Origin: Natrinema versiforme
GTDB taxonomy: Archaea > Halobacteriota > Halobacteria > Halobacteriales > Natrialbaceae
Reading direction: 5' to 3'
Assembly: GCF_005576615.1 (NCBI RefSeq)
Contig: NZ_CP040330.1
Coordinates: 2,604,001 to 2,668,000, forward strand
Length of the DNA stretch: 64,000 bases
Under the pieces are notes generated by a model. That model was not told the origin of the DNA. It made no database searches and saw only the letters and a list, made by a program, of their open reading frames with translations. The translations under genes and the position numbers were made by a program. Shown here piece after piece: positions 1 to 64,000 of the stretch; the stretch's first letter is position 1, and the number at the start of each line of letters is the position of its first letter.

Positions 1-146
1 ACCGCCATACGGACCCTCGTTTGCCGGTGAAATCGGCGGGCTATGGGAACGGATCGAGAGGCCGGTCTGGCCTCCGAAGACGGCGATGTAACTCGTCGGA
101 GCGTCAGCGATAGAAGGCGACGGGCGGGACTCGGCGGCTCCGCGCG

Positions 147-3100
147 TTACATATAGGAGTCCAACCCTGTCTGCTCTTGCCCGCTTTTCACCTCCTCCCA
201 CGAAATCCCCAACGCCTCGAGGATCCGCTCGATCGGGCCCTGTAGCGTCTTCTCGAGCATCTTGTCGTAGTCGACGTCGAACGCCTCGGGAATCTGATCC
301 TCGTACTCGAAGCAGATGACGTCGGGATCGCGCTTGAACGCGCCGTAGAGCGGATCGGTGCGGGCGTCGAACCCGTCCTCCGCCTCGAGGCGCTCGAAGA
401 ACGACGGATCGACCCGGTCGAGGTAGAGCCGCTTCGGCTTGCTGCCCCGCTGGAAGTTGGTGCCCAACAGGAGGTTGGCGTACTTCGCGCCCCTGACCTG
501 TGCCGTGTCGGTGTCGTAATTGTCCAGTCGCTTGCCGATCCCGCCCGGGATCGCGATGTCCTCGAGCGAGATATCTCCCTCGCGGACGTCTTCGATGACG
601 CCGTTGACGTACTCCTTTGCACCTTCGACGTCGCCCTCGCGGACGATCATCTCGATGACTCGGTGCTGGACCTCCTTGGTGATCGGGGCGATGTCCGAGC
701 GCTGGTACTCGAAGCCGACGATGTCGATGTCGTCGACGTCCTTTCCCTCCTTCCAGGTGATGTGGCCCGCGTAGCGTTTCTTCTTGCCCGCCTGGAAGAA
801 CCGCCGGTAGAGTTTCTCGAACTCGATCTGGAAGCGGTGGAACTCGGCACCTAGTTCTTCGTGCGCAAAATCGTCGTATCGACCGTTGATGTGGTCTTCG
901 AGGTCGAACGACTTTTCGATAGCTTCCGCTTTCGATACGTCGGTACCGAGTTCGAGCATGACGCTGTCGGTGTCGCCGTAGGTAACCTCATAGCCTTCCT
1001 CGTTGGCAGCGGTCTCGGTAAACTCGATGACTTCGCGACCAGTGGCAGTGATGGCAGATGCTGCTTCCTTGTCGTACAGGCGGAACTGTTCCCAACCCGA
1101 GACGCCGTATAGCGATTGACCGACGAACTGGAACTTCCCGTTTCGGCCGGCGAGCAGCGTGTGGTTGTCCTCGACGGTAACGCAGTAAACACCGTCGTCA
1201 GCAGTACTTCGAGACGCACTTCGGTGCATTCGAAGCGTGTTTTTCGAGCCCTCAGTGACGTAGATGCGCCACGAGCCGCTATCACGATTGTAGTTTGCCG
1301 TTACGCCGAGATGTGCACAGAGACGGAGGACATCGTCCCGGAGCCGATCGCTTGAGGTAGTATACCGCCAGGAGTTGACCTGCCGATCGCCATCGCCGTC
1401 GATGAGTACCTCGAGGAACCGTCGTTTCTGTTGGCTGCTGCACTCGAAGACAAACTCGGGGATTCGCTTCTCGAAACTGCCGTCGCCACAGTGCGACGTC
1501 AATAGATCACCGAGGAGTTTCGATGTGACCGTGTAACATCGATCATCGACGTAGTAGTCAAAATCCATGTCATCGAGCAATTCGCCGATCGTCGCGTGGT
1601 GGTCGACGCCGCCGTCGGCAACCGGCAGTTTGTCCTGCGCCAGGTTTACCGTCGTCGCCGAACCGCGGAAATTCTCGCCGAACTGCTTGTCTTCGGACGT
1701 ATAGACGTTTCCTTCCGTTACGAACCATGCAAGCAGGTCGAGGAAATCGTCTCCATCGTAGGTCCGAGGAATCCATTTCCGTCCGGATTCCCGGTGAATG
1801 AAACTCATCTCACAGACCTCTTCGATGTACTCACGGTGTTCCTCGAACTCCTCGTCCGTGAAGACGTACCCCGTTTTGCCGACATCAGCTTTCGGTACGC
1901 GACGCGGCGTCCAGCCCAATTCCGCCGTGAACGTGCGGCCGTGAACGGACGGTCTGACCCACACTTCGTATTCGCCGTCGATCAGTTCCGTGAGATCGAC
2001 CTCCTCGAGCTTGTCTCCGTCGGGGCCCGCCCACCCGTGAGGGAGCTCATAGTTCGTCGCTCGGTCGAGGTTTCCGGCCTCGACAAAGCTGTACTCGTCT
2101 TCCGTGATCCCGTTTCTCTCGTTCTTTCGGACGAGCATGCGGTGATTCGGCGTGACGCGGAAGTCTATCTTGCTCGTCTCGATATCGATCAGACCGCCGT
2201 CGTAGTCGGGATAGTCGTGGGTTTCGACGACCGGCTTGATCTCCAGTTCTTCCGTCTCCGGATCGAGCGAATACACTTCGTCGCCGATCTCGAGATCGGT
2301 GATCTCGCGCACGCCACTAGGAGTCAAAACCTCCGTATCCGGCGTGAAGCAGTTCATGATGACCTTCACCGCGCCCTGCTGGCGGTCGTACTGCTCGTAC
2401 TCGAGGCTTCCGGGCTCGTGTTCGTTTCGCAGTTCCTTCTTCTCCTCGCGCTCGGCGAGGAGTTCGGTAATCATCTCCCGCATGACGCCGTCGGGTTCCT
2501 TGCGGAAGTGGATCGGATCGGGTTCGGTCGGCGCGATATACGTCTCCCCGTCGTACTCGTCGGGATCGACCTTCGTCTCGGGCGAGGCGTTGACCGTCGT
2601 CATACACATCGGGTACAGCGACTTCAGGTCCAGCACGGTGACGTTCTCCTTGACGCCCGTGATCGGCTCGAACACCGCGCCGCCCTCGTACTCCTCGCCG
2701 GCCTCCTGTTGGCCCTTCGAGGGGAGCGCGAAACGGCCGTGGGCCTCGTGGAGGACGTACATGTCGACCGCATCGCCCGGCGTCGGCGCGTCCTCTAACT
2801 TACAGCCGACGAACGAGCGCACCTCGTCCCAGAAGGGAACGATCTCCTGTTGCCGATCGAGTTCGACACACAGCTCCACGTCCCGGAGGTTGTACGCGAG
2901 CAACTGCGTCGGATCGCCCTCCCAGAGGTCACCGATGTCCCCGGCGTAGCGTTCCTTGCCGACGCCTAACTCCGCCTCGCCGACGGCGTCGAGCCGGTAG
3001 GAGTCCAGTTCGGAGAAGACCATCCGCTGGTAGGCATACAGCAGGTCGAAGACGATACGGCCTTTGATGTCAGGACCGCCCCAGTTGCTCCGCCAGACCT

Positions 3101-4121
3101 CGTCGACCCGGGAGAGCTGATCGATCGAGAGGTCGTACTCGTGGTGGGGGCCCGCGAGTTCCTCGAGGCGGTCGAGGAAGTACGGCGCGTCGAAGTCCTC
3201 GAAGTTCCAGCCCGTGAGGATGTCGGGATCGGTGGTGTCGATGTACTCGATGAAGGCCTCGAGCATGGCTTCCTCCTCCTCGAAGGCTCGAACCTCGTGG
3301 TCGATAGCACCCTCGATCGGGTCGTACTCCTCGATCTCGGTCGGGATCTCGCCGTCGCCGATCGGGGCCTCGTAGAGCCACATGATGTACTCGTCGCGGT
3401 AGGAGTCGTGGCTGGTGAGACAGACGATCGGTTCCTCGCCGTCCTCGGGGAAGCCGTGGCGGTCGTCGACCTCGATGTCGAACGTGTTGACGCGGGGATC
3501 GGCGTCGACGGCGGCCGATTCGACCTCGTCGTGGGGGACGACCAGCGAGTCGTCCTCGGCGCGTCGCTCCGGCACGCGAAGCCCGCTGCGGATGTCCTTG
3601 TCGATCAGGAACCGGTTCGGGAACAGAATGTCGGCCTCGTAGTGCTCGAAGTCGTCGCGCACCTGCCCGACGTCGCGGGGCGTTTGGCCGAAGATCTTGG
3701 TGAGTTTCTCGCCGCGAATGCTCTCGTAGGGCTCGCCGTCTTCGCCGACCTCTCTGCTCCCCGTCAGCCGGTCGTACTGCTCCTCCGGCGGTCGCTCGAG
3801 TGAGTCTGTCGGCGCGTAGAAATACGGTTTGAACCCGACCACCTGTACGTGCTCGAGTTTGCGCTCGGGCGTGCGCCCGAAGACGTGCATGATCGGTCGC
3901 TCCTCGTCCCCGTAGCCGGCGATCGTGTAGTCGACCTGCATCACCGCGAGCTCGAGTTCGCCCTCGGGCTCGGGCAGCGTCTCCTCGACGACGTCGATCA
4001 CTTCCGCGGCGTTCGACCCGCCGTTACCGGCGACGGCAGCCGCCTCTTCCGCCGGCCGGTCGTCGCTCTCGTCGGAGTCGCCGCCGAACGCCGCGAGTCC
4101 GGTCTGGCCCGCCTCAGTCAT
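147..4121 (-). CDS. polB: Family B DNA polymerase (PolB) with in-frame intein
   Basis: Replicative family B DNA polymerase with 3'-5' exonuclease, 1324 codons including an intein. Without the intein it is about 912 residues, normal for haloarchaeal PolB. The exonuclease I motif appears as FDIEVDD near residue 217. Polymerase motif A is DLKSLYP, motif B is the split KVIMN/SLYG, and motif C is YGDTDSV after the intein. The intein sits inside motif B, so splicing is essential for activity. The ATG at 4121 lies 24 nt from a TATA-like box, which suggests a leaderless transcript. The N-terminal 60 residues are acidic and low complexity, as is common in haloarchaeal PolB. No convincing gene lies between its stop and the window edge. 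Confidence 0.97.
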   Translation of the reverse strand: MTEAGQTGLAAFGGDSDESDDRPAEEAAAVAGNGGSNAAEVIDVVEETLPEPEGELELAVMQVDYTIAGYGDEERPIMHVFGRTPERKLEHVQVVGFKPYFYAPTDSLERPPEEQYDRLTGSREVGEDGEPYESIRGEKLTKIFGQTPRDVGQVRDDFEHYEADILFPNRFLIDKDIRSGLRVPERRAEDDSLVVPHDEVESAAVDADPRVNTFDIEVDDRHGFPEDGEEPIVCLTSHDSYRDEYIMWLYEAPIGDGEIPTEIEEYDPIEGAIDHEVRAFEEEEAMLEAFIEYIDTTDPDILTGWNFEDFDAPYFLDRLEELAGPHHEYDLSIDQLSRVDEVWRSNWGGPDIKGRIVFDLLYAYQRMVFSELDSYRLDAVGEAELGVGKERYAGDIGDLWEGDPTQLLAYNLRDVELCVELDRQQEIVPFWDEVRSFVGCKLEDAPTPGDAVDMYVLHEAHGRFALPSKGQQEAGEEYEGGAVFEPITGVKENVTVLDLKSLYPMCMTTVNASPETKVDPDEYDGETYIAPTEPDPIHFRKEPDGVMREMITELLAEREEKKELRNEHEPGSLEYEQYDRQQGAVKVIMNCFTPDTEVLTPSGVREITDLEIGDEVYSLDPETEELEIKPVVETHDYPDYDGGLIDIETSKIDFRVTPNHRMLVRKNERNGITEDEYSFVEAGNLDRATNYELPHGWAGPDGDKLEEVDLTELIDGEYEVWVRPSVHGRTFTAELGWTPRRVPKADVGKTGYVFTDEEFEEHREYIEEVCEMSFIHRESGRKWIPRTYDGDDFLDLLAWFVTEGNVYTSEDKQFGENFRGSATTVNLAQDKLPVADGGVDHHATIGELLDDMDFDYYVDDRCYTVTSKLLGDLLTSHCGDGSFEKRIPEFVFECSSQQKRRFLEVLIDGDGDRQVNSWRYTTSSDRLRDDVLRLCAHLGVTANYNRDSGSWRIYVTEGSKNTLRMHRSASRSTADDGVYCVTVEDNHTLLAGRNGKFQFVGQSLYGVSGWEQFRLYDKEAASAITATGREVIEFTETAANEEGYEVTYGDTDSVMLELGTDVSKAEAIEKSFDLEDHINGRYDDFAHEELGAEFHRFQIEFEKLYRRFFQAGKKKRYAGHITWKEGKDVDDIDIVGFEYQRSDIAPITKEVQHRVIEMIVREGDVEGAKEYVNGVIEDVREGDISLEDIAIPGGIGKRLDNYDTDTAQVRGAKYANLLLGTNFQRGSKPKRLYLDRVDPSFFERLEAEDGFDARTDPLYGAFKRDPDVICFEYEDQIPEAFDVDYDKMLEKTLQGPIERILEALGISWEEVKSGQEQTGLDSYM
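1116..2351 (-). other. Intein with LAGLIDADG homing endonuclease, inserted in PolB motif B
   Basis: The intein covers PolB residues 591-1002 (412 residues). It begins with Cys in CFTPDTEVLTPSG, a classic N-terminal splicing block. A block-B-like TPNHRMLV follows about 70 residues later. Two endonuclease motifs are visible, LLAWFVTEG and FLEVLIDGDGD, so this is a full-size intein with a probably intact DOD-type homing endonuclease. The C-terminal block reads VEDNHTLLAGRNG and ends FQFVGQ. The next extein residue is Ser of SLYGVSGW. The last two residues are Gly-Gln instead of the usual His-Asn, so Asn cyclisation must be replaced by Gln chemistry. Removing it restores an uninterrupted motif B, which fixes both borders. 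Confidence 0.93.
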
Positions 4122-4145
4122 GATACCGAGATTCGCAGTCGGCGG

Positions 4146-4153
4146 ATAAAAAC
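4146..4153 (-). promoter_or_regulatory. TATA-like box of polB
   Basis: On the minus strand this reads GTTTTTAT and ends 24 nt before the polB ATG. That spacing recurs at many genes in this window and fits leaderless transcription. Confidence 0.55.
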
Positions 4154-4293
4154 CCCTGCAATCCCCGTCTGCGTGATCGATCCCGCGCCGCCGTCACTCA
4201 CCCCGATCGGCGGTGCCGGCGCAGGAGCGCCGCTGATTTTCATAATTAATATAATATGAGGTTCAGGCCCGACGGCTTGCGGGAGCAACAAGA

Positions 4294-4301
4294 CATATAA
4301 C
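4294..4301 (+). promoter_or_regulatory. TATA-like box of the 61-residue protein gene
   Basis: CATATAAC ends 25 nt before the GTG at 4327. This spacing favours that GTG over the in-frame GTGs at 4336 and 4348. Confidence 0.55.
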
Positions 4302-4326
4302 TTGGTAACACATAGCACAGGATCAG

Positions 4327-4512
4327 GTGATCGATGTGTCCACCCATGTGAACGACGACGCGACGGATCCGAGCGAACCGAGTAGCGAACCCGCGGGGAC
4401 CGCAACGATCGAGTCCTACGAGACCGAGGACGGCGTCGTCTTCTACGACGCCGAGAACCCGCTCGCGTGGGTGGAGACCTCCCGGACGCTCACCCTCGCT
4501 GAGTTGGCCTGA
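4327..4512 (+). CDS. Small conserved haloarchaeal protein (DUF7331-like)
   Basis: A 61-residue acidic protein. The C-terminal half, IESYETEDGVVFYDAENPLA, followed by a WVE motif, resembles a small family common in haloarchaea that I believe is DUF7331. That name is from memory and was not searched. No membrane segment or metal site is visible. The GTG at 4327 is chosen because of its distance from the TATA-like box. It lies about 50 nt before a gene for an acidic membrane protein on the same strand. Function unknown. Confidence 0.75.
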   Translation: MIDVSTHVNDDATDPSEPSSEPAGTATIESYETEDGVVFYDAENPLAWVETSRTLTLAELA

Positions 4513-4531
4513 ACTGCCGTCGAAACGCGAA

Positions 4532-4539
4532 CACTTTTC
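4532..4539 (+). promoter_or_regulatory. TATA-like box of the 168-residue membrane protein gene
   Basis: CACTTTTC ends 24 nt before the GTG at 4564, matching the leaderless spacing seen at neighbouring genes. Confidence 0.45.
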
Positions 4540-4563
4540 CTGTCGGTCGCCCTTCCGCCGAAC

Positions 4564-5070
4564 GTGGTGTTCGACCCGTTCGAAGACGAGTCCGAGGACT
4601 GGGAGCCCGACGATCCCTACGACGACCCCGAGGACGCCTTCGAAGACCCGGACGACGATTCGCTGACGATTCCGAGCGTCGAAACGGACGATCTCGCCGC
4701 CGAGGCCGACGAGGAGCCGTACACGAACTCGGTCGACGTTCCGACCGTAACCACCGACGAGACCGACGCCCCGAACGACCTCCTCGAGGCGTTCTGGGTC
4801 CTTATCATCGTGATCAACGGCGCGTTGCTTGCTCTCTCGCTCGGCGTCCTGTTTCTGCTCTTCGAGGGCGACACGACGACGGGCGGGTGGCTGCTCGTCA
4901 TCGGACTCGTGCTGAGCGGGTTCGCGGCGCGGCGGTATTGGCAGTACCAGGACACCGCGTTCGAGACGGACCCGCCGAACGGATCGGAGCCGACCGACGA
5001 TGCCGACGCCACGACCGAACCGGACCCGACGGACGAATCGAACACACCCGACGACCCGACTCATTCATGA
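4564..5070 (+). CDS. Acidic two-helix membrane protein (DUF7322-like)
   Basis: A 168-residue protein of unknown function. The first 75 residues are very rich in Asp and Glu. Two hydrophobic segments follow: about residues 77-101 (FWVLIIVINGALLALSLGVL) and 105-122 (GGWLLVIGLVLSGFAARR). The tail is acidic and Thr-rich. Both termini are probably on the same side of the membrane. The start is GTG at 4564 or the adjacent GTG at 4567. The stop overlaps the start of the next gene (ATGA), so the two are probably translationally coupled. I recall the family as DUF7322, which is unverified. Confidence 0.75.
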   Translation: MVFDPFEDESEDWEPDDPYDDPEDAFEDPDDDSLTIPSVETDDLAAEADEEPYTNSVDVPTVTTDETDAPNDLLEAFWVLIIVINGALLALSLGVLFLLFEGDTTTGGWLLVIGLVLSGFAARRYWQYQDTAFETDPPNGSEPTDDADATTEPDPTDESNTPDDPTHS

Positions 5071-5531
5071 AATCCGTTCAGGACGACACCGGCAAACGCT
5101 ACCTCCTTCTCAAGCGATCGGACAGCGCGAGCCTCGTCCGCGATCCCGAAAACGGCAACGAGTGTTACATTCAGAACGACCGCCTCGAGGTCGTCGACGA
5201 GGAATCGTCCCTCGAGACGGCCGCCCGAAGCGTGGGCGACCCGGTGCTAACGCTGCTGACGAACGTCCACGACGAGGAGACGCTCGGCCTGTTGGTCGAA
5301 CTCGCGGAGCGCGGCCCGCTCGGGGTGCGGACCCTGCTCGACGGCTACGACTTCTGCGAGAGCGACCTCCACGGCCGGCTGACGGTCCTCACCGCCGCCG
5401 GACTGCTCGAGGAGACGGAGGTCGCCGGCGAGCGCGGCTACCGGCTCACCGAGGACTGCGAGACCGCACTCGAGACGATTCGCCCGAGTCTCGAGGCGAC
5501 GGACGAGACGGCCATGACCGACCCCGAGTGA
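5067..5531 (+). CDS. Winged-helix-like haloarchaeal protein (DUF7346-like)
   Basis: A 154-residue soluble protein starting at the ATG that overlaps the previous stop by 4 nt. The N-terminus (MKSVQDDTGKRYLLLKRSDS) is followed by a short beta-rich part. Residues 70-140 look like a winged helix: LLVELAERGPLGVRTLLDGY, then LHGRLTVLTAAGLLEE, then GERGYRLTEDC. It resembles a family usually found near mre11-rad50 in haloarchaea, recalled as DUF7346. A regulatory or DNA-binding role is inferred only from the fold. It converges with rad50. Confidence 0.75.
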   Translation: MKSVQDDTGKRYLLLKRSDSASLVRDPENGNECYIQNDRLEVVDEESSLETAARSVGDPVLTLLTNVHDEETLGLLVELAERGPLGVRTLLDGYDFCESDLHGRLTVLTAAGLLEETEVAGERGYRLTEDCETALETIRPSLEATDETAMTDPE

Positions 5532-5569
5532 GCCGGCCGAACTGAACCGAACGGAGACGAAGCGTCGTG

Positions 5570-8254
5570 TTACTCCGACGCGAGCAGTTCCGCTTCCGGC
5601 GGCTCGCCGCGCTCGAGTCGCGAGCGGTTCGACGTGGCGTCCTTTTCGACCCGGACGAGCGAATCGGCCGCGCCGACGAGTTCCTCGTCGTGGCTGACGA
5701 CGACGATCTGTTCGACGCCCAGATCACGCATGGACTCGACCAGCGAGACGAGCTGCGTGACGTGGCCCGAATCGAGGAAGACCGTCGGCTCGTCCAAGAT
5801 CAGCGGCGGCATCGGCGCGGTTCCCTCTACGCCCTCGGCGAGCAACCGATAGATCGCACACCGCAGGCTGAGGTTGAACAGCGCCCGCTCGCCGCCGGAT
5901 AGCTGCTCGGGCTCGAGCGCTTCGCCGTCCTTCTGGTAGACCGTCAGCCGGTAGTCGCCGTCGAGATCGATCGCCGCGTAGGAGTCGTTCTGATAGACGA
6001 GATCGAACGTCTCGTTGAGCAGCCGCTCCAAGGTCTCGACGTTGCGCTGGCGCAGTTCCGCCCGCAGTTCCCCGTAGGTCGTCTGTAGCGTCTCGGCCTC
6101 GTCGTACAGCGACTCGAGTTGCTCACACCGATCCTCGAGGCTCTCGAGGCGCTCGCGGAGGCGCTCGAGTTCCTCGAGCTCGTTCTCGACGGCGCCGATC
6201 GCGTTCTGGACGCCGTTGCGTTGCTCCTCGAGTTCGTCGAGTTTGTCGTCGACCTGCTCGATATACTGCTCCGCGTTTTGCTTGTCCTCGCGGGCGGTCT
6301 CGACCCGTTCCTCGTCGAACTCGGACTCGAGGTCGCGCTTGCGGTCGCGCTTCTCGGAGAGCCCCTCGCGGCGCTCGTCGTTCATCGTCTCCCAGTCCTG
6401 GCGTCGCTCCCGCAGGGTTTCGATCTCGCTCTCGAGGGCCGCCCGCTCGTCGGCGATCGCCGAGATTCGTTCGAGCGTCTCGAGGGTCTCCTTGATCGCG
6501 CCGCGTTCGGTGTTGATCGCGCCGAGTTCGGCCCGCGCGTCGTCGATGTCCGCTTCGCGTTCCGCTGCCGCCGCACGCTTTTCCTCGGCCTCGGTTTCGT
6601 ACTCGTCGGCGTCCTCGTGGAGCCGCTCGCGCTGTTCACGGCGGTCCGCCAGCGTCTCGCGTTTCTCCGCGAGCAGTTGCTCGATGTTGTCGCGGTTCTC
6701 CTCGAGCCGATCGACGTTCCGCTCGGCCTCCCGCAGGTCCTCGGCGCGGTCGATCCGATCGTCGATCTCGTCGCGCTGGGCCTCGAGTTCCTCGCGCTCG
6801 GCCTCGAGGTCGGCGAGTTCCTCCCGGCGCTCATCCAGTACGTCGACGTGGGGCGAGTCCTCGACCGGTTGGCCGCACTCGGGACACTTCCCCTCCTCGA
6901 GTAACCGCTCGCCCTCCTCGATCGCGTTCTCGGCGGTCCGGATATCGGCGGTGAGATCGTTGCTCTCCGAGACCAGTTCCTCGCGCTCGGCCTCGAGTTC
7001 CTCGAGCTGTGACTCGGCCTCGCCGAACTCGACGGGCGCGTCCTCGAAAGTCGCTCGCGCGGTCTCGATCTGCTCGTCGAGGTCCTCGAGTTTCTCCTCG
7101 CGGTCCGCGATCGCCTCCTCGTCGGCGTCGATCCGATCCTCGAGGTCGTCGGCCTCCTCGCGGGCCTCGTCGGCCCGCGTCTCGAGGTCGTCGGCCTCGG
7201 ACCGAAGTCGTTCGATCTCGTTGTTCCCTTCGGTGATCGTCACGCGAACGTCCTCGAGGTCGTCCCGGAGTTCCTCGTCGCGGGCCTCGAGATCCGCGAT
7301 TCGCTCCTCGACCGCTTCCTCGTCGGGGTCCGTGGCCTCGAGGTCGGTCTCCGCGAGCAGGTCGTCGCGCTCGTCCGCGAGTTCCTCGCGTCGGTCGCGG
7401 ACCTCGCCGATCTCGTCTTTCGCGTCCTCGCGCTTGCGTTCGGTCTCGGAGATCTTCGACCGCAGCCCCTCGATCTCTTCCTCGAGCGTCTCGATCTCGT
7501 CGCGGGTCTCCGCGTGGCGATCGAGGACGTCTTCGGCCGTCTCGAGGGTTTCCTGAGCCTGCTCGCGTTGCGTTTCGTAGTGCTCGATCTCTTCCGCGAC
7601 GTCGGCGCGGCGGGACTCGAGGCTATTCAGCCGCTCGTGGAGGTCCTTCGCTTCTTTCTGCTCGACCTGATTGCGGATGTCCTCGAGGACTTCGCGCTGG
7701 CCGTCGAGCACCGTTTTGACGCCGAGCCGGGCCTCGCTGGCCCGCTCGCGGTAGTCCTCGAGCGCGCCGAGTTGGAGCAGGTCGTCGATCATGTCCTGCC
7801 GGTCGCTCGGCGAGGCGTGAATGAGCTTGTTGACCTCGCCCTGCCGGACGTACGCGCAGTTGACGAACGCCTCGGCGTCCATCCGCAGGAGTTCGGTCAC
7901 CTCCCGGCGCACGTCGCGTGCCCCCTCGATCGTCTCGGTCGGCGTCTCGAGGACGCACTTCGTCGTGGTCGCGCGGTCGCCGCGCAGTTTGAGCCGGCGG
8001 TCGACGTGATACTCGCGGCCGTCGTGGGTGAACCAGAGTTCGACCTCGGCCTCTTCCTCGCCGGTCGTGATCACGTCGTCTAGCGTGCGATCGTCCAAGG
8101 CCTTCGAGCCGTAGAGCGCGAAGAAGACCGCCTCGAGCAGCGTCGACTTCCCGCTGCCGTTGACGCCGTGGACGACGGTGACCCCGTGCTCGAGTGTAAG
8201 GTCGGCGTCGCCGTAGCACTTGAAGTTCAACAGGCGGACGCGGTCGACTCTCAC
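5570..8254 (-). CDS. rad50: DNA double-strand break repair ATPase Rad50
   Basis: An SMC-like ATPase of 894 residues that forms the Mre11-Rad50 nuclease complex for break recognition, tethering and end processing. Walker A is GVNGSGKST at residues 30-38. Long Glu/Arg-rich coiled coils flank a zinc hook, CPECGQP, near residues 457-463, which joins two Rad50 molecules through zinc. The C-terminal lobe has the signature [12 protein letters not shown] and Walker [12 protein letters not shown] with a D-loop. Length and order match archaeal Rad50. The start codon overlaps the mre11 stop by 4 nt, so the pair is an operon with mre11 first. Confidence 0.97.
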
Positions 8255-9675
8255 GCGAAATCACCCAGCGACGCGGTATCCGCGTCGGCATCGGCATCAG
8301 TAGTTTCGTCCGTCTCGGCGGGGTCAGTGTCGCCGTCATCGTCGATGTCAGCAGTCGTGCCGTCGCTGGCATCGGGGGTCGCCTCGGCCTCGATCTCGCC
8401 TCCGTTCGTCGCGGCCGCCCTGTCGGCGTCGCCGTCGGCGTCCGCCGAGCCGGTCGACTCGGCCGCTGCCGTGTCTGTCGCCGTCCCGCTTTCGTCCGCG
8501 AACTGATCGGCGACCGTCGTCACGTCCTCGTCGCCCGGTTCCCGTTCCGGCGCGGGCTCGAACGCCGACTCGTCGTCCTCGAGCAGGTCGCGAACCCGCC
8601 GTTCGACCGACTCGCGGACGTTCGAATCGGCGAGGTCGCCGCTCCGGACGGTCTCGTCGATCTCGAGCGCGGCGTTGCTGAGCCCCATCTCGCGCACCCG
8701 TTCGCGGACGGCGTCGTCCGGGTTCGCGAAGCTCACCGATACGTCCTCGTCCTCGTCGGGCAGTTCGCGGCGATCGTTGACGCGGGCGACGAGCGCGCCG
8801 CGGTCGATGGCGAGTTCCTCGATCGCGGCCGGTGCGATGGGGCGGCCCTCGCCCTCGACAGTGACGATGACGACCGCGTCCTCGAGGTCGTGCTGGCGGA
8901 CGCGTTCCTGCACGCGGTCGACGCCTTCCCCCTCCGCGAGGTCGGCGTCGACGAAGACGAACTCCCGGGTCGAGGAGAGCCCCCGGCGGCTGATCGCGAC
9001 TTCGTCGTCCGCGAAATCGACGAGGTTGTAGCCCCGGTCCTCGCGCTCGCTGGCGCTCGCGCGCTCGGTCGACCCGCAGTAGGTGACCCACGTATCGCGT
9101 ACCTCCGCGGTGTCCGGTTTGTGGTTGTCCCCCAGCAGGACAGCGTCGAAATCGACCGTCGACTCCTCGAGGACCGTCTCGGTATCCCAGTCCGCGTGCG
9201 CGAAGGGTTCGAAGAGGCCGTGGCTCACCAGCGTCGCGTACGCCGCATCGTCCGGGACGGCGTCGAAATCGTAGGTCAGATCGTCCCGCCGTGAGCGGGG
9301 GACGAAGTCCAGCCCGTAGACGGCGATGTCGTCGACGACGACCGGCTCGGCACCGAGCCGGGTCGCCAGTCCGAGATCCGCGAAGAGATCGAGCCACTGG
9401 GCGTCGCGTTTCGACTCGTGGTTGCCGACGACGGCGAGAAAGGGGATGTCGGCGTCGGCGAGCACCCGGAGGATGTCGACGGTTCCCTGCAGGTCGACCA
9501 GTCCCGGCCGGCGGTCGTGAAAGAGGTCGCCGGCGTGGACCACCGCGTCGACGTCGTCCGCGACCGCGTCCTCGACGACGGTCCGGAACGCCTCGAGGAA
9601 GTCCTGTCGTCGCTCGGGCGAATTGTACTGCTGGTACCCAAGGTGGGTATCGCCCGTGTGTAGTACCCGCGTCAT
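8251..9675 (-). CDS. mre11: DNA double-strand break repair nuclease Mre11
   Basis: A manganese-dependent exo/endonuclease of the Mre11-Rad50 complex, 474 residues. Calcineurin-like phosphoesterase motifs appear in order: [11 protein letters not shown] at the N-terminus, [33 protein letters not shown] and LLGDNHKPD. The last 100 residues are low-complexity Asp/Glu/Ala/Thr, typical of halophile tails and probably disordered. The TATA-like box at 9699-9706 supports the ATG at 9675. The gene is directly upstream of rad50 with a 4-nt overlap. Confidence 0.97.
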
Positions 9676-9698
9676 TGGCCAGTCGTTGGCGAGCCCGC

Positions 9699-9706
9699 CC
9701 TAAAGG
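9699..9706 (-). promoter_or_regulatory. TATA-like box of mre11-rad50
   Basis: The minus strand reads CCTTTAGG and ends 23 nt before the mre11 ATG. It is the likely promoter of the two-gene operon. Confidence 0.5.
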
Positions 9707-9831
9707 GGTTCCGTGACCGAAGTGAAAGTAGTACGGACAGTTCGGAGACCCTCGAGACGGCCGACCGTGTCGCGCTCGCAGACGAGAGAAACAGAAGCGA
9801 GAACGGCTGCAATCGACACGACGAACGCCAG

Positions 9832-10101
9832 TTACGATTCGATATCGAGACTGTACAGGCGCTTGCGGGCGTCGGAGAACGAAAAGCGCGAATCGATGAC
9901 GTTCTCCTCGTCGAGTCGGTTGAGCGCGTACCGCACGGTCCGAGAGGGGAGGAGCGTCTCGTCGGCGATCTGTTGTTGGGTCATCGTGTCGTTGTACTCG
10001 AGGACCTTCGCGACGAGTTTCGCGCTCGGCGGCAGCTCGCGCACGTCGTCCCACGTTCCCCGCTCGCTGGTCTCCTGTCGAAGCGACTCTGAAGCACTCA
10101 T
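9832..10101 (-). CDS. Small winged-helix transcription regulator (MarR-like)
   Basis: An 89-residue DNA-binding protein. The core LPPSAKLVAKVLEYNDTMTQ, QQIADETLLPSRTVRYALNR and LDEENVIDSRFSFSDARKRL is a textbook winged helix: helix-turn-helix followed by a wing ending in YSLD. There is no ligand or membrane domain. It is divergent from pan, with a 126-bp AT-rich spacer, so it could regulate itself or pan; this is inferred from position only. Similar short MarR/TrmB-type proteins are common in haloarchaea. Confidence 0.85.
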   Translation of the reverse strand: MSASESLRQETSERGTWDDVRELPPSAKLVAKVLEYNDTMTQQQIADETLLPSRTVRYALNRLDEENVIDSRFSFSDARKRLYSLDIES

Positions 10102-10197
10102 CCTACCTTCCCATTCCGAATACGGGGTGATAATATTTTCTATTCGTTTTAATGCCCCATGGTTATATTACGGGCCTGAATATACCTACCCGAAGTC

Positions 10198-10205
10198 TCT
10201 TATGA
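10198..10205 (+). promoter_or_regulatory. TATA-like box of pan
   Basis: TCTTATGA ends 22 nt before the ATG at 10228. Other AT-rich stretches at 10130-10185 could serve the divergent winged-helix gene. Confidence 0.4.
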
Positions 10206-10227
10206 ACCAGTACCTAAAGGACGGGTG

Positions 10228-11445
10228 ATGAGCGACACCGTGGACGACGTCGACCTCCCATATGATGAGGACGAGGCGTCCCAACAGGAGAAAATCCAGG
10301 CGCTCGAGGAACGGCTGGAGATCCTCGAGGCGCAAAACGAGGAGATGCGCGACAAGCTCCTCGACGCCAACGCCGAGAACAACAAGTACCAGCAGAAACT
10401 CGAGCGACTCACACACGAGAACAAGAAACTCAAGCAGTCGCCGCTGTTCGTCGCCACCGTCCAAGAGGTCACGGACGAGGGCGTCATTATCAAACAGCAC
10501 GGGAACAATCAGGAGGCGCTGACCGAAGTCACCGACGAGATGCGCGAGGACATCGAACCCGACGCGCGGGTCGCGGTCAACAACTCGCTGTCTATCGTCA
10601 AGCCCCTCTCGAACGAAACCGACGTCCGCGCTCGCGTGATGGAAGTCACCGAGAGCCCGGAGGTCAGCTACGAGGACATCGGCGGGCTCGAAGAGCAGAT
10701 GCAAGAGGTCCGCGAGACCGTCGAGATGCCCCTCGAGAAGCCCGAGATGTTCGACGACGTGGGCATCGACCCGCCCAGCGGCGTCCTGCTCTACGGGCCG
10801 CCGGGCACCGGCAAAACGATGCTCGCCAAGGCCGTCGCCAACCAGACCGACGCCACCTTCATCAAGATGGCCGGCTCGGAACTGGTCCACAAGTTCATCG
10901 GCGAGGGGGCAAAGCTCGTCCGCGACCTCTTCGATGTCGCCCGCGAGCACGAACCCGCAGTGATCTTCATCGACGAGATCGACGCCATCGCGGCCAAGCG
11001 GACCGAGTCCAAGACCTCCGGCGACGCCGAGGTCCAGCGGACCATGATGCAACTCCTCTCGGAGATGGACGGCTTCGAGGAGCGCGGCGAGATCCGCATC
11101 ATCGCCGCCACCAACCGCTTCGACATGCTCGACCGCGCCATCCTTCGACCCGGCCGGTTCGACCGCCTGATCGAAGTGCCAAAGCCCAACGCCGAGGGCC
11201 GCGAGATCATCTTCGAGATCCACACCCGCGGGATGAACGTCGCCGACGACGTCGAATTCGCTGAACTGGCCGAAGAGGCCGACAACGCCTCCGGTGCCGA
11301 CATCAAAGCGGTCTGTACCGAGGCCGGCATGTTCGCCATCCGCGACGACCGCACCGAGATCCGGATGGAGGACTTCCGCAACGCGTGGGACAAGGTCCAA
11401 GCCGAATCCGACGAGACGGAAGACGTCTCGAAAACCTTCGCCTAA
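10228..11445 (+). CDS. pan: Proteasome-activating nucleotidase (PAN)
   Basis: A hexameric AAA+ ATPase that unfolds proteins and feeds them to the 20S proteasome, 405 residues from the ATG at 10228 (a GTG lies just upstream). An N-terminal coiled coil (about residues 20-70) precedes an OB-like domain. The AAA+ core follows: Walker A GPPGTGKT near residue 190, Walker B VIFIDEID and the second region of homology RPGRFDRLIEVP. The C-terminus ends KTFA, so the classical HbYX gate-opening motif (hydrophobic-Tyr-X) is present only in a Phe-containing form. Haloarchaea often have two PANs; this window shows one. Confidence 0.96.
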   Translation: MSDTVDDVDLPYDEDEASQQEKIQALEERLEILEAQNEEMRDKLLDANAENNKYQQKLERLTHENKKLKQSPLFVATVQEVTDEGVIIKQHGNNQEALTEVTDEMREDIEPDARVAVNNSLSIVKPLSNETDVRARVMEVTESPEVSYEDIGGLEEQMQEVRETVEMPLEKPEMFDDVGIDPPSGVLLYGPPGTGKTMLAKAVANQTDATFIKMAGSELVHKFIGEGAKLVRDLFDVAREHEPAVIFIDEIDAIAAKRTESKTSGDAEVQRTMMQLLSEMDGFEERGEIRIIAATNRFDMLDRAILRPGRFDRLIEVPKPNAEGREIIFEIHTRGMNVADDVEFAELAEEADNASGADIKAVCTEAGMFAIRDDRTEIRMEDFRNAWDKVQAESDETEDVSKTFA

Positions 11446-11589
11446 CACCCCGGCTCGAGGTCGACGTCAGTTCGTTATTTCGTCTTTCGTTCGCTCGAGC
11501 GACGGCATCGCTGGTTGTGAGTCGCAGTTCGAACCGACCACCGCGAGTTCTAGCAGGCTTGAACGATGGTCACAGCGCAGACGACCGCG

Positions 11590-11991
11590 CTACGCGCCCA
11601 GCGTGGGAGAGCCACGATACGTCGCGTCGCCGAAGCCGAGCAGCGGGAAGAAGAGGAATCCCAGGAACCACAGCCCGAGAGTGAACCCGATCCCGTAGCC
11701 GAACGCGTTCGAAACGCCGGCGAACAGTTTGTAGGTAGCGTAAATATTCACGATGGGAACGAACATGACGAGGACCCACCACCACTCGTTGTTCCCGATT
11801 TTGAACATGATGTACCAGTTGTAGATGGGGATGATCGCCGCCCAGCCGGGTTGATTGGCTTTACTGAAGGTCTTCCATGCGCCTGCGATGTAGGACACGA
11901 CAAACAGCAATCCGATGATCATCGTGAGGCCGCCGCCGGCTTCGCCGCCACCTTGTTGCAGCACGGCGGTTGTAATATCCAAATATGACAT
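11590..11991 (-). CDS. Multi-pass membrane protein (DUF5684-like)
   Basis: A 133-residue membrane protein starting at the ATG at 11991 (MSYLDITTAVLQQGGGEAGG). Four hydrophobic stretches are visible: MIIGLLFVVSYIAGAW, WAAIIPIYNWYIMFKI, WWWVLVMFVPIVNIYATYKL and GIGFTLGLWFLGFLFFPLLG. The motif GWAAIIPIYNWYIMFKI, followed by a Trp-rich turn and IVNIYATYKL, is typical of a small family I recall as DUF5684, sometimes annotated as signal-peptidase-I-like. No Ser-Lys catalytic dyad is visible, so peptidase activity is not supported. A longer reading frame upstream is judged spurious. Confidence 0.8.
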   Translation of the reverse strand: MSYLDITTAVLQQGGGEAGGGLTMIIGLLFVVSYIAGAWKTFSKANQPGWAAIIPIYNWYIMFKIGNNEWWWVLVMFVPIVNIYATYKLFAGVSNAFGYGIGFTLGLWFLGFLFFPLLGFGDATYRGSPTLGA

Positions 11992-12314
11992 CACACCGCT
12001 TTCGAACACGTGACTAATAGTCATTCCGACTATATCCGAACCGGCGGTACCGGGTCGCCGTCGACTTGTCGGGAGGATCGGTCGATCACGAGAGGCTGTA
12101 CTACTGCGTAGTCGTAACCGTTCGGAACTCGGACAGGTCTGAGAAAACGGTAGTAGCCACTGAAAGTCACTGCGCACCTGATCGCCGGACAGCGTTGCGA
12201 TCAGTGTGCAAATCGGGTCAGTGGCTACGATAGCAAACGGTGTGAGAACGTGCCGACGATCGACCGGAGCACAGCGCGAAGCGCCCGTCGGAGGGTCGAC
12301 GTCGCGAGCCGTCG
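11992..12314. other. Intergenic stretch holding repeat copy 1
   Basis: 323 bases without a convincing gene. The downstream half contains the 82-bp structured repeat at 12151-12232. An AT-rich segment near 12013-12022 (minus strand) may be the promoter of the membrane protein gene that starts at 11991. Confidence 0.6.
12151..12232 (+). repeat. 82-bp structured intergenic repeat, copy 1
   Basis: Outer arms GTAGCCACTGA (12153-12163) and TCAGTGGCTAC (12218-12228) are perfect inverted repeats of 11 bp. An inner hairpin has arms CTGATCGC (12178-12185) and GCGATCAG (12197-12204). Between the inner hairpin and the outer 3' arm lies TGTGCAAATCGGG. A second copy of exactly the same length and orientation is at 21554-21635. 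It could be a non-autonomous mobile element or a structured RNA. I do not recognise a named family. Confidence 0.85.
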
Positions 12315-13298
12315 TTAAAACAGGTGGTCGTCTTCCTCGAGCAGGCGGGCGGGGCCGCCGACGTCCCACGTGGTCGTCGAGACGCCGCAGTCGGAGACGG
12401 CTTCCTCGACTTCATCGGCGTGTTCTTCGGTGGTGTTGACGTAGACGCTGGCACCGGTGTCCGTCGAGAAGTAGACGGGGATGTCCTCTTCCTCGCGGAG
12501 TTCGCGGACCTTGTTGAAGACCGCAAGCGTGGCCGGCTGCCAGTAGACCCACCCGGAGGGGCCGGTCATGGTCGTCGCGGCCAGCGACAGCGAGTCGTGT
12601 TCGGCGCGTTCGAACACGCCCTCGAAGTCGTCGTTGCGCAGGGAGTCACGCATCTTCGCGATCTGCTCGTGGATGTGGGCGTTGCGGGCCTGGAACATGT
12701 GGCTGTCGGCGGCCTCGCGGTGGGCGTCGTCGGTGTCCTTGTGGTAGGGGACGAGGCCGACGATGATCTTCAGGTCCTCGTGGAGGTTCGAGGGGATCCG
12801 CTCGGAGCGACAGTCCTCGTCGTTCATCCCGGTGCGGAGATGCGAGAACGCGCCGGTGACCGCCCGCGCGGCCGAGGCCGACCCGACGCGCGCAATCGTC
12901 GAAATTTCCCCTTTCGAGGCGTCGAGTTCGGCCGCCTCGGCCAGCGCCATCGCCGCGGCCGCAAAGCCAGAGGAAGACGACCCCAGTCCGACGTTCGTCG
13001 GGAAGCTGTTCTCGCTCTCGAGGCGGACCGGGTAGACGGTGTGGGCGGCGTCGGACTTCGAGCGGGCCTTCTCGACGACGGCCTCGACCCGTTCGTGGGC
13101 CCGTCCCTCGAGTTCCTCGCCGTCGACGATGAAGGTGTCCTCGTCGTAATCCATCGAGAACTCGACGGTCGTCCGCGTGTGGCTGGGGGCCGTACAGACG
13201 CTGATACTGTCGTGGTACGGAAGCCGCTCGATCTCGTCGCGCATCCCGTGATACTTGACCAGTCCCTGAATGGGGTGGGCCATGGCCGTGGCTTTCAT
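12315..13298 (-). CDS. mvaD: Phosphomevalonate/diphosphomevalonate decarboxylase
   Basis: A GHMP-family enzyme of isoprenoid lipid synthesis, 327 residues from the ATG at 13298. Visible motifs are AHPIQGLVKYHGM at the N-terminus, the phosphate-binding loop PTNVGLGSSSSGFAAAAMAL and FSHLRTGMNDEDCRSERI. Haloarchaeal homologues act on mevalonate 5-phosphate rather than the diphosphate (known for Haloferax), giving isopentenyl phosphate for isopentenyl phosphate kinase. The same substrate is inferred here. The ATG at 13298 is preferred over an upstream in-frame codon because a TATA-like box lies 24 nt before it. It feeds the same pathway as the prenyl synthase at 17824. Confidence 0.92.
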   Translation of the reverse strand: MKATAMAHPIQGLVKYHGMRDEIERLPYHDSISVCTAPSHTRTTVEFSMDYDEDTFIVDGEELEGRAHERVEAVVEKARSKSDAAHTVYPVRLESENSFPTNVGLGSSSSGFAAAAMALAEAAELDASKGEISTIARVGSASAARAVTGAFSHLRTGMNDEDCRSERIPSNLHEDLKIIVGLVPYHKDTDDAHREAADSHMFQARNAHIHEQIAKMRDSLRNDDFEGVFERAEHDSLSLAATTMTGPSGWVYWQPATLAVFNKVRELREEEDIPVYFSTDTGASVYVNTTEEHADEVEEAVSDCGVSTTTWDVGGPARLLEEDDHLF

Positions 13299-13322
13299 AC
13301 CCGGATACGTGGCTGAAGACCG

Positions 13323-13329
13323 CTTAAAC
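13323..13329 (-). promoter_or_regulatory. TATA-like box of mvaD
   Basis: The minus strand reads GTTTAAG and ends 24 nt before the ATG at 13298, which decides that start. Confidence 0.55.
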
Positions 13330-13487
13330 CTCACGGCATCCTATCAGTCCGACGGTTCGAACGTCTCAGCGACGCTCCGGTCCTATATCCGCAGTATATC
13401 GCACTTCTCGTCGATTTCATAAACGGTCTGATCGATCGTCCGCGGCGAACTCCCGGATCGGCGTTCTCACTTCCGACGCCGCGCGAC

Positions 13488-14111
13488 CTATTTTCGCTCG
13501 GTCTCGGCATCCGGGTCGGTCCCCATTACCTCCTCGAGCGCGGACAGCCGCTGCTCGAGCGCGCCGATATCCTCCGTCAGGGACGCTCGCACCCGTTCGA
13601 GATCGCTCTCGAGGTCCGACGTGACCGCGTCGAAGGCGGTCGCGACCGTTCGCTCGAGGGCCGCGAGATCGTCCGCGAGCGCGTCGATGTCGGTGTCATC
13701 AACGCGGTCGGGATCATCGTCGCGAACGTCAGCGAGGGAATCGCGGACGGCGGTGAGCTCCGAGCAGAACTCCCGCGTCTCGGACTCGAGACTCGACAGT
13801 CGGGTCTCGAGATCCCGCAGGCGGCGGTCGACGGTATCGAGCCGCGGCTCGAGGTCGTTCTCGATCTCGGCCCGCAGTTCGGCGTGGGCCGCCGTCTGGT
13901 CGTCGAGAGCCGCCCGCAGGGACTCGATGGCGGCCTCGGTCTCCGCGACCCGCTCCGGCGTGGCCGTCCGCTCGAGGTCGAGCGCCCGACGGAGCGCTTC
14001 CCCGTTCGGGCCGTCGTCGGCCTCGAGTTCGGCTATCAGCACGTCGAGCACGCCGATTCTCGACTGTCCCTCCGCACGATCGGCCTCTGTCCGATGAGTC
14101 TCCTCTGTCAT
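13488..14111 (-). CDS. Predicted coiled-coil protein of unknown function
   Basis: 207 residues from the ATG at 14111 (MTEETHRTEADRAEGQ); an in-frame ATG at 14144 is possible. Nearly the whole protein has heptad-like Leu/Ala spacing with Glu, Arg and Asp, as in LRDLETRLSSLESETREF and LEQRLSALEEVMG, so a long coiled coil is predicted. There is no membrane segment, metal motif or enzyme motif. It is divergent from nth. The function is not recognised; such proteins are common single genes in haloarchaea. Confidence 0.75.
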   Translation of the reverse strand: MTEETHRTEADRAEGQSRIGVLDVLIAELEADDGPNGEALRRALDLERTATPERVAETEAAIESLRAALDDQTAAHAELRAEIENDLEPRLDTVDRRLRDLETRLSSLESETREFCSELTAVRDSLADVRDDDPDRVDDTDIDALADDLAALERTVATAFDAVTSDLESDLERVRASLTEDIGALEQRLSALEEVMGTDPDAETERK

Positions 14112-14314
14112 TATCGCTCCTCTCCCGGCGGATCCGTCTTTCATACTACTCGAGTCGGAGATGATAATAGTACTCCTTCCGTGAATTCTGACAGGGAGAT
14201 GTGTCGTGTGATCCGTGTCGCCGGCGTTCGGAAGTGAGGTCCGGTGTTCTGGTGATTCGAACTCCCCACCTCGAACCGAACGGCTCAAATGCGCGCTCTC
14301 GCAACGACTCCTGC

Positions 14315-14998
14315 ATGGGAACCCCGCTCGAGACCCGCGCTGAACAGGCGACGGAGGTTATCGACCGACTCGAGGAAGCGTATCCGGACTCGACGATTTC
14401 GCTGCGGTACTCGAACCGGCTCGAACTCCTGATCGCGGTGATCCTCTCGGCGCAATGTACGGACGAACGGGTGAACAAGGAGACCAAGCACCTCTTCGAG
14501 AAGTACGACGGCGCCGAGGACTACGCCAACGCGCCAGAGGAGGAACTCGCGGAGGATCTGAATTCGATCACCTACTACAACAGCAAGGCGGGCTACATCA
14601 AGAGTTCCTGTAAGACGATCCTCGAGGACCACGACGGCGAGGTGCCGGACACGATGGACGAGTTGACCGACCTCTCGGGCGTCGGCCGGAAGACGGCGAA
14701 CGTCGTCCTCCAGCACGGCCACGACATCGTCGAGGGAATCGTCGTCGACACGCACGTCCAGCGGCTCTCACAGCGGCTGGGGCTGACCGAGGAGGAGTAT
14801 CCCGAACGGATCGAGCAGGACCTGATCGAGATCGTCCCCGAGGACGACTGGCAGCAGTTCACCCATCTCTGTATCGATCACGGTCGAGCGACCTGTACGG
14901 CCCAGAACCCCGACTGTGCCGACTGCGTGCTGGCGGATATCTGCCCGTCGGCAAAGGGCGACAGCGAGATCGATCTCGCTTCCGACGAACCCTGGTAA
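14315..14998 (+). CDS. nth: Endonuclease III
   Basis: A DNA glycosylase/AP lyase of base excision repair that removes oxidised pyrimidines, 227 residues from the ATG at 14315. The helix-hairpin-helix is LSGVGRKTANVV, with the catalytic Lys in GRKTA. The catalytic Asp is in VVDTHVQRL. The C-terminal iron-sulfur loop has four Cys with the usual C-x6-C-x2-C-x5-C spacing (CTAQNPDCADCVLADIC). Length and order are normal for the family. An in-frame extension upstream lacks family features and is left out. Confidence 0.96.
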   Translation: MGTPLETRAEQATEVIDRLEEAYPDSTISLRYSNRLELLIAVILSAQCTDERVNKETKHLFEKYDGAEDYANAPEEELAEDLNSITYYNSKAGYIKSSCKTILEDHDGEVPDTMDELTDLSGVGRKTANVVLQHGHDIVEGIVVDTHVQRLSQRLGLTEEEYPERIEQDLIEIVPEDDWQQFTHLCIDHGRATCTAQNPDCADCVLADICPSAKGDSEIDLASDEPW

Positions 14999-15099
14999 GA
15001 CGCGGCTAAACGGCCAGTTGCTGCAATACAGCTGCCACGCCGACTCTCGCAAGCCCAACGCCTTTTCAGCGACCGCGGGTAGCCACAATCGGGATCACT

Positions 15100-15360
15100 A
15101 TGTCTGACAACACTGACGAGCGCGACACCACCGGCAAGGACGAACACGGGCGGGACGTCCAGCTCGCGAAAGAGGAGACCGATCCCGAGGAGGCCCAGGA
15201 CGAGGAGGGGCTCACCGAGGAAGAGAAGGAAGCTCGCGAGCGCCAAGACGAGGAACAGCGCCGGCAGGACATCGAACAGCAATCGGTCGACCGGGAAGAC
15301 GACGCCCTCGAGAACGAGAATCCGGACCACCACCGCGACGAGGAGCCATACAACGGATAG
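15100..15360 (+). CDS. Small, very hydrophilic conserved protein
   Basis: An 86-residue protein of unknown function made almost only of charged and polar residues (Glu, Asp, Arg, Gln, Lys). It begins MSDNTDERDTTGKDEHGRD and has runs such as LTEEEKEARERQDEEQRR. It is probably helical or disordered. The base composition is coding-like, with a strong third-position GC bias. It stands about 100 nt downstream of nth and is probably transcribed separately. Confidence 0.65.
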   Translation: MSDNTDERDTTGKDEHGRDVQLAKEETDPEEAQDEEGLTEEEKEARERQDEEQRRQDIEQQSVDREDDALENENPDHHRDEEPYNG

Positions 15361-15468
15361 GCGGGCACAGTCGAACCGGGCCGGCTGGACCAGACCCGGT
15401 CCCAGTCCCGCTCGCCGACCAGCGGCCGATACCGCCGTTTTCGCGCTCTCTTCTGCCGACTCCGTGAG

Positions 15469-16266
15469 TCACTTGTTCGGAACGACCAGCGTCGAGAGCG
15501 TCCCGGCAGCGGAGACGGTCACCGCGGAGTCGACGGTGACCGGATTGATCGATCGCCCGTCGACGACGAGCGTCACGTCGCACGCCTCGCGTTCGACGGT
15601 GAACGTCAGTTCGTCGGTCGGCAGCACCCACTGTCGGGTCTGGGTGACGAAGGGACCGATCGGCGCGACCGCCACCGCGTCGACGGCCCGCGAGAGCTGG
15701 GGCGCGTCGACCGCGCTCGCGTAGCCGTGACTCCCCGCCGGCGTCGCCGCGACGACGCCGTCGGCGCGAAAGGTCGCCACGGACCCGCCCCGGTCCCGGA
15801 CGCCGTACTCCGAGATCCGAGCGGGTTCGTCTGTGATGAGCGTCACGTCGAACAGCGCACGCACTCGAGTCGCGGTCGCCGCTGTCTCGTCACGTGTCGA
15901 CTCGAGGGCAACGCCGAGAACGGTCCGCTCGCGACTGCGAGCACGGCCGTCGAGGACGGCCTCGAGCGCATCCGAAAGGCGATCGCGGTCGACCGACTCG
16001 ATCCCGGAAACGGAACCGACCGGCAGAACGGGACCGTCGACATCGGCGCGAGCGACCGCCGACAGGGCCGGTTCGCCGGCCGTCACCACCACCGACGGCT
16101 CCGCCGCGAGCACGTCCTCGAGCCCGCCGTCGACGATCGTCACGTCGGCGTCGGCAGCGGCGAGCACCGACTCGAGGTCGTCGTCGATTTCGATGGCGCC
16201 GCTCCCGTCTGCCTCGCCGACGACGCCGACCACGGGCGAATCGCCCGCGCTCCACGCGGCATCCAT
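15469..16266 (-). CDS. NAD kinase-like protein lacking the GGDGT motif
   Basis: 265 residues from the ATG at 16266, supported by a TATA-like box 24 nt upstream. The C-terminal half matches the NAD kinase beta-sandwich: DGVVAATPAGSHGYASAVDA corresponds to the family loop DG-STPTGS-Y, and VAPIGPF and LVVDGRS also fit. The N-terminal half should carry GGDGT, which binds ATP and is catalytic. The equivalent place reads VVVTAGEPALSAVA. It may be an inactive paralogue, a regulator or a kinase with altered chemistry. A canonical NAD kinase would be expected elsewhere in the genome. Confidence 0.75.
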   Translation of the reverse strand: MDAAWSAGDSPVVGVVGEADGSGAIEIDDDLESVLAAADADVTIVDGGLEDVLAAEPSVVVTAGEPALSAVARADVDGPVLPVGSVSGIESVDRDRLSDALEAVLDGRARSRERTVLGVALESTRDETAATATRVRALFDVTLITDEPARISEYGVRDRGGSVATFRADGVVAATPAGSHGYASAVDAPQLSRAVDAVAVAPIGPFVTQTRQWVLPTDELTFTVEREACDVTLVVDGRSINPVTVDSAVTVSAAGTLSTLVVPNK

Positions 16267-16290
16267 GGCCGTCAGTTCACACGGGCCGCT

Positions 16291-16298
16291 CAAAAGCG
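16291..16298 (-). promoter_or_regulatory. TATA-like box of the NAD kinase-like gene
   Basis: The minus strand reads CGCTTTTG and ends 24 nt before the ATG at 16266, which supports that start over the longer frame. Confidence 0.5.
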
Positions 16299-16374
16299 TA
16301 CGGTTGTCGGTCGCAGACTGCACGCCGGCGGTCGGCTGCAGTCACCGCGGTCGCCCCGGGCCCCACGGGCGCGA

Positions 16375-17685
16375 TCACTCGTCGTAGGGCCAATCGCCGG
16401 TGATCCGCATCCCTTCGGCGAGATCTTGGGACTCGAGGTCGGCCGCGATATCGGCGGTGTCCCTGTGATCGACCGTCACCTCGCTCTCGGCGAGTGCGAC
16501 GACGTATTCAGTCAGGAGGATCGCCTGTTCGCGCAGGGTTCGGGGCTCGAGTTTCTCGATGGTGTCGGCGGCGGTGTGGCCCCAGCCCCGTCCCGGCCCG
16601 TCCGAGATCGATTTGACGTGACAGCCCGGAACGCCCCGTTCGACGAACGACCAGTGGTCGCTGTGGGGGCCGACCTTCGGGACCGTCCCGATCGGGTGAT
16701 CGTACCGGTCGGCCACGTCGTTCGCGACCTCCTGCAGCGCGTCAAAGCCCTGCGTGACGATCGAGAGCGTCCGATCGCGGACGACGCCGTCGTTGTTGAC
16801 GACCGCCTTGATCGTCTCGCGGTCCGTCTGCTCGGCGTATCGCGCGGAGCCGACGAGGCCGACCTCTTCCGCGCCGAAGCCGACGAACTCGATGCGGGTC
16901 TCGAGGTCGTCCTCGCGCGCCGCGAGGGCGTTCGCGAGTTCGACGATCATCGCGGTTCCGGCGCCGTTGTCCATCGCACCCTCGGCGATATCGTGGGCGT
17001 CGACGTGGCTCGTCACGAGCACGCGCTCGTCGGTGTCGGGGCCGAGTTCGGCGCGCACGTTCTGGCTCTCCGCAGGGTGGATGTCGGCCTCGACGGAGAC
17101 TGTGATCGATTCCCCGTCGAACCGCCGGGCCAGCCGCGCGCCGACCTCGTTCGAGACGCCGAGTGCCGGAATCGCGCCGACCGGGTCCGCGTCGGTCCCC
17201 ACGCTACCGGTCGGCGGCAGACAGCCCTCGACGTGGTTTCGGTACACGAACCCGACGGCGCCGTTCTCGACGGCGTGGTAGTACTTCTCCCGCCGGTGGA
17301 CGTACCGATCGTAGTAGTCGGGGCTGTCGCTGCGGACCATGACGATCGCGTCCTCGACATCGGTCTCCGCGAAGTCCTCGGGCATGCCGTAGCCGAGATC
17401 GATCAGCGGCGCGACGACGCGCTCGTCGGGACTGCGCGGCAGGGCGATACACTCCTGTGTGGTGTCGCCGGCCGTAATCGCGCTGTCGCCACGGGTCCAG
17501 CCCTGTATCTCGAAGGGCTCGAGGCGGGCGTTTCGCGCGCCGGCGTCGGCCAGCGCGTCCCGGGTCAGTTCGGCGGCCTCGCGTTCGCCGTCGCTGCCGG
17601 CCATCCGGTTCCCGACATCGACGAGGTCCTCGAGGTGGGTCCAGCCGATGTCGCTCTCGAAAACGGATCCGATCCAAGCGCTCAT
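16375..17685 (-). CDS. M28-family zinc aminopeptidase with PA-type domain
   Basis: 436 residues from the ATG at 17685 (MSAWIGSVFESDIGW). It is a metallo-aminopeptidase of the M28 type. Zinc ligands are visible in order: His/Asp in TSHVDAHDIAEGAMDNGAGT, the Glu-Glu pair in GFGAEEVGLVGSA, Asp in VVNNDGV and the last His in RGWGHTAADT. A middle insertion (about residues 90-190, with LIDLGYGMPEDFAETDVEDA) fits a protease-associated domain. No signal peptide is seen, so it is probably cytoplasmic. It is divergent from the prenyl synthase gene. Confidence 0.9.
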   Translation of the reverse strand: MSAWIGSVFESDIGWTHLEDLVDVGNRMAGSDGEREAAELTRDALADAGARNARLEPFEIQGWTRGDSAITAGDTTQECIALPRSPDERVVAPLIDLGYGMPEDFAETDVEDAIVMVRSDSPDYYDRYVHRREKYYHAVENGAVGFVYRNHVEGCLPPTGSVGTDADPVGAIPALGVSNEVGARLARRFDGESITVSVEADIHPAESQNVRAELGPDTDERVLVTSHVDAHDIAEGAMDNGAGTAMIVELANALAAREDDLETRIEFVGFGAEEVGLVGSARYAEQTDRETIKAVVNNDGVVRDRTLSIVTQGFDALQEVANDVADRYDHPIGTVPKVGPHSDHWSFVERGVPGCHVKSISDGPGRGWGHTAADTIEKLEPRTLREQAILLTEYVVALAESEVTVDHRDTADIAADLESQDLAEGMRITGDWPYDE

Positions 17686-17792
17686 GGCTGGAGTGACACA
17701 CGGCGGCCGGGTAACTGTATCGCTCGCTGGATTCTGACCGCCGACTGTGGTATGTGGATTGACACCACTCGTTGACACGACAAACTACGAAT

Positions 17793-17800
17793 CTTTTTTA
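17793..17800 (+). promoter_or_regulatory. TATA-like box of the prenyl synthase gene
   Basis: CTTTTTTA ends 23 nt before the ATG at 17824, consistent with a leaderless transcript. Confidence 0.55.
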
Positions 17801-17823
17801 CGCCGCTCCCTCTCGGGGTCGGT

Positions 17824-18888
17824 ATGCGGGAGACGCTTGCCGACTGGCGGCCGGCCATCGATGAGGCGATCGCCGATCTGGTCCCACGCGAGATCGACGC
17901 CGACTACCTCGAGTCCTTCTTCGGCCCCCCGACCTACGAGTACGACCCCACCGGCATCCAGCGCGCGCTGGCGACGCCGCTGTGGGATCTCCTCGACCGA
18001 GGCGGGAAGCGGTGGCGTGCGGTACTCTTTCTCGTCTTCGTCGAGGGATTCGGCGAGGACCCGGCCGAGTACCTGCCCTACGCCTGTATTCCGGAGATAC
18101 TGCACAACGGGACGATCATCGTCGACGACGTCGAAGACGGGGCGACGATTCGGCGCGGCGAGCCCGCGCTCCACCGCGTCTACGGGCGCGACATCGCACT
18201 CAACGCCGGCAACGCGATGTACTTCCTGCCGCTGAAGGTCCTCACGCAGGATCCCGCCGACCTCCCGGCGGACCGGCGGCTGGCCGCCTACGAGATGCTC
18301 ATGCACGAACTGAACCGCACCCATCTCGGCCAGGGGATGGACATCTGCTGGCACAACGAACGCGAGGTTCGGATCAGTACTGACCAGTACCTCGAGATGT
18401 GTGCGTGCAAGACCGGCTGTCTCGGCCGAATCGTCGCTCGCCTCGCCGCGATCATCACCGACCAACCGCCCGAGGTCGAGGCAGCCGTCGCCGAATACGC
18501 CGAACTGACCGCGGTCGCCTTCCAGATCGGCGACGACATCTTGGACATCGAGCACTCGCTCGGCCGAGCCGGCGAGTTCGGCAAGGAGTTCGGCAACGAC
18601 ATCCGCGAGGGCAAGAAGACGCTCATGGTCATCCACGCCATGCAAACGAGCGACCCCGACCGCGTCCGTCGGCTGCAGTCGATCCTCGAGGCCGAGGACA
18701 ACACCGACGACGAAATCCTCGAGGCCCTTTCGATCCTCGAGGACGCGGGCAGCATCGAGTACGCCCGCGAGCGCGCCCTCGAGTTGGCCGCCGACGCGCG
18801 GGCGGCGATCGACGACGTAGACTTCGACGCGGAGACGACCCAAAAGCTCGAGGAGTTCACCGAATTCGTCATCGAGCGCGACGAGTAG
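17824..18888 (+). CDS. Polyprenyl (geranylgeranyl/farnesyl) diphosphate synthase
   Basis: 354 residues. It is a trans-prenyltransferase that condenses isopentenyl diphosphate to C15-C20 chains for archaeal ether lipids. The first Asp-rich motif is IIVDDVEDG (DDxxD) and the second is QIGDDILDIE. GGKRWRA and the KT-containing segment EGKKTLMV are also present. Product length cannot be set from motifs alone, but geranylgeranyl diphosphate is the usual haloarchaeal product. It belongs with mvaD at 12315 in isoprenoid synthesis but is not in an operon with it. Confidence 0.93.
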   Translation: MRETLADWRPAIDEAIADLVPREIDADYLESFFGPPTYEYDPTGIQRALATPLWDLLDRGGKRWRAVLFLVFVEGFGEDPAEYLPYACIPEILHNGTIIVDDVEDGATIRRGEPALHRVYGRDIALNAGNAMYFLPLKVLTQDPADLPADRRLAAYEMLMHELNRTHLGQGMDICWHNEREVRISTDQYLEMCACKTGCLGRIVARLAAIITDQPPEVEAAVAEYAELTAVAFQIGDDILDIEHSLGRAGEFGKEFGNDIREGKKTLMVIHAMQTSDPDRVRRLQSILEAEDNTDDEILEALSILEDAGSIEYARERALELAADARAAIDDVDFDAETTQKLEEFTEFVIERDE

Positions 18889-18992
18889 CGAACCGACGCG
18901 CCCGCCGAGTCTCCGTTTTTCACTGTCTCGAGACTATCACTGGATCCGACGAGTAGGGCCAGATACTACACCCTCGACGTGGAACGCCGAGT

Positions 18993-19388
18993 ATGGCCGA
19001 CCACTCGCAGAGAGCGGCGACCGAACCGACACGGGCCGACGGCGGGCGGCCGTGGCCGATCCTCGTTGCCCTCGGACTCGTCGGATCGGAAGTCGGCATC
19101 GTCGTCGGTTTCCTCCCCGTCGCCGTCATCGGACTCGTCGCGTTCGCCGCGAGCGTCGCGGGAATTCTGGCGGACGCCGACTACATCGAGCGGCCGCTCG
19201 CGTTCGCGGCGAAATTCGGCGTGGCCTTCGTCGTCGGCGGCGGGGTACTGACCGCCCACGGGACCGGGACGGTGCCGATCGAACTCCTCGAACCGCTCTC
19301 CGGGCTGGCGAGTCGTGGCGTCGCGCTCGTCATCGCCGGCGTCGTGACAATCGCCGGTGCGGGGGTCGTGCGGTCCCGACGGAGATAG
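18993..19388 (+). CDS. Small membrane protein (possible cox-cluster protein, DUF7541-like)
   Basis: 131 residues with four likely membrane helices, for example PWPILVALGLVGSEVGIVVG, LPVAVIGLVAFAASVAGIL, FAAKFGVAFVVGGGVLTA and GVALVIAGVVTIAGAGVV. The motif ADADYIERPLAFA is recognisable from haloarchaeal proteins annotated as cox cluster proteins. That link is from memory. No haem or copper ligands are visible. It is followed on the same strand by another small membrane protein and faces a 44-residue single-helix protein. Confidence 0.75.
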   Translation: MADHSQRAATEPTRADGGRPWPILVALGLVGSEVGIVVGFLPVAVIGLVAFAASVAGILADADYIERPLAFAAKFGVAFVVGGGVLTAHGTGTVPIELLEPLSGLASRGVALVIAGVVTIAGAGVVRSRRR

Positions 19389-19501
19389 AACGATAGCAGC
19401 GCCGTGACGGCCGTGATCGCCACGACGGCCACCACGGTCGCAACGCGACTGAATCGAGTCGAAACCCATCGCAGACGTCCACTCGAGAGCATACAGAATC
19501 A

Positions 19502-19750
19502 ATGAGTCGACGCGCATTCGACGCCGAAATCGGGCTCGATCTCACGGTCAACCTGATCCCGTTCGCGATCATGGCGTTCTTCGTCGCGGTCTTCGCGGTG
19601 TTCAACCCATGGGGGTTCGACCCGCTCCAGTCGACGATCCAGTTCGCCATCCTGATCGTGACGATGGGCACGCTCGCGGTCGCCACCTACGTCGCGGCTC
19701 GAGTGATCGAGACCGACGACCGCACGCGACACGACACGTCCGAGACCTGA
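19502..19750 (+). CDS. Two-helix membrane protein (DUF6684-like)
   Basis: 82 residues: MSRRAFDAEIGLDLTVNLIP, then helix one (AIMAFFVAVFAVFNPWGFDP) and helix two (FAILIVTMGTLAVATYVAAR). The NPWGFDPLQS loop is characteristic of a small haloarchaeal family recalled as DUF6684, usually found with haem-copper oxidase genes. No oxidase catalytic subunit is in this window, so a role in terminal oxidase assembly is only an inference from association elsewhere. Confidence 0.75.
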   Translation: MSRRAFDAEIGLDLTVNLIPFAIMAFFVAVFAVFNPWGFDPLQSTIQFAILIVTMGTLAVATYVAARVIETDDRTRHDTSET

Positions 19751-19775
19751 GTGTGGCACGCCACCGGTTTCGGAT

Positions 19776-19910
19776 TCAGTTGATGATCAGGACGAATCCG
19801 GTAATCGACATCAGTATCACGATGCCGACGAGCAGTACCAGGAACAGTTCCTTCTCGGATAGCCGGTGCTGGATGACTGTTCCGTCGGCGTCGGCCTTAT
19901 CGGAACTCAC
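19776..19910 (-). CDS. 44-residue single-helix membrane protein
   Basis: A short gene with a GTG start at 19910. The protein is VSSDKADADGTVIQHRLSEK followed by a hydrophobic helix, ELFLVLLVGIVILMSITGFV, ending LIIN. The hydrophilic head, single helix and absence of other features resemble accessory subunits of small oxidase complexes. The convergent position with two possible cox-associated genes supports that, but the function is not established. Codon third positions are GC-biased, which favours real coding. Confidence 0.6.
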   Translation of the reverse strand: MSSDKADADGTVIQHRLSEKELFLVLLVGIVILMSITGFVLIIN

Positions 19911-20161
19911 GGGGGATCACTGTCGGGGCTACACCGTAATCGGGGAAGAACGTTTCCCAGCAGCCGGCCGTGACACCACACGTTCGCCCACCGAGAGAGA
20001 CACCGGTGTCGGCTTTCCGTTCGTCGTTCGTTCTCGGCTGCGCGGGAGTCACGTTCACTGACCGACGGAGCGCCTATGTGGTTTACTCCCGTCTGATTCG
20101 AGTGCCGGAATCGAAGCGACGCCGCGCTCGGCGTGGCCGGGAGACTCGATTCCGGTCGAAC

Positions 20162-20167
20162 GGGTGA
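20162..20167 (+). promoter_or_regulatory. Shine-Dalgarno-like site deciding the L12 start
   Basis: GGTGAG lies 5-6 nt before the ATG at 20173 and supports that start over the in-frame GTG at 20164. Confidence 0.4.
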
Positions 20168-20172
20168 GACCG

Positions 20173-20517
20173 ATGGAATACGTCTACGCAGCCCTCATGC
20201 TCCACGAATCGGACCGAGAGATTTCCGAAGAGAACGTGCGCGACGTCGTCGAGGCCGCAGGGGTCGACGTCGAGGAGTCCCGCGTGAGAGCGCTCGTCGC
20301 CGCGCTCGAGGACGTCGATATCGAGGAAGCCATCGAGGAGACGGCGTTCGGCGCGGCCGCGCCCGCCCAGCCGGCGGCCGGCGGTGCGGACGCGTCGGCA
20401 GCGGAGGAAGAGCCAGCGGACGAAGAGCCGGAAGCCGAGGAAGAACCGGAAGACGAGGAGGAGGACGAAGACGAGGGAGACGCGTCGGGCGAAGGGCTCG
20501 GCGAACTGTTCGGCTGA
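20173..20517 (+). CDS. rpl12: Ribosomal stalk protein L12/P1, solitary divergent copy
   Basis: 114 residues from the ATG at 20173. It is an archaeal P1-type stalk protein that dimerises, binds uL10 and recruits translational GTPases. The N-terminal dimerisation part is [20 protein letters not shown], followed by [20 protein letters not shown], an Ala/Pro hinge, an acidic stretch and the conserved C-terminal tail GLGELFG that contacts elongation factors. In archaea this gene normally follows rpl11-rpl1-rpl10, but here none of those is adjacent. Residues 10-30 differ from the haloarchaeal consensus I know (usually ALILNEADEEINEDN). It may be a second copy. Confidence 0.88.
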
Positions 20518-20655
20518 TCCGCCTCGCTTTCTTTTCGATCGGGTCGATCGGAGCCGCTCGAGTGAGCGACCGGTCTCGAATCGAGAGGACCGTCGCCGTA
20601 TCACCGCCAGAGATCCGACACAAGACCCTCAAATCAGGCCGTCGTACGCGGGACC

Positions 20656-20919
20656 GTGTCCAGTGATCGCCGGATTACGGGCCGGAACGCCATCGCCGGG
20701 CTCGGCCTCGCGCTGGTCGCCGCGACCGCCGCCTTCGGGGCGGTGCTCGGCGCGACGCTGCCCGGCCGGACCGGGCTCGAGGAGATCACCGTCCTCGCGG
20801 TCGCAGTTCCCGTTACACCGCTCACGCTCGGCGTTTACGGGGCCGTTTCGGTCGGGGTCGTCCTCCTGTCGCTCCTGCTCGTCGTCCGAACACTCTCCCA
20901 ATTCGATGCCGAGACGTGA
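20656..20919 (+). CDS. Small two-helix membrane protein
   Basis: 87 residues with a GTG start (VSSDRRITGRNAIAGLGLAL). Hydrophobic segments are about residues 12-35 (AIAGLGLALVAATAAFGAVL) and 55-80 (LTLGVYGAVSVGVVLLSLLL). The protein ends LSQFDAET. It resembles small haloarchaeal membrane proteins of unknown function (DUF7536 is a possible name, from memory). There are no catalytic or binding motifs. Confidence 0.65.
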   Translation: MSSDRRITGRNAIAGLGLALVAATAAFGAVLGATLPGRTGLEEITVLAVAVPVTPLTLGVYGAVSVGVVLLSLLLVVRTLSQFDAET

Positions 20920-21020
20920 GGGTCACGCACCGCCGCTCGCTACTCATAGATAGCTGTCCGCCCATCCGATCACACTCCTGTGAAAAGAACTACAGTACTG
21001 ATCTTCGAACATCGCATGAA

Positions 21021-21547
21021 ATGGCCGCCACTCTCCGAGCGATGGTCGTCCCCTTTTTCGCTGCCCTGTTTCCGGCGGTGTGGTACGTCAATCGCAACCT
21101 CACGACGGCCAGTCTCCCACCGTCGACGGAGCCCTCGCTCGAACTGCTCGCCGTCGGAATCGGCGTTTCGATCGCCGGATCGGCCGCCGTCGCGTTCGTA
21201 TCGGCGTTCGTTGGGCGGCGAGTCACCGCGGACGAGCAGGCGTCGTCCCGGTATCGACGCGTGTTGCAACTCGACGACGCCTCTCTCGTCGCGTTCCCGG
21301 ATTCGTCTCGCTCGCGTTCCTGTGGGCCGTCGTCGCGCTCGCCGGAATCGGGCCCGCGTGGCTCGGCGGCCTCCTCTCCGTGCCGCTCGCGCTGCTGGGA
21401 CTGCCGCTCGTCCTTCTCAGTCCGCTCGCGATCCGGTTTCACTGGGCCGTGGTCCTCGGCCTCGTCGGAAGCGTCGTGTGGATGGCGGTGCTCGCGACGG
21501 TGCTATCGGACGCGGTTCACCGGTGGCGGACGACCGACGCCGCGTGA
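21021..21547 (+). pseudogene. Frameshifted four-helix membrane protein
   Basis: The first part reads MAATLRAMVVPFFAALFPAV from 21021, with a second helix LLAVGIGVSIAGSAAVAFVS, up to RRVLQLDDASLVAF near 21296. The hydrophobic pattern then stops in this frame. It resumes in a different frame as GFVSLAFLWAVVALAGIG and continues to the stop at 21547 (WRTTDAA). Loss of one base near 21290-21300 would explain it; for example TTC-GCC-GGA would give an uninterrupted VAFAGFVSLAF. It may be a true frameshift or a sequencing error. Function unknown. Confidence 0.7.
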
Positions 21548-21553
21548 CTCAGA

Positions 21554-21635
21554 TAGTAGCTACTGAACGTAACTGCATACCTGATCGCTGGACGGCATTG
21601 CGATCAGTGTGCAAATCGGATCAGTGGCTACGATA
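21554..21635 (+). repeat. 82-bp structured intergenic repeat, copy 2
   Basis: Same length and orientation as the copy at 12151. Outer arms are GTAGCTACTGA (21556-21566) and TCAGTGGCTAC (21621-21631). The single C-to-T change relative to copy 1 turns a G-C pair into a G-U pair if transcribed from the plus strand. Inner hairpin arms CTGATCGC (21581-21588) and GCGATCAG (21600-21607) are identical to copy 1, while the loop has three changes. It lies between the frameshifted membrane gene and the 3' end of the mutase gene. Confidence 0.85.
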
Positions 21636-21724
21636 CGATCGGACAACAGTCAGTAGCCTCCCGATCGCGTTCCGCGACGGCGTCTCGAGTGCGATCGGGC
21701 TGTACGTTGTTTCGCCCGACAGTA

Positions 21725-23425
<1,701 letters not shown>

Positions 23426-23510
23426 GGTCGTAATATTTGCCGACAGCGCAATGAAGGTTCGGGGGTGTTTTCCCGACTGCAAACGGGCCCGGAATGCCCC
23501 GGAGAACGGC

Positions 23511-24251
23511 TCAGGCCCGGCTGCGTTCGCGGGGGACCGTGAGGGCGTCGTCGCCCCAGTCGATGTCGACGAGGCGTTTCGGCGTCCCCGACAGCCCCTC
23601 GCGGCTGACGATTTCGATCGTTCGATTGCGCGCGTCGGGCGTGAACGGCGACGCGGCCATGATCCGGGCCACGTCGGCTCGCGGAATCGACCCCGAGACG
23701 GAATCGCCGCCCTCGCCCACGAGGACTTCGCCGCTCGGCGGTCTGTTCGTGAGGCTGCCGGGACGAACGATCGTGTATCCCAGCCCCGATCGGCGCAGCG
23801 AGGTCTCGGCGTCCCGTTTGGCACGCAGCGAGCCCCGGATCGCGAGCCGCGACGGCAGCGACAGCCCCGCCCTCGAGTTTCCGACGCCGATCGCGCTCTC
23901 GAAGACGAAATAGGAGATTCCCTCCGCCACGGCGGCGGTGATGAGGTTGATGACGCCCGTCCGATCGACCAGCTTGCCGCCGATCGCGTGCCGCAGGCTC
24001 GGCGGCGTACCGAGCGCACAGTAGACGATGTCACAGCCCTCGACCGCCTGCACAGCGTCGGCCGACTCGAAGAAATCGGCGACGATCACCTCGTCCGCCC
24101 CGTGTCGCTCGAGCGTGTCCGCGGCCGCATACGACCGCGTGATCGCGCGAACGGTCAGTTCGGTCGGCCGCAGGACAGACAGCAGTTCGTGTCCGGTGTC
24201 GCCGCTGGCACCGGCGATGAGAACGCGATCGGGCGTGTGTGATCCAGCCAT
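23511..24251 (-). CDS. NAD(P)-binding SDR/NmrA-like protein
   Basis: 246 residues from the ATG at 24251. The N-terminal Rossmann motif is VLIAGASGDTGHELL, followed by ALGTPP and a conserved YTIVRPGSLTNRPPSG segment of atypical short-chain dehydrogenases (NmrA/BLVRB-like). The usual YxxxK catalytic pair is not clearly present, so redox activity is uncertain. It ends 85 nt before the mutase start and could be co-transcribed. No substrate can be assigned. Confidence 0.88.
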   Translation of the reverse strand: MAGSHTPDRVLIAGASGDTGHELLSVLRPTELTVRAITRSYAAADTLERHGADEVIVADFFESADAVQAVEGCDIVYCALGTPPSLRHAIGGKLVDRTGVINLITAAVAEGISYFVFESAIGVGNSRAGLSLPSRLAIRGSLRAKRDAETSLRRSGLGYTIVRPGSLTNRPPSGEVLVGEGGDSVSGSIPRADVARIMAASPFTPDARNRTIEIVSREGLSGTPKRLVDIDWGDDALTVPRERSRA

Positions 24252-24354
24252 CGAGCGAGGTACCGCGCCGACACGGAAAACGCTCACCAGCGGTCGGTCC
24301 GGCTGACTGTCTCCCTGCTGAGTATGAGAAATCGTCCCGCGGTTCGCCGACGCC

Positions 24355-25188
24355 CTACTGGTCTTCGTCCCTGTCTCCGCCCCCGCCGTCGGACTGGAGT
24401 CGCTTGGTCGTCTGGACCAGCGGATGTCTCGCGTAGTCGACGACGTCGATGTCGTCGATCCGCTCGAGGTCCTCCTTTTCGGCGGTGCGTGCCATCCCCA
24501 GATCGATCTCGTGGGAGATGACGATGACGTAGGCGTCCATCTCGTCGATCGATAGCTGATCGGCCGCGAGCACGCGGTGGTGGCCGTCGGCCAGCAACAG
24601 TGTGCCGCCGTTGTCGATGACGACCAGCGGCTCGGCGAGCCCGCGCTCGAGTTCGTATCGCCGCCCCTCGAGTTCGTCGGCGTACACCCGGCCCTGCGTC
24701 GGGGTGAGTTCCGAGAGCGGGACGGTCCGGCGCTCCTCCGTCAGCTCGATCTCGTGGATCTGCTCTAAGGTCCGCATCAGTTTGCCCACCTTCTCGGGGG
24801 TCGCGCGCTCGATCTGGCTGCGGATGACGTCGGCGTTCGAGATGATCCCAACGAGGTTGCCCGCGTCGTCGACGACAGGGAGCTTCTGGATGCCCGAGCG
24901 GAGGATGACGCGCGCGGCGTCGTTTACCTTCATGTCGGGGTGGGCGACCAGCAGATCGGTCGCCATGACCTTGAAAATCGGGTCGTCGTCCTCGGCGAGC
25001 AGCAGGTCGCGAGCGCTGATGAAGCCCTCGACGCGCCGTCGATCCGTGACGGGAAACCCGCTGTGTTCCTCGCTCTCGGCGATCCGCGTCGCGACCTCGC
25101 CGACGGTTTCGTCGGGCGACACCGTCGCTACGTCCCGCGTCATGTAATCCTTGACCTTGGGCTTCGTCCGGCCCGACACGACCTCCAT
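24355..25188 (-). CDS. CBS-domain pair fused to ParB-like domain
   Basis: 277 residues from the ATG at 25188. Residues 1-125 form two CBS motifs (VKDYMTRDVATVSPDETVGE and GIQKLPVVDDAGNLVGIISN), a likely nucleotide-binding sensor. Residues 150-235 form a ParB/sulfiredoxin-fold domain with TVPLSELTPTQGRVYADELE, PLVVIDNGGTLLLADGHHRV and LAADQL. The DGHHR motif is the phosphate-binding box. Relatives include ParB and the archaeal free-serine kinase SerK, which also uses this fold, so either DNA/CTP binding or a small-molecule kinase is possible. The TATA-like box 24 nt upstream supports the start. Confidence 0.85.
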   Translation of the reverse strand: MEVVSGRTKPKVKDYMTRDVATVSPDETVGEVATRIAESEEHSGFPVTDRRRVEGFISARDLLLAEDDDPIFKVMATDLLVAHPDMKVNDAARVILRSGIQKLPVVDDAGNLVGIISNADVIRSQIERATPEKVGKLMRTLEQIHEIELTEERRTVPLSELTPTQGRVYADELEGRRYELERGLAEPLVVIDNGGTLLLADGHHRVLAADQLSIDEMDAYVIVISHEIDLGMARTAEKEDLERIDDIDVVDYARHPLVQTTKRLQSDGGGGDRDEDQ

Positions 25189-25212
25189 ACCCGGACACAC
25201 GGGAGCCGCGCG

Positions 25213-25220
25213 CAAAAGTA
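25213..25220 (-). promoter_or_regulatory. TATA-like box of the CBS-ParB gene
   Basis: The minus strand reads TACTTTTG and ends 24 nt before the ATG at 25188, fixing that start over an upstream one. Confidence 0.5.
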
Positions 25221-25263
25221 CTGTTACTGACGCTGCCTCTTCCTCCTCTCGACCCTCGAGTCC

Positions 25264-26763
25264 TCACGCGGACTCGCCGTCTTCGGGCTCGCCCCGCTGG
25301 GTGAACAGCCACTCGCTAGTCTGGGTGTAGGCTCCGACCGGGACCCCTGGCCGCGTCTCGATCGCCTCGAAGAACCGGTTCGTGATGACCTCCTCGACGA
25401 CGCTGACGATCGACTCGATCTCCGCCTCGTCGTCGGCGCTGCCCAGAATGCCGATCTCGAGTTGCGCGCCGGCCATGTCGGCGTGGCCGCCGGCGCTCCC
25501 GATCCGGTCGAACGCGTCCCGCAGGGTCTCCCCGAGGTCGACATCGGCGGCCCGCGACCGGGCCGAGAGGTAGACCATCTCGTCGTTGAAGCCGAAGACG
25601 AGCGTCGTCTCGACGCCCTCCATCGCGAGCAACTGATCGGCCGCTTGGGGCAGCGCGTCCCGATCGCTGATCCGCCCGACGCTGGCGACGGCGACCGACT
25701 CGCGTTGCACCCGGTTCTTGATCGCTCGCGCGATCGTCTCGAGGGTCTCGCCCTCGAGGGAGGGTTGTTCGATCTGGCGCAGGAGCGACGTGTCGACGTG
25801 GGGCCACAGCCGCGACGCCGCCCGGAAGTCGGCGGGCGACACCTCCCGCGTGAAGTCGTTCGTGTCGACCCGGATGCCGTACAGCAGCGCCGTCGCCGTC
25901 GCCGGATCGAAGTCGAGGTCGAATCGCTCGAGGTACTCGGTCAGGACGGTGCTGGTCGCGCCCGCCTGCTGGCGCAGGTCCACGAACTCGCCGGGGACCG
26001 GCCCGCGGGGCGGATGGTGGTCGATGACGATATCGACGTGGAGGTCGGACGGGAGCTGATCGTTGACGCCGGGCCGGGAGTGATCGACCAGCGCGAACGC
26101 CGAGTACTCCGAGATCGGCTGGTCGCGGTCTAAGTTCCGCAGATTCAGTCCGAGCAGGTTGACCATCGCCCGGTTCTCCTGATGGGAGATCTCGCCGAAG
26201 TAACAGGCGTCGGCGTCGACGCCGACGGACTCGGCGACGGCGACCAGCGCGACCGCGCTCGCGAGCGCGTCCGGGTCCGGATTGTCGTGTGCGAGGACCG
26301 CCAGCCGGCCGTCGATCCCCGCGAGTTGCTCCCGGAGTTCGATCGCCGCTTCGGCCGACGGGCTCGCCGCGCCGTCGAGGACCCGATCGGCCATGACGCT
26401 CGAGGGATCGACGACGGCGTCGGCCAACTCCTCGAACCGGTCGCGGTCCGCCGCCGTCGCATTCCCGCCCAGATACGCCACGATCGAGGCCTCGGGGAAC
26501 CGATCCCGCGCCGCCTCGAGTGCGGCCCGATTGATGTCGGTGCGGTCGCTCCCGACGAAGATTACGTCCGGGGGGTCGACGTTCGAGATCACGTCGGGGT
26601 CGGCCGGGTCGGCGCCGCGGGCCGGCACGCTCTCGTCGCGCAACGTTTCGACGACGCTCTCGTCGTCGGTGATCGCGAGCAGTCGGTCGCCGTCGCGCTC
26701 GGACAGTCGCTCCGTGACCTGTCGGCAGACGGTCCCACAGCCGAGCACGAGCCGGAAAACCAT
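25264..26763 (-). CDS. DHH-family phosphoesterase with N-terminal TrkA-like domain
   Basis: 499 residues. Residues 1-130 form a Rossmann-like nucleotide-binding domain (VFRLVLGCGTVCRQVTERL, with VIFVGSDRTDINRAALEA). The DHH domain begins with LAVLAHDNPDPDALASAVAL, continues with FALVDHSRPG and the DHH box VDIVIDHHPP, and ends with a DHHA1 domain containing SAGGHADMAGAQLEIGI. This places it with RecJ/NrnA/GdpP-type hydrolases that cleave short nucleotides or cyclic dinucleotides. The substrate is not evident. It follows the nuo operon on the same strand, separated by the hairpin repeat at 26818. Confidence 0.92.
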   Translation of the reverse strand: MVFRLVLGCGTVCRQVTERLSERDGDRLLAITDDESVVETLRDESVPARGADPADPDVISNVDPPDVIFVGSDRTDINRAALEAARDRFPEASIVAYLGGNATAADRDRFEELADAVVDPSSVMADRVLDGAASPSAEAAIELREQLAGIDGRLAVLAHDNPDPDALASAVALVAVAESVGVDADACYFGEISHQENRAMVNLLGLNLRNLDRDQPISEYSAFALVDHSRPGVNDQLPSDLHVDIVIDHHPPRGPVPGEFVDLRQQAGATSTVLTEYLERFDLDFDPATATALLYGIRVDTNDFTREVSPADFRAASRLWPHVDTSLLRQIEQPSLEGETLETIARAIKNRVQRESVAVASVGRISDRDALPQAADQLLAMEGVETTLVFGFNDEMVYLSARSRAADVDLGETLRDAFDRIGSAGGHADMAGAQLEIGILGSADDEAEIESIVSVVEEVITNRFFEAIETRPGVPVGAYTQTSEWLFTQRGEPEDGESA

Positions 26764-26817
26764 TTGTCGCGGCTTGCAACCCCGACGGGTAAAAGCTACC
26801 GGGTCTCCGCTCGGCTC

Positions 26818-26899
26818 ATACGGATTGCTGTAACGATTTACCGGCGCAACCGCCGCCCAGGTCGCGGTTGCGCCGGAAATGACTTACAGTAAACCGTAT
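26818..26899. repeat. 82-bp palindromic element abutting nuoN
   Basis: Terminal inverted repeats are ATACGGATTGCTGTAA and TTACAGTAAACCGTAT (two mismatches in 16). A perfect 13-bp inner stem has arms CCGGCGCAACCGC (26841-26853) and GCGGTTGCGCCGG (26864-26876) with a 10-nt loop. The right end coincides with the last base of the nuoN stop codon. It resembles haloarchaeal MITE/REP-like elements and could fold to end or stabilise the nuo transcript. It is unrelated in sequence to the repeat at 12151 and 21554. Confidence 0.85.
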
Positions 26900-28437
26900 C
26901 AGGCGACGACCGCCGCGGCCGCCTCGAGCGCGGCATCGGCGATCGGCCCGAACGCGGGCAGGGCGACGACCGTGAGGACGGCCGCAGCGATGATCGCCGC
27001 GTAGAGCCCGGTCGGCTGGGCGAGGCGGTCCCGGTCGAGGATCGGCTCCTCGATCCAGAGCGCCTTGACCAGCCGCGAGTAGTAGTACAGCGAGAGCGCG
27101 CTGTTGACCACGAGCGCGGCGGCGAGGACTAAGAGGATCGTGTTGTCCGCGGCCGCGTTGATCGTCTCGGTGTAGAGCAGATACTTGCTCCAGAAGCCGC
27201 CGAAGGGCGGCACCCCCGCGAGGCTGAACATGAACACGGCCATCGCGGCGCAGGCGAACGGCGCCTGCTGCGAGAGACCGTTGTAGTCCTCGAAGGTCCG
27301 GCCGACGCCCCAGTACTCCGCGAGGGCGACGAACAGGAACGCGCCCGTGTTCATGAAGCCGTAGACCAGCAGGTGCATCATGGCCGCGCCCATGACGAGT
27401 TCGCCGCCCTCGGCTGAGAGGGCCGCGAGCCCGATCAGCACGTAGCCTGCGTGGCCGATCGAGGAGTAGGCGAGCATCCGTTTGACGTTCTCCTGAGTCG
27501 CCGCCGCGAAGTTCCCGACCGTCATCGTGACGATCGCGAGGATGACGAAGGCCAGCGTCCAGTCGACGCCGATGGCCTCCGTCGTCGCGGCGACCGGGAA
27601 CGCCGTCGTGAACACGCGGAACGCGAGCACGAAGCCGGCGGCCTTCGAGGCCGAGGAGAGGAACGCCGAGATCGGCGCGGGCGCACCCTCGTAGGCCTCG
27701 GGGGCCCAGAAGTGGAACGGAACGCTCGCGGTCTTGAACGCGATGCCACCGATCAGCATCAGGATCCCGAGCCCGAGTAGGCCGCCCATTTCGCCGACGG
27801 CTCCATCGCCGCTCTCGAGAACTGCGGCGATATCCGTGAGTTGCAAGGAGCCGGTCGCACCGTAGACCAGCGAGACGCCGTAGACGAAGATCGCCGAGGA
27901 CAGCGCCCCAATCAGGAAGTACTTCAGCCCGGCCTCGACGCTGCCGCGGTTGTCCTTGAGGATCGCGACCAGCGCGTACGACGGCAGGCTCGTCAACTCG
28001 AGTGCGATGAAGATCGTCACGAGGCTGTTCGAGGCGGCCATCATCGACATCCCGGTCGCCGCGAGGATGACCAGCGAGTAGTACTCGGCCTGATAGGTGT
28101 GATCCCGCAGGTAGTCGTGGCTCGCGACCGTGACGAGGGCGGTGACGATCGCGACGATGATCATGAAGTACAGCGCGAGCTGATCGACGACGAACTGGCC
28201 GCCCATCAGATCGATGACGCCGTAGTTCTCGATCCCCGTCGCACCGACGCCGGCGGCGGTAAACCAGACGGCGACGGCCAGCGACGACAGCGAGCCGACG
28301 ACGGCGACGCCGGCGAGCAGGGTGCGGTTCGTCGAGTGCGGGTTGATGCTATCGAGCAGGAACAGCACGAGCGCCGTCCCCGCGAGGATCAGTGCCGGCG
28401 CGAGTGCCGCCCACTGCGGAAGCTCGAGGACTGCCAT
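26899..28437 (-). CDS. nuoN: NADH-quinone oxidoreductase-like subunit N
   Basis: Membrane antiporter-like subunit of the complex I-type quinone reductase, 512 residues with about 14 helices. It is the distal gene of the nuo operon. The conserved helix IALELTSLPSYALVAILKDN and the proton-channel helices (GVSLVYGATGS, GILMLIGGIAFKTASVPFHF, WAPEAYEGAPAPISAFLSSA) match the Mrp/NuoLMN family. The start ATG overlaps the nuoM stop by one base (TGATG). The stop codon touches the 82-bp hairpin element. Confidence 0.95.
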   Translation of the reverse strand: MAVLELPQWAALAPALILAGTALVLFLLDSINPHSTNRTLLAGVAVVGSLSSLAVAVWFTAAGVGATGIENYGVIDLMGGQFVVDQLALYFMIIVAIVTALVTVASHDYLRDHTYQAEYYSLVILAATGMSMMAASNSLVTIFIALELTSLPSYALVAILKDNRGSVEAGLKYFLIGALSSAIFVYGVSLVYGATGSLQLTDIAAVLESGDGAVGEMGGLLGLGILMLIGGIAFKTASVPFHFWAPEAYEGAPAPISAFLSSASKAAGFVLAFRVFTTAFPVAATTEAIGVDWTLAFVILAIVTMTVGNFAAATQENVKRMLAYSSIGHAGYVLIGLAALSAEGGELVMGAAMMHLLVYGFMNTGAFLFVALAEYWGVGRTFEDYNGLSQQAPFACAAMAVFMFSLAGVPPFGGFWSKYLLYTETINAAADNTILLVLAAALVVNSALSLYYYSRLVKALWIEEPILDRDRLAQPTGLYAAIIAAAVLTVVALPAFGPIADAALEAAAAVVA

Positions 28438-29966
28438 CAGAGATCACCTCCGTGCTGGATGATCGGATCGATTGCGTCGGTTATCATGTCGAAGATCAGG
28501 CTGGGGGCCACGCCCAGCAGGATGATAAGTCCCAGCAACACGACCATCGGCGCGATGTCGTGGAGGGGTGCACGGCCCACCTCGTAGTCGGTTTCGAGTC
28601 GATACGGTCCGAACACCGTCCGCTGGAGCGCAAAGAGCAGGTAGCCAGCGACGATCACGATGCCGAACATCGCCGCCGCGGTAAACAGCGGCGAGTAGTC
28701 GAGCAGTTCAGAGCCGAAGGCCCCGAAGAAGATCGTGAACTCGCCGTAGAACCCGCTCATCAGGGGCAGTCCCATGTAGCCGAAGGCACCGGCGATGAGG
28801 ATGCCGACCGCGATCGGCATTCGATCGGCTAGCCCGGACATATCGGTGACCATCCGGGTGTGGGTGGCGTTGTAGATGACGCCGACGGCCATGAACATCA
28901 GCCCGGAGATCAGGCCGTGAGAGACCATCTGGAAGGTCGCACCGCCGACACCGAACTGGGTGTAGGCGACCAGTCCGAGGATGACATAGCCCATCGACGA
29001 AACGGATGAGTAGGCGACAATCCGTTTGAGATCCGTCTGGGCGAGCGCCAGCATCGCGCCGTAGATGACGCTGATAACGGCGATCGCCGCGATCGGGACC
29101 GCATACATTTCGACCTGTTCCGGGAACATCGTGAAGTTGAACCGGAGCAGCGCGTAGGTCCCCATCTTCAGCAGGACCCCCGCCAGCAGCACCGACGCCG
29201 GCGTCGGCGCTTCGACGTGGGCGTCCGGTAGCCACGTATGGAACGGGACGATGGGCACCTTCACCGCGAACCCGAGGAACATCGCCACGAAGACGACCGA
29301 CGCGAGCGTCGTCCCCTCGAGGCCGAAGAAGCCCTCGGGGCCGCCGTCGAGCATCGCCCCCGCGATTTCGGGCAGCGCAAAGGAGGTGACCGAGTCACCG
29401 AGCCCGAAGACGAGCGCGATGAAGGCACCGAACATCACCAGCGACGCCACGTTCGTGTAGACGAAGAACTTGATCGCGGCGTACTTGCGGCGCGGGCCGC
29501 CCCAGATGCCGATCAGCAGGTACATCGGGATCAGGACCGCCTCCCAGAAGACGAACCAGAGGAAGAAATCGAGCGCCGTGAAGACGCCGATCAGGTTCGC
29601 CTCGATAAAGAGGATCAGGCCGTAGAACTGGGATTCGCGCTCGTCGATCGGCGTCCACGAGCTCACGATCGCCAGCGTACAGAGGATCGTCGTCAGGACC
29701 ACCAGCGGCAGGCTGATCCCGTCGACGCCGACGAACCACGAGATCGAGTGTTCGCCGAGTTCGATCCATGCGGCCTGCGATTCGAACGCCAGTTCGCCGC
29801 CGCGCAAGGCGTTGCCGCTGCCGTCGAAGGCGGTGAACAGCCACAGCGACAGCGCCGCCGGCACGAGGCTGATGGCGAAGGCGAGTTTGCCGGCAATTCG
29901 ATTCGGCGCGACGAACGTCACCAGCGCGCCGAGCAGTGCGACCGCGATAAGCGCTTCTATCATCAT
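28437..29966 (-). CDS. nuoM: NADH-quinone oxidoreductase-like subunit M
   Basis: Antiporter-like membrane subunit, 509 residues from the ATG at 29966, which overlaps the nuoL stop (ATGA). Family motifs are EAVLIPMYLLIGIWGGPRRK (essential Glu of NuoM), VKVPIVPFHTWLPDAHVEAP and AYSSVSSMGYVILGL. It translocates protons together with NuoL and NuoN. An in-frame GTG nine bases upstream is less likely given the overlap pattern. Confidence 0.96.
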   Translation of the reverse strand: MMIEALIAVALLGALVTFVAPNRIAGKLAFAISLVPAALSLWLFTAFDGSGNALRGGELAFESQAAWIELGEHSISWFVGVDGISLPLVVLTTILCTLAIVSSWTPIDERESQFYGLILFIEANLIGVFTALDFFLWFVFWEAVLIPMYLLIGIWGGPRRKYAAIKFFVYTNVASLVMFGAFIALVFGLGDSVTSFALPEIAGAMLDGGPEGFFGLEGTTLASVVFVAMFLGFAVKVPIVPFHTWLPDAHVEAPTPASVLLAGVLLKMGTYALLRFNFTMFPEQVEMYAVPIAAIAVISVIYGAMLALAQTDLKRIVAYSSVSSMGYVILGLVAYTQFGVGGATFQMVSHGLISGLMFMAVGVIYNATHTRMVTDMSGLADRMPIAVGILIAGAFGYMGLPLMSGFYGEFTIFFGAFGSELLDYSPLFTAAAMFGIVIVAGYLLFALQRTVFGPYRLETDYEVGRAPLHDIAPMVVLLGLIILLGVAPSLIFDMITDAIDPIIQHGGDL

Positions 29967-32011
29967 GCGAACCACCCTCCGATATAGCCGAGGACGAGTA
30001 GCAAGCCGATGAACCCGCCCACCAACAGCGCCGCGTAGTTAGTTACGATACCCGTCTGCAGCCGCTTGACCACGTTACTACCGGACAGGCTGATCCGCGA
30101 GGTGCCGTTGACGACCCCGTCGATCACCGTCTGGTCGAACCGATCGGCGGCTCGAGCCAGCGGCAGCGTCAGCCCCTCCGCGAGCCAGACCTGATACTCG
30201 TCCTGGTAGTAGTTGCGCTTCAGAACGCCGTACGCGCCGCCGAGTTTCGTCGTGTGACGCTTCGGCTCGGGGACGTTGTACAGCACGTGTGCTGCGAACG
30301 CGCCGGCCAGTGCCAGTCCGAGCGACAGGCCCGCGGCCAGCAGCATCGTCGTCGTCTCGGAGCCGATCACGCCCTCCTCGAAGGCGACCGTCTCGTGGTA
30401 GTCGTGGTAGGTCAGCCCCTCGAGGTAGCCGTATTCGCCGTCGAGCCAGAACTCGAGGAAGGTGATGTCGGCGTGGAGCACCTCCGCGACGGGCGCGAGG
30501 TTCGCGAGACCCGCGACGGTCGCGAGCGTCCCGAGCGCGATCAGCGGGACCTTAACCGCCCAGCCGACCGCGTGGGGGTCCTCGGCCGTCTCGGAGCGGG
30601 GCTCGCCGTGGAAGGTCAGGAAGACCATCCGGAAGGTGTAGAACCCGGTGAAGAAGACGGCGATCAACCCCATCGCGTAGGCCGCGAGGAAGATCGGTTG
30701 CTCGAGGCCGACGGCGAGCGCGTCGAACAGCACCTCGTCTTTCGACCAGAAGCCGGAGAACGGAACGATTCCCGCGAGCGCGAGCGCGCCGGCGAGGAAC
30801 GTGTAGTAGGTGACGGGCGCTTTGGCTTTGAGCCCGCCCATCTTCCACATGTCCTGTTCGTGGTGCATCAGGATGATGACGGCCCCGGCACCGAGGAACA
30901 GGAGGGCCTTGAAGAAGGCGTGGTTCATCAGGTGGAAGACGCCGGCGACGTAGCCGCCGACGCCGAGGCCGAGCATCATGTAGCCGTACTGGCTGATCGT
31001 CGAGTACGCCAGCACCTGTTTGATGTCGTCTTTGACGACGGCCATCGTCGCGGCGAAGAGCGCGGTGAAGCCGCCCACGAAGGCGATGATCGCCAGCGCG
31101 GTCGGGCTCAGTGCGTAGTAGCCGAACATCCGCGCGACCAGGTAGACGCCGGCCGCGACCATCGTCGCGGCGTGAATCAGCGCGGAGACGGTGGTCGGCC
31201 CTTCCATGGCGTCGGGCAGCCACGTGTGGAAGGGGAACTGCGCGGACTTACCGAGCACGCCGCCGAGGACGAGCAGTCCGGTGATCGTCACCCACGTCTC
31301 GGCGTCGAAGCCGAACAGGGTCGTGCCGTCGTCGATCGCCGTCTCGGCGGCGGTGACGAACGACTCCTCGCCGGCGAAGCCGACGGTGCCGAACGTCGCC
31401 GCGATAGCGACGACCCCGATCAGGAAGAAGTAGTCACCGAAGCGGGTGACCAAGAAGGCCTTCTTCGCGGCCGAGGGTGCCGATTTCGTGCGGAACCAGA
31501 ACCCGATCAGGAGATACGAACACAGCCCGACGAGTTCGAAGAACATGAACGCCATCAGCAGGTTGTCCGCGAAGACGAAGGCGAGCATGCTGAACGTAAA
31601 GAGGCCGAGTTCGGCGTAGTACCGCGGCAGTCCCGTTTCGCCCTCGGCGTTCATGTAGCCGAGACTGAATATGTGGACGAGCAAGGCGACGAGCGAGACG
31701 ATTACCAGCATGAGCGCCGAGAGGGGATCGATCAGGATCCCGAACGAGAACGAAATCGTCTCCGCTCCCGTCTCGCTCATCGCTGCGCCGGCCGTCCACT
31801 CGTACAGTTCCGTGTGATGTGCGTTGCCGCCCGCGACCGCCGCGAACATCACGAGCGAGATGAGAAGCGAGCCACCCGTCGCGATGATACCCGGGAGCGC
31901 GCCTTTCTTCGGCAGGTACCTCCCGAACAGCAGCGTGATCACGAACGCCACGAGCGGGAGCACTGCGATCGCCGGTGCGAATCCGAACGGTCCTGTTGCT
32001 GTTGCTGCCAT
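29963..32011 (-). CDS. nuoL: NADH-quinone oxidoreductase-like subunit L
   Basis: The largest antiporter-like subunit, 682 residues. Family motifs include FVFFELVGLCSYLLIGFWFR-type sequence (here FMFFELVGLCSYLLIGFW), LGKSAQFPFHTWLPDAMEGP and STISQYGYMMLGLG. The C-terminal extension ends in a predicted transverse helix and membrane anchor (LLVGGFIGLLLVLGYIGGWF). Its ATG lies 3 nt after the nuoK stop. Typical length and gene order for haloarchaea. Confidence 0.96.
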   Translation of the reverse strand: MAATATGPFGFAPAIAVLPLVAFVITLLFGRYLPKKGALPGIIATGGSLLISLVMFAAVAGGNAHHTELYEWTAGAAMSETGAETISFSFGILIDPLSALMLVIVSLVALLVHIFSLGYMNAEGETGLPRYYAELGLFTFSMLAFVFADNLLMAFMFFELVGLCSYLLIGFWFRTKSAPSAAKKAFLVTRFGDYFFLIGVVAIAATFGTVGFAGEESFVTAAETAIDDGTTLFGFDAETWVTITGLLVLGGVLGKSAQFPFHTWLPDAMEGPTTVSALIHAATMVAAGVYLVARMFGYYALSPTALAIIAFVGGFTALFAATMAVVKDDIKQVLAYSTISQYGYMMLGLGVGGYVAGVFHLMNHAFFKALLFLGAGAVIILMHHEQDMWKMGGLKAKAPVTYYTFLAGALALAGIVPFSGFWSKDEVLFDALAVGLEQPIFLAAYAMGLIAVFFTGFYTFRMVFLTFHGEPRSETAEDPHAVGWAVKVPLIALGTLATVAGLANLAPVAEVLHADITFLEFWLDGEYGYLEGLTYHDYHETVAFEEGVIGSETTTMLLAAGLSLGLALAGAFAAHVLYNVPEPKRHTTKLGGAYGVLKRNYYQDEYQVWLAEGLTLPLARAADRFDQTVIDGVVNGTSRISLSGSNVVKRLQTGIVTNYAALLVGGFIGLLLVLGYIGGWFA

Positions 32012-32014
32012 CTT

Positions 32015-32320
32015 CTACCACCTCATCGTCGTCGGTACCGTGACGTCGACGTCACGGAAGTTGCGGTACAGCACCAGAATGATCCCGAGTCCGACCGCAA
32101 CCTCCGCGGCAGCCAGCGCCATCGTAAACAGCGCGAACAACTGCCCCGTGAGGTTGCCGTGATAGAACGCGAACGCGATCAAGTTGATATTCGCCGCGTT
32201 CAGCATTAGCTCGACGGACATCAGGAACAACAGTGCGTTACGACGCGTCAACACGCCGAAGAGCCCGATACAGAACACCGCCATCGACAGCAGCACGTAG
32301 TACTGTACGTCGACGGTCAT
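32015..32320 (-). CDS. nuoK: NADH-quinone oxidoreductase-like subunit K
   Basis: A 101-residue membrane subunit with three helices. The conserved Glu residues of the proton path are visible in FLMSVELMLNAANINLIAFA and TMALAAAEVAVGLGIILVLY. It overlaps the preceding gene by 4 nt. Normal size and sequence for the family. Confidence 0.96.
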   Translation of the reverse strand: MTVDVQYYVLLSMAVFCIGLFGVLTRRNALLFLMSVELMLNAANINLIAFAFYHGNLTGQLFALFTMALAAAEVAVGLGIILVLYRNFRDVDVTVPTTMRW

Positions 32321-32757
32321 CGGTTCTCACCACCGGTGTCTGCGGATCGGCCGGTCGATTCGGCGCTTCCACCGTCGGCGACTGCCGGCGCCGCACCCTC
32401 ACCGCTACTCGAGGACTCGCCGGTGCTCGAGAGCGCGGCGACGGGTTCGCCGCCCTCCTCGCGTTTCGCGAGGACGAGCGCGGCGTCGAGTGCGGCGTCG
32501 AGTGCGATCGCGACGAGCAAGACGGCGGCGAGGAACGGTTCGGTGCCGCCGATCTGCTGGAGCGAGTCGTAGCCGAAGAGCGCGTAGCCGAGTTCGGCCG
32601 TGATCGAGACGTCGTCGGGGAAGCCGGCTCCGGCGGCCGCGGTCATCGGATCGAAGGACGCGTTCAGCGTGATGAGCGCCATCACGGCGAACAGTCCGAC
32701 GGCGAGTAGTCCCGGAACCAGCGTCTTGCCGAGTCGGAGTTTCGGACCGGTCGTCAT
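32317..32757 (-). CDS. nuoJ2: NADH-quinone oxidoreductase-like subunit J, C-terminal part (J2)
   Basis: 146 residues. Haloarchaea split NuoJ into two genes, and this is the distal half. Two helices are clear: LVPGLLAVGLFAVMALITLN and EPFLAAVLLVAIALDAALDA. The last 50 residues are Ser/Gly/Glu/Thr-rich and likely disordered in the cytoplasm. It overlaps the genes on both sides by 4 nt, so translation is coupled. Confidence 0.9.
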   Translation of the reverse strand: MTTGPKLRLGKTLVPGLLAVGLFAVMALITLNASFDPMTAAAGAGFPDDVSITAELGYALFGYDSLQQIGGTEPFLAAVLLVAIALDAALDAALVLAKREEGGEPVAALSSTGESSSSGEGAAPAVADGGSAESTGRSADTGGENR

Positions 32758-33032
32758 GCCTGTACCACCTCGTCTGCGTCGGCGTCGGAATCGTCGCGCT
32801 GGGTCAGCATGACGGCGAACGTGATGAGGACGAGGACCCCGCCGACGTAGACGAGGACCTGCATCATGGCGACGAATTCAGCCGCTAACATCACGTAATG
32901 GGCCGCGACGCTGAGCAGCGCCACACCAAGCAGGAGCGCCGAATGCCACGGGTCCTGCATGAGCACGACACCCACCGCGCTGGAAAGCGTCACGACGGCG
33001 AACAGCGCGAACGCGATCAGCTCGTAGTTCAT
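32754..33032 (-). CDS. nuoJ1: NADH-quinone oxidoreductase-like subunit J, N-terminal part (J1)
   Basis: 92 residues from the ATG at 33032 (MNYELIAFALFAVVTLSSAV). Helices include DPWHSALLLGVALLSVAAHY and EFVAMMQVLVYVGGVLVLIT, the conserved core of NuoJ with Glu in the second helix pair. An upstream in-frame extension overlapping nuoI is rejected because it lacks family sequence. Together with J2 it replaces a full-length NuoJ. Confidence 0.93.
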   Translation of the reverse strand: MNYELIAFALFAVVTLSSAVGVVLMQDPWHSALLLGVALLSVAAHYVMLAAEFVAMMQVLVYVGGVLVLITFAVMLTQRDDSDADADEVVQA

Positions 33033-33072
33033 GTTTTGTTGATAGTGCCCGTTTGCGGGACGGGCGGACCCG

Positions 33073-33534
33073 TTACTGGTAGTCGACCTCCCCGTCACCC
33101 TCACCGACCCACGCGCCCCGGTCGGGTTCGCGGGCGGCAAGCGGGTCGATGTCCTTGTACCACGGTACCGCTTTCAGCTGCTCTTTGTTGTAGACGAAAT
33201 CGTGTTTCGTGTCCGCGGTGAACTCGAAGTTCTCCGTAAGCAGGATGGCGTCGACGGGGCAGACCTCCTCGCAGAGCCGGCAGTAGATACACTGCCCGAT
33301 GTGGAGGTTGTACTGTTCGCCCTGTCGCTGATCGTTCGTGACGATCTGGATCGTGTCGTTCGGACAGACGTTCTCACACTGGCGACACCAGATACACCGC
33401 TCCTGACTGAACTTGTGGACGCCGCGGAATCGCGGCGACACGTCGGGTGCGGTCTCCGGGTACTCCACCGTGAAGGTAGAGCCGTCCAGTGCGTGTTTCA
33501 TCGTCGTTGCCATCGATTTGAGTATCCCGATCAT
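33073..33534 (-). CDS. nuoI: NADH-quinone oxidoreductase-like subunit I (2x[4Fe-4S])
   Basis: A 153-residue ferredoxin-like subunit that carries clusters N6a and N6b between the electron input side and NuoB. Two CxxCxxCxxxCP motifs are intact: CIWCRQCENVCP and CIYCRLCEEVCP. It starts at the ATG at 33534, overlapping the nuoH stop by 4 nt. Length matches archaeal NuoI. Confidence 0.96.
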   Translation of the reverse strand: MIGILKSMATTMKHALDGSTFTVEYPETAPDVSPRFRGVHKFSQERCIWCRQCENVCPNDTIQIVTNDQRQGEQYNLHIGQCIYCRLCEEVCPVDAILLTENFEFTADTKHDFVYNKEQLKAVPWYKDIDPLAAREPDRGAWVGEGDGEVDYQ

Positions 33535-34646
33535 GCTATCAGCCCCACGATTACCGCGGTCAAGATGAGATTGGCGAAGGCCAGCACGAGCAGTCCCTTC
33601 CAGCCGATCTCGATGAGTTGGTCGATACGAACCCGGGGAACCGCCGAGCGCAGCCACTGCGTCGCGAGGAACACCGCCCAGATCTTGATGATGAACCAGA
33701 CGATGCCCGGCAGGATCGGCCCGGCGGGTCCGCCGAGGAAGATCGTCGCGATGATCGCACCGCCGAGGAAGATGTGGAGGAACTCCCCGAGGTAGATCAG
33801 GACGAAGTAGACCGAGGAGTACTCGGTCTGGTAGCCCGCGACGATTTCGGTCGGTGCCTCCGGCGTGTCGAATGGGTTACGGCCGACCTCCGCGAAGTTC
33901 GCCACCAGAAAGAGGACGAACGCGAAGGGGTTGACCAGCGCGTACCACGACGGAATCGAAATTCCCGCGATCGTGATAAGCGGCTCCGCCTGCGCCGAGA
34001 CGATCTCACCCATCTGGAGGGTGCCGGCGAAGATCACGACCGACATCCCGGTGACGACCAGCGGGATCTCGTAGGCGACGTTCTGTGCCACCGCGCGCAG
34101 GCCGCCGAGCATCGAGTACTTGTTCGCCGACGCGTAGCCGGCCATCACCAGTCCGAGGCTCGCGATCCCCGAGACGGCGAAGACATAGGCCAGCCCGACT
34201 TCGGGATCCGCGAGGTGAATCCCGTTACCCATCGGGATGACGGCGAAGCCGAGCAGCGCCGACGACGCGACGACAATCGGCGCGAGGTCGTAAGCCGGTC
34301 GGTCCGCGTTCTCGGGCACGACCAGTTCCTTCGACAGGAGCCGCACCGCGTCGGCGATGATGATGAACAGCCCGGCCGGTCCGAGCCGGTTGACCGCGAT
34401 CCGGTCCGTGAAGGCCGCGGTTATCTTCCGCTTCGCCCACGGCCCCGCGACGCCGGTCATCGCGAGCATCAGGTTGCCGATGAGGAAGGCCGCGAGGAAG
34501 GTCGCGAGCAACTCGCCACCCAACCCGAACCCGTCGAGACCGGTCAGCTCGCCGATCCGCTCGGGGAGCAAGACCGTGTCCTGTAGCGGCACCGCCGGCA
34601 GTTCGGACAGTTCGCCGGCCGCACCTGCGATCTGGCCGCCGGACAT
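33531..34646 (-). CDS. nuoH: NADH-quinone oxidoreductase-like subunit H
   Basis: A 371-residue membrane subunit that forms the quinone-binding site with NuoB and NuoD. Conserved motifs are ITAAFTDRIAVNRLGPAGLF, ADAVRLLSKELVVPENADRP, ANKYSMLGGLRAVAQNVAYE and AEVGRNPFDTPEAPTEIVAG. About eight to nine helices. It begins immediately after the nuoCD stop (one-base gap) on the same strand. Confidence 0.96.
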   Translation of the reverse strand: MSGGQIAGAAGELSELPAVPLQDTVLLPERIGELTGLDGFGLGGELLATFLAAFLIGNLMLAMTGVAGPWAKRKITAAFTDRIAVNRLGPAGLFIIIADAVRLLSKELVVPENADRPAYDLAPIVVASSALLGFAVIPMGNGIHLADPEVGLAYVFAVSGIASLGLVMAGYASANKYSMLGGLRAVAQNVAYEIPLVVTGMSVVIFAGTLQMGEIVSAQAEPLITIAGISIPSWYALVNPFAFVLFLVANFAEVGRNPFDTPEAPTEIVAGYQTEYSSVYFVLIYLGEFLHIFLGGAIIATIFLGGPAGPILPGIVWFIIKIWAVFLATQWLRSAVPRVRIDQLIEIGWKGLLVLAFANLILTAVIVGLIA

Positions 34647-34647
34647 A

Positions 34648-36309
34648 CTACCGGTCCACCTCTCCGAGCACGATATCGAGGCTGCCCAACGACGCGATCA
34701 GGTCCGGTACGTACTCCCCTTCGGACATCTCGGGCAGCGCCGAGAGGTTGTGGAAGCACGGACTCCGGATCTTGAACCGACCCGGCTTGTCGGTGCCGTC
34801 CGAGCGGATGTAAATGCCGAGTTCGCCCTTCGCACCCTCGACGCTGCGGTAGATCTCCGTATCCGCGTCCGGCTTGAGCGTCCGCGGGACGTTGCTCTGG
34901 ACCGTGCGTTCGTCCTCGGGCCAGTCCTCGAGCAGGTCGAGACACTGCTCGATGATCTTCGCGGACTCCTCGACCTCTTGCATGCGCACGAGGACGCGGC
35001 TGTAGTTGTCACAGCCGTCCTCGGTGACGACGTCCCACTCGAGGTTATCGTAGTAGCCATAGGGGTCGTCGCGCCGGAGGTCGTAGTCGATGCCGGATCC
35101 GCGTGCGACGGGCCCGGTACAGCCGTACTGTTTGGCGACCTCGGGCTCTAAGACCCCGGTGTCGTGACACCGGATCTGGAAGATCTCGTTGCCGGTCAGC
35201 AGGTCGTTGTACTCGTCGACCTTCGCGGGGAGTTCGTCGAGGAAGTCCCGCGTCTTCTCGATGAACTCCTCGCGGGGTTCGGGCAGGTCCCACGCGACGC
35301 CGCCCAGCCGGAAGTAGTTGAACATGAGCCGCTGGCCGGTCAGATCCTCCAGGATGTCTTGGACGACCTCGCGGTCGCGCATGCCATATTGGAAGATGGC
35401 GGTGAAGTCGCCGTAGACGTCCAGCGCGAACGTCGCCAGCGCGAGCATGTGGGAAGCGATCCGGCACAGTTCTGCGCCCATCGTCCGGATGACCTGCGCG
35501 TACTCGGGGACCTCGATGTCCGCGAGGTCCTCGGCCGTGCGCGCGTAGGCCCACTCGTTGAGCAGGCCGGCCGAGACGTAGTCCCAGCGGTCGGGATAGG
35601 GCATGATCTGGTGACGGTAGGTCCCCTGCTGGCACATCTGCTCCTCGCAGCGGTGCAGGTAGCCGACGTCGGGATCGACGTCGACGACCGTCTCGCCGTC
35701 CAAGACCGTCTCGATGTGGAGCACGCCGTGGGTCGCCGGGTGGTGGGGACCGATGTTCAGGAACATCGTGTCCGACTCGTCGTCGTGGTGGTCCGGCTGG
35801 ACCGGGTTGGCGTGTTCGGTCAGGGTCACCAGCTGGGGTTTCTCCTGATCGTAGCCCCGCGAGAGCGGGTGGCCCTGCCACGTTTCGGGCAGGAGGATCC
35901 GCCGCGGATCGGGGTGGCCCTCGTAGTCGATGCCGACGAGGTCGAAGGCCTCCCGCTCGTGCCAGTCGGCGGTTCGGAAGACCGGTTCGGCGCTCTGACT
36001 GACCGGGTCGTCGGTGGTCGTCGGGACGACAATCGACACCTCTTGGGTCGGATCGTCGTACTTCCGGAGGTGGTAGATCGATTCGTACCGATCGGCGTAC
36101 TCCTGTGCGGTGAGGTTTGCGAGGTGATCGAATCCTGCCTCGTCCCGGAGGTCCGTGAGGACCGATTGGACGTCGTCCGGTCGGATGACGAATCCGGGCG
36201 CGTTCATGTGGTCGTCGCGTGCGAGCGCGCGATCACCGAGCAGCGCCTCGAGGTCGTCTTCCGTGACTTCGATCGGCGGCTGGCCGCCGCGCTCGAGTCC
36301 CGTGCTCAT
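34648..36309 (-). CDS. nuoCD: Fused NADH-quinone oxidoreductase-like subunits C and D
   Basis: 553 residues. Residues 1-165 are NuoC-like (HLANLTAQEYADRYESIYHL, then ADWHEREAFDLVGIDYEGHP with PDPRRILLPETWQGHPLSRG). The rest is NuoD-like (IGPHHPATHGVLHIETVLDG, then GYLHRCEEQMCQQGTYRHQI), which forms the quinone cavity with NuoB. The fusion is usual in haloarchaea. The start ATG overlaps the nuoB stop by 4 nt. No NuoE, F or G genes are present, so the electron donor is not NADH through the standard module; ferredoxin or another donor is likely. Confidence 0.95.
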   Translation of the reverse strand: MSTGLERGGQPPIEVTEDDLEALLGDRALARDDHMNAPGFVIRPDDVQSVLTDLRDEAGFDHLANLTAQEYADRYESIYHLRKYDDPTQEVSIVVPTTTDDPVSQSAEPVFRTADWHEREAFDLVGIDYEGHPDPRRILLPETWQGHPLSRGYDQEKPQLVTLTEHANPVQPDHHDDESDTMFLNIGPHHPATHGVLHIETVLDGETVVDVDPDVGYLHRCEEQMCQQGTYRHQIMPYPDRWDYVSAGLLNEWAYARTAEDLADIEVPEYAQVIRTMGAELCRIASHMLALATFALDVYGDFTAIFQYGMRDREVVQDILEDLTGQRLMFNYFRLGGVAWDLPEPREEFIEKTRDFLDELPAKVDEYNDLLTGNEIFQIRCHDTGVLEPEVAKQYGCTGPVARGSGIDYDLRRDDPYGYYDNLEWDVVTEDGCDNYSRVLVRMQEVEESAKIIEQCLDLLEDWPEDERTVQSNVPRTLKPDADTEIYRSVEGAKGELGIYIRSDGTDKPGRFKIRSPCFHNLSALPEMSEGEYVPDLIASLGSLDIVLGEVDR

Positions 36310-37013
36310 GGCGAATCAGCCCAGTTGTAGCGCATGACGAGGTCCTCCTCGTCGATGTCGTCCGCGAGCTTCTGGACGAGTTCGTCCTGTGGCAGGTCGC
36401 CGAACTCCTCGAGTTCGTACGGTTTGACGACGACGGGCGTCGACTCCCCGTTGCGGATCCGCTCTTGGAGTTTGGCGATGCCGTAGACGAGCGCCTCCGG
36501 TCGGGGCGGACAGCCGGGGACGTGGATGTCGATCGGGATGATCTCCTCGGCGCCCTTGACGACGTTGTAGCCCTCTTGGAAGGGGCCGCCGGAAATCGTA
36601 CACGACCCCATACCGACGACGAACTTGGGTTCGGGCATCTGGTCGTAGACTCGCTTCATGCGGGGCCCGAACTTCGAGACGATCGTCCCCGGGACGATCA
36701 TCACGTCGGCCTGCCGCGGCGAGGCCCGCGGGACTCCGGCGCCGAAGCGGTCGAGGTCGTGTTTGATCGCGTACGTGTGCATCATCTCGATGCTGCAACA
36801 CGCGATCCCGAACTGGAGCATGAACATGGAGTTGCCCCGGACCCAGTTCATGAACTTATCGAACTTCGTGAGGATAAACGGCGTCGATCCGAACGCCTCC
36901 CGAAGCTTGGAGTTGAAGCGGTCGTCGGCACCCTCACCGATTCGCGAGTCGCGGGTGTCCGTCGACGGTGCGGTGCTATCGTAGATTTGCTGGCGTGGTT
37001 GTTCGCTACTCAT
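36306..37013 (-). CDS. nuoB: NADH-quinone oxidoreductase-like subunit B ([4Fe-4S] N2)
   Basis: A 235-residue subunit holding the terminal cluster N2. The adjacent Cys pair is in LQFGIACCSIEMMHTYA. The other two ligands are in VVGMGSCTISGGPFQEGY and HVPGCPPRPEALVYGIAKL. A roughly 60-residue N-terminal extension is typical for haloarchaea. It overlaps nuoA by 4 nt. Confidence 0.96.
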   Translation of the reverse strand: MSSEQPRQQIYDSTAPSTDTRDSRIGEGADDRFNSKLREAFGSTPFILTKFDKFMNWVRGNSMFMLQFGIACCSIEMMHTYAIKHDLDRFGAGVPRASPRQADVMIVPGTIVSKFGPRMKRVYDQMPEPKFVVGMGSCTISGGPFQEGYNVVKGAEEIIPIDIHVPGCPPRPEALVYGIAKLQERIRNGESTPVVVKPYELEEFGDLPQDELVQKLADDIDEEDLVMRYNWADSP

Positions 37014-37417
37014 GATCTGTCAGTTTCCAGCTGACGCGGTGTCTGTGCCCACTGTACTGCACCTGTGCGCCACGCCCACGCGAGTCCGACGAGTAGGATG
37101 GCGACGAACAGTAGCATTGGCCCGAGCGCGCTGACAAGCGAGATTTCCTCCGCCGCGAGCGCATCCTGATAGGCGACCGTCCACGGGAACAACAGGACGG
37201 TCTCGATATCGAAGACGACGAACAGCAGCGCAACCATGTAATACTGAATATTGAACCGGATGCGCGTCCCGCCGGTCGGAATCTCGCCACTCTCGTAGGT
37301 GGCTCGTTTGCTCGTTTCGGGCACGGTGGGTCGCAGGAGATACGATACCGCCATCATCCCGAACGGTATCAGTACCCCGACGAGCGCCAGCGCCCCGATG
37401 GCGATCCAATCATTCAT
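37010..37417 (-). CDS. nuoA: NADH-quinone oxidoreductase-like subunit A
   Basis: A 135-residue, three-helix membrane subunit and first gene of the nuo operon. Motifs are KRATYESGEIPTGGTRIRFN, then IQYYMVALLFVVFDIETVLL with FPWTVAYQ. The ATG at 37417 is chosen because MNDWIAIGALALVGVLIPFG begins the first helix. The longer frame upstream has no family match. A TATA-like CCCTTATG (minus strand, about 37451-37458) could drive the operon. Confidence 0.94.
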   Translation of the reverse strand: MNDWIAIGALALVGVLIPFGMMAVSYLLRPTVPETSKRATYESGEIPTGGTRIRFNIQYYMVALLFVVFDIETVLLFPWTVAYQDALAAEEISLVSALGPMLLFVAILLVGLAWAWRTGAVQWAQTPRQLETDRS

Positions 37418-37514
37418 CTCGGTAACGTCCGAGGCTTCAAACCGCACGCACATAAGGGTTGATTCTTCGTTTTTCGGGGAAGCACGGGCCAAGGAGCGAC
37501 TTCTGTGAAAACGA

Positions 37515-37536
37515 CTCTCGTGAATAATCACGAGAG
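37515..37536. promoter_or_regulatory. 9-bp perfect inverted repeat upstream of nuoA
   Basis: CTCTCGTGA (37515-37523), loop ATAA, then TCACGAGAG (37528-37536). It lies about 100 nt upstream of nuoA on the minus strand. With no U-tract behind it, an operator is as likely as a terminator. Confidence 0.45.
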
Positions 37537-37652
37537 ATGATAGCCGGTCGTCGGGAACGCGAACGGATCGGTAAAACGGGATTGGTAGCCGGCGAAATAC
37601 GCCGATACGCGGCCAGTAAGCAGACGAGAGTGGTCACAGGTTCATCAGTCGT

Positions 37653-37669
37653 TCAGTCACTGTGACTGA
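37653..37669. promoter_or_regulatory. 17-nt palindrome downstream of purE
   Basis: TCAGTCAC, centre T, then GTGACTGA. It lies 53 nt after the purE stop codon on the minus strand. It could be a terminator hairpin or a regulator site; no run of T follows. Confidence 0.35.
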
Positions 37670-37721
37670 GATGGACGCGACGGCGGGACCACCGCGAGCG
37701 CGTGGCTAATCCGAGACGCCG

Positions 37722-38360
37722 TTACCGATCGCGGTCCCGGAACGCCGGCGTGCCGCTGTCGTGCAGTTCGCGAGAGACGTTCCCGACGCCGTCGCGCAGG
37801 GCCTCGTGGTACGCGACCAACCGGTTGCGAACCTCGTCGTGCTGGCGTGCAAGGATTTGGGCGGCCGACAGCGCGGCGTTGAACGACTTGCCGGCGTCGA
37901 CTGCGACCAGCGGTGCGCCCGTCGGCATGCCGATGACGCTGTCGACGGACTTCTCTTGGACCGGCACGCCGATGACCGGTAGCGGGTACGCGATCGACGC
38001 GGTCATGTTCGGGAGGTCGGCGGACTTCCCACCTGCGCCGGCGATAATGACCTCGAGGCCGCGCTCCTCGGCGGTTTCGGCGTAAGCCGTCATTAAGTCG
38101 GGCGTGCGATGGGCCGAGGTGACGTAGGTCTCGAACGTAAACTGCGCGTCGGGCGCGCTCTCGTAGTCGGTCTGTTCGGCGAAGCCGAGTTCGTCCACGA
38201 AGGCGTCGTACGCGCCGCGGCGCGTGCCGCCGGTCATCATCGTCTCGAGGTCGGAGTCGCTGCCCATGACGATCCCCACGTCGGGCGTCTCCACGGCCGG
38301 GCGGTCCTGTGCGGCCTCGTCGTGCAGGCGGTCGATCAGATCGGTGACGCTGTCGCTCAT
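37722..38360 (-). CDS. purE: 5-(carboxyamino)imidazole ribonucleotide mutase
   Basis: A 212-residue class I PurE that converts N5-CAIR to CAIR in purine synthesis. Motifs are VGIVMGSDSDLETMMTGGTR, VTSAHRTPDLMTAYAETAEE, AGAGGKSADLPNMTASIAYP and PVIGVPVQEKSVDSVIGMPT. The N-terminal 27 residues are a haloarchaeal extension. It lies 62 nt after the purK stop on the same strand, so the two are probably co-transcribed, and the two enzymes act in sequence. Confidence 0.95.
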   Translation of the reverse strand: MSDSVTDLIDRLHDEAAQDRPAVETPDVGIVMGSDSDLETMMTGGTRRGAYDAFVDELGFAEQTDYESAPDAQFTFETYVTSAHRTPDLMTAYAETAEERGLEVIIAGAGGKSADLPNMTASIAYPLPVIGVPVQEKSVDSVIGMPTGAPLVAVDAGKSFNAALSAAQILARQHDEVRNRLVAYHEALRDGVGNVSRELHDSGTPAFRDRDR

Positions 38361-38422
38361 GCGTGACTGTGGTCGGGCGGGTGACTTGAAACGGTGGCAA
38401 ACGGGCCGGAACCGGCGGCCGT

Positions 38423-39649
38423 CTACTCGTCCGTTCGGAACGTCACAGAATTCTCGAGGTCGCGCGCACGCTCGAGCAGGTCCTCGATGTCGGCGTCCTC
38501 GGTCTCGCCCGAGACGGTGACGTGGCCCATCTTGCGCAGCGGCCGGACCTGCCGCTTGCCGTACCAGTGGAGGTGCGCGCCCGGCGTCTCGAGGACCCGG
38601 TCGATATCACCGAACTCCACGCGCTGTTCCTCGTCGACATCATCAGAATCGCTTTGCGATTCTGATTGGCTCGAAAGAGCGAAGCTCTTTCGAACGTCGC
38701 CGAGCAGGTTCGTCAGCACAGTCGGCGAGCGCAGTTCGGTCGAGCCGAGCGGCCAGCCCAGTACCGCGCGCGCGTGCTGTTCGAACTGCGAGCTCTGAGC
38801 GCCCTCGATCGTCCAGTGGCCGGAGTTGTGCGGACGCGGCGCGATCTCGTTGAGCAGGATCTCTCCCTCGCGCGTTTCAAATAATTCGATCCCATAGACG
38901 CCCCGTCCGTCCATTACTTCGAGCACGTCGCGCGCGACGTCGTAGGCGCGTTCCGCGGCCGCGTCGCTCGAGCGCGCGGGAACGATGGTTTCCCGGAGGA
39001 TCTCGTCGACGTGGACGTTCTCGCCGATGGGGAAGGTCGCGACCTCGTCCTCGCCTTTGACGGCGATAACCGAAACCTCGCGCTCGAAATCGACGAACGA
39101 CTCGACCATCGCGGGACCGGCGACGGACTCGAGGGCGTCCGCAGCTTCATCCTTCGACTCGACGGGAACGTTCCCGCGGCCGTCGTAGCCGCCCGTGCGG
39201 GCCTTGAGCATCACCGGCGCGCCGTAGTCGTCGATCGCCGCGCGGATGTCGTCGGCGTCTTCGACCGCGCGGAACGGCGGCACCGGAACCCCCGCGTCCT
39301 CGAGGTCCCGTTTCTGGACGAGTTTATCGTGAATCGTCTCGAGCGTCGACGGCTTCGGGTGAACGGGCGTGCCCGTCTCCTCGCTCACGCGCTCCATCAC
39401 GTCCTGATCCGCGAGTTCGATTTCGAACGTGAGCACGTCGGCGCACGCGGCGAGTTCGCGGATCCCCGCCTCGTCGTCGAACTCGGCGACGATCTGGTCG
39501 CGGGCCACGAGCGCCGCCGGACAGTCCGGCGTCGGGTCGAGCACGACCACTTCGACGCCAAGCGGCGCGGCCGCCTCCGCGAGCATCCGCCCGAGCTGTC
39601 CCCCGCCGACTACACCGATCGTCGGTCCCGGCGTCCGTAGCGTCGTCAT
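38423..39649 (-). CDS. purK: 5-(carboxyamino)imidazole ribonucleotide synthase, with palindromic insertion
   Basis: An ATP-grasp enzyme that carboxylates AIR with bicarbonate, 408 residues from the ATG at 39649. Motifs are GPTIGVVGGGQLGRMLAEAA, TFEIELADQ, MLKARTGGYDGRGNVPV and LLNEIAPRPHNSGHWTIEGA with QFEQHARAVLGWPLG. Residues about 336-352 (SFALSSQSESQSDSDDVDEE) have Ser/Asp-rich content unlike the rest and are encoded by two back-to-back perfect hairpins at 38642-38693. The reading frame is kept, so the enzyme is probably functional with a surface loop insertion. A TATA-like box supports the start. Confidence 0.94.
   Translation of the reverse strand: MTTLRTPGPTIGVVGGGQLGRMLAEAAAPLGVEVVVLDPTPDCPAALVARDQIVAEFDDEAGIRELAACADVLTFEIELADQDVMERVSEETGTPVHPKPSTLETIHDKLVQKRDLEDAGVPVPPFRAVEDADDIRAAIDDYGAPVMLKARTGGYDGRGNVPVESKDEAADALESVAGPAMVESFVDFEREVSVIAVKGEDEVATFPIGENVHVDEILRETIVPARSSDAAAERAYDVARDVLEVMDGRGVYGIELFETREGEILLNEIAPRPHNSGHWTIEGAQSSQFEQHARAVLGWPLGSTELRSPTVLTNLLGDVRKSFALSSQSESQSDSDDVDEEQRVEFGDIDRVLETPGAHLHWYGKRQVRPLRKMGHVTVSGETEDADIEDLLERARDLENSVTFRTDE
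38642..38693. repeat. Double-hairpin insertion inside purK
   Basis: The first hairpin has arms ATCAGAATCGC (38642-38652) and GCGATTCTGAT (38656-38666) with loop TTT. After the spacer TGGC (38667-38670), the second has arms TCGAAAGAGC (38671-38680) and GCTCTTTCGA (38684-38693) with loop GAA. Both are perfect. The block is in frame and encodes a Ser-rich loop. Such in-frame palindromes recall the Rickettsia palindromic elements in type. Confidence 0.85.
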
Positions 39650-39674
39650 TACGCGCCGGTTCTCGTCGCCCGCG

Positions 39675-39682
39675 CTTAAGAA
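39675..39682 (-). promoter_or_regulatory. TATA-like box of purK-purE
   Basis: The minus strand reads TTCTTAAG and ends 25 nt before the ATG at 39649. Confidence 0.5.
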
Positions 39683-39742
39683 TTCGCAAATGGGCCGTCG
39701 CTCGGGGCGCGAGTCGGTTTCGGTCACCGGAGAACGGTACCT

Positions 39743-39750
39743 CTTTTACC
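39743..39750 (+). promoter_or_regulatory. TATA-like box of ribH
   Basis: CTTTTACC ends 21 nt before the ATG at 39772. It is divergent from the purK promoter. Confidence 0.5.
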
Positions 39751-39771
39751 TGCCCTCCCGACCGCTCGCGT

Positions 39772-40203
39772 ATGACCACGCTCGGACTGGTGGTCGCGGA
39801 ATTCAACCGTCCGATCACCGAGCAGATGGAGCAGGAAGCGCTCGAGGCGGCCACCGCCGCGGGTGCCGAGGTGTCCGAGACGGTCCGCGTCCCGGGGGCG
39901 TACGACGCGCCGCTGGCCGCCGACCGGCTCGCACGCCGCGACGATGTCGATGCCGTGGCCGTCATCGGGACCGTTATCACCGGTGACACGGACCACGATC
40001 AGGTGATCACCGACGCCACCGCCCAGCGGCTCTCCGACGTGAGTCTCGAGCGCGACACGCCCGTGACACTCGGCGTCACCGGCCCCGGCATGTCCGCCGC
40101 CGAGGCGCGCGAGCGCGTCGAAAACGCGGCGAAAGCCGTCGACGGTGCGCTCGATCTCGTCGACGAACTACCCGACCCCAGTCCCGCCGCCGATTCCGAC
40201 TAG
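39772..40203 (+). CDS. ribH: 6,7-dimethyl-8-ribityllumazine synthase
   Basis: A 143-residue riboflavin-pathway enzyme that condenses the dihydroxybutanone phosphate and ribitylaminouracil precursors. Family motifs are LGLVVAEFNRPITEQMEQEA, SETVRVPGAYDAPLAADRLA, VAVIGTVITGDTDHDQVITD and LGVTGPG. The catalytic His is in the TDHDQVI segment. It is divergent from purK, and the aminotransferase gene follows 7 nt downstream of its stop on the same strand. Confidence 0.94.
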   Translation: MTTLGLVVAEFNRPITEQMEQEALEAATAAGAEVSETVRVPGAYDAPLAADRLARRDDVDAVAVIGTVITGDTDHDQVITDATAQRLSDVSLERDTPVTLGVTGPGMSAAEARERVENAAKAVDGALDLVDELPDPSPAADSD

Positions 40204-40210
40204 ATCCACA

Positions 40211-41407
40211 ATGACGATGGAATTCACCGACCGCGTCAGCCGAGTCGAACCGTCCGCAACGCTCGCCATCTCTGCACTCGCCACCGAACTCGAGGCCGAG
40301 GGCGCAGACGTCGTCGACCTCTCCGTCGGCGAACCCGACTTCCCCACGCCCGAGAACATCATCGAGGCGGGCCAAGACGCGATGGACGCCGGTCACACCG
40401 GCTACACCACCTCCGCGGGCATCCTCGAACTCCGCGAGGCCATCGCCGACAAGCTCGCCGACGACGGCCTCGATCACAGCACGGACGAGATCATCGTCAC
40501 GCCCGGCGCGAAGCAGGCGCTGTACGAGATCGTCCAGGCGCTCGTTCAGGACGGTGACGAAGTCGCCCTCCTCGACCCCGCGTGGGTCTCCTACGAAGCC
40601 ATGGTCAAGATGGCCGGCGGCGATCTGACCCGCGTCGACCTCTCGGAGTCCGACTTCCAGCTCGAGCCCGCGCTCGACGACCTCGCCGAAGCGGTGTCGG
40701 ACGACACCGAACTGCTGATCGTCAACTCGCCGTCGAACCCCACCGGCGCCGTCTACTCCGACGCGGCCCTCGAGGGCGTCCGCGATCTGGCCGTCGAACA
40801 CGACATCACCGTCATCTCCGACGAGATCTACAAGGAGATCACCTACGGCGTCGAGCCGACGAGTCTGGGCACGCTCGAGGGCATGGCCGACCGCACCGTC
40901 ACGGTCAACGGCTTCTCGAAGGCCTACTCGATGACCGGCTGGCGGCTCGGCTACTTCGCCGGCCCCGAGGACCTGATCGATCAGGCTGGCAAGCTCCACA
41001 GCCACTCCGTCTCCTCGGCCGTCAACTTCGTCCAGCACGCCGGCCTCGAGGCCCTCGAGAACACCGACGAGGCCGTCGAAGAGATGACCGAGGCCTTCGA
41101 AGAGCGCCGCGATCTGGTCGTCGACCTGCTCGCCGACTACGACGTCGATGTCGCCGTCCCCGAGGGCGCGTTCTACATGATGCTTCCCGTCGACGACAGC
41201 GAGGCGCTACGCGCCTCGGATGCGAGCGGCGATGAGCCGCGAGCCGACGATCAGGCCTGGTGTGAGGGTGCGATCGAAGACGCCCACGTCGCGACCGTCC
41301 CCGGCAGCGCGTTCGGCACGCCCGGCTACGCCCGAATCTCGTACGCCGCCAGCGAAGAACGACTCGAGGAAGGGATCGAGCGACTGGCCGAGGAAGGCTA
41401 CCTGTAG
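40211..41407 (+). CDS. Pyridoxal phosphate-dependent aminotransferase (class I/II), with palindromic insertion
   Basis: 398 residues from the ATG at 40211 (MTMEFTDRVSRVEPS). It is an AspC-like fold I aminotransferase. Motifs are VDLSVGEPDFPTP, the NSPSNPTGAVYS loop, ISDEIYKEITYG and the PLP lysine in VNGFSKAYSMTGWRLGYFAG. The C-terminal Arg for the substrate carboxylate is in GYARISYAAS. Residues about 330-346 (DDSEALRASDASGDEPRADD) interrupt the usual LPV-D-W segment and are encoded by two hairpins at 41201-41244. The amino donor/acceptor is probably aspartate or an aromatic amino acid, not decided by sequence. Confidence 0.94.
   Translation: MTMEFTDRVSRVEPSATLAISALATELEAEGADVVDLSVGEPDFPTPENIIEAGQDAMDAGHTGYTTSAGILELREAIADKLADDGLDHSTDEIIVTPGAKQALYEIVQALVQDGDEVALLDPAWVSYEAMVKMAGGDLTRVDLSESDFQLEPALDDLAEAVSDDTELLIVNSPSNPTGAVYSDAALEGVRDLAVEHDITVISDEIYKEITYGVEPTSLGTLEGMADRTVTVNGFSKAYSMTGWRLGYFAGPEDLIDQAGKLHSHSVSSAVNFVQHAGLEALENTDEAVEEMTEAFEERRDLVVDLLADYDVDVAVPEGAFYMMLPVDDSEALRASDASGDEPRADDQAWCEGAIEDAHVATVPGSAFGTPGYARISYAASEERLEEGIERLAEEGYL
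41201..41244. repeat. Double-hairpin insertion inside the aminotransferase gene
   Basis: The first hairpin has arms GAGGCGC (41201-41207) and GCGCCTC (41211-41217) with loop TAC. The second has arms GCGAGCGGC (41222-41230) and GCCGCGAGC (41236-41244) with loop GATGA; these pair except for a central GA/GA step, which could form tandem G-A pairs in RNA. The layout of two hairpins separated by 4 nt and kept in frame mirrors the insertion in purK, though the sequences differ. Confidence 0.75.
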
Positions 41408-41513
41408 TCGGCTTTTCGCAGGTATCCGCTTCCACGGCCGGTCTCGACGTATTCTTCAATACCTCCGCTGTCTGCTGAGCGAAGCCGCTCGTCGCCAGTG
41501 CCAGCGGCCGCGA

Positions 41514-41521
41514 GTTTATAT
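41514..41521 (+). promoter_or_regulatory. TATA-like box of the HNH nuclease gene
   Basis: GTTTATAT ends 23 nt before the ATG at 41545. Confidence 0.55.
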
Positions 41522-41544
41522 CCGATACCGAGGCCAGTCCCCGC

Positions 41545-42282
41545 ATGGACTGCCCGACGTGTGGGAAATTGCTCTCGACGGAGCAGGGCATGCGCCAACA
41601 CCATACGAAAGTCCACGGCGATCCGCTGCCGAATCGCACCTGCAGCGGGTGCGGGACCGAGTTCTACGACCCGAAAGCGCGCCTCGAGTTCTGCGACGAC
41701 TGCAACCCAAACGGCGGAACGAACAACGGGAACTGGAAGGGCGGGAAAGAAACGACGACATGCAGCCGCTGTGGATCAACGTTTGACTTCTATCCATCAG
41801 ACAAACCGGGCATATACTGTCCAGAATGCGTTGCGAACGCCGATACATTCCTCGGGACGCCCTATTACGAATACCACGATATAGAGCGAGTAAAGACGGT
41901 CTGTGAATGGTGTGGCCGGATTTCGACCGTACTGAAATCGAAAGCGGAGCGCGAACCAGTCCGGTTCTGCAGCCAGAACTGCCTCAGCCATTGGCTATCG
42001 GCACAGTGGGAAAATACCGAAAACGCATACAATGGCCGCTGGAGAAGCGTTCGACGGAAAGCCCTCGAACGAGACGATCACACGTGCCAGCGCTGTGGCA
42101 TCACTCGCGAAGAGATCGGCCACGAACCCGACGTTCACCATATCGTCCCGGTACGAACGTTCACCGATCCACAGCTTGCACACACCCTCGATAACGTTAT
42201 TTGCCTCTGCCGAAGTTGCCACCGGTACGCTGAAATTGAACCAATCGAGGCATTCTCTCCTTCCTCGAGCCAGGGCGAATAA
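41545..42282 (+). CDS. HNH endonuclease with several zinc ribbons
   Basis: 245 residues. The N-terminus is a C2H2-type finger (MDCPTCGKLLSTEQGMRQHH, with HTKVHG). It is followed by zinc-ribbon Cys pairs: CSGCGTEF with CDDC, CSRCGSTF with CPEC, CEWCGR with FCSQNCL, and CQRCG paired with CRSC. The HNH nuclease core is CQRCGITREEIG, then DVHHIVPVRTF, then DNVICLCRSCHRYAEIE. Base composition is visibly less GC-rich than neighbours. It stands next to tRNA-Gln, a common integration site, so it may be a remnant of a mobile element. No clear partner is adjacent. Confidence 0.88.
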   Translation: MDCPTCGKLLSTEQGMRQHHTKVHGDPLPNRTCSGCGTEFYDPKARLEFCDDCNPNGGTNNGNWKGGKETTTCSRCGSTFDFYPSDKPGIYCPECVANADTFLGTPYYEYHDIERVKTVCEWCGRISTVLKSKAEREPVRFCSQNCLSHWLSAQWENTENAYNGRWRSVRRKALERDDHTCQRCGITREEIGHEPDVHHIVPVRTFTDPQLAHTLDNVICLCRSCHRYAEIEPIEAFSPSSSQGE

Positions 42283-42325
42283 TAACTCATAAGCCGTTCT
42301 GTCGATAACTTCGAGTTGACGCCTC

Positions 42326-42398
42326 AGTCCCGTGGTGTAGTGGCCAATCATATGGGCCTTTGGAGCCCATGACGGCAGTTCGAATCTGCCCGGGACTA
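42326..42398 (+). tRNA. tRNA-Gln (anticodon UUG)
   Basis: 73 nt. Acceptor arms are AGTCCCG (42326-42332) and CGGGACT (42391-42397), with discriminator A at 42398. The anticodon stem is TGGGC/GCCCA around the loop CTTTGGA, giving anticodon TTG, which reads CAA. The T arm has the standard GGCAG-TTCGAAT-CTGCC. No intron. CCA is not encoded. ATTTTT follows and is a probable terminator. A TATA-like TCATAAGC lies about 30 nt upstream. Confidence 0.97.
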
Positions 42399-42405
42399 TT
42401 TTTGG
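42399..42405 (+). terminator. T-rich terminator after tRNA-Gln
   Basis: TTTTTTG-type run directly behind the tRNA (the window reads ATTTTTG from the discriminator), as usual for archaeal tRNA genes. Confidence 0.4.
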
Positions 42406-42616
42406 GCCTCACATGCCTGTGAGCCGGAAATATCGTCGTTAAGTCGAGCGTAGAGGTCAAGATAATTCGATCCTTTTCGATTCGAATCTACCGCAACTCG
42501 CGTACCGAGTTCGATCTCTCACCGGCGGATCGGACGAAACATCCAGCCCCGCAGACTCGAGCCCCATCCCACCCACAGTATCGACCACGGCTCCCAGTCG
42601 CCGGGAATGCGGGGCA

Positions 42617-42624
42617 GTCTTAGG
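42617..42624 (+). promoter_or_regulatory. TATA-like box of the GNAT gene
   Basis: GTCTTAGG ends 23 nt before the ATG at 42648. The preceding 200 nt after the tRNA hold no convincing gene. Confidence 0.4.
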
Positions 42625-42647
42625 AGCGCGCTCGAGCAAGCGGTCAT

Positions 42648-43148
42648 ATGGCGCTCTCCTCCGACCGGCAGTCACAGCGTCCGCCGTCGACGGTCACCGA
42701 TCGCGAGGGGCGAACGGTGACGGTCAGTACCTACGCGGGCGATGCCGACCCGCTGGTGGAGATGTACGCCCACTTCGACGACGAATCGCGGTCGCAGGGG
42801 CTCCCGCCGCGCGGGGAGGCCCGGCAACGCCAGTGGTTAGACGGCCTCCTCGAGGACGGGCTGAACGTCGTCGTCTGGCATCGAGACGACGCGGTCGGGC
42901 ACGCGGTGTTGATTCCCTACGACGACACAGCGGAGTTGGCGATTTTCGTCCGGCCGGCGTATCAGTTGGCGGGTATCGGGACGGCACTCATCCGGTGCTT
43001 GCTCGGACACGGGCAGGCGAACGGGGTCGACCACGTCTGGCTGACCGTCGCTCGAACCAACCGCATCGCGATGAATCTCTATCGATCGGCCGGGTTCGAA
43101 ACGACGGCCCGCGAGCGCGGCGAACACGAGATGGACCGCCAGTTGTGA
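42648..43148 (+). CDS. GNAT-family N-acetyltransferase
   Basis: 166 residues. The acetyl-CoA binding motif A is LAIFVRPAYQLAGIGTALIR, with a GxGT-type pyrophosphate loop, and motif B includes VWLTVARTNRIAMNLYRSAG with FETTAR. The N-terminal region (ADPLVEMYAHFDDESRSQGL) is typical of a haloarchaeal subgroup. The acceptor substrate cannot be told. It is monocistronic, with its own TATA-like box. Confidence 0.9.
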   Translation: MALSSDRQSQRPPSTVTDREGRTVTVSTYAGDADPLVEMYAHFDDESRSQGLPPRGEARQRQWLDGLLEDGLNVVVWHRDDAVGHAVLIPYDDTAELAIFVRPAYQLAGIGTALIRCLLGHGQANGVDHVWLTVARTNRIAMNLYRSAGFETTARERGEHEMDRQL

Positions 43149-43500
43149 GCCTCGCGTCGCCTGGGTTCGGAATATCCGGTCAGTCGGCTCGCCGCGATTC
43201 GGAATCGAAATGGCCGGTGTCCTGACGAGTGTGACTTTCTCGAGGGCGCCGTCGCTCTTCGCCGCCGACCTCGCGTGCTATCGTGGCCCTCGTCTCGCGC
43301 AAGCGGCGGGGTCCGCCAGTCCGAGTCCGCTCAGAGGATCGGATGAGATCCGACTGCCGAACGTCGGGTGGGGAGTCAGTCAGTCCGGTCCGCGTCGAAT
43401 CGAACGCCATCGGTCAATCGGTCCGTACTATCGTCTCGAGTCCGTCCTTTCGCCGGCCACCGCGTCTGTCAGATTCGCGGTATTCAGGGCTCAGTGACGG
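43149..43500. other. Gene-free stretch at the border of the glycan locus
   Basis: About 350 bases with no convincing gene on either strand. Short open frames are Arg/Ser-rich and look like random GC-rich frames. The bipartite promoter of the next gene follows at 43501. Confidence 0.55.
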
Positions 43501-43520
43501 ATTTAACGGATAGATAATGA
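43501..43520 (+). promoter_or_regulatory. Bipartite promoter motif, site 1
   Basis: ATTTAACGGATAGATAATGA. TAA in the first box, N6, then GATAATGA; the two boxes are 12 nt apart start to start. It lies 115 nt before the alkaline-phosphatase-like gene. It is one of nine such sites in the glycan locus. Confidence 0.6.
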
Positions 43521-43635
43521 AGTGTTTCGTCTCAGTTATCGGGAATAGAGACGTGGTGCAACGAACGACACCGCTGCCGAGGTCTCTCGGCGGCGGGCGA
43601 ACGGGAGTACTGCGACAAACGAGGTCAACTGAACG

Positions 43636-45321
43636 ATGACTCGGACGTTTCGCCGGGACGACGCGACAGCGACTGGGAGTACCGCGAGCGAATCGAACGG
43701 ACTGGAGACGTTACTGATCGGGATCGACGCGGGCTGTCTCCCGGTCTTCGAGCGGTTGTTCGAAGCCGATCGGATTCCGACCATCGAGCGGCTCTGTTCG
43801 GACGGCGTGACCGCACCGCTCGAGTCACAGATCCCGCCGTGGACGCCGAGCGCGTGGCCGTCGATCTACACCGGGGTCAACCCCGGAAAACACGGCGTGG
43901 TCGGGTTCGTCGGCTACGACGGCTACGACTGGCACGTGACGAGCAACGACGACGTCCACGAGCACCCGCTGTGGACGCTGCTGGATCGACACGACCGCTC
44001 GAGCGTCGTCGTCAACGCGCCGGTAACTCATCCGCCAGACGAGTTCGACGGCGCGGTGATCCCCGGCTTCCTCGGGCCCGAGGATCCGGCGTGTCAGCCC
44101 GAGGGGCTGCTCGACGACGTCCGCGACGCGATCGGGGAGTATCGCGTCTATCCGAACTACACGCGGGACGACGACTCGCTCGACGACGACGAGAAACTCA
44201 CGGAGTATCGAAACCTCGTCCGGATGCGCGGCGAGGCGTTTCGCTATCTCGCCGACGAGTTCGATCCGGATTTCGGTTTCGTGCAGTTCCAGAAGACGGA
44301 TACGGTCTTTCACGAGTTCAGCGGCGAGCAACGCCACATCGGGCCCGTCTACGAGGCGGCCGACGAACAGATCGCGGAGATCCTCGAGACCTGCGATCCG
44401 GACCGGGTCTTCCTCGTGAGCGATCACGGGATGGGGCGGTACGACGGCTACGAGTTCCGGGTCAACGAGTACCTCCGCGACATGGGCTTCCTCGAGACGA
44501 CGACCGGGGGCAAGGGAATGCCGTCGTGGACGCCGATGCGGAGACGCCTTCGCGAGGGCGAGGAGTGTGACACGTGGGAGCCGGGAGCGGTCGCACGTGC
44601 AGCGTCGATCGCCGCGCGATTCGGCGTGACCGCAAGTCGAATCAGGGCGGCCCTCGAGCGCGTCGGACTGGCCGACGTCGCCATCGAGTACGCGCCGGGC
44701 GGTGTCTCCCGGACGGCAAACGAACAGGTCGATTTCGCCGAGTCGGAGGCGTACGTCCGCGCGCGAACCGAACTCGGCGTCCGGATCAACCTCGAGGGCC
44801 GGGATCCGACGGGCGTCGTGCCGCCCGAGGAGTACGAGGAACTCCGCGAGAACCTCATCCGGGCGCTACAGGCCGTCGAGACGCCCGACGGCGAGCCGTT
44901 CTTCGAAACAGTCGCGCCGCGCGAGCAGTACTTCCACGGCGACGAGATCGAGGAAACGGTCGATATCGTCACGATCCCGGCCGACTTCGAACACATGCTC
45001 TCCGAGCAACTCGGCGACGGAGACTACTTCGGCCCGGCCGAGCCGTGGAACCACAAGCTCGACGGCGTCTTCGTCGCGGCGGGCGAGGGTATCGACGCGG
45101 ACGCCTCGCTCGAGCGGGCCCACCTCTTCGACGTCGCGCCGACGATCATGGCCGCGATGGGGGTCCCCTACAGCGACCGCATGGACGGCAGCGTCGTGCC
45201 CGTCGTCGACCCGGTCGACCCGATTTCCTATCCCGACTACGAGGAAGGGGCCGACGAGTCGCGGCCGGCGACCGACGAGGAGGTAACGGACCGGCTGGCC
45301 GATCTCGGGTACATGAACTGA
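43636..45321 (+). CDS. Alkaline phosphatase superfamily protein (phosphodiesterase-like)
   Basis: 561 residues. The metal-binding N-terminus is LLIGIDAGCLPVFERLFEAD, the probable nucleophile Thr is in IPPWTPSAWPSIYTGVNPGK, and further metal ligands are in VFLVSDHGMGRYDG near residue 262 and FFGPAEPWNHKLDGVFVAAG-type sequence (here YFGPAEPWNHKLDG). It belongs to the type I phosphodiesterase/nucleotide pyrophosphatase branch found in archaeal surface-polysaccharide clusters. No signal peptide is seen, so it is probably cytoplasmic. It is the first gene of the glycan locus and carries the shared promoter motif. Confidence 0.88.
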   Translation: MTRTFRRDDATATGSTASESNGLETLLIGIDAGCLPVFERLFEADRIPTIERLCSDGVTAPLESQIPPWTPSAWPSIYTGVNPGKHGVVGFVGYDGYDWHVTSNDDVHEHPLWTLLDRHDRSSVVVNAPVTHPPDEFDGAVIPGFLGPEDPACQPEGLLDDVRDAIGEYRVYPNYTRDDDSLDDDEKLTEYRNLVRMRGEAFRYLADEFDPDFGFVQFQKTDTVFHEFSGEQRHIGPVYEAADEQIAEILETCDPDRVFLVSDHGMGRYDGYEFRVNEYLRDMGFLETTTGGKGMPSWTPMRRRLREGEECDTWEPGAVARAASIAARFGVTASRIRAALERVGLADVAIEYAPGGVSRTANEQVDFAESEAYVRARTELGVRINLEGRDPTGVVPPEEYEELRENLIRALQAVETPDGEPFFETVAPREQYFHGDEIEETVDIVTIPADFEHMLSEQLGDGDYFGPAEPWNHKLDGVFVAAGEGIDADASLERAHLFDVAPTIMAAMGVPYSDRMDGSVVPVVDPVDPISYPDYEEGADESRPATDEEVTDRLADLGYMN

Positions 45322-45356
45322 ATGGCCAAACCGGACGGTTTGATCCATTGCAAGCC

Positions 45357-45376
45357 GCTTAAACGCGGTATAAGTA
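45357..45376 (+). promoter_or_regulatory. Bipartite promoter motif, site 2
   Basis: GCTTAAACGCGGTATAAGTA, 42 nt before the Bat-type regulator gene. Same 12-nt box spacing as the other sites. Confidence 0.65.
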
Positions 45377-45418
45377 TGGGTCGACGGTCCCGACAATGGC
45401 GTAGACAGCGAGATCGAA

Positions 45419-46096
45419 ATGGGATTTACCGCAGCAATCCGCCTCGTCCACGACGACCTGCCACTGGTACCGACGATCGAACGGTGTCCCGGCGTGACGC
45501 TCAGACTCGAGTACGGGACGACGATCGACGGGCGACGCCTGCAGTTCGTCTCGGTCTTCGGCGACGGAGACGGAGACGAGACGGGGGCGGAACTCGAGGA
45601 CGCGTTGGCCGCCGACCCGACCGTCTCGGACCCGACCCGCGTCGCCGCCTTCGAGAACCGGGATGTCTATCGCGTCGTCGTCGAGACCGAACTGGAGATC
45701 GTTCCCGACCACTGTGTGGAGTACGGGATGTTCGTCTTCTCGGTGACGAGCGACGCCGGCGGCTGGGTCGCTCGGATCCACCTCCCCGACCGGGACGCGC
45801 TGTCCGCGTTCCGGGAACGTTCCCGCGAGCGCGGGATTTCGTTTCGCGTCACCCAGTTGTACGACTCCGCGGTCTCGGACGAGCAGGCCTACTTCCTGAC
45901 CGAGCGACAGTACGAAATCCTCACGATGGCGTACTACGCCGACTACTTCGCGGTGCCCCGCAAGACTACCCAAGACGACCTCGCCGACCGCCTCGAGGTC
46001 TCGGATTCGGCGGTTTCCCAGCGACTGCGGCGGGCCATCTCCGAACTGATCGCGGCCACGCTCGAGAACGATCGCACGCCCGTCGAGCGCGGATGA
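45419..46096 (+). CDS. Bat-type helix-turn-helix regulator
   Basis: 225 residues. The C-terminal HTH_10 domain of bacterio-opsin-activator-like proteins is clear: FLTERQYEILTMAYYADYFA, VPRKTTQDDLADRLEVSDSA and VSQRLRRAISELI. The N-terminal 150 residues match the ligand-independent sensor part of this family (LRLEYGTTIDGRRLQFVSVF, with VPDHCVEYGMFVFSVTSD). Such proteins are single-component transcription activators in haloarchaea. The position inside the glycan locus and the shared promoter motif make it a candidate local regulator. Confidence 0.9.
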   Translation: MGFTAAIRLVHDDLPLVPTIERCPGVTLRLEYGTTIDGRRLQFVSVFGDGDGDETGAELEDALAADPTVSDPTRVAAFENRDVYRVVVETELEIVPDHCVEYGMFVFSVTSDAGGWVARIHLPDRDALSAFRERSRERGISFRVTQLYDSAVSDEQAYFLTERQYEILTMAYYADYFAVPRKTTQDDLADRLEVSDSAVSQRLRRAISELIAATLENDRTPVERG

Positions 46097-46268
46097 ATCG
46101 GCCAAAAACATATATCTGCATACTGTCCAATGAACATTGGAATGCACACAGGTGGGACGAATCCGCGCGAGTGACTGAGTGACAACAGCCCGCATTCGCT
46201 CTTAAAAGCTTGCTATCCGAATCCATAGATACTGGACCCCGACATCACTCAGAAAGAAGTGACTTTCA

Positions 46269-47918
46269 ATGTCGGATCGAAGTGATATGCAGCGCTCGAA
46301 TCGTGACGTTTCTCGTCGTTCTCGGTCGACCGAGGGGGAGGACGGTCGACCATCTCTCGACGGATCGGATTCGCGGACGCGGTCTCGCCGGCGGTTTCTG
46401 GGAGGTACCGTTGCGGCGTGTGCCGCCGGAATCGGACTGACGGCGACCGCCGGTGCGGCCTCGGAGCCGTACGGCCACTACTACGACGACTACGCGACCG
46501 TCGTGGACGTGACCGACGCGGGCGCGGACGATACCGGGACCGAATCGATCACGCCCGTTCTCGAGGACCTCCGAGACGACGATACCCTGCTCGTCTTTCC
46601 CGAGGGGGAGTACTTCATGGACGAGCAGTTCAGATTCACCGGCTTCGAGAACTTCGGCGTCGTCGGCGAGAACGCGACGCTGATCCCGGCGACCTACCAC
46701 GAGTTCGACGGGCCGCAGTATCGACTGTTCCGTCTCGGCGTCTCGTACAATCCCGGGGATCGCCTCCGATTCGAGGGGTTCGATGTCGATCAGACCGCCC
46801 CCGACACGGGGATTCGGGTCATCGAAGCCTACGCCGCCGACCGCCTCGAGGTCCGCGACGTGACGGTCCGCGGCCAGCACGACAGCGGCACGTGGGGGCC
46901 GGGCCTGTTCAACGTCACCGACCCCGACGGCCGGGGGATCGTCGAACGGTTCCGAGCGCCCGACGGGGGCGCGTGGGTCAGTGAGACGCCGAACGCGGGC
47001 AACCGCTGGCGCGGCCCGATCGGGATCGAGGCGAACGAAACCGAGGGAACGCTCGAGTTCAGACGCTGCTGGCTCGGCGGGTTCCCGAACAACGGTCTCT
47101 ACGCGGCGGGCGGGAACGGGACGATCGTCGTCCACGGCGGGCTCTACCGGAACAGCAACGGCGCGAACGTACGTGTCGGTGGTCAAGGCAGCGAAATTCG
47201 GTGGCCGACCGTCGAAGTCGACTCGACGCGGTCGGCGGACGAGTCCCAGCGCGGCATCCGGATCGAAAACGGCCGCGACCTCGAGATCTACGGGGCCGCC
47301 GTCGAGATCTCCTCGCCGAAGCCGACCAGCCACGCGATTTCGGTGATGAACACCTGCAACAGCGCGCGAATCGACAACACGCGGATCGAAATCCGCGGCT
47401 CGGAGGTGAACCACGGGATCGTCCTCTCGCCCGACTGCGGGGAGGCGACGATCGTGGACACGGAGATCACCCACGAGACCGCCGGCGGCTATCCGCTCTG
47501 GATTCGGGACAACGACGAGGGCGAGCAGGTGCTCGCGGAGACCCTGACGATCTCGGGGCGAGCGGGCGACGCCAGCGGGTTCCGCGACGGAATCCGCTGC
47601 GAACGGGATAGCTGTCGGTTCAGTAACATCGATGTTACGCAGCACGGACGCGACGGAGCCGACCGAAACGCCGTCGTCAACACGGGCGAGGATCTGACGA
47701 TCTACCGGAGCGACCTGCGCGCCAGTCAGTACCCGTTCGTCGACCTCGGGACCGAGGCGCTCGTTCGCGACTCGACGCTCGAGTCCTCGGCTGGCCGCGA
47801 GGCCGTCTGTCTCTACTCGTCGTCGACGAATCCAACCTTCAAGAAGAACCGGCTGGTCGGCGGCATCCGCGACCTCGGTGCGAGCGGCGTGACGACCTGG
47901 GAGAACACGCTCGAGTAG
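46269..47918 (+). CDS. Tat-exported right-handed beta-helix protein
   Basis: 549 residues. The Tat signal is SRRRFLGGTVAACAAGIGLT with TATAGAA, about residues 38-66, so the folded protein is exported. The rest has repeated short beta-strand turns (RLEVRDVTVRGQHDSG, GTLEFRRCWLGGFPNNGLYA, DLEIYGAAVEISSPKPTSHA, EATIVDTEITHETAGGYPLW), typical of pectate-lyase-like or polysaccharide-lyase/hydrolase folds. Catalytic residues cannot be assigned. Possible roles are glycan cleavage or binding at the cell surface. The start could be ATG 46269 or the in-frame ATG six codons later. Confidence 0.85.
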   Translation: MSDRSDMQRSNRDVSRRSRSTEGEDGRPSLDGSDSRTRSRRRFLGGTVAACAAGIGLTATAGAASEPYGHYYDDYATVVDVTDAGADDTGTESITPVLEDLRDDDTLLVFPEGEYFMDEQFRFTGFENFGVVGENATLIPATYHEFDGPQYRLFRLGVSYNPGDRLRFEGFDVDQTAPDTGIRVIEAYAADRLEVRDVTVRGQHDSGTWGPGLFNVTDPDGRGIVERFRAPDGGAWVSETPNAGNRWRGPIGIEANETEGTLEFRRCWLGGFPNNGLYAAGGNGTIVVHGGLYRNSNGANVRVGGQGSEIRWPTVEVDSTRSADESQRGIRIENGRDLEIYGAAVEISSPKPTSHAISVMNTCNSARIDNTRIEIRGSEVNHGIVLSPDCGEATIVDTEITHETAGGYPLWIRDNDEGEQVLAETLTISGRAGDASGFRDGIRCERDSCRFSNIDVTQHGRDGADRNAVVNTGEDLTIYRSDLRASQYPFVDLGTEALVRDSTLESSAGREAVCLYSSSTNPTFKKNRLVGGIRDLGASGVTTWENTLE

Positions 47919-48029
47919 GCGATCCTGCGCTACCGAGGAGTCGTCTTCGTTGCTGGAAACCCGTCTCACGCGGTCACCGTCGGCGGCTATCCTCCGTTTT
48001 CGGTCATCGCCGATCCGCGTCTCGAGCCC

Positions 48030-48049
48030 GTTTAACCCCAGTATAATAA
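48030..48049 (+). promoter_or_regulatory. Bipartite promoter motif, site 3
   Basis: GTTTAACCCCAGTATAATAA. Its last base is 29 nt before the GTG at 48079 of a possible leader frame and 106 nt before the flippase start. Confidence 0.65.
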
Positions 48050-48078
48050 CGCCTCGTTTCGCCCACCGTGTGACTACA

Positions 48079-48159
48079 GTGAGTCCGTCGTATCGTGACC
48101 GGTCGTCGGCGAGCGGGGCCGTCGACGGTCGGCTCGAACGCTACAGGGTGAAACCGTGA
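48079..48159 (+). CDS. Possible 26-codon leader ORF coupled to the flippase gene
   Basis: A GTG-initiated short frame (VSPSYRDRSSASGAVDGRLE, then RYRVKP) that ends in GTGA, so its TGA overlaps the GTG of the flippase. Its start is at about the distance from the promoter motif (29 nt) seen at several genes of this locus. Translation is not shown. It may be an untranslated leader instead. Confidence 0.3.
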   Translation: MSPSYRDRSSASGAVDGRLERYRVKP

Positions 48160-49784
48160 ACAGGAGTATCGCGAGCGGCGTCGTGTCGGTCGTCAGCGCG
48201 AAAGTCGTCGTGCTCGTCGTCACTGCGCTCTCGACGCCGCTGCTGTACCGGCTTCTCGGCGCGTCGGCGTTCGGCGAATACTCGTTCCTGCTCTCGGTCT
48301 TCGCCATCTACATGATCTTCGTCAGTTCCGGCGTCACCGACGGCGTTCGCAAGTTCCTTGCCGAGGACCGCGCCGCGGCGAACTGGAGCGAACACGTCGT
48401 CGGCTTCTACTTCCGGCTGGCGATCCTGCTGGCCGGTCTCGGTGCGGTGCTACTGGTCCTTTCGACCGGGCTCGGAATCGTCGACCTCGCGTTCGGATCG
48501 GGGCTGAAGCTCTACTTCTACGTCCTCGCCGCGCTCGTGGTGACGGCGCAGTTCCGCGACTACACGCGGAAGACGCTCATGGGCTTCGGCCTCGAGCGGT
48601 ACTCGGAGCCGCTCAAGATCCTCGATAAGATCGCCTTCGTCGCGGTCGCCGTGCCGTTGGTTTCCCTCGGTGCCGGCGTGATCGGCGCGCTCGCGGGCCA
48701 TCTGGTCGCGAGCACGCTCGTCGCCGTCATCGGATTGGTCCTCGTGCACCGACGGGTGTCGCTGTCGTGTCTCTTCAGCCGACCGACCGAACGGTTCCCG
48801 CGGAAGCAGATGCTCACCTTCAACTCGATGAGCATCGCGCTGGTCTTCCTGCTGATGTCGCTCTATCACATCGACATCGTGATGCTCCAGCGGTTCCGGG
48901 AGAGCGCGGCGGTGGGCAACTACAAGGCGGCGCTGACCCTTGCGGAGTTCCTCTGGTTCATCCCGATGGCGCTCCAGACGGTGTTCGTCCACTCGACGTC
49001 GGAGCTGTGGTCGCAGAACCGGCTGCGGGAGATATCCGACCTCGCGTCCCGGACGATGCGGTACACGTTCCTGCTGACGGCCGTCATGGCGGTCGGCCTC
49101 GCGGCGCTGGCCGACGTGGCCGTCCCGATTTACTTCGGCGAAGAGGCCGTGCCGGCGATCACGCCGCTGTTGCTGTTGCTTCCCGGTGCGCTCGGCTTCG
49201 CGCTCGCGCGGCCGATCCTCGCGATTTCGCAGGGGAAAGGAACGCTCCGGTATCCGGTCGCGGCGACCGGCGCTGCGGCCGCGATCAACCTCGTCCTCAA
49301 CCTCGCGCTCATCCCGCGGTTCGGGATGGGAGGTGCGGCCGTCGCGACCAGCATCGGGTACGGGTCGATGTTCGTCTTCCACTGCTGGAGCGCTCGACTC
49401 GTCGGCTTCGATCCGCTCGCGGACGCGCGACTCGGCCGCGCGGCGCTGACGACCGTCCTCGCGGCCGTTCCGATTTTCACTCTCTCGGCGGCGATCGCGA
49501 AACCGTGGCTCGCGCTCGTCGTCGTCCCGCCCGTCGGGTTCGGGATCTTCGTCGGATTCGCGCTGCTCGTCGGCGCGCTGGACCCGGCCGAGCCGTTCGA
49601 GGTGCTGTCGATGGCCCCCGATCCGATCGGCTCGCGGGCGGCCGCGATACAGGTCTCGCTCGAGGACGACAATGACGGCGAGACGCGGAGCTGGTTCCAG
49701 AGCCTGCTGTTCGTCGCCGGGCTGTCGCTGCTCGTCTCCGGGCTCGCGCTGGGAGTGGTTGGCACGGACATCCGGTTCTTCTAG
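48156..49784 (+). CDS. Polysaccharide/oligosaccharide flippase (Wzx-like)
   Basis: 542 residues with about 14 membrane helices. It is a MATE/MOP-superfamily polysaccharide transporter that moves lipid-linked glycans to the outer face. Characteristic segments are VVSVVSAKVVVLVVTALSTP near the N-terminus, MLLRLLGASAFGEYSFLLSV-type sequence (here YRLLGASAFGEYSFLLSV), SLYHIDIVMLQRFRESAAVG and GMGGAAVATSIGYGSMFVFH. The start is GTG at 48156. It converges with a possible gene remnant on the minus strand at its 3' end. Confidence 0.9.
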   Translation: MNRSIASGVVSVVSAKVVVLVVTALSTPLLYRLLGASAFGEYSFLLSVFAIYMIFVSSGVTDGVRKFLAEDRAAANWSEHVVGFYFRLAILLAGLGAVLLVLSTGLGIVDLAFGSGLKLYFYVLAALVVTAQFRDYTRKTLMGFGLERYSEPLKILDKIAFVAVAVPLVSLGAGVIGALAGHLVASTLVAVIGLVLVHRRVSLSCLFSRPTERFPRKQMLTFNSMSIALVFLLMSLYHIDIVMLQRFRESAAVGNYKAALTLAEFLWFIPMALQTVFVHSTSELWSQNRLREISDLASRTMRYTFLLTAVMAVGLAALADVAVPIYFGEEAVPAITPLLLLLPGALGFALARPILAISQGKGTLRYPVAATGAAAAINLVLNLALIPRFGMGGAAVATSIGYGSMFVFHCWSARLVGFDPLADARLGRAALTTVLAAVPIFTLSAAIAKPWLALVVVPPVGFGIFVGFALLVGALDPAEPFEVLSMAPDPIGSRAAAIQVSLEDDNDGETRSWFQSLLFVAGLSLLVSGLALGVVGTDIRFF

Positions 49785-50038
49785 TCCTGACGACCATCGG
49801 CCGACGGCGCGCAGCGACGTCGTTCGGTCGGGATCGACTCGCGGACGATCCGATAGCTGTCGCTCTCCGACATCTTCATGCACTCGAGCAATCCCGGTCG
49901 CTGACGTTTCTCGATCGTCCGAAACGCGAACCCGCTCCGTCCGTTGAGCGACGGTCGACCGATGTGGCCGCCGGTGATTCGCTGTGACGACGAGACCGAA
50001 ATCGACCCTCCCAATCTTAAAGTACATCGGGAAAACAC
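49781..50038 (-). pseudogene. Possible coding remnant
   Basis: An 85-codon minus-strand frame whose middle (HIGRPSLNGRSGFAFRTIEK and RPGLLECMKMSESDSYRIV) has a natural amino-acid mix and GC-rich third positions, unlike the Arg-rich shadow frames elsewhere. No family is recognised and no promoter is evident. It may be the tail of a gene lost when the arsenic genes arrived. The N-terminal part overlaps the ars promoter and is doubtful. Confidence 0.25.
50015..50022 (+). promoter_or_regulatory. TATA-like box of the arsenic island
   Basis: TCTTAAAG ends 28 nt before the ATG at 50051. The second box of the glycan-locus motif is absent. Confidence 0.5.
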
Positions 50039-50050
50039 AATATGAGGTAG

Positions 50051-50194
50051 ATGGCTGGAAATACCCTTAACCGGCTCTGGAATCGAATAGCAAGCCGATA
50101 TACTCCGGATTCCGAATCGGATTGTTGCGGCACTAATATCGTCGAATCACAATCTGGTTCGACGGAGACCGACTCGGAGGAGTGCTGCGAATGA
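50051..50194 (+). CDS. 47-residue Cys-pair peptide at the head of the ars genes
   Basis: MAGNTLNRLWNRIASRYTPD followed by SESDCCGTNIVESQSGSTET and DSEECCE. Two vicinal Cys pairs (CCG and CCE) in a small acidic peptide suggest a soft-metal or arsenite ligand, or a chaperone. arsR starts 22 nt after its stop on the same strand, and a TATA-like box stands at the expected distance upstream, so it is probably the first gene of the operon. Family not recognised. Function inferred only from Cys pairs and neighbours. Confidence 0.65.
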   Translation: MAGNTLNRLWNRIASRYTPDSESDCCGTNIVESQSGSTETDSEECCE

Positions 50195-50216
50195 CCGGCG
50201 ACCGATACGAAAACTG

Positions 50217-50600
50217 ATGTCCAATTCGAATTCACCACCTGAGGGCGCCTACGACGCGCTCGACCGACTGTACGACGATCCGGAGGAACGAATCGCCGAC
50301 CTGCAGGAGATCCGACCGTCCGAACGGGACCAGACTGATCGTGAAACCGTCTTCAAGGCGCTCGGAAACGAGAAGCGACTCCGGATACTCGAGGCACTGC
50401 GCGAGTCCGAATGCTGTGGTTGTGAGTTACAGGTCGTCCTTGACGCGCCGCAGTCGACGGTCGCGACGCACCTCCGTACGCTGCGAGAAGCGGGCCTAGT
50501 GAAGTCCCGGAAGAAGGGAAAGTGGAACTACTACCGGATCGCCGACACCGCGGTGTTCGAACTGCTCGACCTCGCGGACGCTGTTCAGATTAACGAGTAA
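50217..50600 (+). CDS. arsR: ArsR-family metalloregulator
   Basis: A 127-residue winged-helix repressor of the ArsR/SmtB family. The core is VFKALGNEKRLRILEALRES, ECCGCELQVVLDAPQSTVAT and HLRTLREAGLVKSRKKGKWN with YYRI. The Cys cluster ECCGCEL before the recognition helix resembles the ELCVCDL arsenite site of classical ArsR. It likely senses As(III)/Sb(III) and represses this operon. The gap to the permease gene is 15 nt. Confidence 0.93.
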   Translation: MSNSNSPPEGAYDALDRLYDDPEERIADLQEIRPSERDQTDRETVFKALGNEKRLRILEALRESECCGCELQVVLDAPQSTVATHLRTLREAGLVKSRKKGKWNYYRIADTAVFELLDLADAVQINE

Positions 50601-50615
50601 CTGAGACGAGACACG

Positions 50616-51572
50616 ATGATTCCACCGACTATCACCGACGCGGCCATCGACTCGGGGGAGTACTTCGTCCACCTCGCGGTGGTCCTCGTACCCCTGTTCG
50701 TCGGAGCATCGTTCCTCGTCGGTCTGGCCCAGGAGTACCTGCCGCCGGAACGAGTCGAACGAACGCTGCGCGGCCACGACGACGGCGCCGGAAATATCGC
50801 TGCGGCCGGACTGGGATCAGTGACGCCGTTCTGTTCGTGTTCGACCGTCCCTATCCTGGCCGGACTGCTGCAGGCGGGTGCGCCGCTCGGACTCGCCTTT
50901 TCGTTCCTGCTCGCGTCGCCGCTCGTCAACTGGATCGCCGTGGTACTGCTCGTCGGCCTGTTCGGCGTCGAAGTGACCGTCTGGTACATCGTCATGACGT
51001 TCAGTGCGGCCGTCGTCGGCGGAGTCGTCATCGGACAGCTGGGGTTGGCCGATCAGGTGAAGGAGGTCCGTCTCGCGGATGCCGACGAGACCGTCGCGGC
51101 GGACGGTGGCTCCGTCGAGTGCTGTGCCGGACGGACGGCGAACGCCGAACCCACCCACGCGGAACACTTCAAGACCGCTTCACGTGAAGCGTGGTCGTTC
51201 TTCGTCGACACGCTCCCCTACCTCATCGTCGGGATGGCGATCGGAGCACTGATTCACGGGGCCGTCCCCGCGGACCTGCTTCAGACCGTACTCGGGTCCG
51301 GGAATCCACTGGCCGTTCCGCTGGCCGCACTCGCCGGCGCGCCCGTCTACGTCAGCCTCAGCGGAATGTTACCCATCGCGGCCTCCTTAAGCGAACACGG
51401 GATCGCTGTCGGCACCGTTCTCGCGTTCGTCATCGGCGGCGCCGGCGTGAGTATTCCGAACCTGATACTCCTGAATAAACTGTTCAAACGACGACTGTTG
51501 CTCGTCTATGCCGGCACCGTCATCACCATCGGTATCGCCGTCGGATTGACGTTCAACCTCGTTATCGCCTGA
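50616..51572 (+). CDS. arsP: ArsP-type permease (organoarsenical efflux family)
   Basis: 318 residues with about eight membrane helices. The hallmark motif is [20 protein letters not shown], followed by [20 protein letters not shown]. The second half repeats the fold ([20 protein letters not shown] and [20 protein letters not shown]). ArsP proteins export trivalent methylated arsenicals. The cytoplasmic loop carries a further Cys pair (SVECCAGRT). The neighbouring arsM fits that substrate. The family assignment is good, while exact substrate is inferred from context. Confidence 0.85.
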
Positions 51573-51657
51573 GAAACCAGAAAAGGAGGATAATACAACA
51601 CGATCGGAGAGATCGAGGACGAATCGGCCCTCTAAACGAGCACTGCGTGCAGACCGG

Positions 51658-51665
51658 ATTTAAAA
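51658..51665 (+). promoter_or_regulatory. TATA-like box of arsM
   Basis: ATTTAAAA ends 18 nt before the ATG at 51684, suggesting that arsM can be transcribed separately from the permease gene. Confidence 0.45.
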
Positions 51666-51683
51666 CGACTTACGAGACTACCA

Positions 51684-52572
51684 ATGTCCGAAAACACCGC
51701 ATCAGAAGACGAGTCGACATTCACCGCTAACGAACAACGCGAGACGGTCCGTGACCGATACACCGAAGTGGCGAGCGACGAGGAGAGTTGCGGGTCGAAT
51801 ACGGCGACCGAGTGCTGTAGCGAGACGGAGAACCGGTCGGGCACCGAGGAGAACGAAGCGTCACTGACCGGTTGTTGTACGAACGACAAACCTTCGGAAG
51901 AGTGGGCAGCAGAGGTGGGATATGACGCCGATGAGATAGCGGCGGCACCAACGGAAGCAAATCTCGGCCTCGGATACGGGAATCCGACCGCGATTGCGAA
52001 TCTGGACCCGGGACAGACCGTCCTAGATCTCGGTTCTGGCGGTGGGTTCGATTGCTTCCTCGCCGCGACCGAAGTCGGCGAGGACGGCGCCGTAATCGGC
52101 GTCGACATGACGCCGGCGATGATCGAAACGACTCGAGAGAATCTCGCGGAAAGCGATACCGAGAACGGAGAGTTTCGGCTTGGGGGAAATAGAACACCTT
52201 CCCGCGGGAGACGGTACCGTCGATGTCATCATATCTAATTGCGTCCTCAACCTCTCACCCGACAAACACCGAGTCTTCAACGAGGCCTATCGAGTGCTTC
52301 GTTCCGGAGGACGACTCGCGATTTCTGATGTCGTCTTGAGCGCGCCGCTTCCCGCCGACCTGCGTGCGGACCTCGACTCCGTCGCCGAGTGTATCGGCGG
52401 AGCAGCACCGGTCGGGGAACTGGAGTCGCTGCTCACCGAAGCGGGATTCAGGGACGTTCGAATCGAACCCGAAGACGAGACACAAGAGTTCCTTCGCGAG
52501 TGGGGCGGCGACCGCGATCTGGACGAGTACATCGTATCCGCGTCGATCACCGGACGCAAACCGGCGGAGTAA
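51684..52572 (+). pseudogene. arsM: Arsenite methyltransferase, frameshifted
   Basis: SAM-dependent arsenite methyltransferase. The first frame (from 51684) has Cys-rich N-terminal segments (EESCGSNTATECCSE and SLTGCCTNDK) and the SAM site VLDLGSGGGFDCFLAATEVG. It runs out of frame at a G run at 52182-52186. The second frame continues with GEIEHLPAGDGTVDVIISNC, then VLNLSPDKHRVFNEA and SVAECIGGAAP, and ends GRKPAE. Both downstream Cys that bind As(III) in ArsM are present. Removing one G gives an uninterrupted EFRLGEIEHLP. Real frameshift, slippage or sequencing error are all possible. Confidence 0.88.
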
Positions 52573-52581
52573 CGGTCGCGA

Positions 52582-53643
52582 CTACTGCACCTGTCGCTCG
52601 AGGTGTTCGCTTTCTCCCATGTCGAACACCATCGCGAACAGGAGGAAGGCGACACCGGCGACGAGCAGGAGCAGGATCGTCGATCCCTGTACCGTCGGGC
52701 CGACCGTCGAGAGCGTCGCGAACAGCGTCACGCCGGCGGCGAGGACGCCGGTCGCTGCCAGCCCCGCGCCGGCGAGGTAGAAGAACGCGAGCGGGTGGAA
52801 GTCCAACACGAGGTACTTCGTCTTCAGCCGCCACAGGAAGTCGTGAAGCAGCATGCTCGACACGTTCGGGATGTACTGCGAGTAGGTGATACTCGAGTCC
52901 TCCTCGCCGTAGACGGCCGGCATCGCCACGTCGGCGACGCGCATCTCGCGGACGTTCAGTTTGACCAGCAGGTCGTTGCAGTAGCCGTAGTACTCGTAGA
53001 GGTTCTCGACATCGATCGCCGCGAGCGCGTCGTGGGAGATGGCCGTGTACCCGTTCTGGGGGTCCATCGTCTTCCAGTAGCCCGACGCGATCTTCGTCAG
53101 GAAGGTCAGGATCGCGTTCCCGATAAAGCGGAAGCGCGGCATCGCCGCTCGGTACTCCCGGGAGAGGAGCCGGTTGCCCTTCGCGTAGTCGGCCTCACCC
53201 TCGACGATCGGGTCGAGGAGCCGCGGCAGCTGCGAGAGGTCCATCTGGCCGTCCGCGTCGACGGTGACCGTCGCGTCCACGCCGTCCGCGAGCGCGGCGA
53301 GGTAGCCGGTCTTGATCGCGCCGCCGGCACCGCGGTTCTCCCGGTGCTCGATCGGCACGACGCGGCCGATGGCGTCGCGGACCGTCGCGCGACTCGAGAG
53401 CGCGGACGCGCCGCCGTCGGTCACGAGTTGTTCGACCGGCTCGCCGTCACTGTCACGGCGCTCGAGGTCGTCCGCGTCGTCCCGTGCGGCCTCGAGGATC
53501 TCGTCGAGGGTCCCGTCGGTCGATCGATCGTCGATCGCGTAGATCCGGTCGATATAGGCGGGCATCTCGCGGATCACGTCGCCGACGAACCCCTCCTCGT
53601 TGTAGGCGGGGAGCACGACGCCGACGCTCGCGCCCCGGTACAT
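52582..53643 (-). CDS. GT2 glycosyltransferase with C-terminal membrane helices
   Basis: 353 residues. The catalytic domain of GT-A type covers about residues 1-240: VGVVLPAYNEEGFVGDVIRE, YAIDDRSTDGTLDEILEAAR, the donor DxD region ATVTVDADGQMDLSQLPRLL and MDPQNGYTAISHDALAAIDV. Two helices near the C-terminus (AFFYLAGAGLAATGVLAAGV and ILLLLVAGVAFLLFAMVFDM) anchor it. It resembles dolichyl-phosphate hexose synthases such as AglJ/AglD-type enzymes. It probably shares a transcript with the deacetylase-like gene that ends 107 nt upstream on the same strand, and ends close to arsM. Confidence 0.9.
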   Translation of the reverse strand: MYRGASVGVVLPAYNEEGFVGDVIREMPAYIDRIYAIDDRSTDGTLDEILEAARDDADDLERRDSDGEPVEQLVTDGGASALSSRATVRDAIGRVVPIEHRENRGAGGAIKTGYLAALADGVDATVTVDADGQMDLSQLPRLLDPIVEGEADYAKGNRLLSREYRAAMPRFRFIGNAILTFLTKIASGYWKTMDPQNGYTAISHDALAAIDVENLYEYYGYCNDLLVKLNVREMRVADVAMPAVYGEEDSSITYSQYIPNVSSMLLHDFLWRLKTKYLVLDFHPLAFFYLAGAGLAATGVLAAGVTLFATLSTVGPTVQGSTILLLLVAGVAFLLFAMVFDMGESEHLERQVQ

Positions 53644-53749
53644 CAGCGGACACCCCCGGACGCGACGCGGCGCGTCGCCTCGGTCGTGCGCTCGTGTTCG
53701 TACTCGTCGCTGCCACCGAACCGATCCGGACTGCCTTCGCCGCGTGCGG

Positions 53750-55027
53750 TCATGCTCCCTCCAGCAGGTCGGTTGCGGTGACGACGTCGACGTCCTGCCT
53801 GTCGACGTATGCGAGGAGGTCCGCGAACGCGCCCTCGCTCAGCCCGTCCGCACCGATGTGTTCGAAGTGCAAGACGGCAAGTTGGCCGTAGTCGGCCGCA
53901 AAGTCGACGTACGATTTCGTCTCCTCGCCGGCGGCACCGGAGAAGAAGCCGACGTTGTGGGGATCCGTGAGCGGCAGGCCGTTCGGGCCGCCGCCGAACC
54001 GGAACGCCTGCTCGTGATGTTCCCGGACGAGATCGAGGCCGTTCGGGCCGAGTACGTTCCGGGGCGTGACGAAGTGGTTCGCGCCGTCCTCGAAGCCACG
54101 GTTCTCGAGGAAGGCCTTCGTCCGCCGGATCATTCCCTCCTGCTTCTCGGGGGTGTACTCGTGGAGGTACCGAGACCCGGTCCGCGGGCGGGCCGCCATG
54201 TCCCAGCCCGCATCGTTCAGGTCGTGGAGTTGGTCGAGCGTAAGCCGGTCGCCCTCGCCGATGGCCTCGGGGATGACCGCTTCGACGCCCGCGAACCCGT
54301 AGGACTCCATCAGGTCGGCGGCACGCGTCGCGTGACTCTCGAGGGTCCCGTCGAACAGAAGCATGACGTTGCCCGTCTCGGGCCGGTCGACCGTCCGGAG
54401 GTCGTCGACCAGACAGTCGATCGAGCCGGAGAGATCGCCGCGTCGGCGAGCCGTCAGTCGGATCTCGCGCACGTTCGAGAGGTCGGGCTGGCCGTCGACT
54501 CGATCGGTGCCGAAGTCGACGCGGACCCACCGATCGGACGGACCGGTGAGCGTTCGCTGCACCGCGTAGGCGTCACGCGAGTTCGGCGCGAACAGCTCGA
54601 GCGTGAGCCGGAGCTGATCGCGGCCGGTGAATTTCGTCGCGAGCGAGAGCGTCGTCCCGCGCAGATCCAGCCCGTCGGGGACCGTCCGGTAGACGGCTGC
54701 GTACTCGGTATCCTCTGTGGCCGTGAGGCGAGCCGACTGGGAGCCGGCGTACGGCGATTTCGTCTCGGCCTCGAGTTCCCCGGCGTCGATCATCGCCGTC
54801 CACTCGTCGAGAGCCTCGAAGCCGTCGATCGAGTTCCCCGGGAGATCCGGACGGTCTCCGGAACCAGCACCGGCACTGGAGCCGTCGGTCTCGTCGTTCG
54901 ACTGCGTCGATGTCGGCTCGCCATCCTCACCGCGCCACTCGCGCACCCGTGAGAGACAGCCGGCGAGTCCGAGCGTTCCGGCCGCTGCAACCGCGGTTAC
55001 GAACGATCGGCGGTTTCGATTCGTCAT
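53750..55027 (-). CDS. Tat-lipoprotein, polysaccharide-deacetylase-like, catalytic residues lost
   Basis: 425 residues. The Tat lipoprotein signal is RRSFVTAVAAAGTLGLAGCL, with Cys as lipid anchor. A jelly-roll-like region (about residues 60-215) precedes a NodB-like C-terminal domain. It is homologous in layout to the protein encoded at 57713. Where that protein has WDDGT, this one has LLFDGT near residue 224. Where the other has HGTHNP, this one reads ARPRTG near residue 280. One Asp of the metal site and the His-rich motif are therefore missing, so catalysis by the usual mechanism is unlikely. It may bind glycan. Confidence 0.82.
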   Translation of the reverse strand: MTNRNRRSFVTAVAAAGTLGLAGCLSRVREWRGEDGEPTSTQSNDETDGSSAGAGSGDRPDLPGNSIDGFEALDEWTAMIDAGELEAETKSPYAGSQSARLTATEDTEYAAVYRTVPDGLDLRGTTLSLATKFTGRDQLRLTLELFAPNSRDAYAVQRTLTGPSDRWVRVDFGTDRVDGQPDLSNVREIRLTARRRGDLSGSIDCLVDDLRTVDRPETGNVMLLFDGTLESHATRAADLMESYGFAGVEAVIPEAIGEGDRLTLDQLHDLNDAGWDMAARPRTGSRYLHEYTPEKQEGMIRRTKAFLENRGFEDGANHFVTPRNVLGPNGLDLVREHHEQAFRFGGGPNGLPLTDPHNVGFFSGAAGEETKSYVDFAADYGQLAVLHFEHIGADGLSEGAFADLLAYVDRQDVDVVTATDLLEGA

Positions 55028-55054
55028 TGACCGCGTCGACGAACCGTCCGCTCT

Positions 55055-55074
55055 TCCTTATACAGTCGTTAGTG
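55055..55074 (-). promoter_or_regulatory. Bipartite promoter motif, site 4
   Basis: The minus strand reads CACTAACGACTGTATAAGGA and ends 27 nt before the ATG at 55027. Confidence 0.55.
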
Positions 55075-55162
55075 CGTTCGTCGCCGATTGAAGCCGTTCG
55101 GCTCGGGAACGCTGCGCGATCGTCCGGGCGGCCCACCGCAGCCGATACCGTCGGGCCGCGGC

Positions 55163-55182
55163 GTTTATCCACGCGATAATAA
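55163..55182 (+). promoter_or_regulatory. Bipartite promoter motif, site 5
   Basis: GTTTATCCACGCGATAATAA ends 28 nt before the ATG at 55210. Confidence 0.7.
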
Positions 55183-55209
55183 TCCACTGCGACCGGGAAG
55201 GTCGGGGAA

Positions 55210-56184
55210 ATGACTCGCGTCAGCGTCATCATCCCGACGTACAACAGAGCGGCGACGCTTCCGCGCGCGATCGACAGCGCGCTCGAGCAGACGATCGACG
55301 ACCTCGAGGTGGTCGTCGTCGACGACGGCTCGACCGACGACACCGACTCGGTGCTGGCCGCGTACGACGATCCCCGCGTTCGGCCGGTCGTCCACGCGAC
55401 CAACCGGGGTGCGAACGTCGCCCGGAACACGGGCCTCGAGCACGCGCGCGGGGAGTACGTCGCCTTCCTCGACTCGGACGACGAGTGGCACCCCGAGAAA
55501 CTCGAGCGCCAGTTCGCGGCCCTGGAGGGGCGCTCGGACGACTGGGTCGGCGTCTACTGCGATTCGACGTACGACCTCTCCGGCACGGGCGGCCGGCTTC
55601 GGTCGGTCGCCGCGTCCGTGCTCGCCCGTTCGGACGACGAGCCGACGCGGGAGGGCAACGAGGAACTGGTCGGCGAGATCCTCGCCGACAACGTCCAGCC
55701 GGGGGCCGGGTCGACGCTGCTCGTCCGCACCGACGTCGCCAGCGCGGCCGGCGGCTTCGACGAGGACCTCGACCGGTTCCAGGACCCGGAGTTCTGCCTG
55801 CGCGTGCTCGAGCACGGGAAACTCGCCTACGTCGACGAGGCACTCGTGCGCCGCGAGGAGACCGGTTACCCGTCGGCGGACGTCATCGCGAACGCGAGCG
55901 AGCAGTACCTCTCGACGTACGAAGACGAGGTCGAGCGCTTCGAGGACGAGGGGTACGAGATCCGCTCGAGTCACGCGCTCGTTCTCGCGAAGCGGTACGT
56001 CGCGGAGGGACGGTTCCTGCGGGGTGCGTGGTATCTCAGGACCGCCGCGGTGTCGCCGCGGACGTATCCCGGCATCTGTTGGGTCGCCGGTTCCGGCGTT
56101 CGGCGGCGGCCGCTGCCGATCGCCGCGACGCTCGTCGCCCTCCTGGTCGCGGTTACGCTCGGTCGGCGGACGCTCTCTCGGTGA
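55210..56184 (+). CDS. GT2 glycosyltransferase
   Basis: 324 residues. Classic GT2 motifs are VSVIIPTYNRAATLPRAIDS, LEVVVVDDGSTDDTDSVLAA, NRGANVARNTGLEHARGEYV and the DxD box AFLDSDDEWHPEKLERQF near residue 88, followed by a catalytic-base region PEFCLRVLEHGKLAYVDEAL. A single C-terminal hydrophobic segment (LPIAATLVALLVAVTLG) may attach it to the membrane. It is divergent from the deacetylase-like gene, and each gene has its own copy of the bipartite promoter. Donor and acceptor sugars are unknown. Confidence 0.92.
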   Translation: MTRVSVIIPTYNRAATLPRAIDSALEQTIDDLEVVVVDDGSTDDTDSVLAAYDDPRVRPVVHATNRGANVARNTGLEHARGEYVAFLDSDDEWHPEKLERQFAALEGRSDDWVGVYCDSTYDLSGTGGRLRSVAASVLARSDDEPTREGNEELVGEILADNVQPGAGSTLLVRTDVASAAGGFDEDLDRFQDPEFCLRVLEHGKLAYVDEALVRREETGYPSADVIANASEQYLSTYEDEVERFEDEGYEIRSSHALVLAKRYVAEGRFLRGAWYLRTAAVSPRTYPGICWVAGSGVRRRPLPIAATLVALLVAVTLGRRTLSR

Positions 56185-56285
56185 ACCGACCGGGTTCCCG
56201 GCTACCGTTGCCGATCTGAAACGGCTTCGTCGGTCGGTTCTATCGGCACAGACCGTTGCACGAGCGCAACGGTATCGTTTCCAGC

Positions 56286-56305
56286 GGTTATTACACCTGT
56301 AGTAA
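56286..56305 (+). promoter_or_regulatory. Bipartite promoter motif, site 6
   Basis: GGTTATTACACCTGTAGTAA ends 28 nt before the ATG at 56334, the same distance as at sites 5 and 9. Confidence 0.65.
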
Positions 56306-56333
56306 ACCCGGCCCACATCCACGGGACGGACGG

Positions 56334-57554
56334 ATGAGACGCGATACACTCTCACGGCGATCGGTATTGACTCTCACTAGCGGTTTCGCACTCGCGAGCG
56401 CCGGCGTCGCAAGCGTCGTCGGCAATTCGGCACAGAACGACGAGGGAACCGTTTCTCGAGAGTCCATCGTCATTCGCGAGGGGACCGAGGAGGAGACGAC
56501 GGCGTACGTGACGACCGCGGACGCCGAGGGGCCGACGGCGGTCGTCGTCGGCGGGATGCACGGAAACGAGGTCGCGGGCTACACGGCCGCGGGCCGGATC
56601 GCGGAGTGGACGATCGACGCGGGCACGCTCGTCGCGATCCCCGAGGCCAACGCCGCCGCGATCGATCGCGGGACCAGAAACGACGCCGAGGGGAACAACC
56701 TCAACCGGCAGTTCCCCGAGTCGGAGACGCCGGACACGGAACTCGCACGCGCCATCTGGGACGTCGTCAGCGAGTACGACCCCGACGTGATCGTCGATCT
56801 GCACGAGTCGACGGGCATCTACGCGGGCGATCCGATGGACGGCGTCGGACAGGCGATCTTCCACTCCGCGGGCGAGGCGGCCACCGATGCCGCCGCCGAT
56901 GCCGCCGACTACGTCACGCAGACCGCCGTGGACGACCCCGAGTTCGCCTTCGAGATCGGCCCGTTCTCCGAACCCGAAACCGACCCGTCCGGCCTGCTCG
57001 CGCACAAGACCGCTCGAGACCTGAACGCCGACGGGTTCCTCGCGGAGACGCTATCGACCGATGTCGAACTCGAGACCCGCGTCCAGTGGCACACGGCGAT
57101 CGTCGAGCGACTGCTCGAGGGGGAACTCCTGCTCGACGAGTCCGACACCGGGAGCGCTTCCGACGACCCGACCGGCGAGGAGCCGTCGGAATCCGAACCC
57201 GACGAGGAACCGGCGGACGACGAGTCGGGCGACGATACTGACGACTCGGACGGTGAGGAAGCGGCGTCGAACGAGTCCCCGGTCGCTCGGATCGACCTTC
57301 TCCCGACGTGGCGCTCCGAATCGGCCCTCGAGCCGGGGGAGACGGTCACGCTCGACGCCTCGAACTCGGATGATCCGGACGGCGAACTCGTCCGCTACGA
57401 GTGGTGTATCGGCGACCACGGCTCGTTCGACGAGACCGGCGAGACGGTCGAGGTGACGGTCAGCGCCGACGGCGACCACCCGGTCGCGCTGCGCGTCGTC
57501 GACGACGACGGCTCGACCGACATCGATCGGCTCACGCTCTCGACGAACTGCTGA
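56334..57554 (+). CDS. Tat-exported M14/AstE-type zinc hydrolase with PKD-like domain
   Basis: 406 residues from the ATG at 56334. The signal is SRRSVLTLTSGFALASAG, a Tat-type twin arginine. The catalytic domain has the His/Glu zinc pair GGMHGNEVAGYTAAGRI near residue 73, EGNNLNRQFPES with the substrate Asn-Arg, and the third ligand in VIVDLHESTGIYAG near residue 155. This is the succinylglutamate desuccinylase/aspartoacylase branch of M14 peptidases. A Glu/Asp-rich linker follows, then a PKD-like beta domain (SPVARIDLLP, ETVTLDASNSDDPDGELVRY, HPVALRVVDDDGSTD). Exported placement suggests action on a surface peptide or N-acyl amino sugar, which is inferred. Confidence 0.85.
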   Translation: MRRDTLSRRSVLTLTSGFALASAGVASVVGNSAQNDEGTVSRESIVIREGTEEETTAYVTTADAEGPTAVVVGGMHGNEVAGYTAAGRIAEWTIDAGTLVAIPEANAAAIDRGTRNDAEGNNLNRQFPESETPDTELARAIWDVVSEYDPDVIVDLHESTGIYAGDPMDGVGQAIFHSAGEAATDAAADAADYVTQTAVDDPEFAFEIGPFSEPETDPSGLLAHKTARDLNADGFLAETLSTDVELETRVQWHTAIVERLLEGELLLDESDTGSASDDPTGEEPSESEPDEEPADDESGDDTDDSDGEEAASNESPVARIDLLPTWRSESALEPGETVTLDASNSDDPDGELVRYEWCIGDHGSFDETGETVEVTVSADGDHPVALRVVDDDGSTDIDRLTLSTNC

Positions 57555-57712
57555 CTCGCCGTCGAACTCCCCGTGTCTCCGTCGCGACGAGCTTCCGTCG
57601 TGACTGCCCTTCTCAGCCCGAAACGGAACCATAGCTGGCGCTGGTCCTCGACCTGATGACGGTCGAAAACAGCCTCCGAACAGCGTCGCGATGTGACGCC
57701 GACCGTCGCCGT

Positions 57713-59044
57713 TCAACTATTACTCGTCCGCAGTCGCCAGAGGTCGTCGAAGGTAATGACCTCGACATCGGCGCCGTCGATGTGCTCGAGTAACGACTCG
57801 TAGTCGGCCTCGGGCATCGTGTTCGACGCGTCGAACGTGTGGAAGTTCAACACCGTACACTGGTTGTGCTGGGCAGCGAGATCGACACATCGCTTCGAGA
57901 TCTCGAGGTCGTGGCCGATCGTCCGCGGCAGCGCCAGCGGATCGAAGCCGTAGACGTTCGTGGTGTTGACGTTGCCGGCCTGATTGAACCCGCCGCAGTA
58001 GTGGTAGTCGGTCGCGTACTCGAGGCTCGTCTTGTCGTAACTGTTGTGCGGGTAGACGATGTAGTTCGCCCCCTCGAAGTCGTTGTCGACGAACCAGCGT
58101 TTGTCCTGTCTGAGTCGCGCCTCGATGGCCGATTCGTCGTCGAGTTCGTGAATGGGGTTGTGTGTCCCGTGGACGACGATCTGATCGCCCGCTTCCTGGC
58201 GCTCCTGCAGTTCCGAGACCGACATGGTCCCGTCCTGATTCCGTTCGACCCAGCGCGGCACCGCCGCCTGCACCGCCGGGAACCCGTACTCGTCGTGCAG
58301 CGGCGCGGCCGTCTCGTAGTAGTCCCGCGTGCCGTCGTCCCAGCTCAGCATGACGTACCCCTGATCGGGCGTCTCGTGGGTCCGCAGGTCGTCGATCCAG
58401 ATCTCCGCCTCCGACATGGAGTGAAGCACCTGAATCTCGAGTCGATCGAGGTGATCCAGCGCGGGTTCGTACTCGCTCTGCTGGAAGACGCCGGGGCTCG
58501 AGCGGAACCAGCCCACGTCGGGCGATCGGTACGTGATCTCGCGGAGCGAGTACACCTTCTCGCTCCCGAACTGGTCGACGAGGCGCAGGTTGACCGCCAG
58601 GCTCTGGGGCGTCGTCGTCCGGACCGCAAACGAGAGGTCGGTTTCGGTCAGGTCCTCGCCCTCGAGGCTCCGCTGAGCAATGATGTTCTCGCTGCCGTTC
58701 GACTGGAGCTTGAAGCTCTGTTCGCCGTCGAAAACGACGTCCGTGTCCGCTTCGCCCGATCCCCGACCGACGGTCCACGCATCGAGGTCGCTGAAGTCGT
58801 CGAACGACTCTCCCGGCTGGCGATACCGTTCTCGGCTGTCGAACTCGGTCTCGAGCGGCGGAACCCCGTCGGTGAGTCCCGGCACGGCCGAGTCGTCGGG
58901 ATCGCCCGAAGAGTCGTCCGATGAGTTACCGCTAAGTTCGTCGGACGCCGACTTGAATCGGTCCGCACAGCCGGCCATTCCGGTGAGTCCGGCGGCACCC
59001 GACAGTGCGAGGAACCGACGTCGTGTCGCGCGGTTTCGTGTCAT
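57713..59044 (-). CDS. Tat-lipoprotein polysaccharide deacetylase
   Basis: 443 residues. The Tat lipoprotein signal is RRRFLALSGAAGLTGMAGCA. A carbohydrate-binding-like beta domain covers about residues 60-225. The NodB-type catalytic domain has YVMLSWDDGTRDYYETAAPL (Asp pair near residue 235) and QIVVHGTHNPIHEL (two His near residue 291), completing the metal triad. Later motifs are IVYPHNSYDKTSLEYA and TVLNFHTFDAS. It probably removes acetyl groups from an exported polysaccharide at the outer membrane face. It is a paralogue of the protein at 53750 but with its active site intact. Confidence 0.88.
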   Translation of the reverse strand: MTRNRATRRRFLALSGAAGLTGMAGCADRFKSASDELSGNSSDDSSGDPDDSAVPGLTDGVPPLETEFDSRERYRQPGESFDDFSDLDAWTVGRGSGEADTDVVFDGEQSFKLQSNGSENIIAQRSLEGEDLTETDLSFAVRTTTPQSLAVNLRLVDQFGSEKVYSLREITYRSPDVGWFRSSPGVFQQSEYEPALDHLDRLEIQVLHSMSEAEIWIDDLRTHETPDQGYVMLSWDDGTRDYYETAAPLHDEYGFPAVQAAVPRWVERNQDGTMSVSELQERQEAGDQIVVHGTHNPIHELDDESAIEARLRQDKRWFVDNDFEGANYIVYPHNSYDKTSLEYATDYHYCGGFNQAGNVNTTNVYGFDPLALPRTIGHDLEISKRCVDLAAQHNQCTVLNFHTFDASNTMPEADYESLLEHIDGADVEVITFDDLWRLRTSNS

Positions 59045-59075
59045 TGGCGGGCCGAAGCTACTGACGGTGATCCCA

Positions 59076-59095
59076 TTATTATAGATTTGATAGGC
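59076..59095 (-). promoter_or_regulatory. Bipartite promoter motif, site 7
   Basis: The minus strand reads GCCTATCAAATCTATAATAA and ends 31 nt before the ATG at 59044. Confidence 0.65.
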
Positions 59096-59139
59096 GACAT
59101 CGAGATCGGTTCAATTTGTCCTGTACGCGCCGGCTCGGC

Positions 59140-59159
59140 GCTTAACAGTCCCATAGTAA
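59140..59159 (+). promoter_or_regulatory. Bipartite promoter motif, site 8
   Basis: GCTTAACAGTCCCATAGTAA, 105 nt before the asparagine-synthase-like gene. It is divergent from site 7, with 44 nt between the two motifs. Confidence 0.6.
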
Positions 59160-59264
59160 TTGAGCGACCGTCCGATGCTGTTCCACGGAGGCGTACGTGC
59201 GGCGAGTCGTCAACTCGACTCCACCGGACTGTGATCGTACGCCGTCTCGAGGTGGTCTTCGACG

Positions 59265-60968
59265 ATGAACAGGGAACTATTCGGTGTATTCGGCGGTATC
59301 GACGCGTTCGAGCGGTTCAGATCCAGCGACGACTTCGACGAGGTGCTCGCCGGACCGGCCGTCACGGTCGGGATCAGGGACCCCGATCTCGGCGCACCCG
59401 GCTGGAGCGCTACCTACGCGAGCGAGGAGGGGTGCTGTCTCATCTGGGGCGAGGCGTACGTTCCCGGCGACGAACGGAACGCGGCTCGCTGGCTCCTCGA
59501 GCACTACGAGACTGACGGACGCGACGCGGTAGACACGCTCAACGGGTCGTATCTCGCCGTGCTCGACGCCGGCTCGAACGGCGACGCGGTCGTCGCGACG
59601 GATCCCGTCCGGTCCCGGGAGTGTTTCTATACCGACGACCCGGGGACGCGCGTCTTCGGAACCGACGCGGCCGCGGTCGGCCGCACGATTTCGGACCCGA
59701 CGCTCCACCGGGACGGCGTCCTCGAGTTCCTGCATCTGGGCGTGACCCTCGGCGAAAAGACGGCCGTCGAGGAACTGAATCGGCTGCCGCTCGACAGTCT
59801 ACTAACGCCCGCGTCGGTCGACTCGCTCGAGCGGTTCGTCTACGATCCGCGGCCGTCCCGGGAGTTCGATCCGGTCGACGAACTCGCCGACCGCCTCGAG
59901 CGGGCGCTCGGTCGACGGTCGTCGCTGCCGGGTCGAACGGGCGTGCTCCTCTCGGCGGGCTACGACTCGCGGATCATCCTCTCGCAGGTCGGCGACATCG
60001 ACCGCAGTTACACGGTGGGATCGTTAGACGCACAGGAGGTCCGCGGCGCGAGAGCGCTCGCCGCCCAGTACGGCGCGAGCCATACCGCGTTCCCGCCCGA
60101 CGAGCGCTATCTCCGCGCCGACGAGTCGAAGACGCGGTACTCACAGGGGATCAAGGAGTCCCTGCACATCCACCACGCCGGCTACGCGGACGAAATCGGG
60201 GTCGACACGATGTATCACGGCCTCCTCTGTGACACGTTCCTGCGCGGCCACTTCACCGCCTCGGAGACCGTCGACGTCCTCGGGAAACCCGTCCCGACCG
60301 GCCGGCTCGAGTCCGATCCGGACCCCGTGGAGGTGCTCCTCGAGAAGTTCGGCTACAGCCGCGAGGCGAGCCTCGAGCTCGCCGAGTTGACGTCCCTCGA
60401 CGCGGATCCGGAATCGTTCGTCAGGGACGCGATCGGCGACGAGTTCGACCGGAGACGGGGACGTGCGGACACGATCCAGAACGCGCTCACCTGCTGTGGC
60501 ATCGCCAACCAACCGTCGATGCCGTTCCATACGCACCTCGCCGATCACTTCGTGACGTCGTTTCCGGCGACGGACCGCGAACTGATCGACTGGCACCTCC
60601 GGGCGCCGCCGGAACACCGAACGACCGAAACGTTCCTCCGGGCCTGTGAGCAACTCGACGACGATATCTTGCGGCACAGACCGCCCGATCGACCGTACGA
60701 TGCGACGCTGCTCAACGAGGTCGAAGGGTTCGTCCGGCGAAAGACACCGTTTCTCTCGTCGTTCGAACCGCCGTGGCCGGACCGGAAGACGCTCTTCGAC
60801 CGACACGACCTCGACCGCCGCCTGCTTTCCGACCTCGAGCACGTCCACGACCTGCCGGCCAGACATAAACTCAGGCTCACCGACCTCCGGGGATGGCTCG
60901 AGAGCTGGTCGGATGCGAGAGCGCAACTGCAGCCGTGGTTGCGCCCGTCGGAGCCGATAGTTGCCTGA
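59265..60968 (+). CDS. Asparagine-synthase-like protein without the glutaminase Cys
   Basis: 567 residues. The C-terminal half is an ATP-pyrophosphatase domain with the PP-loop GVLLSAGYDSRIILSQVGDI near residue 227, where SAGYDS stands for the usual SGGxDS. The N-terminal half has the shape of an Ntn glutaminase domain (DTLNGSYLAVLDAGSNGDAV and DPVRSRECFYTDDPGTRVFG) but starts MNRELFGVFGG, lacking Cys at position 2. It therefore cannot use glutamine in the standard way. Proteins of this type occur in glycan and secondary-metabolite clusters, where they adenylate a carboxylate. Here it could amidate a uronic acid, which is speculation. Confidence 0.82.
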   Translation: MNRELFGVFGGIDAFERFRSSDDFDEVLAGPAVTVGIRDPDLGAPGWSATYASEEGCCLIWGEAYVPGDERNAARWLLEHYETDGRDAVDTLNGSYLAVLDAGSNGDAVVATDPVRSRECFYTDDPGTRVFGTDAAAVGRTISDPTLHRDGVLEFLHLGVTLGEKTAVEELNRLPLDSLLTPASVDSLERFVYDPRPSREFDPVDELADRLERALGRRSSLPGRTGVLLSAGYDSRIILSQVGDIDRSYTVGSLDAQEVRGARALAAQYGASHTAFPPDERYLRADESKTRYSQGIKESLHIHHAGYADEIGVDTMYHGLLCDTFLRGHFTASETVDVLGKPVPTGRLESDPDPVEVLLEKFGYSREASLELAELTSLDADPESFVRDAIGDEFDRRRGRADTIQNALTCCGIANQPSMPFHTHLADHFVTSFPATDRELIDWHLRAPPEHRTTETFLRACEQLDDDILRHRPPDRPYDATLLNEVEGFVRRKTPFLSSFEPPWPDRKTLFDRHDLDRRLLSDLEHVHDLPARHKLRLTDLRGWLESWSDARAQLQPWLRPSEPIVA

Positions 60969-61088
60969 GATGAACACGTCGTCTCAGGGACTCCCCCGAT
61001 CGGTCGATCGGCTTGGGATCGGATATTGCTGGCGGAAATCGCTCTAACAGGTCTTTATTTCGTTTACGGGCGGTGAACCGTGAGAATA

Positions 61089-61096
61089 CTTATATA
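61089..61096 (+). promoter_or_regulatory. TATA-like box of the first membrane-anchored winged-helix gene
   Basis: CTTATATA ends 22 nt before the ATG at 61119. The bipartite motif of the locus is not present here. Confidence 0.6.
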
Positions 61097-61118
61097 CCAA
61101 GGGGTTTTAGCGTGGAAT

Positions 61119-61604
61119 ATGCGTCTGACGCCGTCCTGGTTTCGCTCTTCGTCCGACGAGTCCGACGAAGCGGACGCTGGGGATCCGCATGGGATATCTG
61201 GGCTGACGATGGTTCACGCCCCGGGTGAGGACCCCTCGACGGGCGAGGACGACGATTATCCAGCGGGGGAATTCCTTCCGGAGTCCGACGGCGCGCTCCT
61301 CGCCGTCCTCGAGGGGATGAGTACGCCCGTGACCGTCGACGAGGTCGCCGATACGCTGGTGGAACCGGCACAGCCGTCGATCGAAACGTGGGCCGTCGTC
61401 CACGAGCGACTACACGGCGATCGACTGCCGTCACTCGATGCGTCAGGGGCCATCGAGTTCGACGAAGCGCAGGGGCTCGTCGAACGGACACCGCCCCACC
61501 CGAGTGAGGCCGGTCGCTTCGCTGCGACCGTGTTGACGGCGATCTCGATCGGATTCCTACTCGTCTCTATCGGTCTCGTCTCGGTCTCCGTTCTCATCGC
61601 GTAA
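61119..61604 (+). CDS. Membrane-anchored winged-helix protein (DUF7344-like)
   Basis: 161 residues from the ATG at 61119 (MRLTPSWFRSSSDESDEADA). The middle looks like a winged helix of the haloarchaeal DUF7344 type: ALLAVLEGMSTPVTVDEVAD, TWAVVHERLHGDRLPSLDAS and GAIEFDEAQGLVERTPP. The C-terminus is one membrane helix (FAATVLTAISIGFLLVSIGL). The usual recognition segment is shortened, so DNA binding is uncertain. It points toward the related gene at 61667, and the two converge. Confidence 0.75.
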   Translation: MRLTPSWFRSSSDESDEADAGDPHGISGLTMVHAPGEDPSTGEDDDYPAGEFLPESDGALLAVLEGMSTPVTVDEVADTLVEPAQPSIETWAVVHERLHGDRLPSLDASGAIEFDEAQGLVERTPPHPSEAGRFAATVLTAISIGFLLVSIGLVSVSVLIA

Positions 61605-61666
61605 CTGTACTCAGCGGACTCGCGTAGTCAGGCGGTCGGTCAGAACAGAAGCGCGTCGTGCGTGGG

Positions 61667-62278
61667 TTAGTCGATGACGCGACTGATAGTGAGAGCCGTA
61701 AAGAGGAACAGAATCAGCGCGCTCAGGCCGATGCCCGAGAGGAACGAGATGAACGGGAGTTCGATCACTGCACCGAGGAGGACCGCGTAGCAGAGGACGG
61801 TCGTAACGATGTAGTAGTCGTCCCACTCTCCGTCGTCGGACCCCTGCTCGTCGGCTGATTCGTCCGTCGAATCAAACTCGAGGTACTGGTCGACGCGATC
61901 GGCGAGGGGCTGTCGCTCGACGATCCCGCGGTTCTGCTGGTACTCGATCAGGCCGGCCTCATCGAGCTTCGAGAGATGAGACTGATAGAGCGGAATGTAG
62001 ACGCGCTGTCGTTGCGTGGACGTGAGGTCTTCGACAGTCGTCTCGTGCTCCCACGCCGCGACCTGCTCTGCGACATCGCGCATGCGTACGGCTCCGTCAG
62101 TCCCTTGGAGATACCGGAGGACCATCCGTCGGCGTTCGTTTTGCAGGAGATGAAAGATTTCGTCCTTCGAAAACGCGGGCTCCTCCGAGGGACTATCAGC
62201 CGTCTCATCTGCGCCCTGAGCGTCGTCGTTCACACCCTGCTCGTCCTGCTCTTCAGAGCTGATATGTTTCGCTTTCAT
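61667..62278 (-). CDS. Membrane-anchored winged-helix protein (DUF7344)
   Basis: 203 residues. The winged helix spans about residues 40-130: FHLLQNERRRMVLRYLQGTD, VRMRDVAEQVAAWEHETTVE, RQRVYIPLYQSHLSKLDEAG and LIEYQQNRGIVERQP. This is the complete DUF7344 pattern. Two C-terminal membrane helices follow (YYIVTTVLCYAVLLGAVIEL and GIGLSALILFLFTALTISRV). Membrane-tethered transcription regulators of this kind are frequent next to haloarchaeal surface-glycan genes. The coding start is the ATG at 62278. Confidence 0.85.
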   Translation of the reverse strand: MKAKHISSEEQDEQGVNDDAQGADETADSPSEEPAFSKDEIFHLLQNERRRMVLRYLQGTDGAVRMRDVAEQVAAWEHETTVEDLTSTQRQRVYIPLYQSHLSKLDEAGLIEYQQNRGIVERQPLADRVDQYLEFDSTDESADEQGSDDGEWDDYYIVTTVLCYAVLLGAVIELPFISFLSGIGLSALILFLFTALTISRVID

Positions 62279-62619
62279 TGCGCCAATTCCCCCTATTCAG
62301 AAGAGGGTAATAAATGGTAGAAACCGTATACCTGAGACATACACAGTTTACGTGTTTTCATAGTATGTGATTTCTTTTTTCGCGATTTTAAAACCCAGAT
62401 ATTCTCGATAATAGGGCCTGATATCAGGATCTGGAATATCGGGCAGGGGCTTTATTTCGAGTGATTACGCTGCACGTATTTCAAAACATCATCCCGAATT
62501 TCGATTCGTTCACGGTTCTATGACAGTCACAAATAACCGAAAGCTATGTACTCGTATTCTGTGTCGAGTTCGTTATAGTTCCGCGTCAGACGGCCGTCGG
62601 ACCGACCGGGTGGATCGGG
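62279..62619. other. AT-rich gene-free region
   Basis: About 340 bases with no convincing gene and visibly lower GC than the surroundings. It contains a perfect 12-bp palindrome CCTGATATCAGG at 62417-62428. It may hold the upstream control region of the minus-strand winged-helix gene and of the DUF1616 gene. Confidence 0.55.
62417..62428. promoter_or_regulatory. 12-bp perfect palindrome
   Basis: CCTGATATCAGG, about 140 nt upstream of the minus-strand regulator gene and 240 nt upstream of the DUF1616 gene. A possible binding site for a dimeric regulator. Confidence 0.3.
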
Positions 62620-62639
62620 GCTTATCGTGGCGATAATAA
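62620..62639 (+). promoter_or_regulatory. Bipartite promoter motif, site 9
   Basis: GCTTATCGTGGCGATAATAA ends 28 nt before the ATG at 62668. Confidence 0.7.
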
Positions 62640-62667
62640 ACCGCTCTTCCCCCCTACTGACGACGCA

Positions 62668-63657
62668 ATGAGCGACACCAACTGGTGGTTTGTCGATCAA
62701 GCACTCGTCATTGCGGTCACTGGCGCGCTCACGCTCGGGATTCTTTCAGGGATCGGCGGCGTCGGACGAATAGCTCTGACGGTTCCGCTCGTCCTCTTTC
62801 TTCCCGGGTATGCGCTCGTCTCGGCCCTCTTTCCGGACGAACCGAACGACGAGTACCAGTCCTTCGACGACGAGAAAACCGGGCTCGGAAATCCGTTGCT
62901 AGTCAGTGGCGGACTCGAGTCGATCGAGCGAGCGGTCCTGTCAGTCGTATCCAGTGTCGCGGTCGTTCCAGCGGTTACCCTTTTTTCGACCGCGACCCCT
63001 AGGGGCATAGCCCTCGAACCGGTACTCTCCGCGCTCGCGGTGCTCACCGTACTCCTCGCACTCGCCGCGATCGGCGCTCGCTACCGCTGTCCGCCCGATC
63101 GGCGGTTCGTTCCCGCGCTCCCGTCCGGGTCCCCGTTCTTCGCTCCCGGGCGGCCCAGCCCCTATCAGCGGGTCAGTTGTCGTCCGTACAACGTGGCTAT
63201 CGCCGCCGGGCTGCTCCTGTTGGTCATGAGCGGTGGCTTCGCCCTCGCGAACCCGCCACAGCACGACGGGTTCACGGAGGTCTCGGTCGAAACGGAGAAC
63301 GTCTCCGGCGAGACCCAAACGATGTACGACTCGACATACAGCGCGGGAGAGCGCCACGAACTGAACGCGACGATCACGAATCAGGAACACGAGGAACGGA
63401 CCTACACGACCGTCGTGATGCTCGAGCGGGTGAGCGACGACGGGGACGACCTAACCGTCCACGAGTCGACTGAGATGGACAGACGGACGGCGACGGTTGC
63501 CGACGGGGAGTCGCGACAACAGACCCTCGAGATCACGCCGTCGATGCGAGGGGACGATCTCCGGCTGACGCTGTTGCTCTACAACGGCGAGGCGCCGGCA
63601 GAGCCGACGACAGAGTCCGCCTATCGCACGATGCACCTGCCGATCGAGGTGGAATAG
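62668..63657 (+). CDS. DUF1616 membrane protein
   Basis: 329 residues. The N-terminal half has four or five membrane helices (VIAVTGALTLGILSGIGGVG, IALTVPLVLFLPGYALVSAL, ERAVLSVVSSVAVVPAVTLF, VLSALAVLTVLLALAAIGAR and YNVAIAAGLLLLVMSGGFAL). VLFLPGYALVSALFP is the DUF1616 hallmark. The C-terminal half is an extracellular beta domain (EVSVETENVSGETQTMYDST with QTLEITPSMRGDDLRLTLLL). Found widely with archaeal surface-glycan genes; molecular role unknown. The stop codon directly abuts the next gene. Confidence 0.88.
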   Translation: MSDTNWWFVDQALVIAVTGALTLGILSGIGGVGRIALTVPLVLFLPGYALVSALFPDEPNDEYQSFDDEKTGLGNPLLVSGGLESIERAVLSVVSSVAVVPAVTLFSTATPRGIALEPVLSALAVLTVLLALAAIGARYRCPPDRRFVPALPSGSPFFAPGRPSPYQRVSCRPYNVAIAAGLLLLVMSGGFALANPPQHDGFTEVSVETENVSGETQTMYDSTYSAGERHELNATITNQEHEERTYTTVVMLERVSDDGDDLTVHESTEMDRRTATVADGESRQQTLEITPSMRGDDLRLTLLLYNGEAPAEPTTESAYRTMHLPIEVE

Positions 63658-64000
63658 ATGTGGCCGTGGGAGCACCTCGCGTTCGCGTACGTCCTGTACT
63701 CGCTGACGACGAACGTGGTGTTCCGGCGGTCGCCGTCGGCCGGCGAGACGATCGCCATCGCCGTCGGCTCGCAGTTCCCGGACCTCCTCGACAAGCCACT
63801 CGCCTGGACGATCGGGATCACGGAGACCGGCTACTCGGTCGGCCACTCGATCTTCGTCGCGCCGTTCATCTGTCTCGCGGCGTACGCAGTGGCCGCTCGG
63901 CTGGGCAACCGAACGCTCGCGAGCGCCTTCTCGGTCGCGTTGGTCTCACACCCGATTGCCGACATTCTCAACCGAGTTCTCAGGGGTGAAGTGGTCGACC
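63658..64000 (+). CDS. YdjM-like membrane-bound metal-dependent hydrolase (partial)
   Basis: The first 114 codons, cut by the window edge. It begins MWPWEHLAFAYVLYSLTTNV immediately after the DUF1616 stop. The signature IAIAVGSQFPDLLDKPLAWT with VGHSIFVAPF contains the Asp and His residues of the YdjM/LexA-binding membrane hydrolase family. Probably co-transcribed with the DUF1616 gene. A role in lipid or glycan-lipid turnover is possible but not shown. Confidence 0.85.
   Translation, partial: MWPWEHLAFAYVLYSLTTNVVFRRSPSAGETIAIAVGSQFPDLLDKPLAWTIGITETGYSVGHSIFVAPFICLAAYAVAARLGNRTLASAFSVALVSHPIADILNRVLRGEVVD

Follow-up and report, generated by a model that had tools for sequence, protein, structure and literature searches.

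So far, protein-coding palindromes have been regarded as a trait of Rickettsia and of a few bacteria. The Rickettsia palindromic elements (RPE), bacterial sequences of about 150 bp, comprise several families that lie in frame in unrelated genes, essential ones among them, where they add a peptide (Ogata 2000, 2002, as outlined in PMC10969869 and PMC3733652). RPE-4 and RPE-6 are included among the dimers of CGTC-tagged REP sequences, which are bacterial and have stems of 8-9 bp, loops of 4-5 bp and most dimer partners 20-100 bp apart (PMC3733652). REP/REPIN sequences moved by RAYT are mostly extragenic, carry a GTAG tag and have a dedicated Y1 transposase (PMC3116915, PMC3733652). The haloarchaeon Haloquadratum walsbyi carries the PATE HqIRS46, 390 bp at full length with IS605-related ends, and SMR-A, of about 110 bp with inverted terminal repeats, which inserts into other mobile elements (PMC3119063).

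We analyzed a window of 64,000 nucleotides from Natrinema versiforme, in which the purK gene holds a 57-bp insert built around two hairpins. This 54/57-bp block is very probably a single copy of a mobile, palindromic and non-autonomous element, widespread across the class Halobacteria. The relevant features are as follows:

38426..39649, minus strand: purK (N5-carboxyaminoimidazole ribonucleotide synthase), intact, 408 aa including the 19-aa insert
38639..38695, minus strand: 57-bp insert of 19 codons, delimited against empty homologues (PurK and ThpR empty-site comparison)
38696..38698, minus strand: target triplet GAC (Asp codon), directly 5' of the element and the commonest left flank of the family (61/121)
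38671..38693, minus strand: hairpin 1 in purK sense, perfect stem of 10 bp, loop TTC (plus strand: GAA)
38667..38670, minus strand: 4-nt spacer GCCA between the hairpins, within the conserved GAGCCAATCAGAA core
38642..38666, minus strand: hairpin 2 in purK sense, perfect stem of 11 bp, loop AAA (plus strand: TTT)

A preliminary description of this DNA had claimed two perfect tandem hairpins at 38642-38693, set in frame within an otherwise normal PurK and encoding a Ser-rich loop. Both the sequence and a repeat finder agree, placing the arms at 38642-38652 and 38656-38666 (11 bp, 100%, loop TTT) and, 4 nt away, at 38671-38680 and 38684-38693 (10 bp, 100%, loop GAA). The intact 408-aa product has the Pfam domains ATP-grasp (1.5e-54) and PurK_C (1.4e-16), and the frame used gives a Ser/Asp-rich loop. 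The hairpin coordinates were right, though the natural unit is slightly larger, at 38639-38695, and the two hairpins belong to one element rather than to two separate insertions. The insert is made up of a 54-bp two-hairpin element and a terminal triplet, which is GAT here and GAC in most copies. On the sense strand, with slashes at the insert junctions, it reads GAC/GTTCGAAAGAGC-TTC-GCTCTTTCGA-GCCA-ATCAGAATCGC-AAA-GCGATTCTGAT-GAT/GTC, where the 54-bp element runs from GTTCGAAAGAGC to GCGATTCTGAT. The 57 bp encode the peptide VRKSFALSSQSESQSDSDD; SFALSSQSESQSDSDD is an example from the element-encoded loop. With up to 3 mismatches allowed, either hairpin had a single occurrence in the window (its own complement aside) against an expectation of 0.00. 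No second tandem pair with both arms of at least 10 bp and 3-nt loops was present in the 400 kb of chromosome scanned, and single-strand folding of the element gave z = -5.8 (DNA) and -6.3 (RNA), with 0/200 shuffles as stable. Together, these three results exclude a chance origin of the purK hairpins.

Absence of the hairpins elsewhere would have spoken against a repeat family, and related genomes do carry further copies, set in the same frame in different genes. A 400-kb comparison located a second copy in the genome of the closest relative (G068), in acyl-CoA dehydrogenase. A pattern search of 29 genomes of the genus then returned seven copies in four genomes, all in an open frame on the same strand and phase, hosted by PurK, acyl-CoA dehydrogenase, ThpR (2'-5' RNA ligase family) and an FAD oxidase. 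The covariance model R1, built from these seven coding copies, matched 120 of 125 Natrialbaceae genomes at E<=0.01 and, at E<=1e-5, 262 of 292 Halobacteria genomes in 70 of 77 genera. Within a phylum sample, for which the denominators are approximate, it matched 76 of ~81 Halobacteria versus 1 of ~312 other genomes. The same element in the same frame occupies PurK in the source genome (G000) and G068, ThpR in G060, G068, and G073, acyl-CoA dehydrogenase in G068 and G087, an ABC transporter in G081, and the FAD oxidase in G073, G094, G027, and G104. Further in-frame hosts are another PurK site, ArgG, ornithine cyclodeaminase, a P-type ATPase, a histidine kinase, a molybdopterin oxidoreductase, an aldehyde:ferredoxin oxidoreductase, MutS, and methylaspartate ammonia-lyase. 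Pfam confirmed all of these as hosts of in-frame copies (PurK at two sites), along with the acyl-CoA dehydrogenase, LigT/ThpR, ABC transporter, FAD_binding_4, and a helicase. Copies are thus carried by ~fifteen unrelated Pfam-confirmed protein families, of which those outside PurK, ThpR, acyl-CoA dehydrogenase, the ABC transporter, and the FAD oxidases (about ten, with MutS, ArgG, and methylaspartate ammonia-lyase among them) hold diverged copies.

The source genome itself has 22 R1 matches at E<=0.01, most of them intergenic or in transposase genes. The preliminary description had proposed looking there for the arms in other coding genes: no exact second copy turned up in them, only GAGAGAGC-type hairpins, but a diverged 54-bp copy does lie in frame in methylaspartate ammonia-lyase (C2:2416587). 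A 58-bp copy at L219 lies upstream of a luciferase-like monooxygenase domain in a gene that is apparently broken, showing that out-of-frame insertions also happen. Copies were also seen inside TnpA, TnpB, and IS6-type transposase genes (L224, L232, L233, L235, L220, L225, L229, L231, L237, L243, and L244), some with an open frame on the antisense strand. Rfam 15 gave no match at the gathering score for nine loci, the purK copy among them; a sub-threshold match to sR-tMet at L196 is separate from the element. A viral origin was considered and set aside, with no match in viral contigs (searched with one exact pattern) or phage records.

Like RPE, the haloarchaeal element is palindromic, sits in several unrelated coding genes, keeps the frame with one frame preferred, and has sites that are empty in relatives. 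Compared by description, it differs from RPE in being archaeal, 54-57 bp long and made of two hairpins with 3-nt loops, and in its acidic Ser/Asp peptide and GAC-like target. The best reading is that the element is an archaeal analogue of RPE, and the earlier suggestion of a Rickettsia-like in-frame palindromic element is upheld as a likeness of behavior between descriptions. That description had also been aware of no haloarchaeal family of this form; we found no earlier account of in-frame palindromic elements in archaea in a literature that was mostly open access, where absence is weak evidence.

CGTC-tagged REP dimers share with the element paired short stem-loops, some of them intragenic and encoding 20-30 residues, heterogeneous stems and the lack of a linked transposase gene (PMC3733652). 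The minus strand starts with CGTC (GAC then G at the 3' end) in 102/121 copies, and with CATC (GAT) in the window copy. Unlike those dimers, haloarchaeal stems are about 8-11 bp with a loop of 3 and lie about 4-5 nt apart, and the window copy (loop 3, stems of 10 and 11 bp) falls outside the CGTC-REP dimensions. PATEs and SMRs, as far as excerpts of PMC3119063 describe them, are likewise haloarchaeal, transposase-free, palindrome- or inverted-repeat-bearing and without target duplication, and some copies of the element sit in tnpB, tnpA, and IS6-type genes, in the manner of SMR-A. The element has the PATE traits of palindromes close to the ends, with neither terminal inverted repeats nor target duplication nor a transposase ORF; what sets it apart, by these descriptions, is in-frame insertion in cellular genes, which the excerpts do not describe for PATEs or SMRs. 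With REP/REPIN it has in common paired short hairpins as the minimal mobile unit, but it lacks a tag of the GTAG kind and an obligatory Y1.

We next considered reading frame across 121 copies, the top-scoring matches of the model built on coding copies, with coding status taken from codon scores over 300 nt on either side. Where both flanks were coding on one strand, 25 of 31 inserts had a length that is a multiple of three, compared with 30 of 90 elsewhere (Fisher p 6e-6); orthologous insertions in ArgG, P-type ATPase, and MutS are not independent in these counts. All 24 intact coding copies were in the sense orientation and phase 0 (16 of 57 bp, 8 of 54 bp). Read directly, the purK element is stop-free in four of its six frames. 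The use of one frame where four are stop-free points to selection for the peptide VRKSxALSSQSESxSDSDD, and not just against stops. A copy inside a gene would probably be retained only if it adds a whole number of codons and is read in its Ser/Asp-rich frame, and the host protein would then gain a tolerated, disordered, acidic surface loop.

The boundaries of the unit were read from empty sites and flanks. Empty ThpR sites read GGTGAC/GTSGACGAG, and filled ones GGTGAC, the 57 bp and then GTCGACGAG; copies in unrelated genes together with such empty sites suggest that the element is mobile. The unit has two hairpins with 3-nt loops, a GCCA- or GCCC-ATCAGAA core and a terminal GAC. This right-end GAC is present in 102/121 copies and the next base is G in 121/121, while the left flank is GAC in 61/121, GGC in 22, and GAA in 12, with flanks taken from model-aligned positions and a few possibly off by a base or two. 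Insertion sites are mostly (R)AC/G or GGC/G. From these counts, GAC belongs to the right end of the element and target duplication is unsupported; nothing is duplicated beyond the shared GAC. PurK and ThpR by themselves had suggested a 5-bp duplication (GACGT), which was rejected because GT is kept in acyl-CoA dehydrogenase, ArgG, and FAD oxidase despite a different downstream base. A classical MITE, with terminal inverted repeats and a target-site duplication, was likewise rejected: left and right triplets agree in 50/121 copies, mostly where both are GAC, and GGC is found 22 times on the left versus 4 on the right.

We suggest that the element moves as a folded DNA hairpin pair, that it would be joined 3' of a GAC-like triplet, and that an enzyme may be supplied in trans. 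The strongest competing account concerns that enzyme only and leaves the element's nature as it is: a minimal derivative of IS200/IS605 type, like the Haloquadratum PATEs or REP/RAYT, with fused end hairpins moved as single-stranded DNA by a Y1/HUH TnpA in trans. End palindromes without a terminal inverted repeat pair or target duplication are among the PATE features listed in PMC3119063, which also reports a 52-bp terminal-only PATE form; the element shows the same features and inserts 3' of a short preferred triplet, and the number of Y1 genes has a weak positive rank correlation with copy number (rho 0.21, p 0.018). Set against this, a Pfam search (PF01797) detected no Y1 gene in 32 of 125 Natrialbaceae genomes, some of which hold as many as 27 copies (G094 27, G025 24, G024 23, G074 22), and the presence of Y1 makes no significant difference to copy number (p 0.16). 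The end hairpins of the one IS605 element whose ends were read (L224) are of different sequence, and copies lie inside tnpA/tnpB genes rather than at their borders. Present-day carriage is therefore independent of Y1, and Y1 as a necessary partner is unsupported; movement by Y1 in the past is possible, and we regard the IS200/IS605-type derivation as conceivable but doubtful.

Alternatively, after rare insertions, the element could have spread mainly by homologous exchange of whole genes (horizontal transfer, gene conversion) and be hardly mobile today. Distant genera share an insertion site in the FAD oxidase (G073, G094, G027, G104) and in ArgG (G031, G050), as such exchange would predict, and the presence of the ThpR insert is patchy within one genus. 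About fifteen unrelated host genes nevertheless require copying between sites, and the source genome alone holds the 22 R1 matches, making exchange an unlikely main route.

The stems are maintained as Watson-Crick palindromes. Across 37 aligned copies, 94% of stem cells pair, compared with 34-49% in slid controls, and stem changes are two-sided in 127 cases versus one-sided in 5, where 33 two-sided changes were expected and 0/500 shuffles reached this; the alignment was fitted to the model, which favors pairing. Very few G-U intermediates are seen, a pattern more in keeping with DNA-level maintenance of the palindromes than with RNA structure. The loops vary freely (GAA, AAA, GGA, TTC, and others).

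At the purK site itself, we compared 80 named haloarchaeal PurK loci and 125 Natrialbaceae genomes. The preliminary description had left the conservation of the loop to an alignment of homologues, and the loop proves not to be a conserved PurK feature: almost all of the 80 loci have an empty site there, reading DV-DEE... without an insert. L080 has an unrelated 15-aa insert at this site. The same 57-bp insert was found only in the sister genome G068 (L115), where the element is 54/54 identical (window 38642-38695 in G000 versus G068:C2:433217-433282) and the flanking purK DNA is 86% identical, with third positions at 65%. In an AlphaFold2 model of PurK (mean pLDDT 86, pTM 0.86), insert residues 319-339 are the main stretch with pLDDT < 50, and they form a loop between strands 310-316 and 342-347 that is predicted to be disordered. 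The effect of the loop on enzyme function is expected to be close to neutral, although 54/54 identity against 86% in the flanks is more conservation than a neutral insert predicts and counts against an insert that is simply tolerated. That conservation, and the strong RNA fold (z -6.3), would suit an insert that is a functional or regulatory part of purK, as mRNA structure or as a protein loop with a role. We consider this improbable, since the insert is missing at the site in the other PurK loci examined, close relatives included, is predicted to be disordered, has near-identical counterparts in unrelated genes, and shows very few of the G-U intermediates that selection at the RNA level would allow.

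Template switching produces perfect palindromes with short loops, and the scarcity of one-sided changes hints that the stems may be subject to palindrome correction, but an origin of the hairpins in place (by template switching or quasi-palindrome correction) with no mobile family is highly improbable, because template switching would copy local sequence, whereas non-stem sequence and stem identity are common to unrelated genes and genera; this shared sequence contradicts de novo hairpin formation as the source of the insertion.

The mobile element described here is accompanied by a second in-frame two-hairpin family of about 51 bp, which encodes the peptide SAEPRSADDSSGQSPRE. A pattern search with CGCGGAGCnnnGCTCCGCGGAYGAYTCGAGCGGGCnnnGCCCGCGAGAG located it within open frames that encode many proteins, spread over 43 of 125 Natrialbaceae genomes (loci L388-L417), including two copies in the source genome, at G000:C2:2955086-2955118 (L413) and G000:C2:3383357-3383389. 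It is also present at purK reference position 259-261 in L036, L049, L050, L052, L055, L059, and L093. In-frame two-hairpin inserts are therefore not confined to one sequence family. Other PurK genes, from several genera, have tandem-hairpin inserts in frame at reference positions 199 and 259-261.

As a tentative extension, we propose that Halobacteria harbor, class-wide, undescribed two-hairpin mobile elements of at least two sequence families. These would include coding-adapted sublineages, with a length that is a multiple of three and a frame matched to acidic, salt-adapted proteins. They would be moved neither by a DDE transposase with target duplication nor by an obligatory Y1, and may be a standing source of surface loops in core enzymes. 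A class-wide archaeal counterpart to the bacterial elements, in culturable and genetically tractable hosts, would make the movement of such elements testable, as well as whether proteins gain loops from selfish DNA. It would also mean that a short, disordered and acidic insert in a haloarchaeal protein, a feature often interpreted as salt adaptation, can be a piece of mobile DNA.

Several further repeats were observed. A third in-frame hairpin-pair insert, AAERSSANREDTPRD, is located at purK reference position 199 in L034, L128, L057, and L068, and at this position in L112 one hairpin element is apparently nested inside another. A multi-copy intergenic sequence, GGGTGGGACTGAAAGGGGC...GCAAGCACCGCAG...GGGGCTTT, is not in Rfam for the loci tested. 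In some haloarchaeal genera, this repeat has 55-bp copies of the element in a fixed slot just before GCAAGCACC (repeat loci L148:16975, L192:974, and L196:12806; L311-L322, L368, L369, and L371). At L224:1020-1080, a further hairpin pair has been inserted close to the hairpin at the left end of an IS605-type element, a situation described for SMR-A in Haloquadratum. Finally, there is an intergenic cluster of six or more perfect hairpins with 3-nt loops (L147:9398-9700, at G000:C2:2511398-2511700; L236, L238, and L239), and parts of it recur in other genomes in a similar order.
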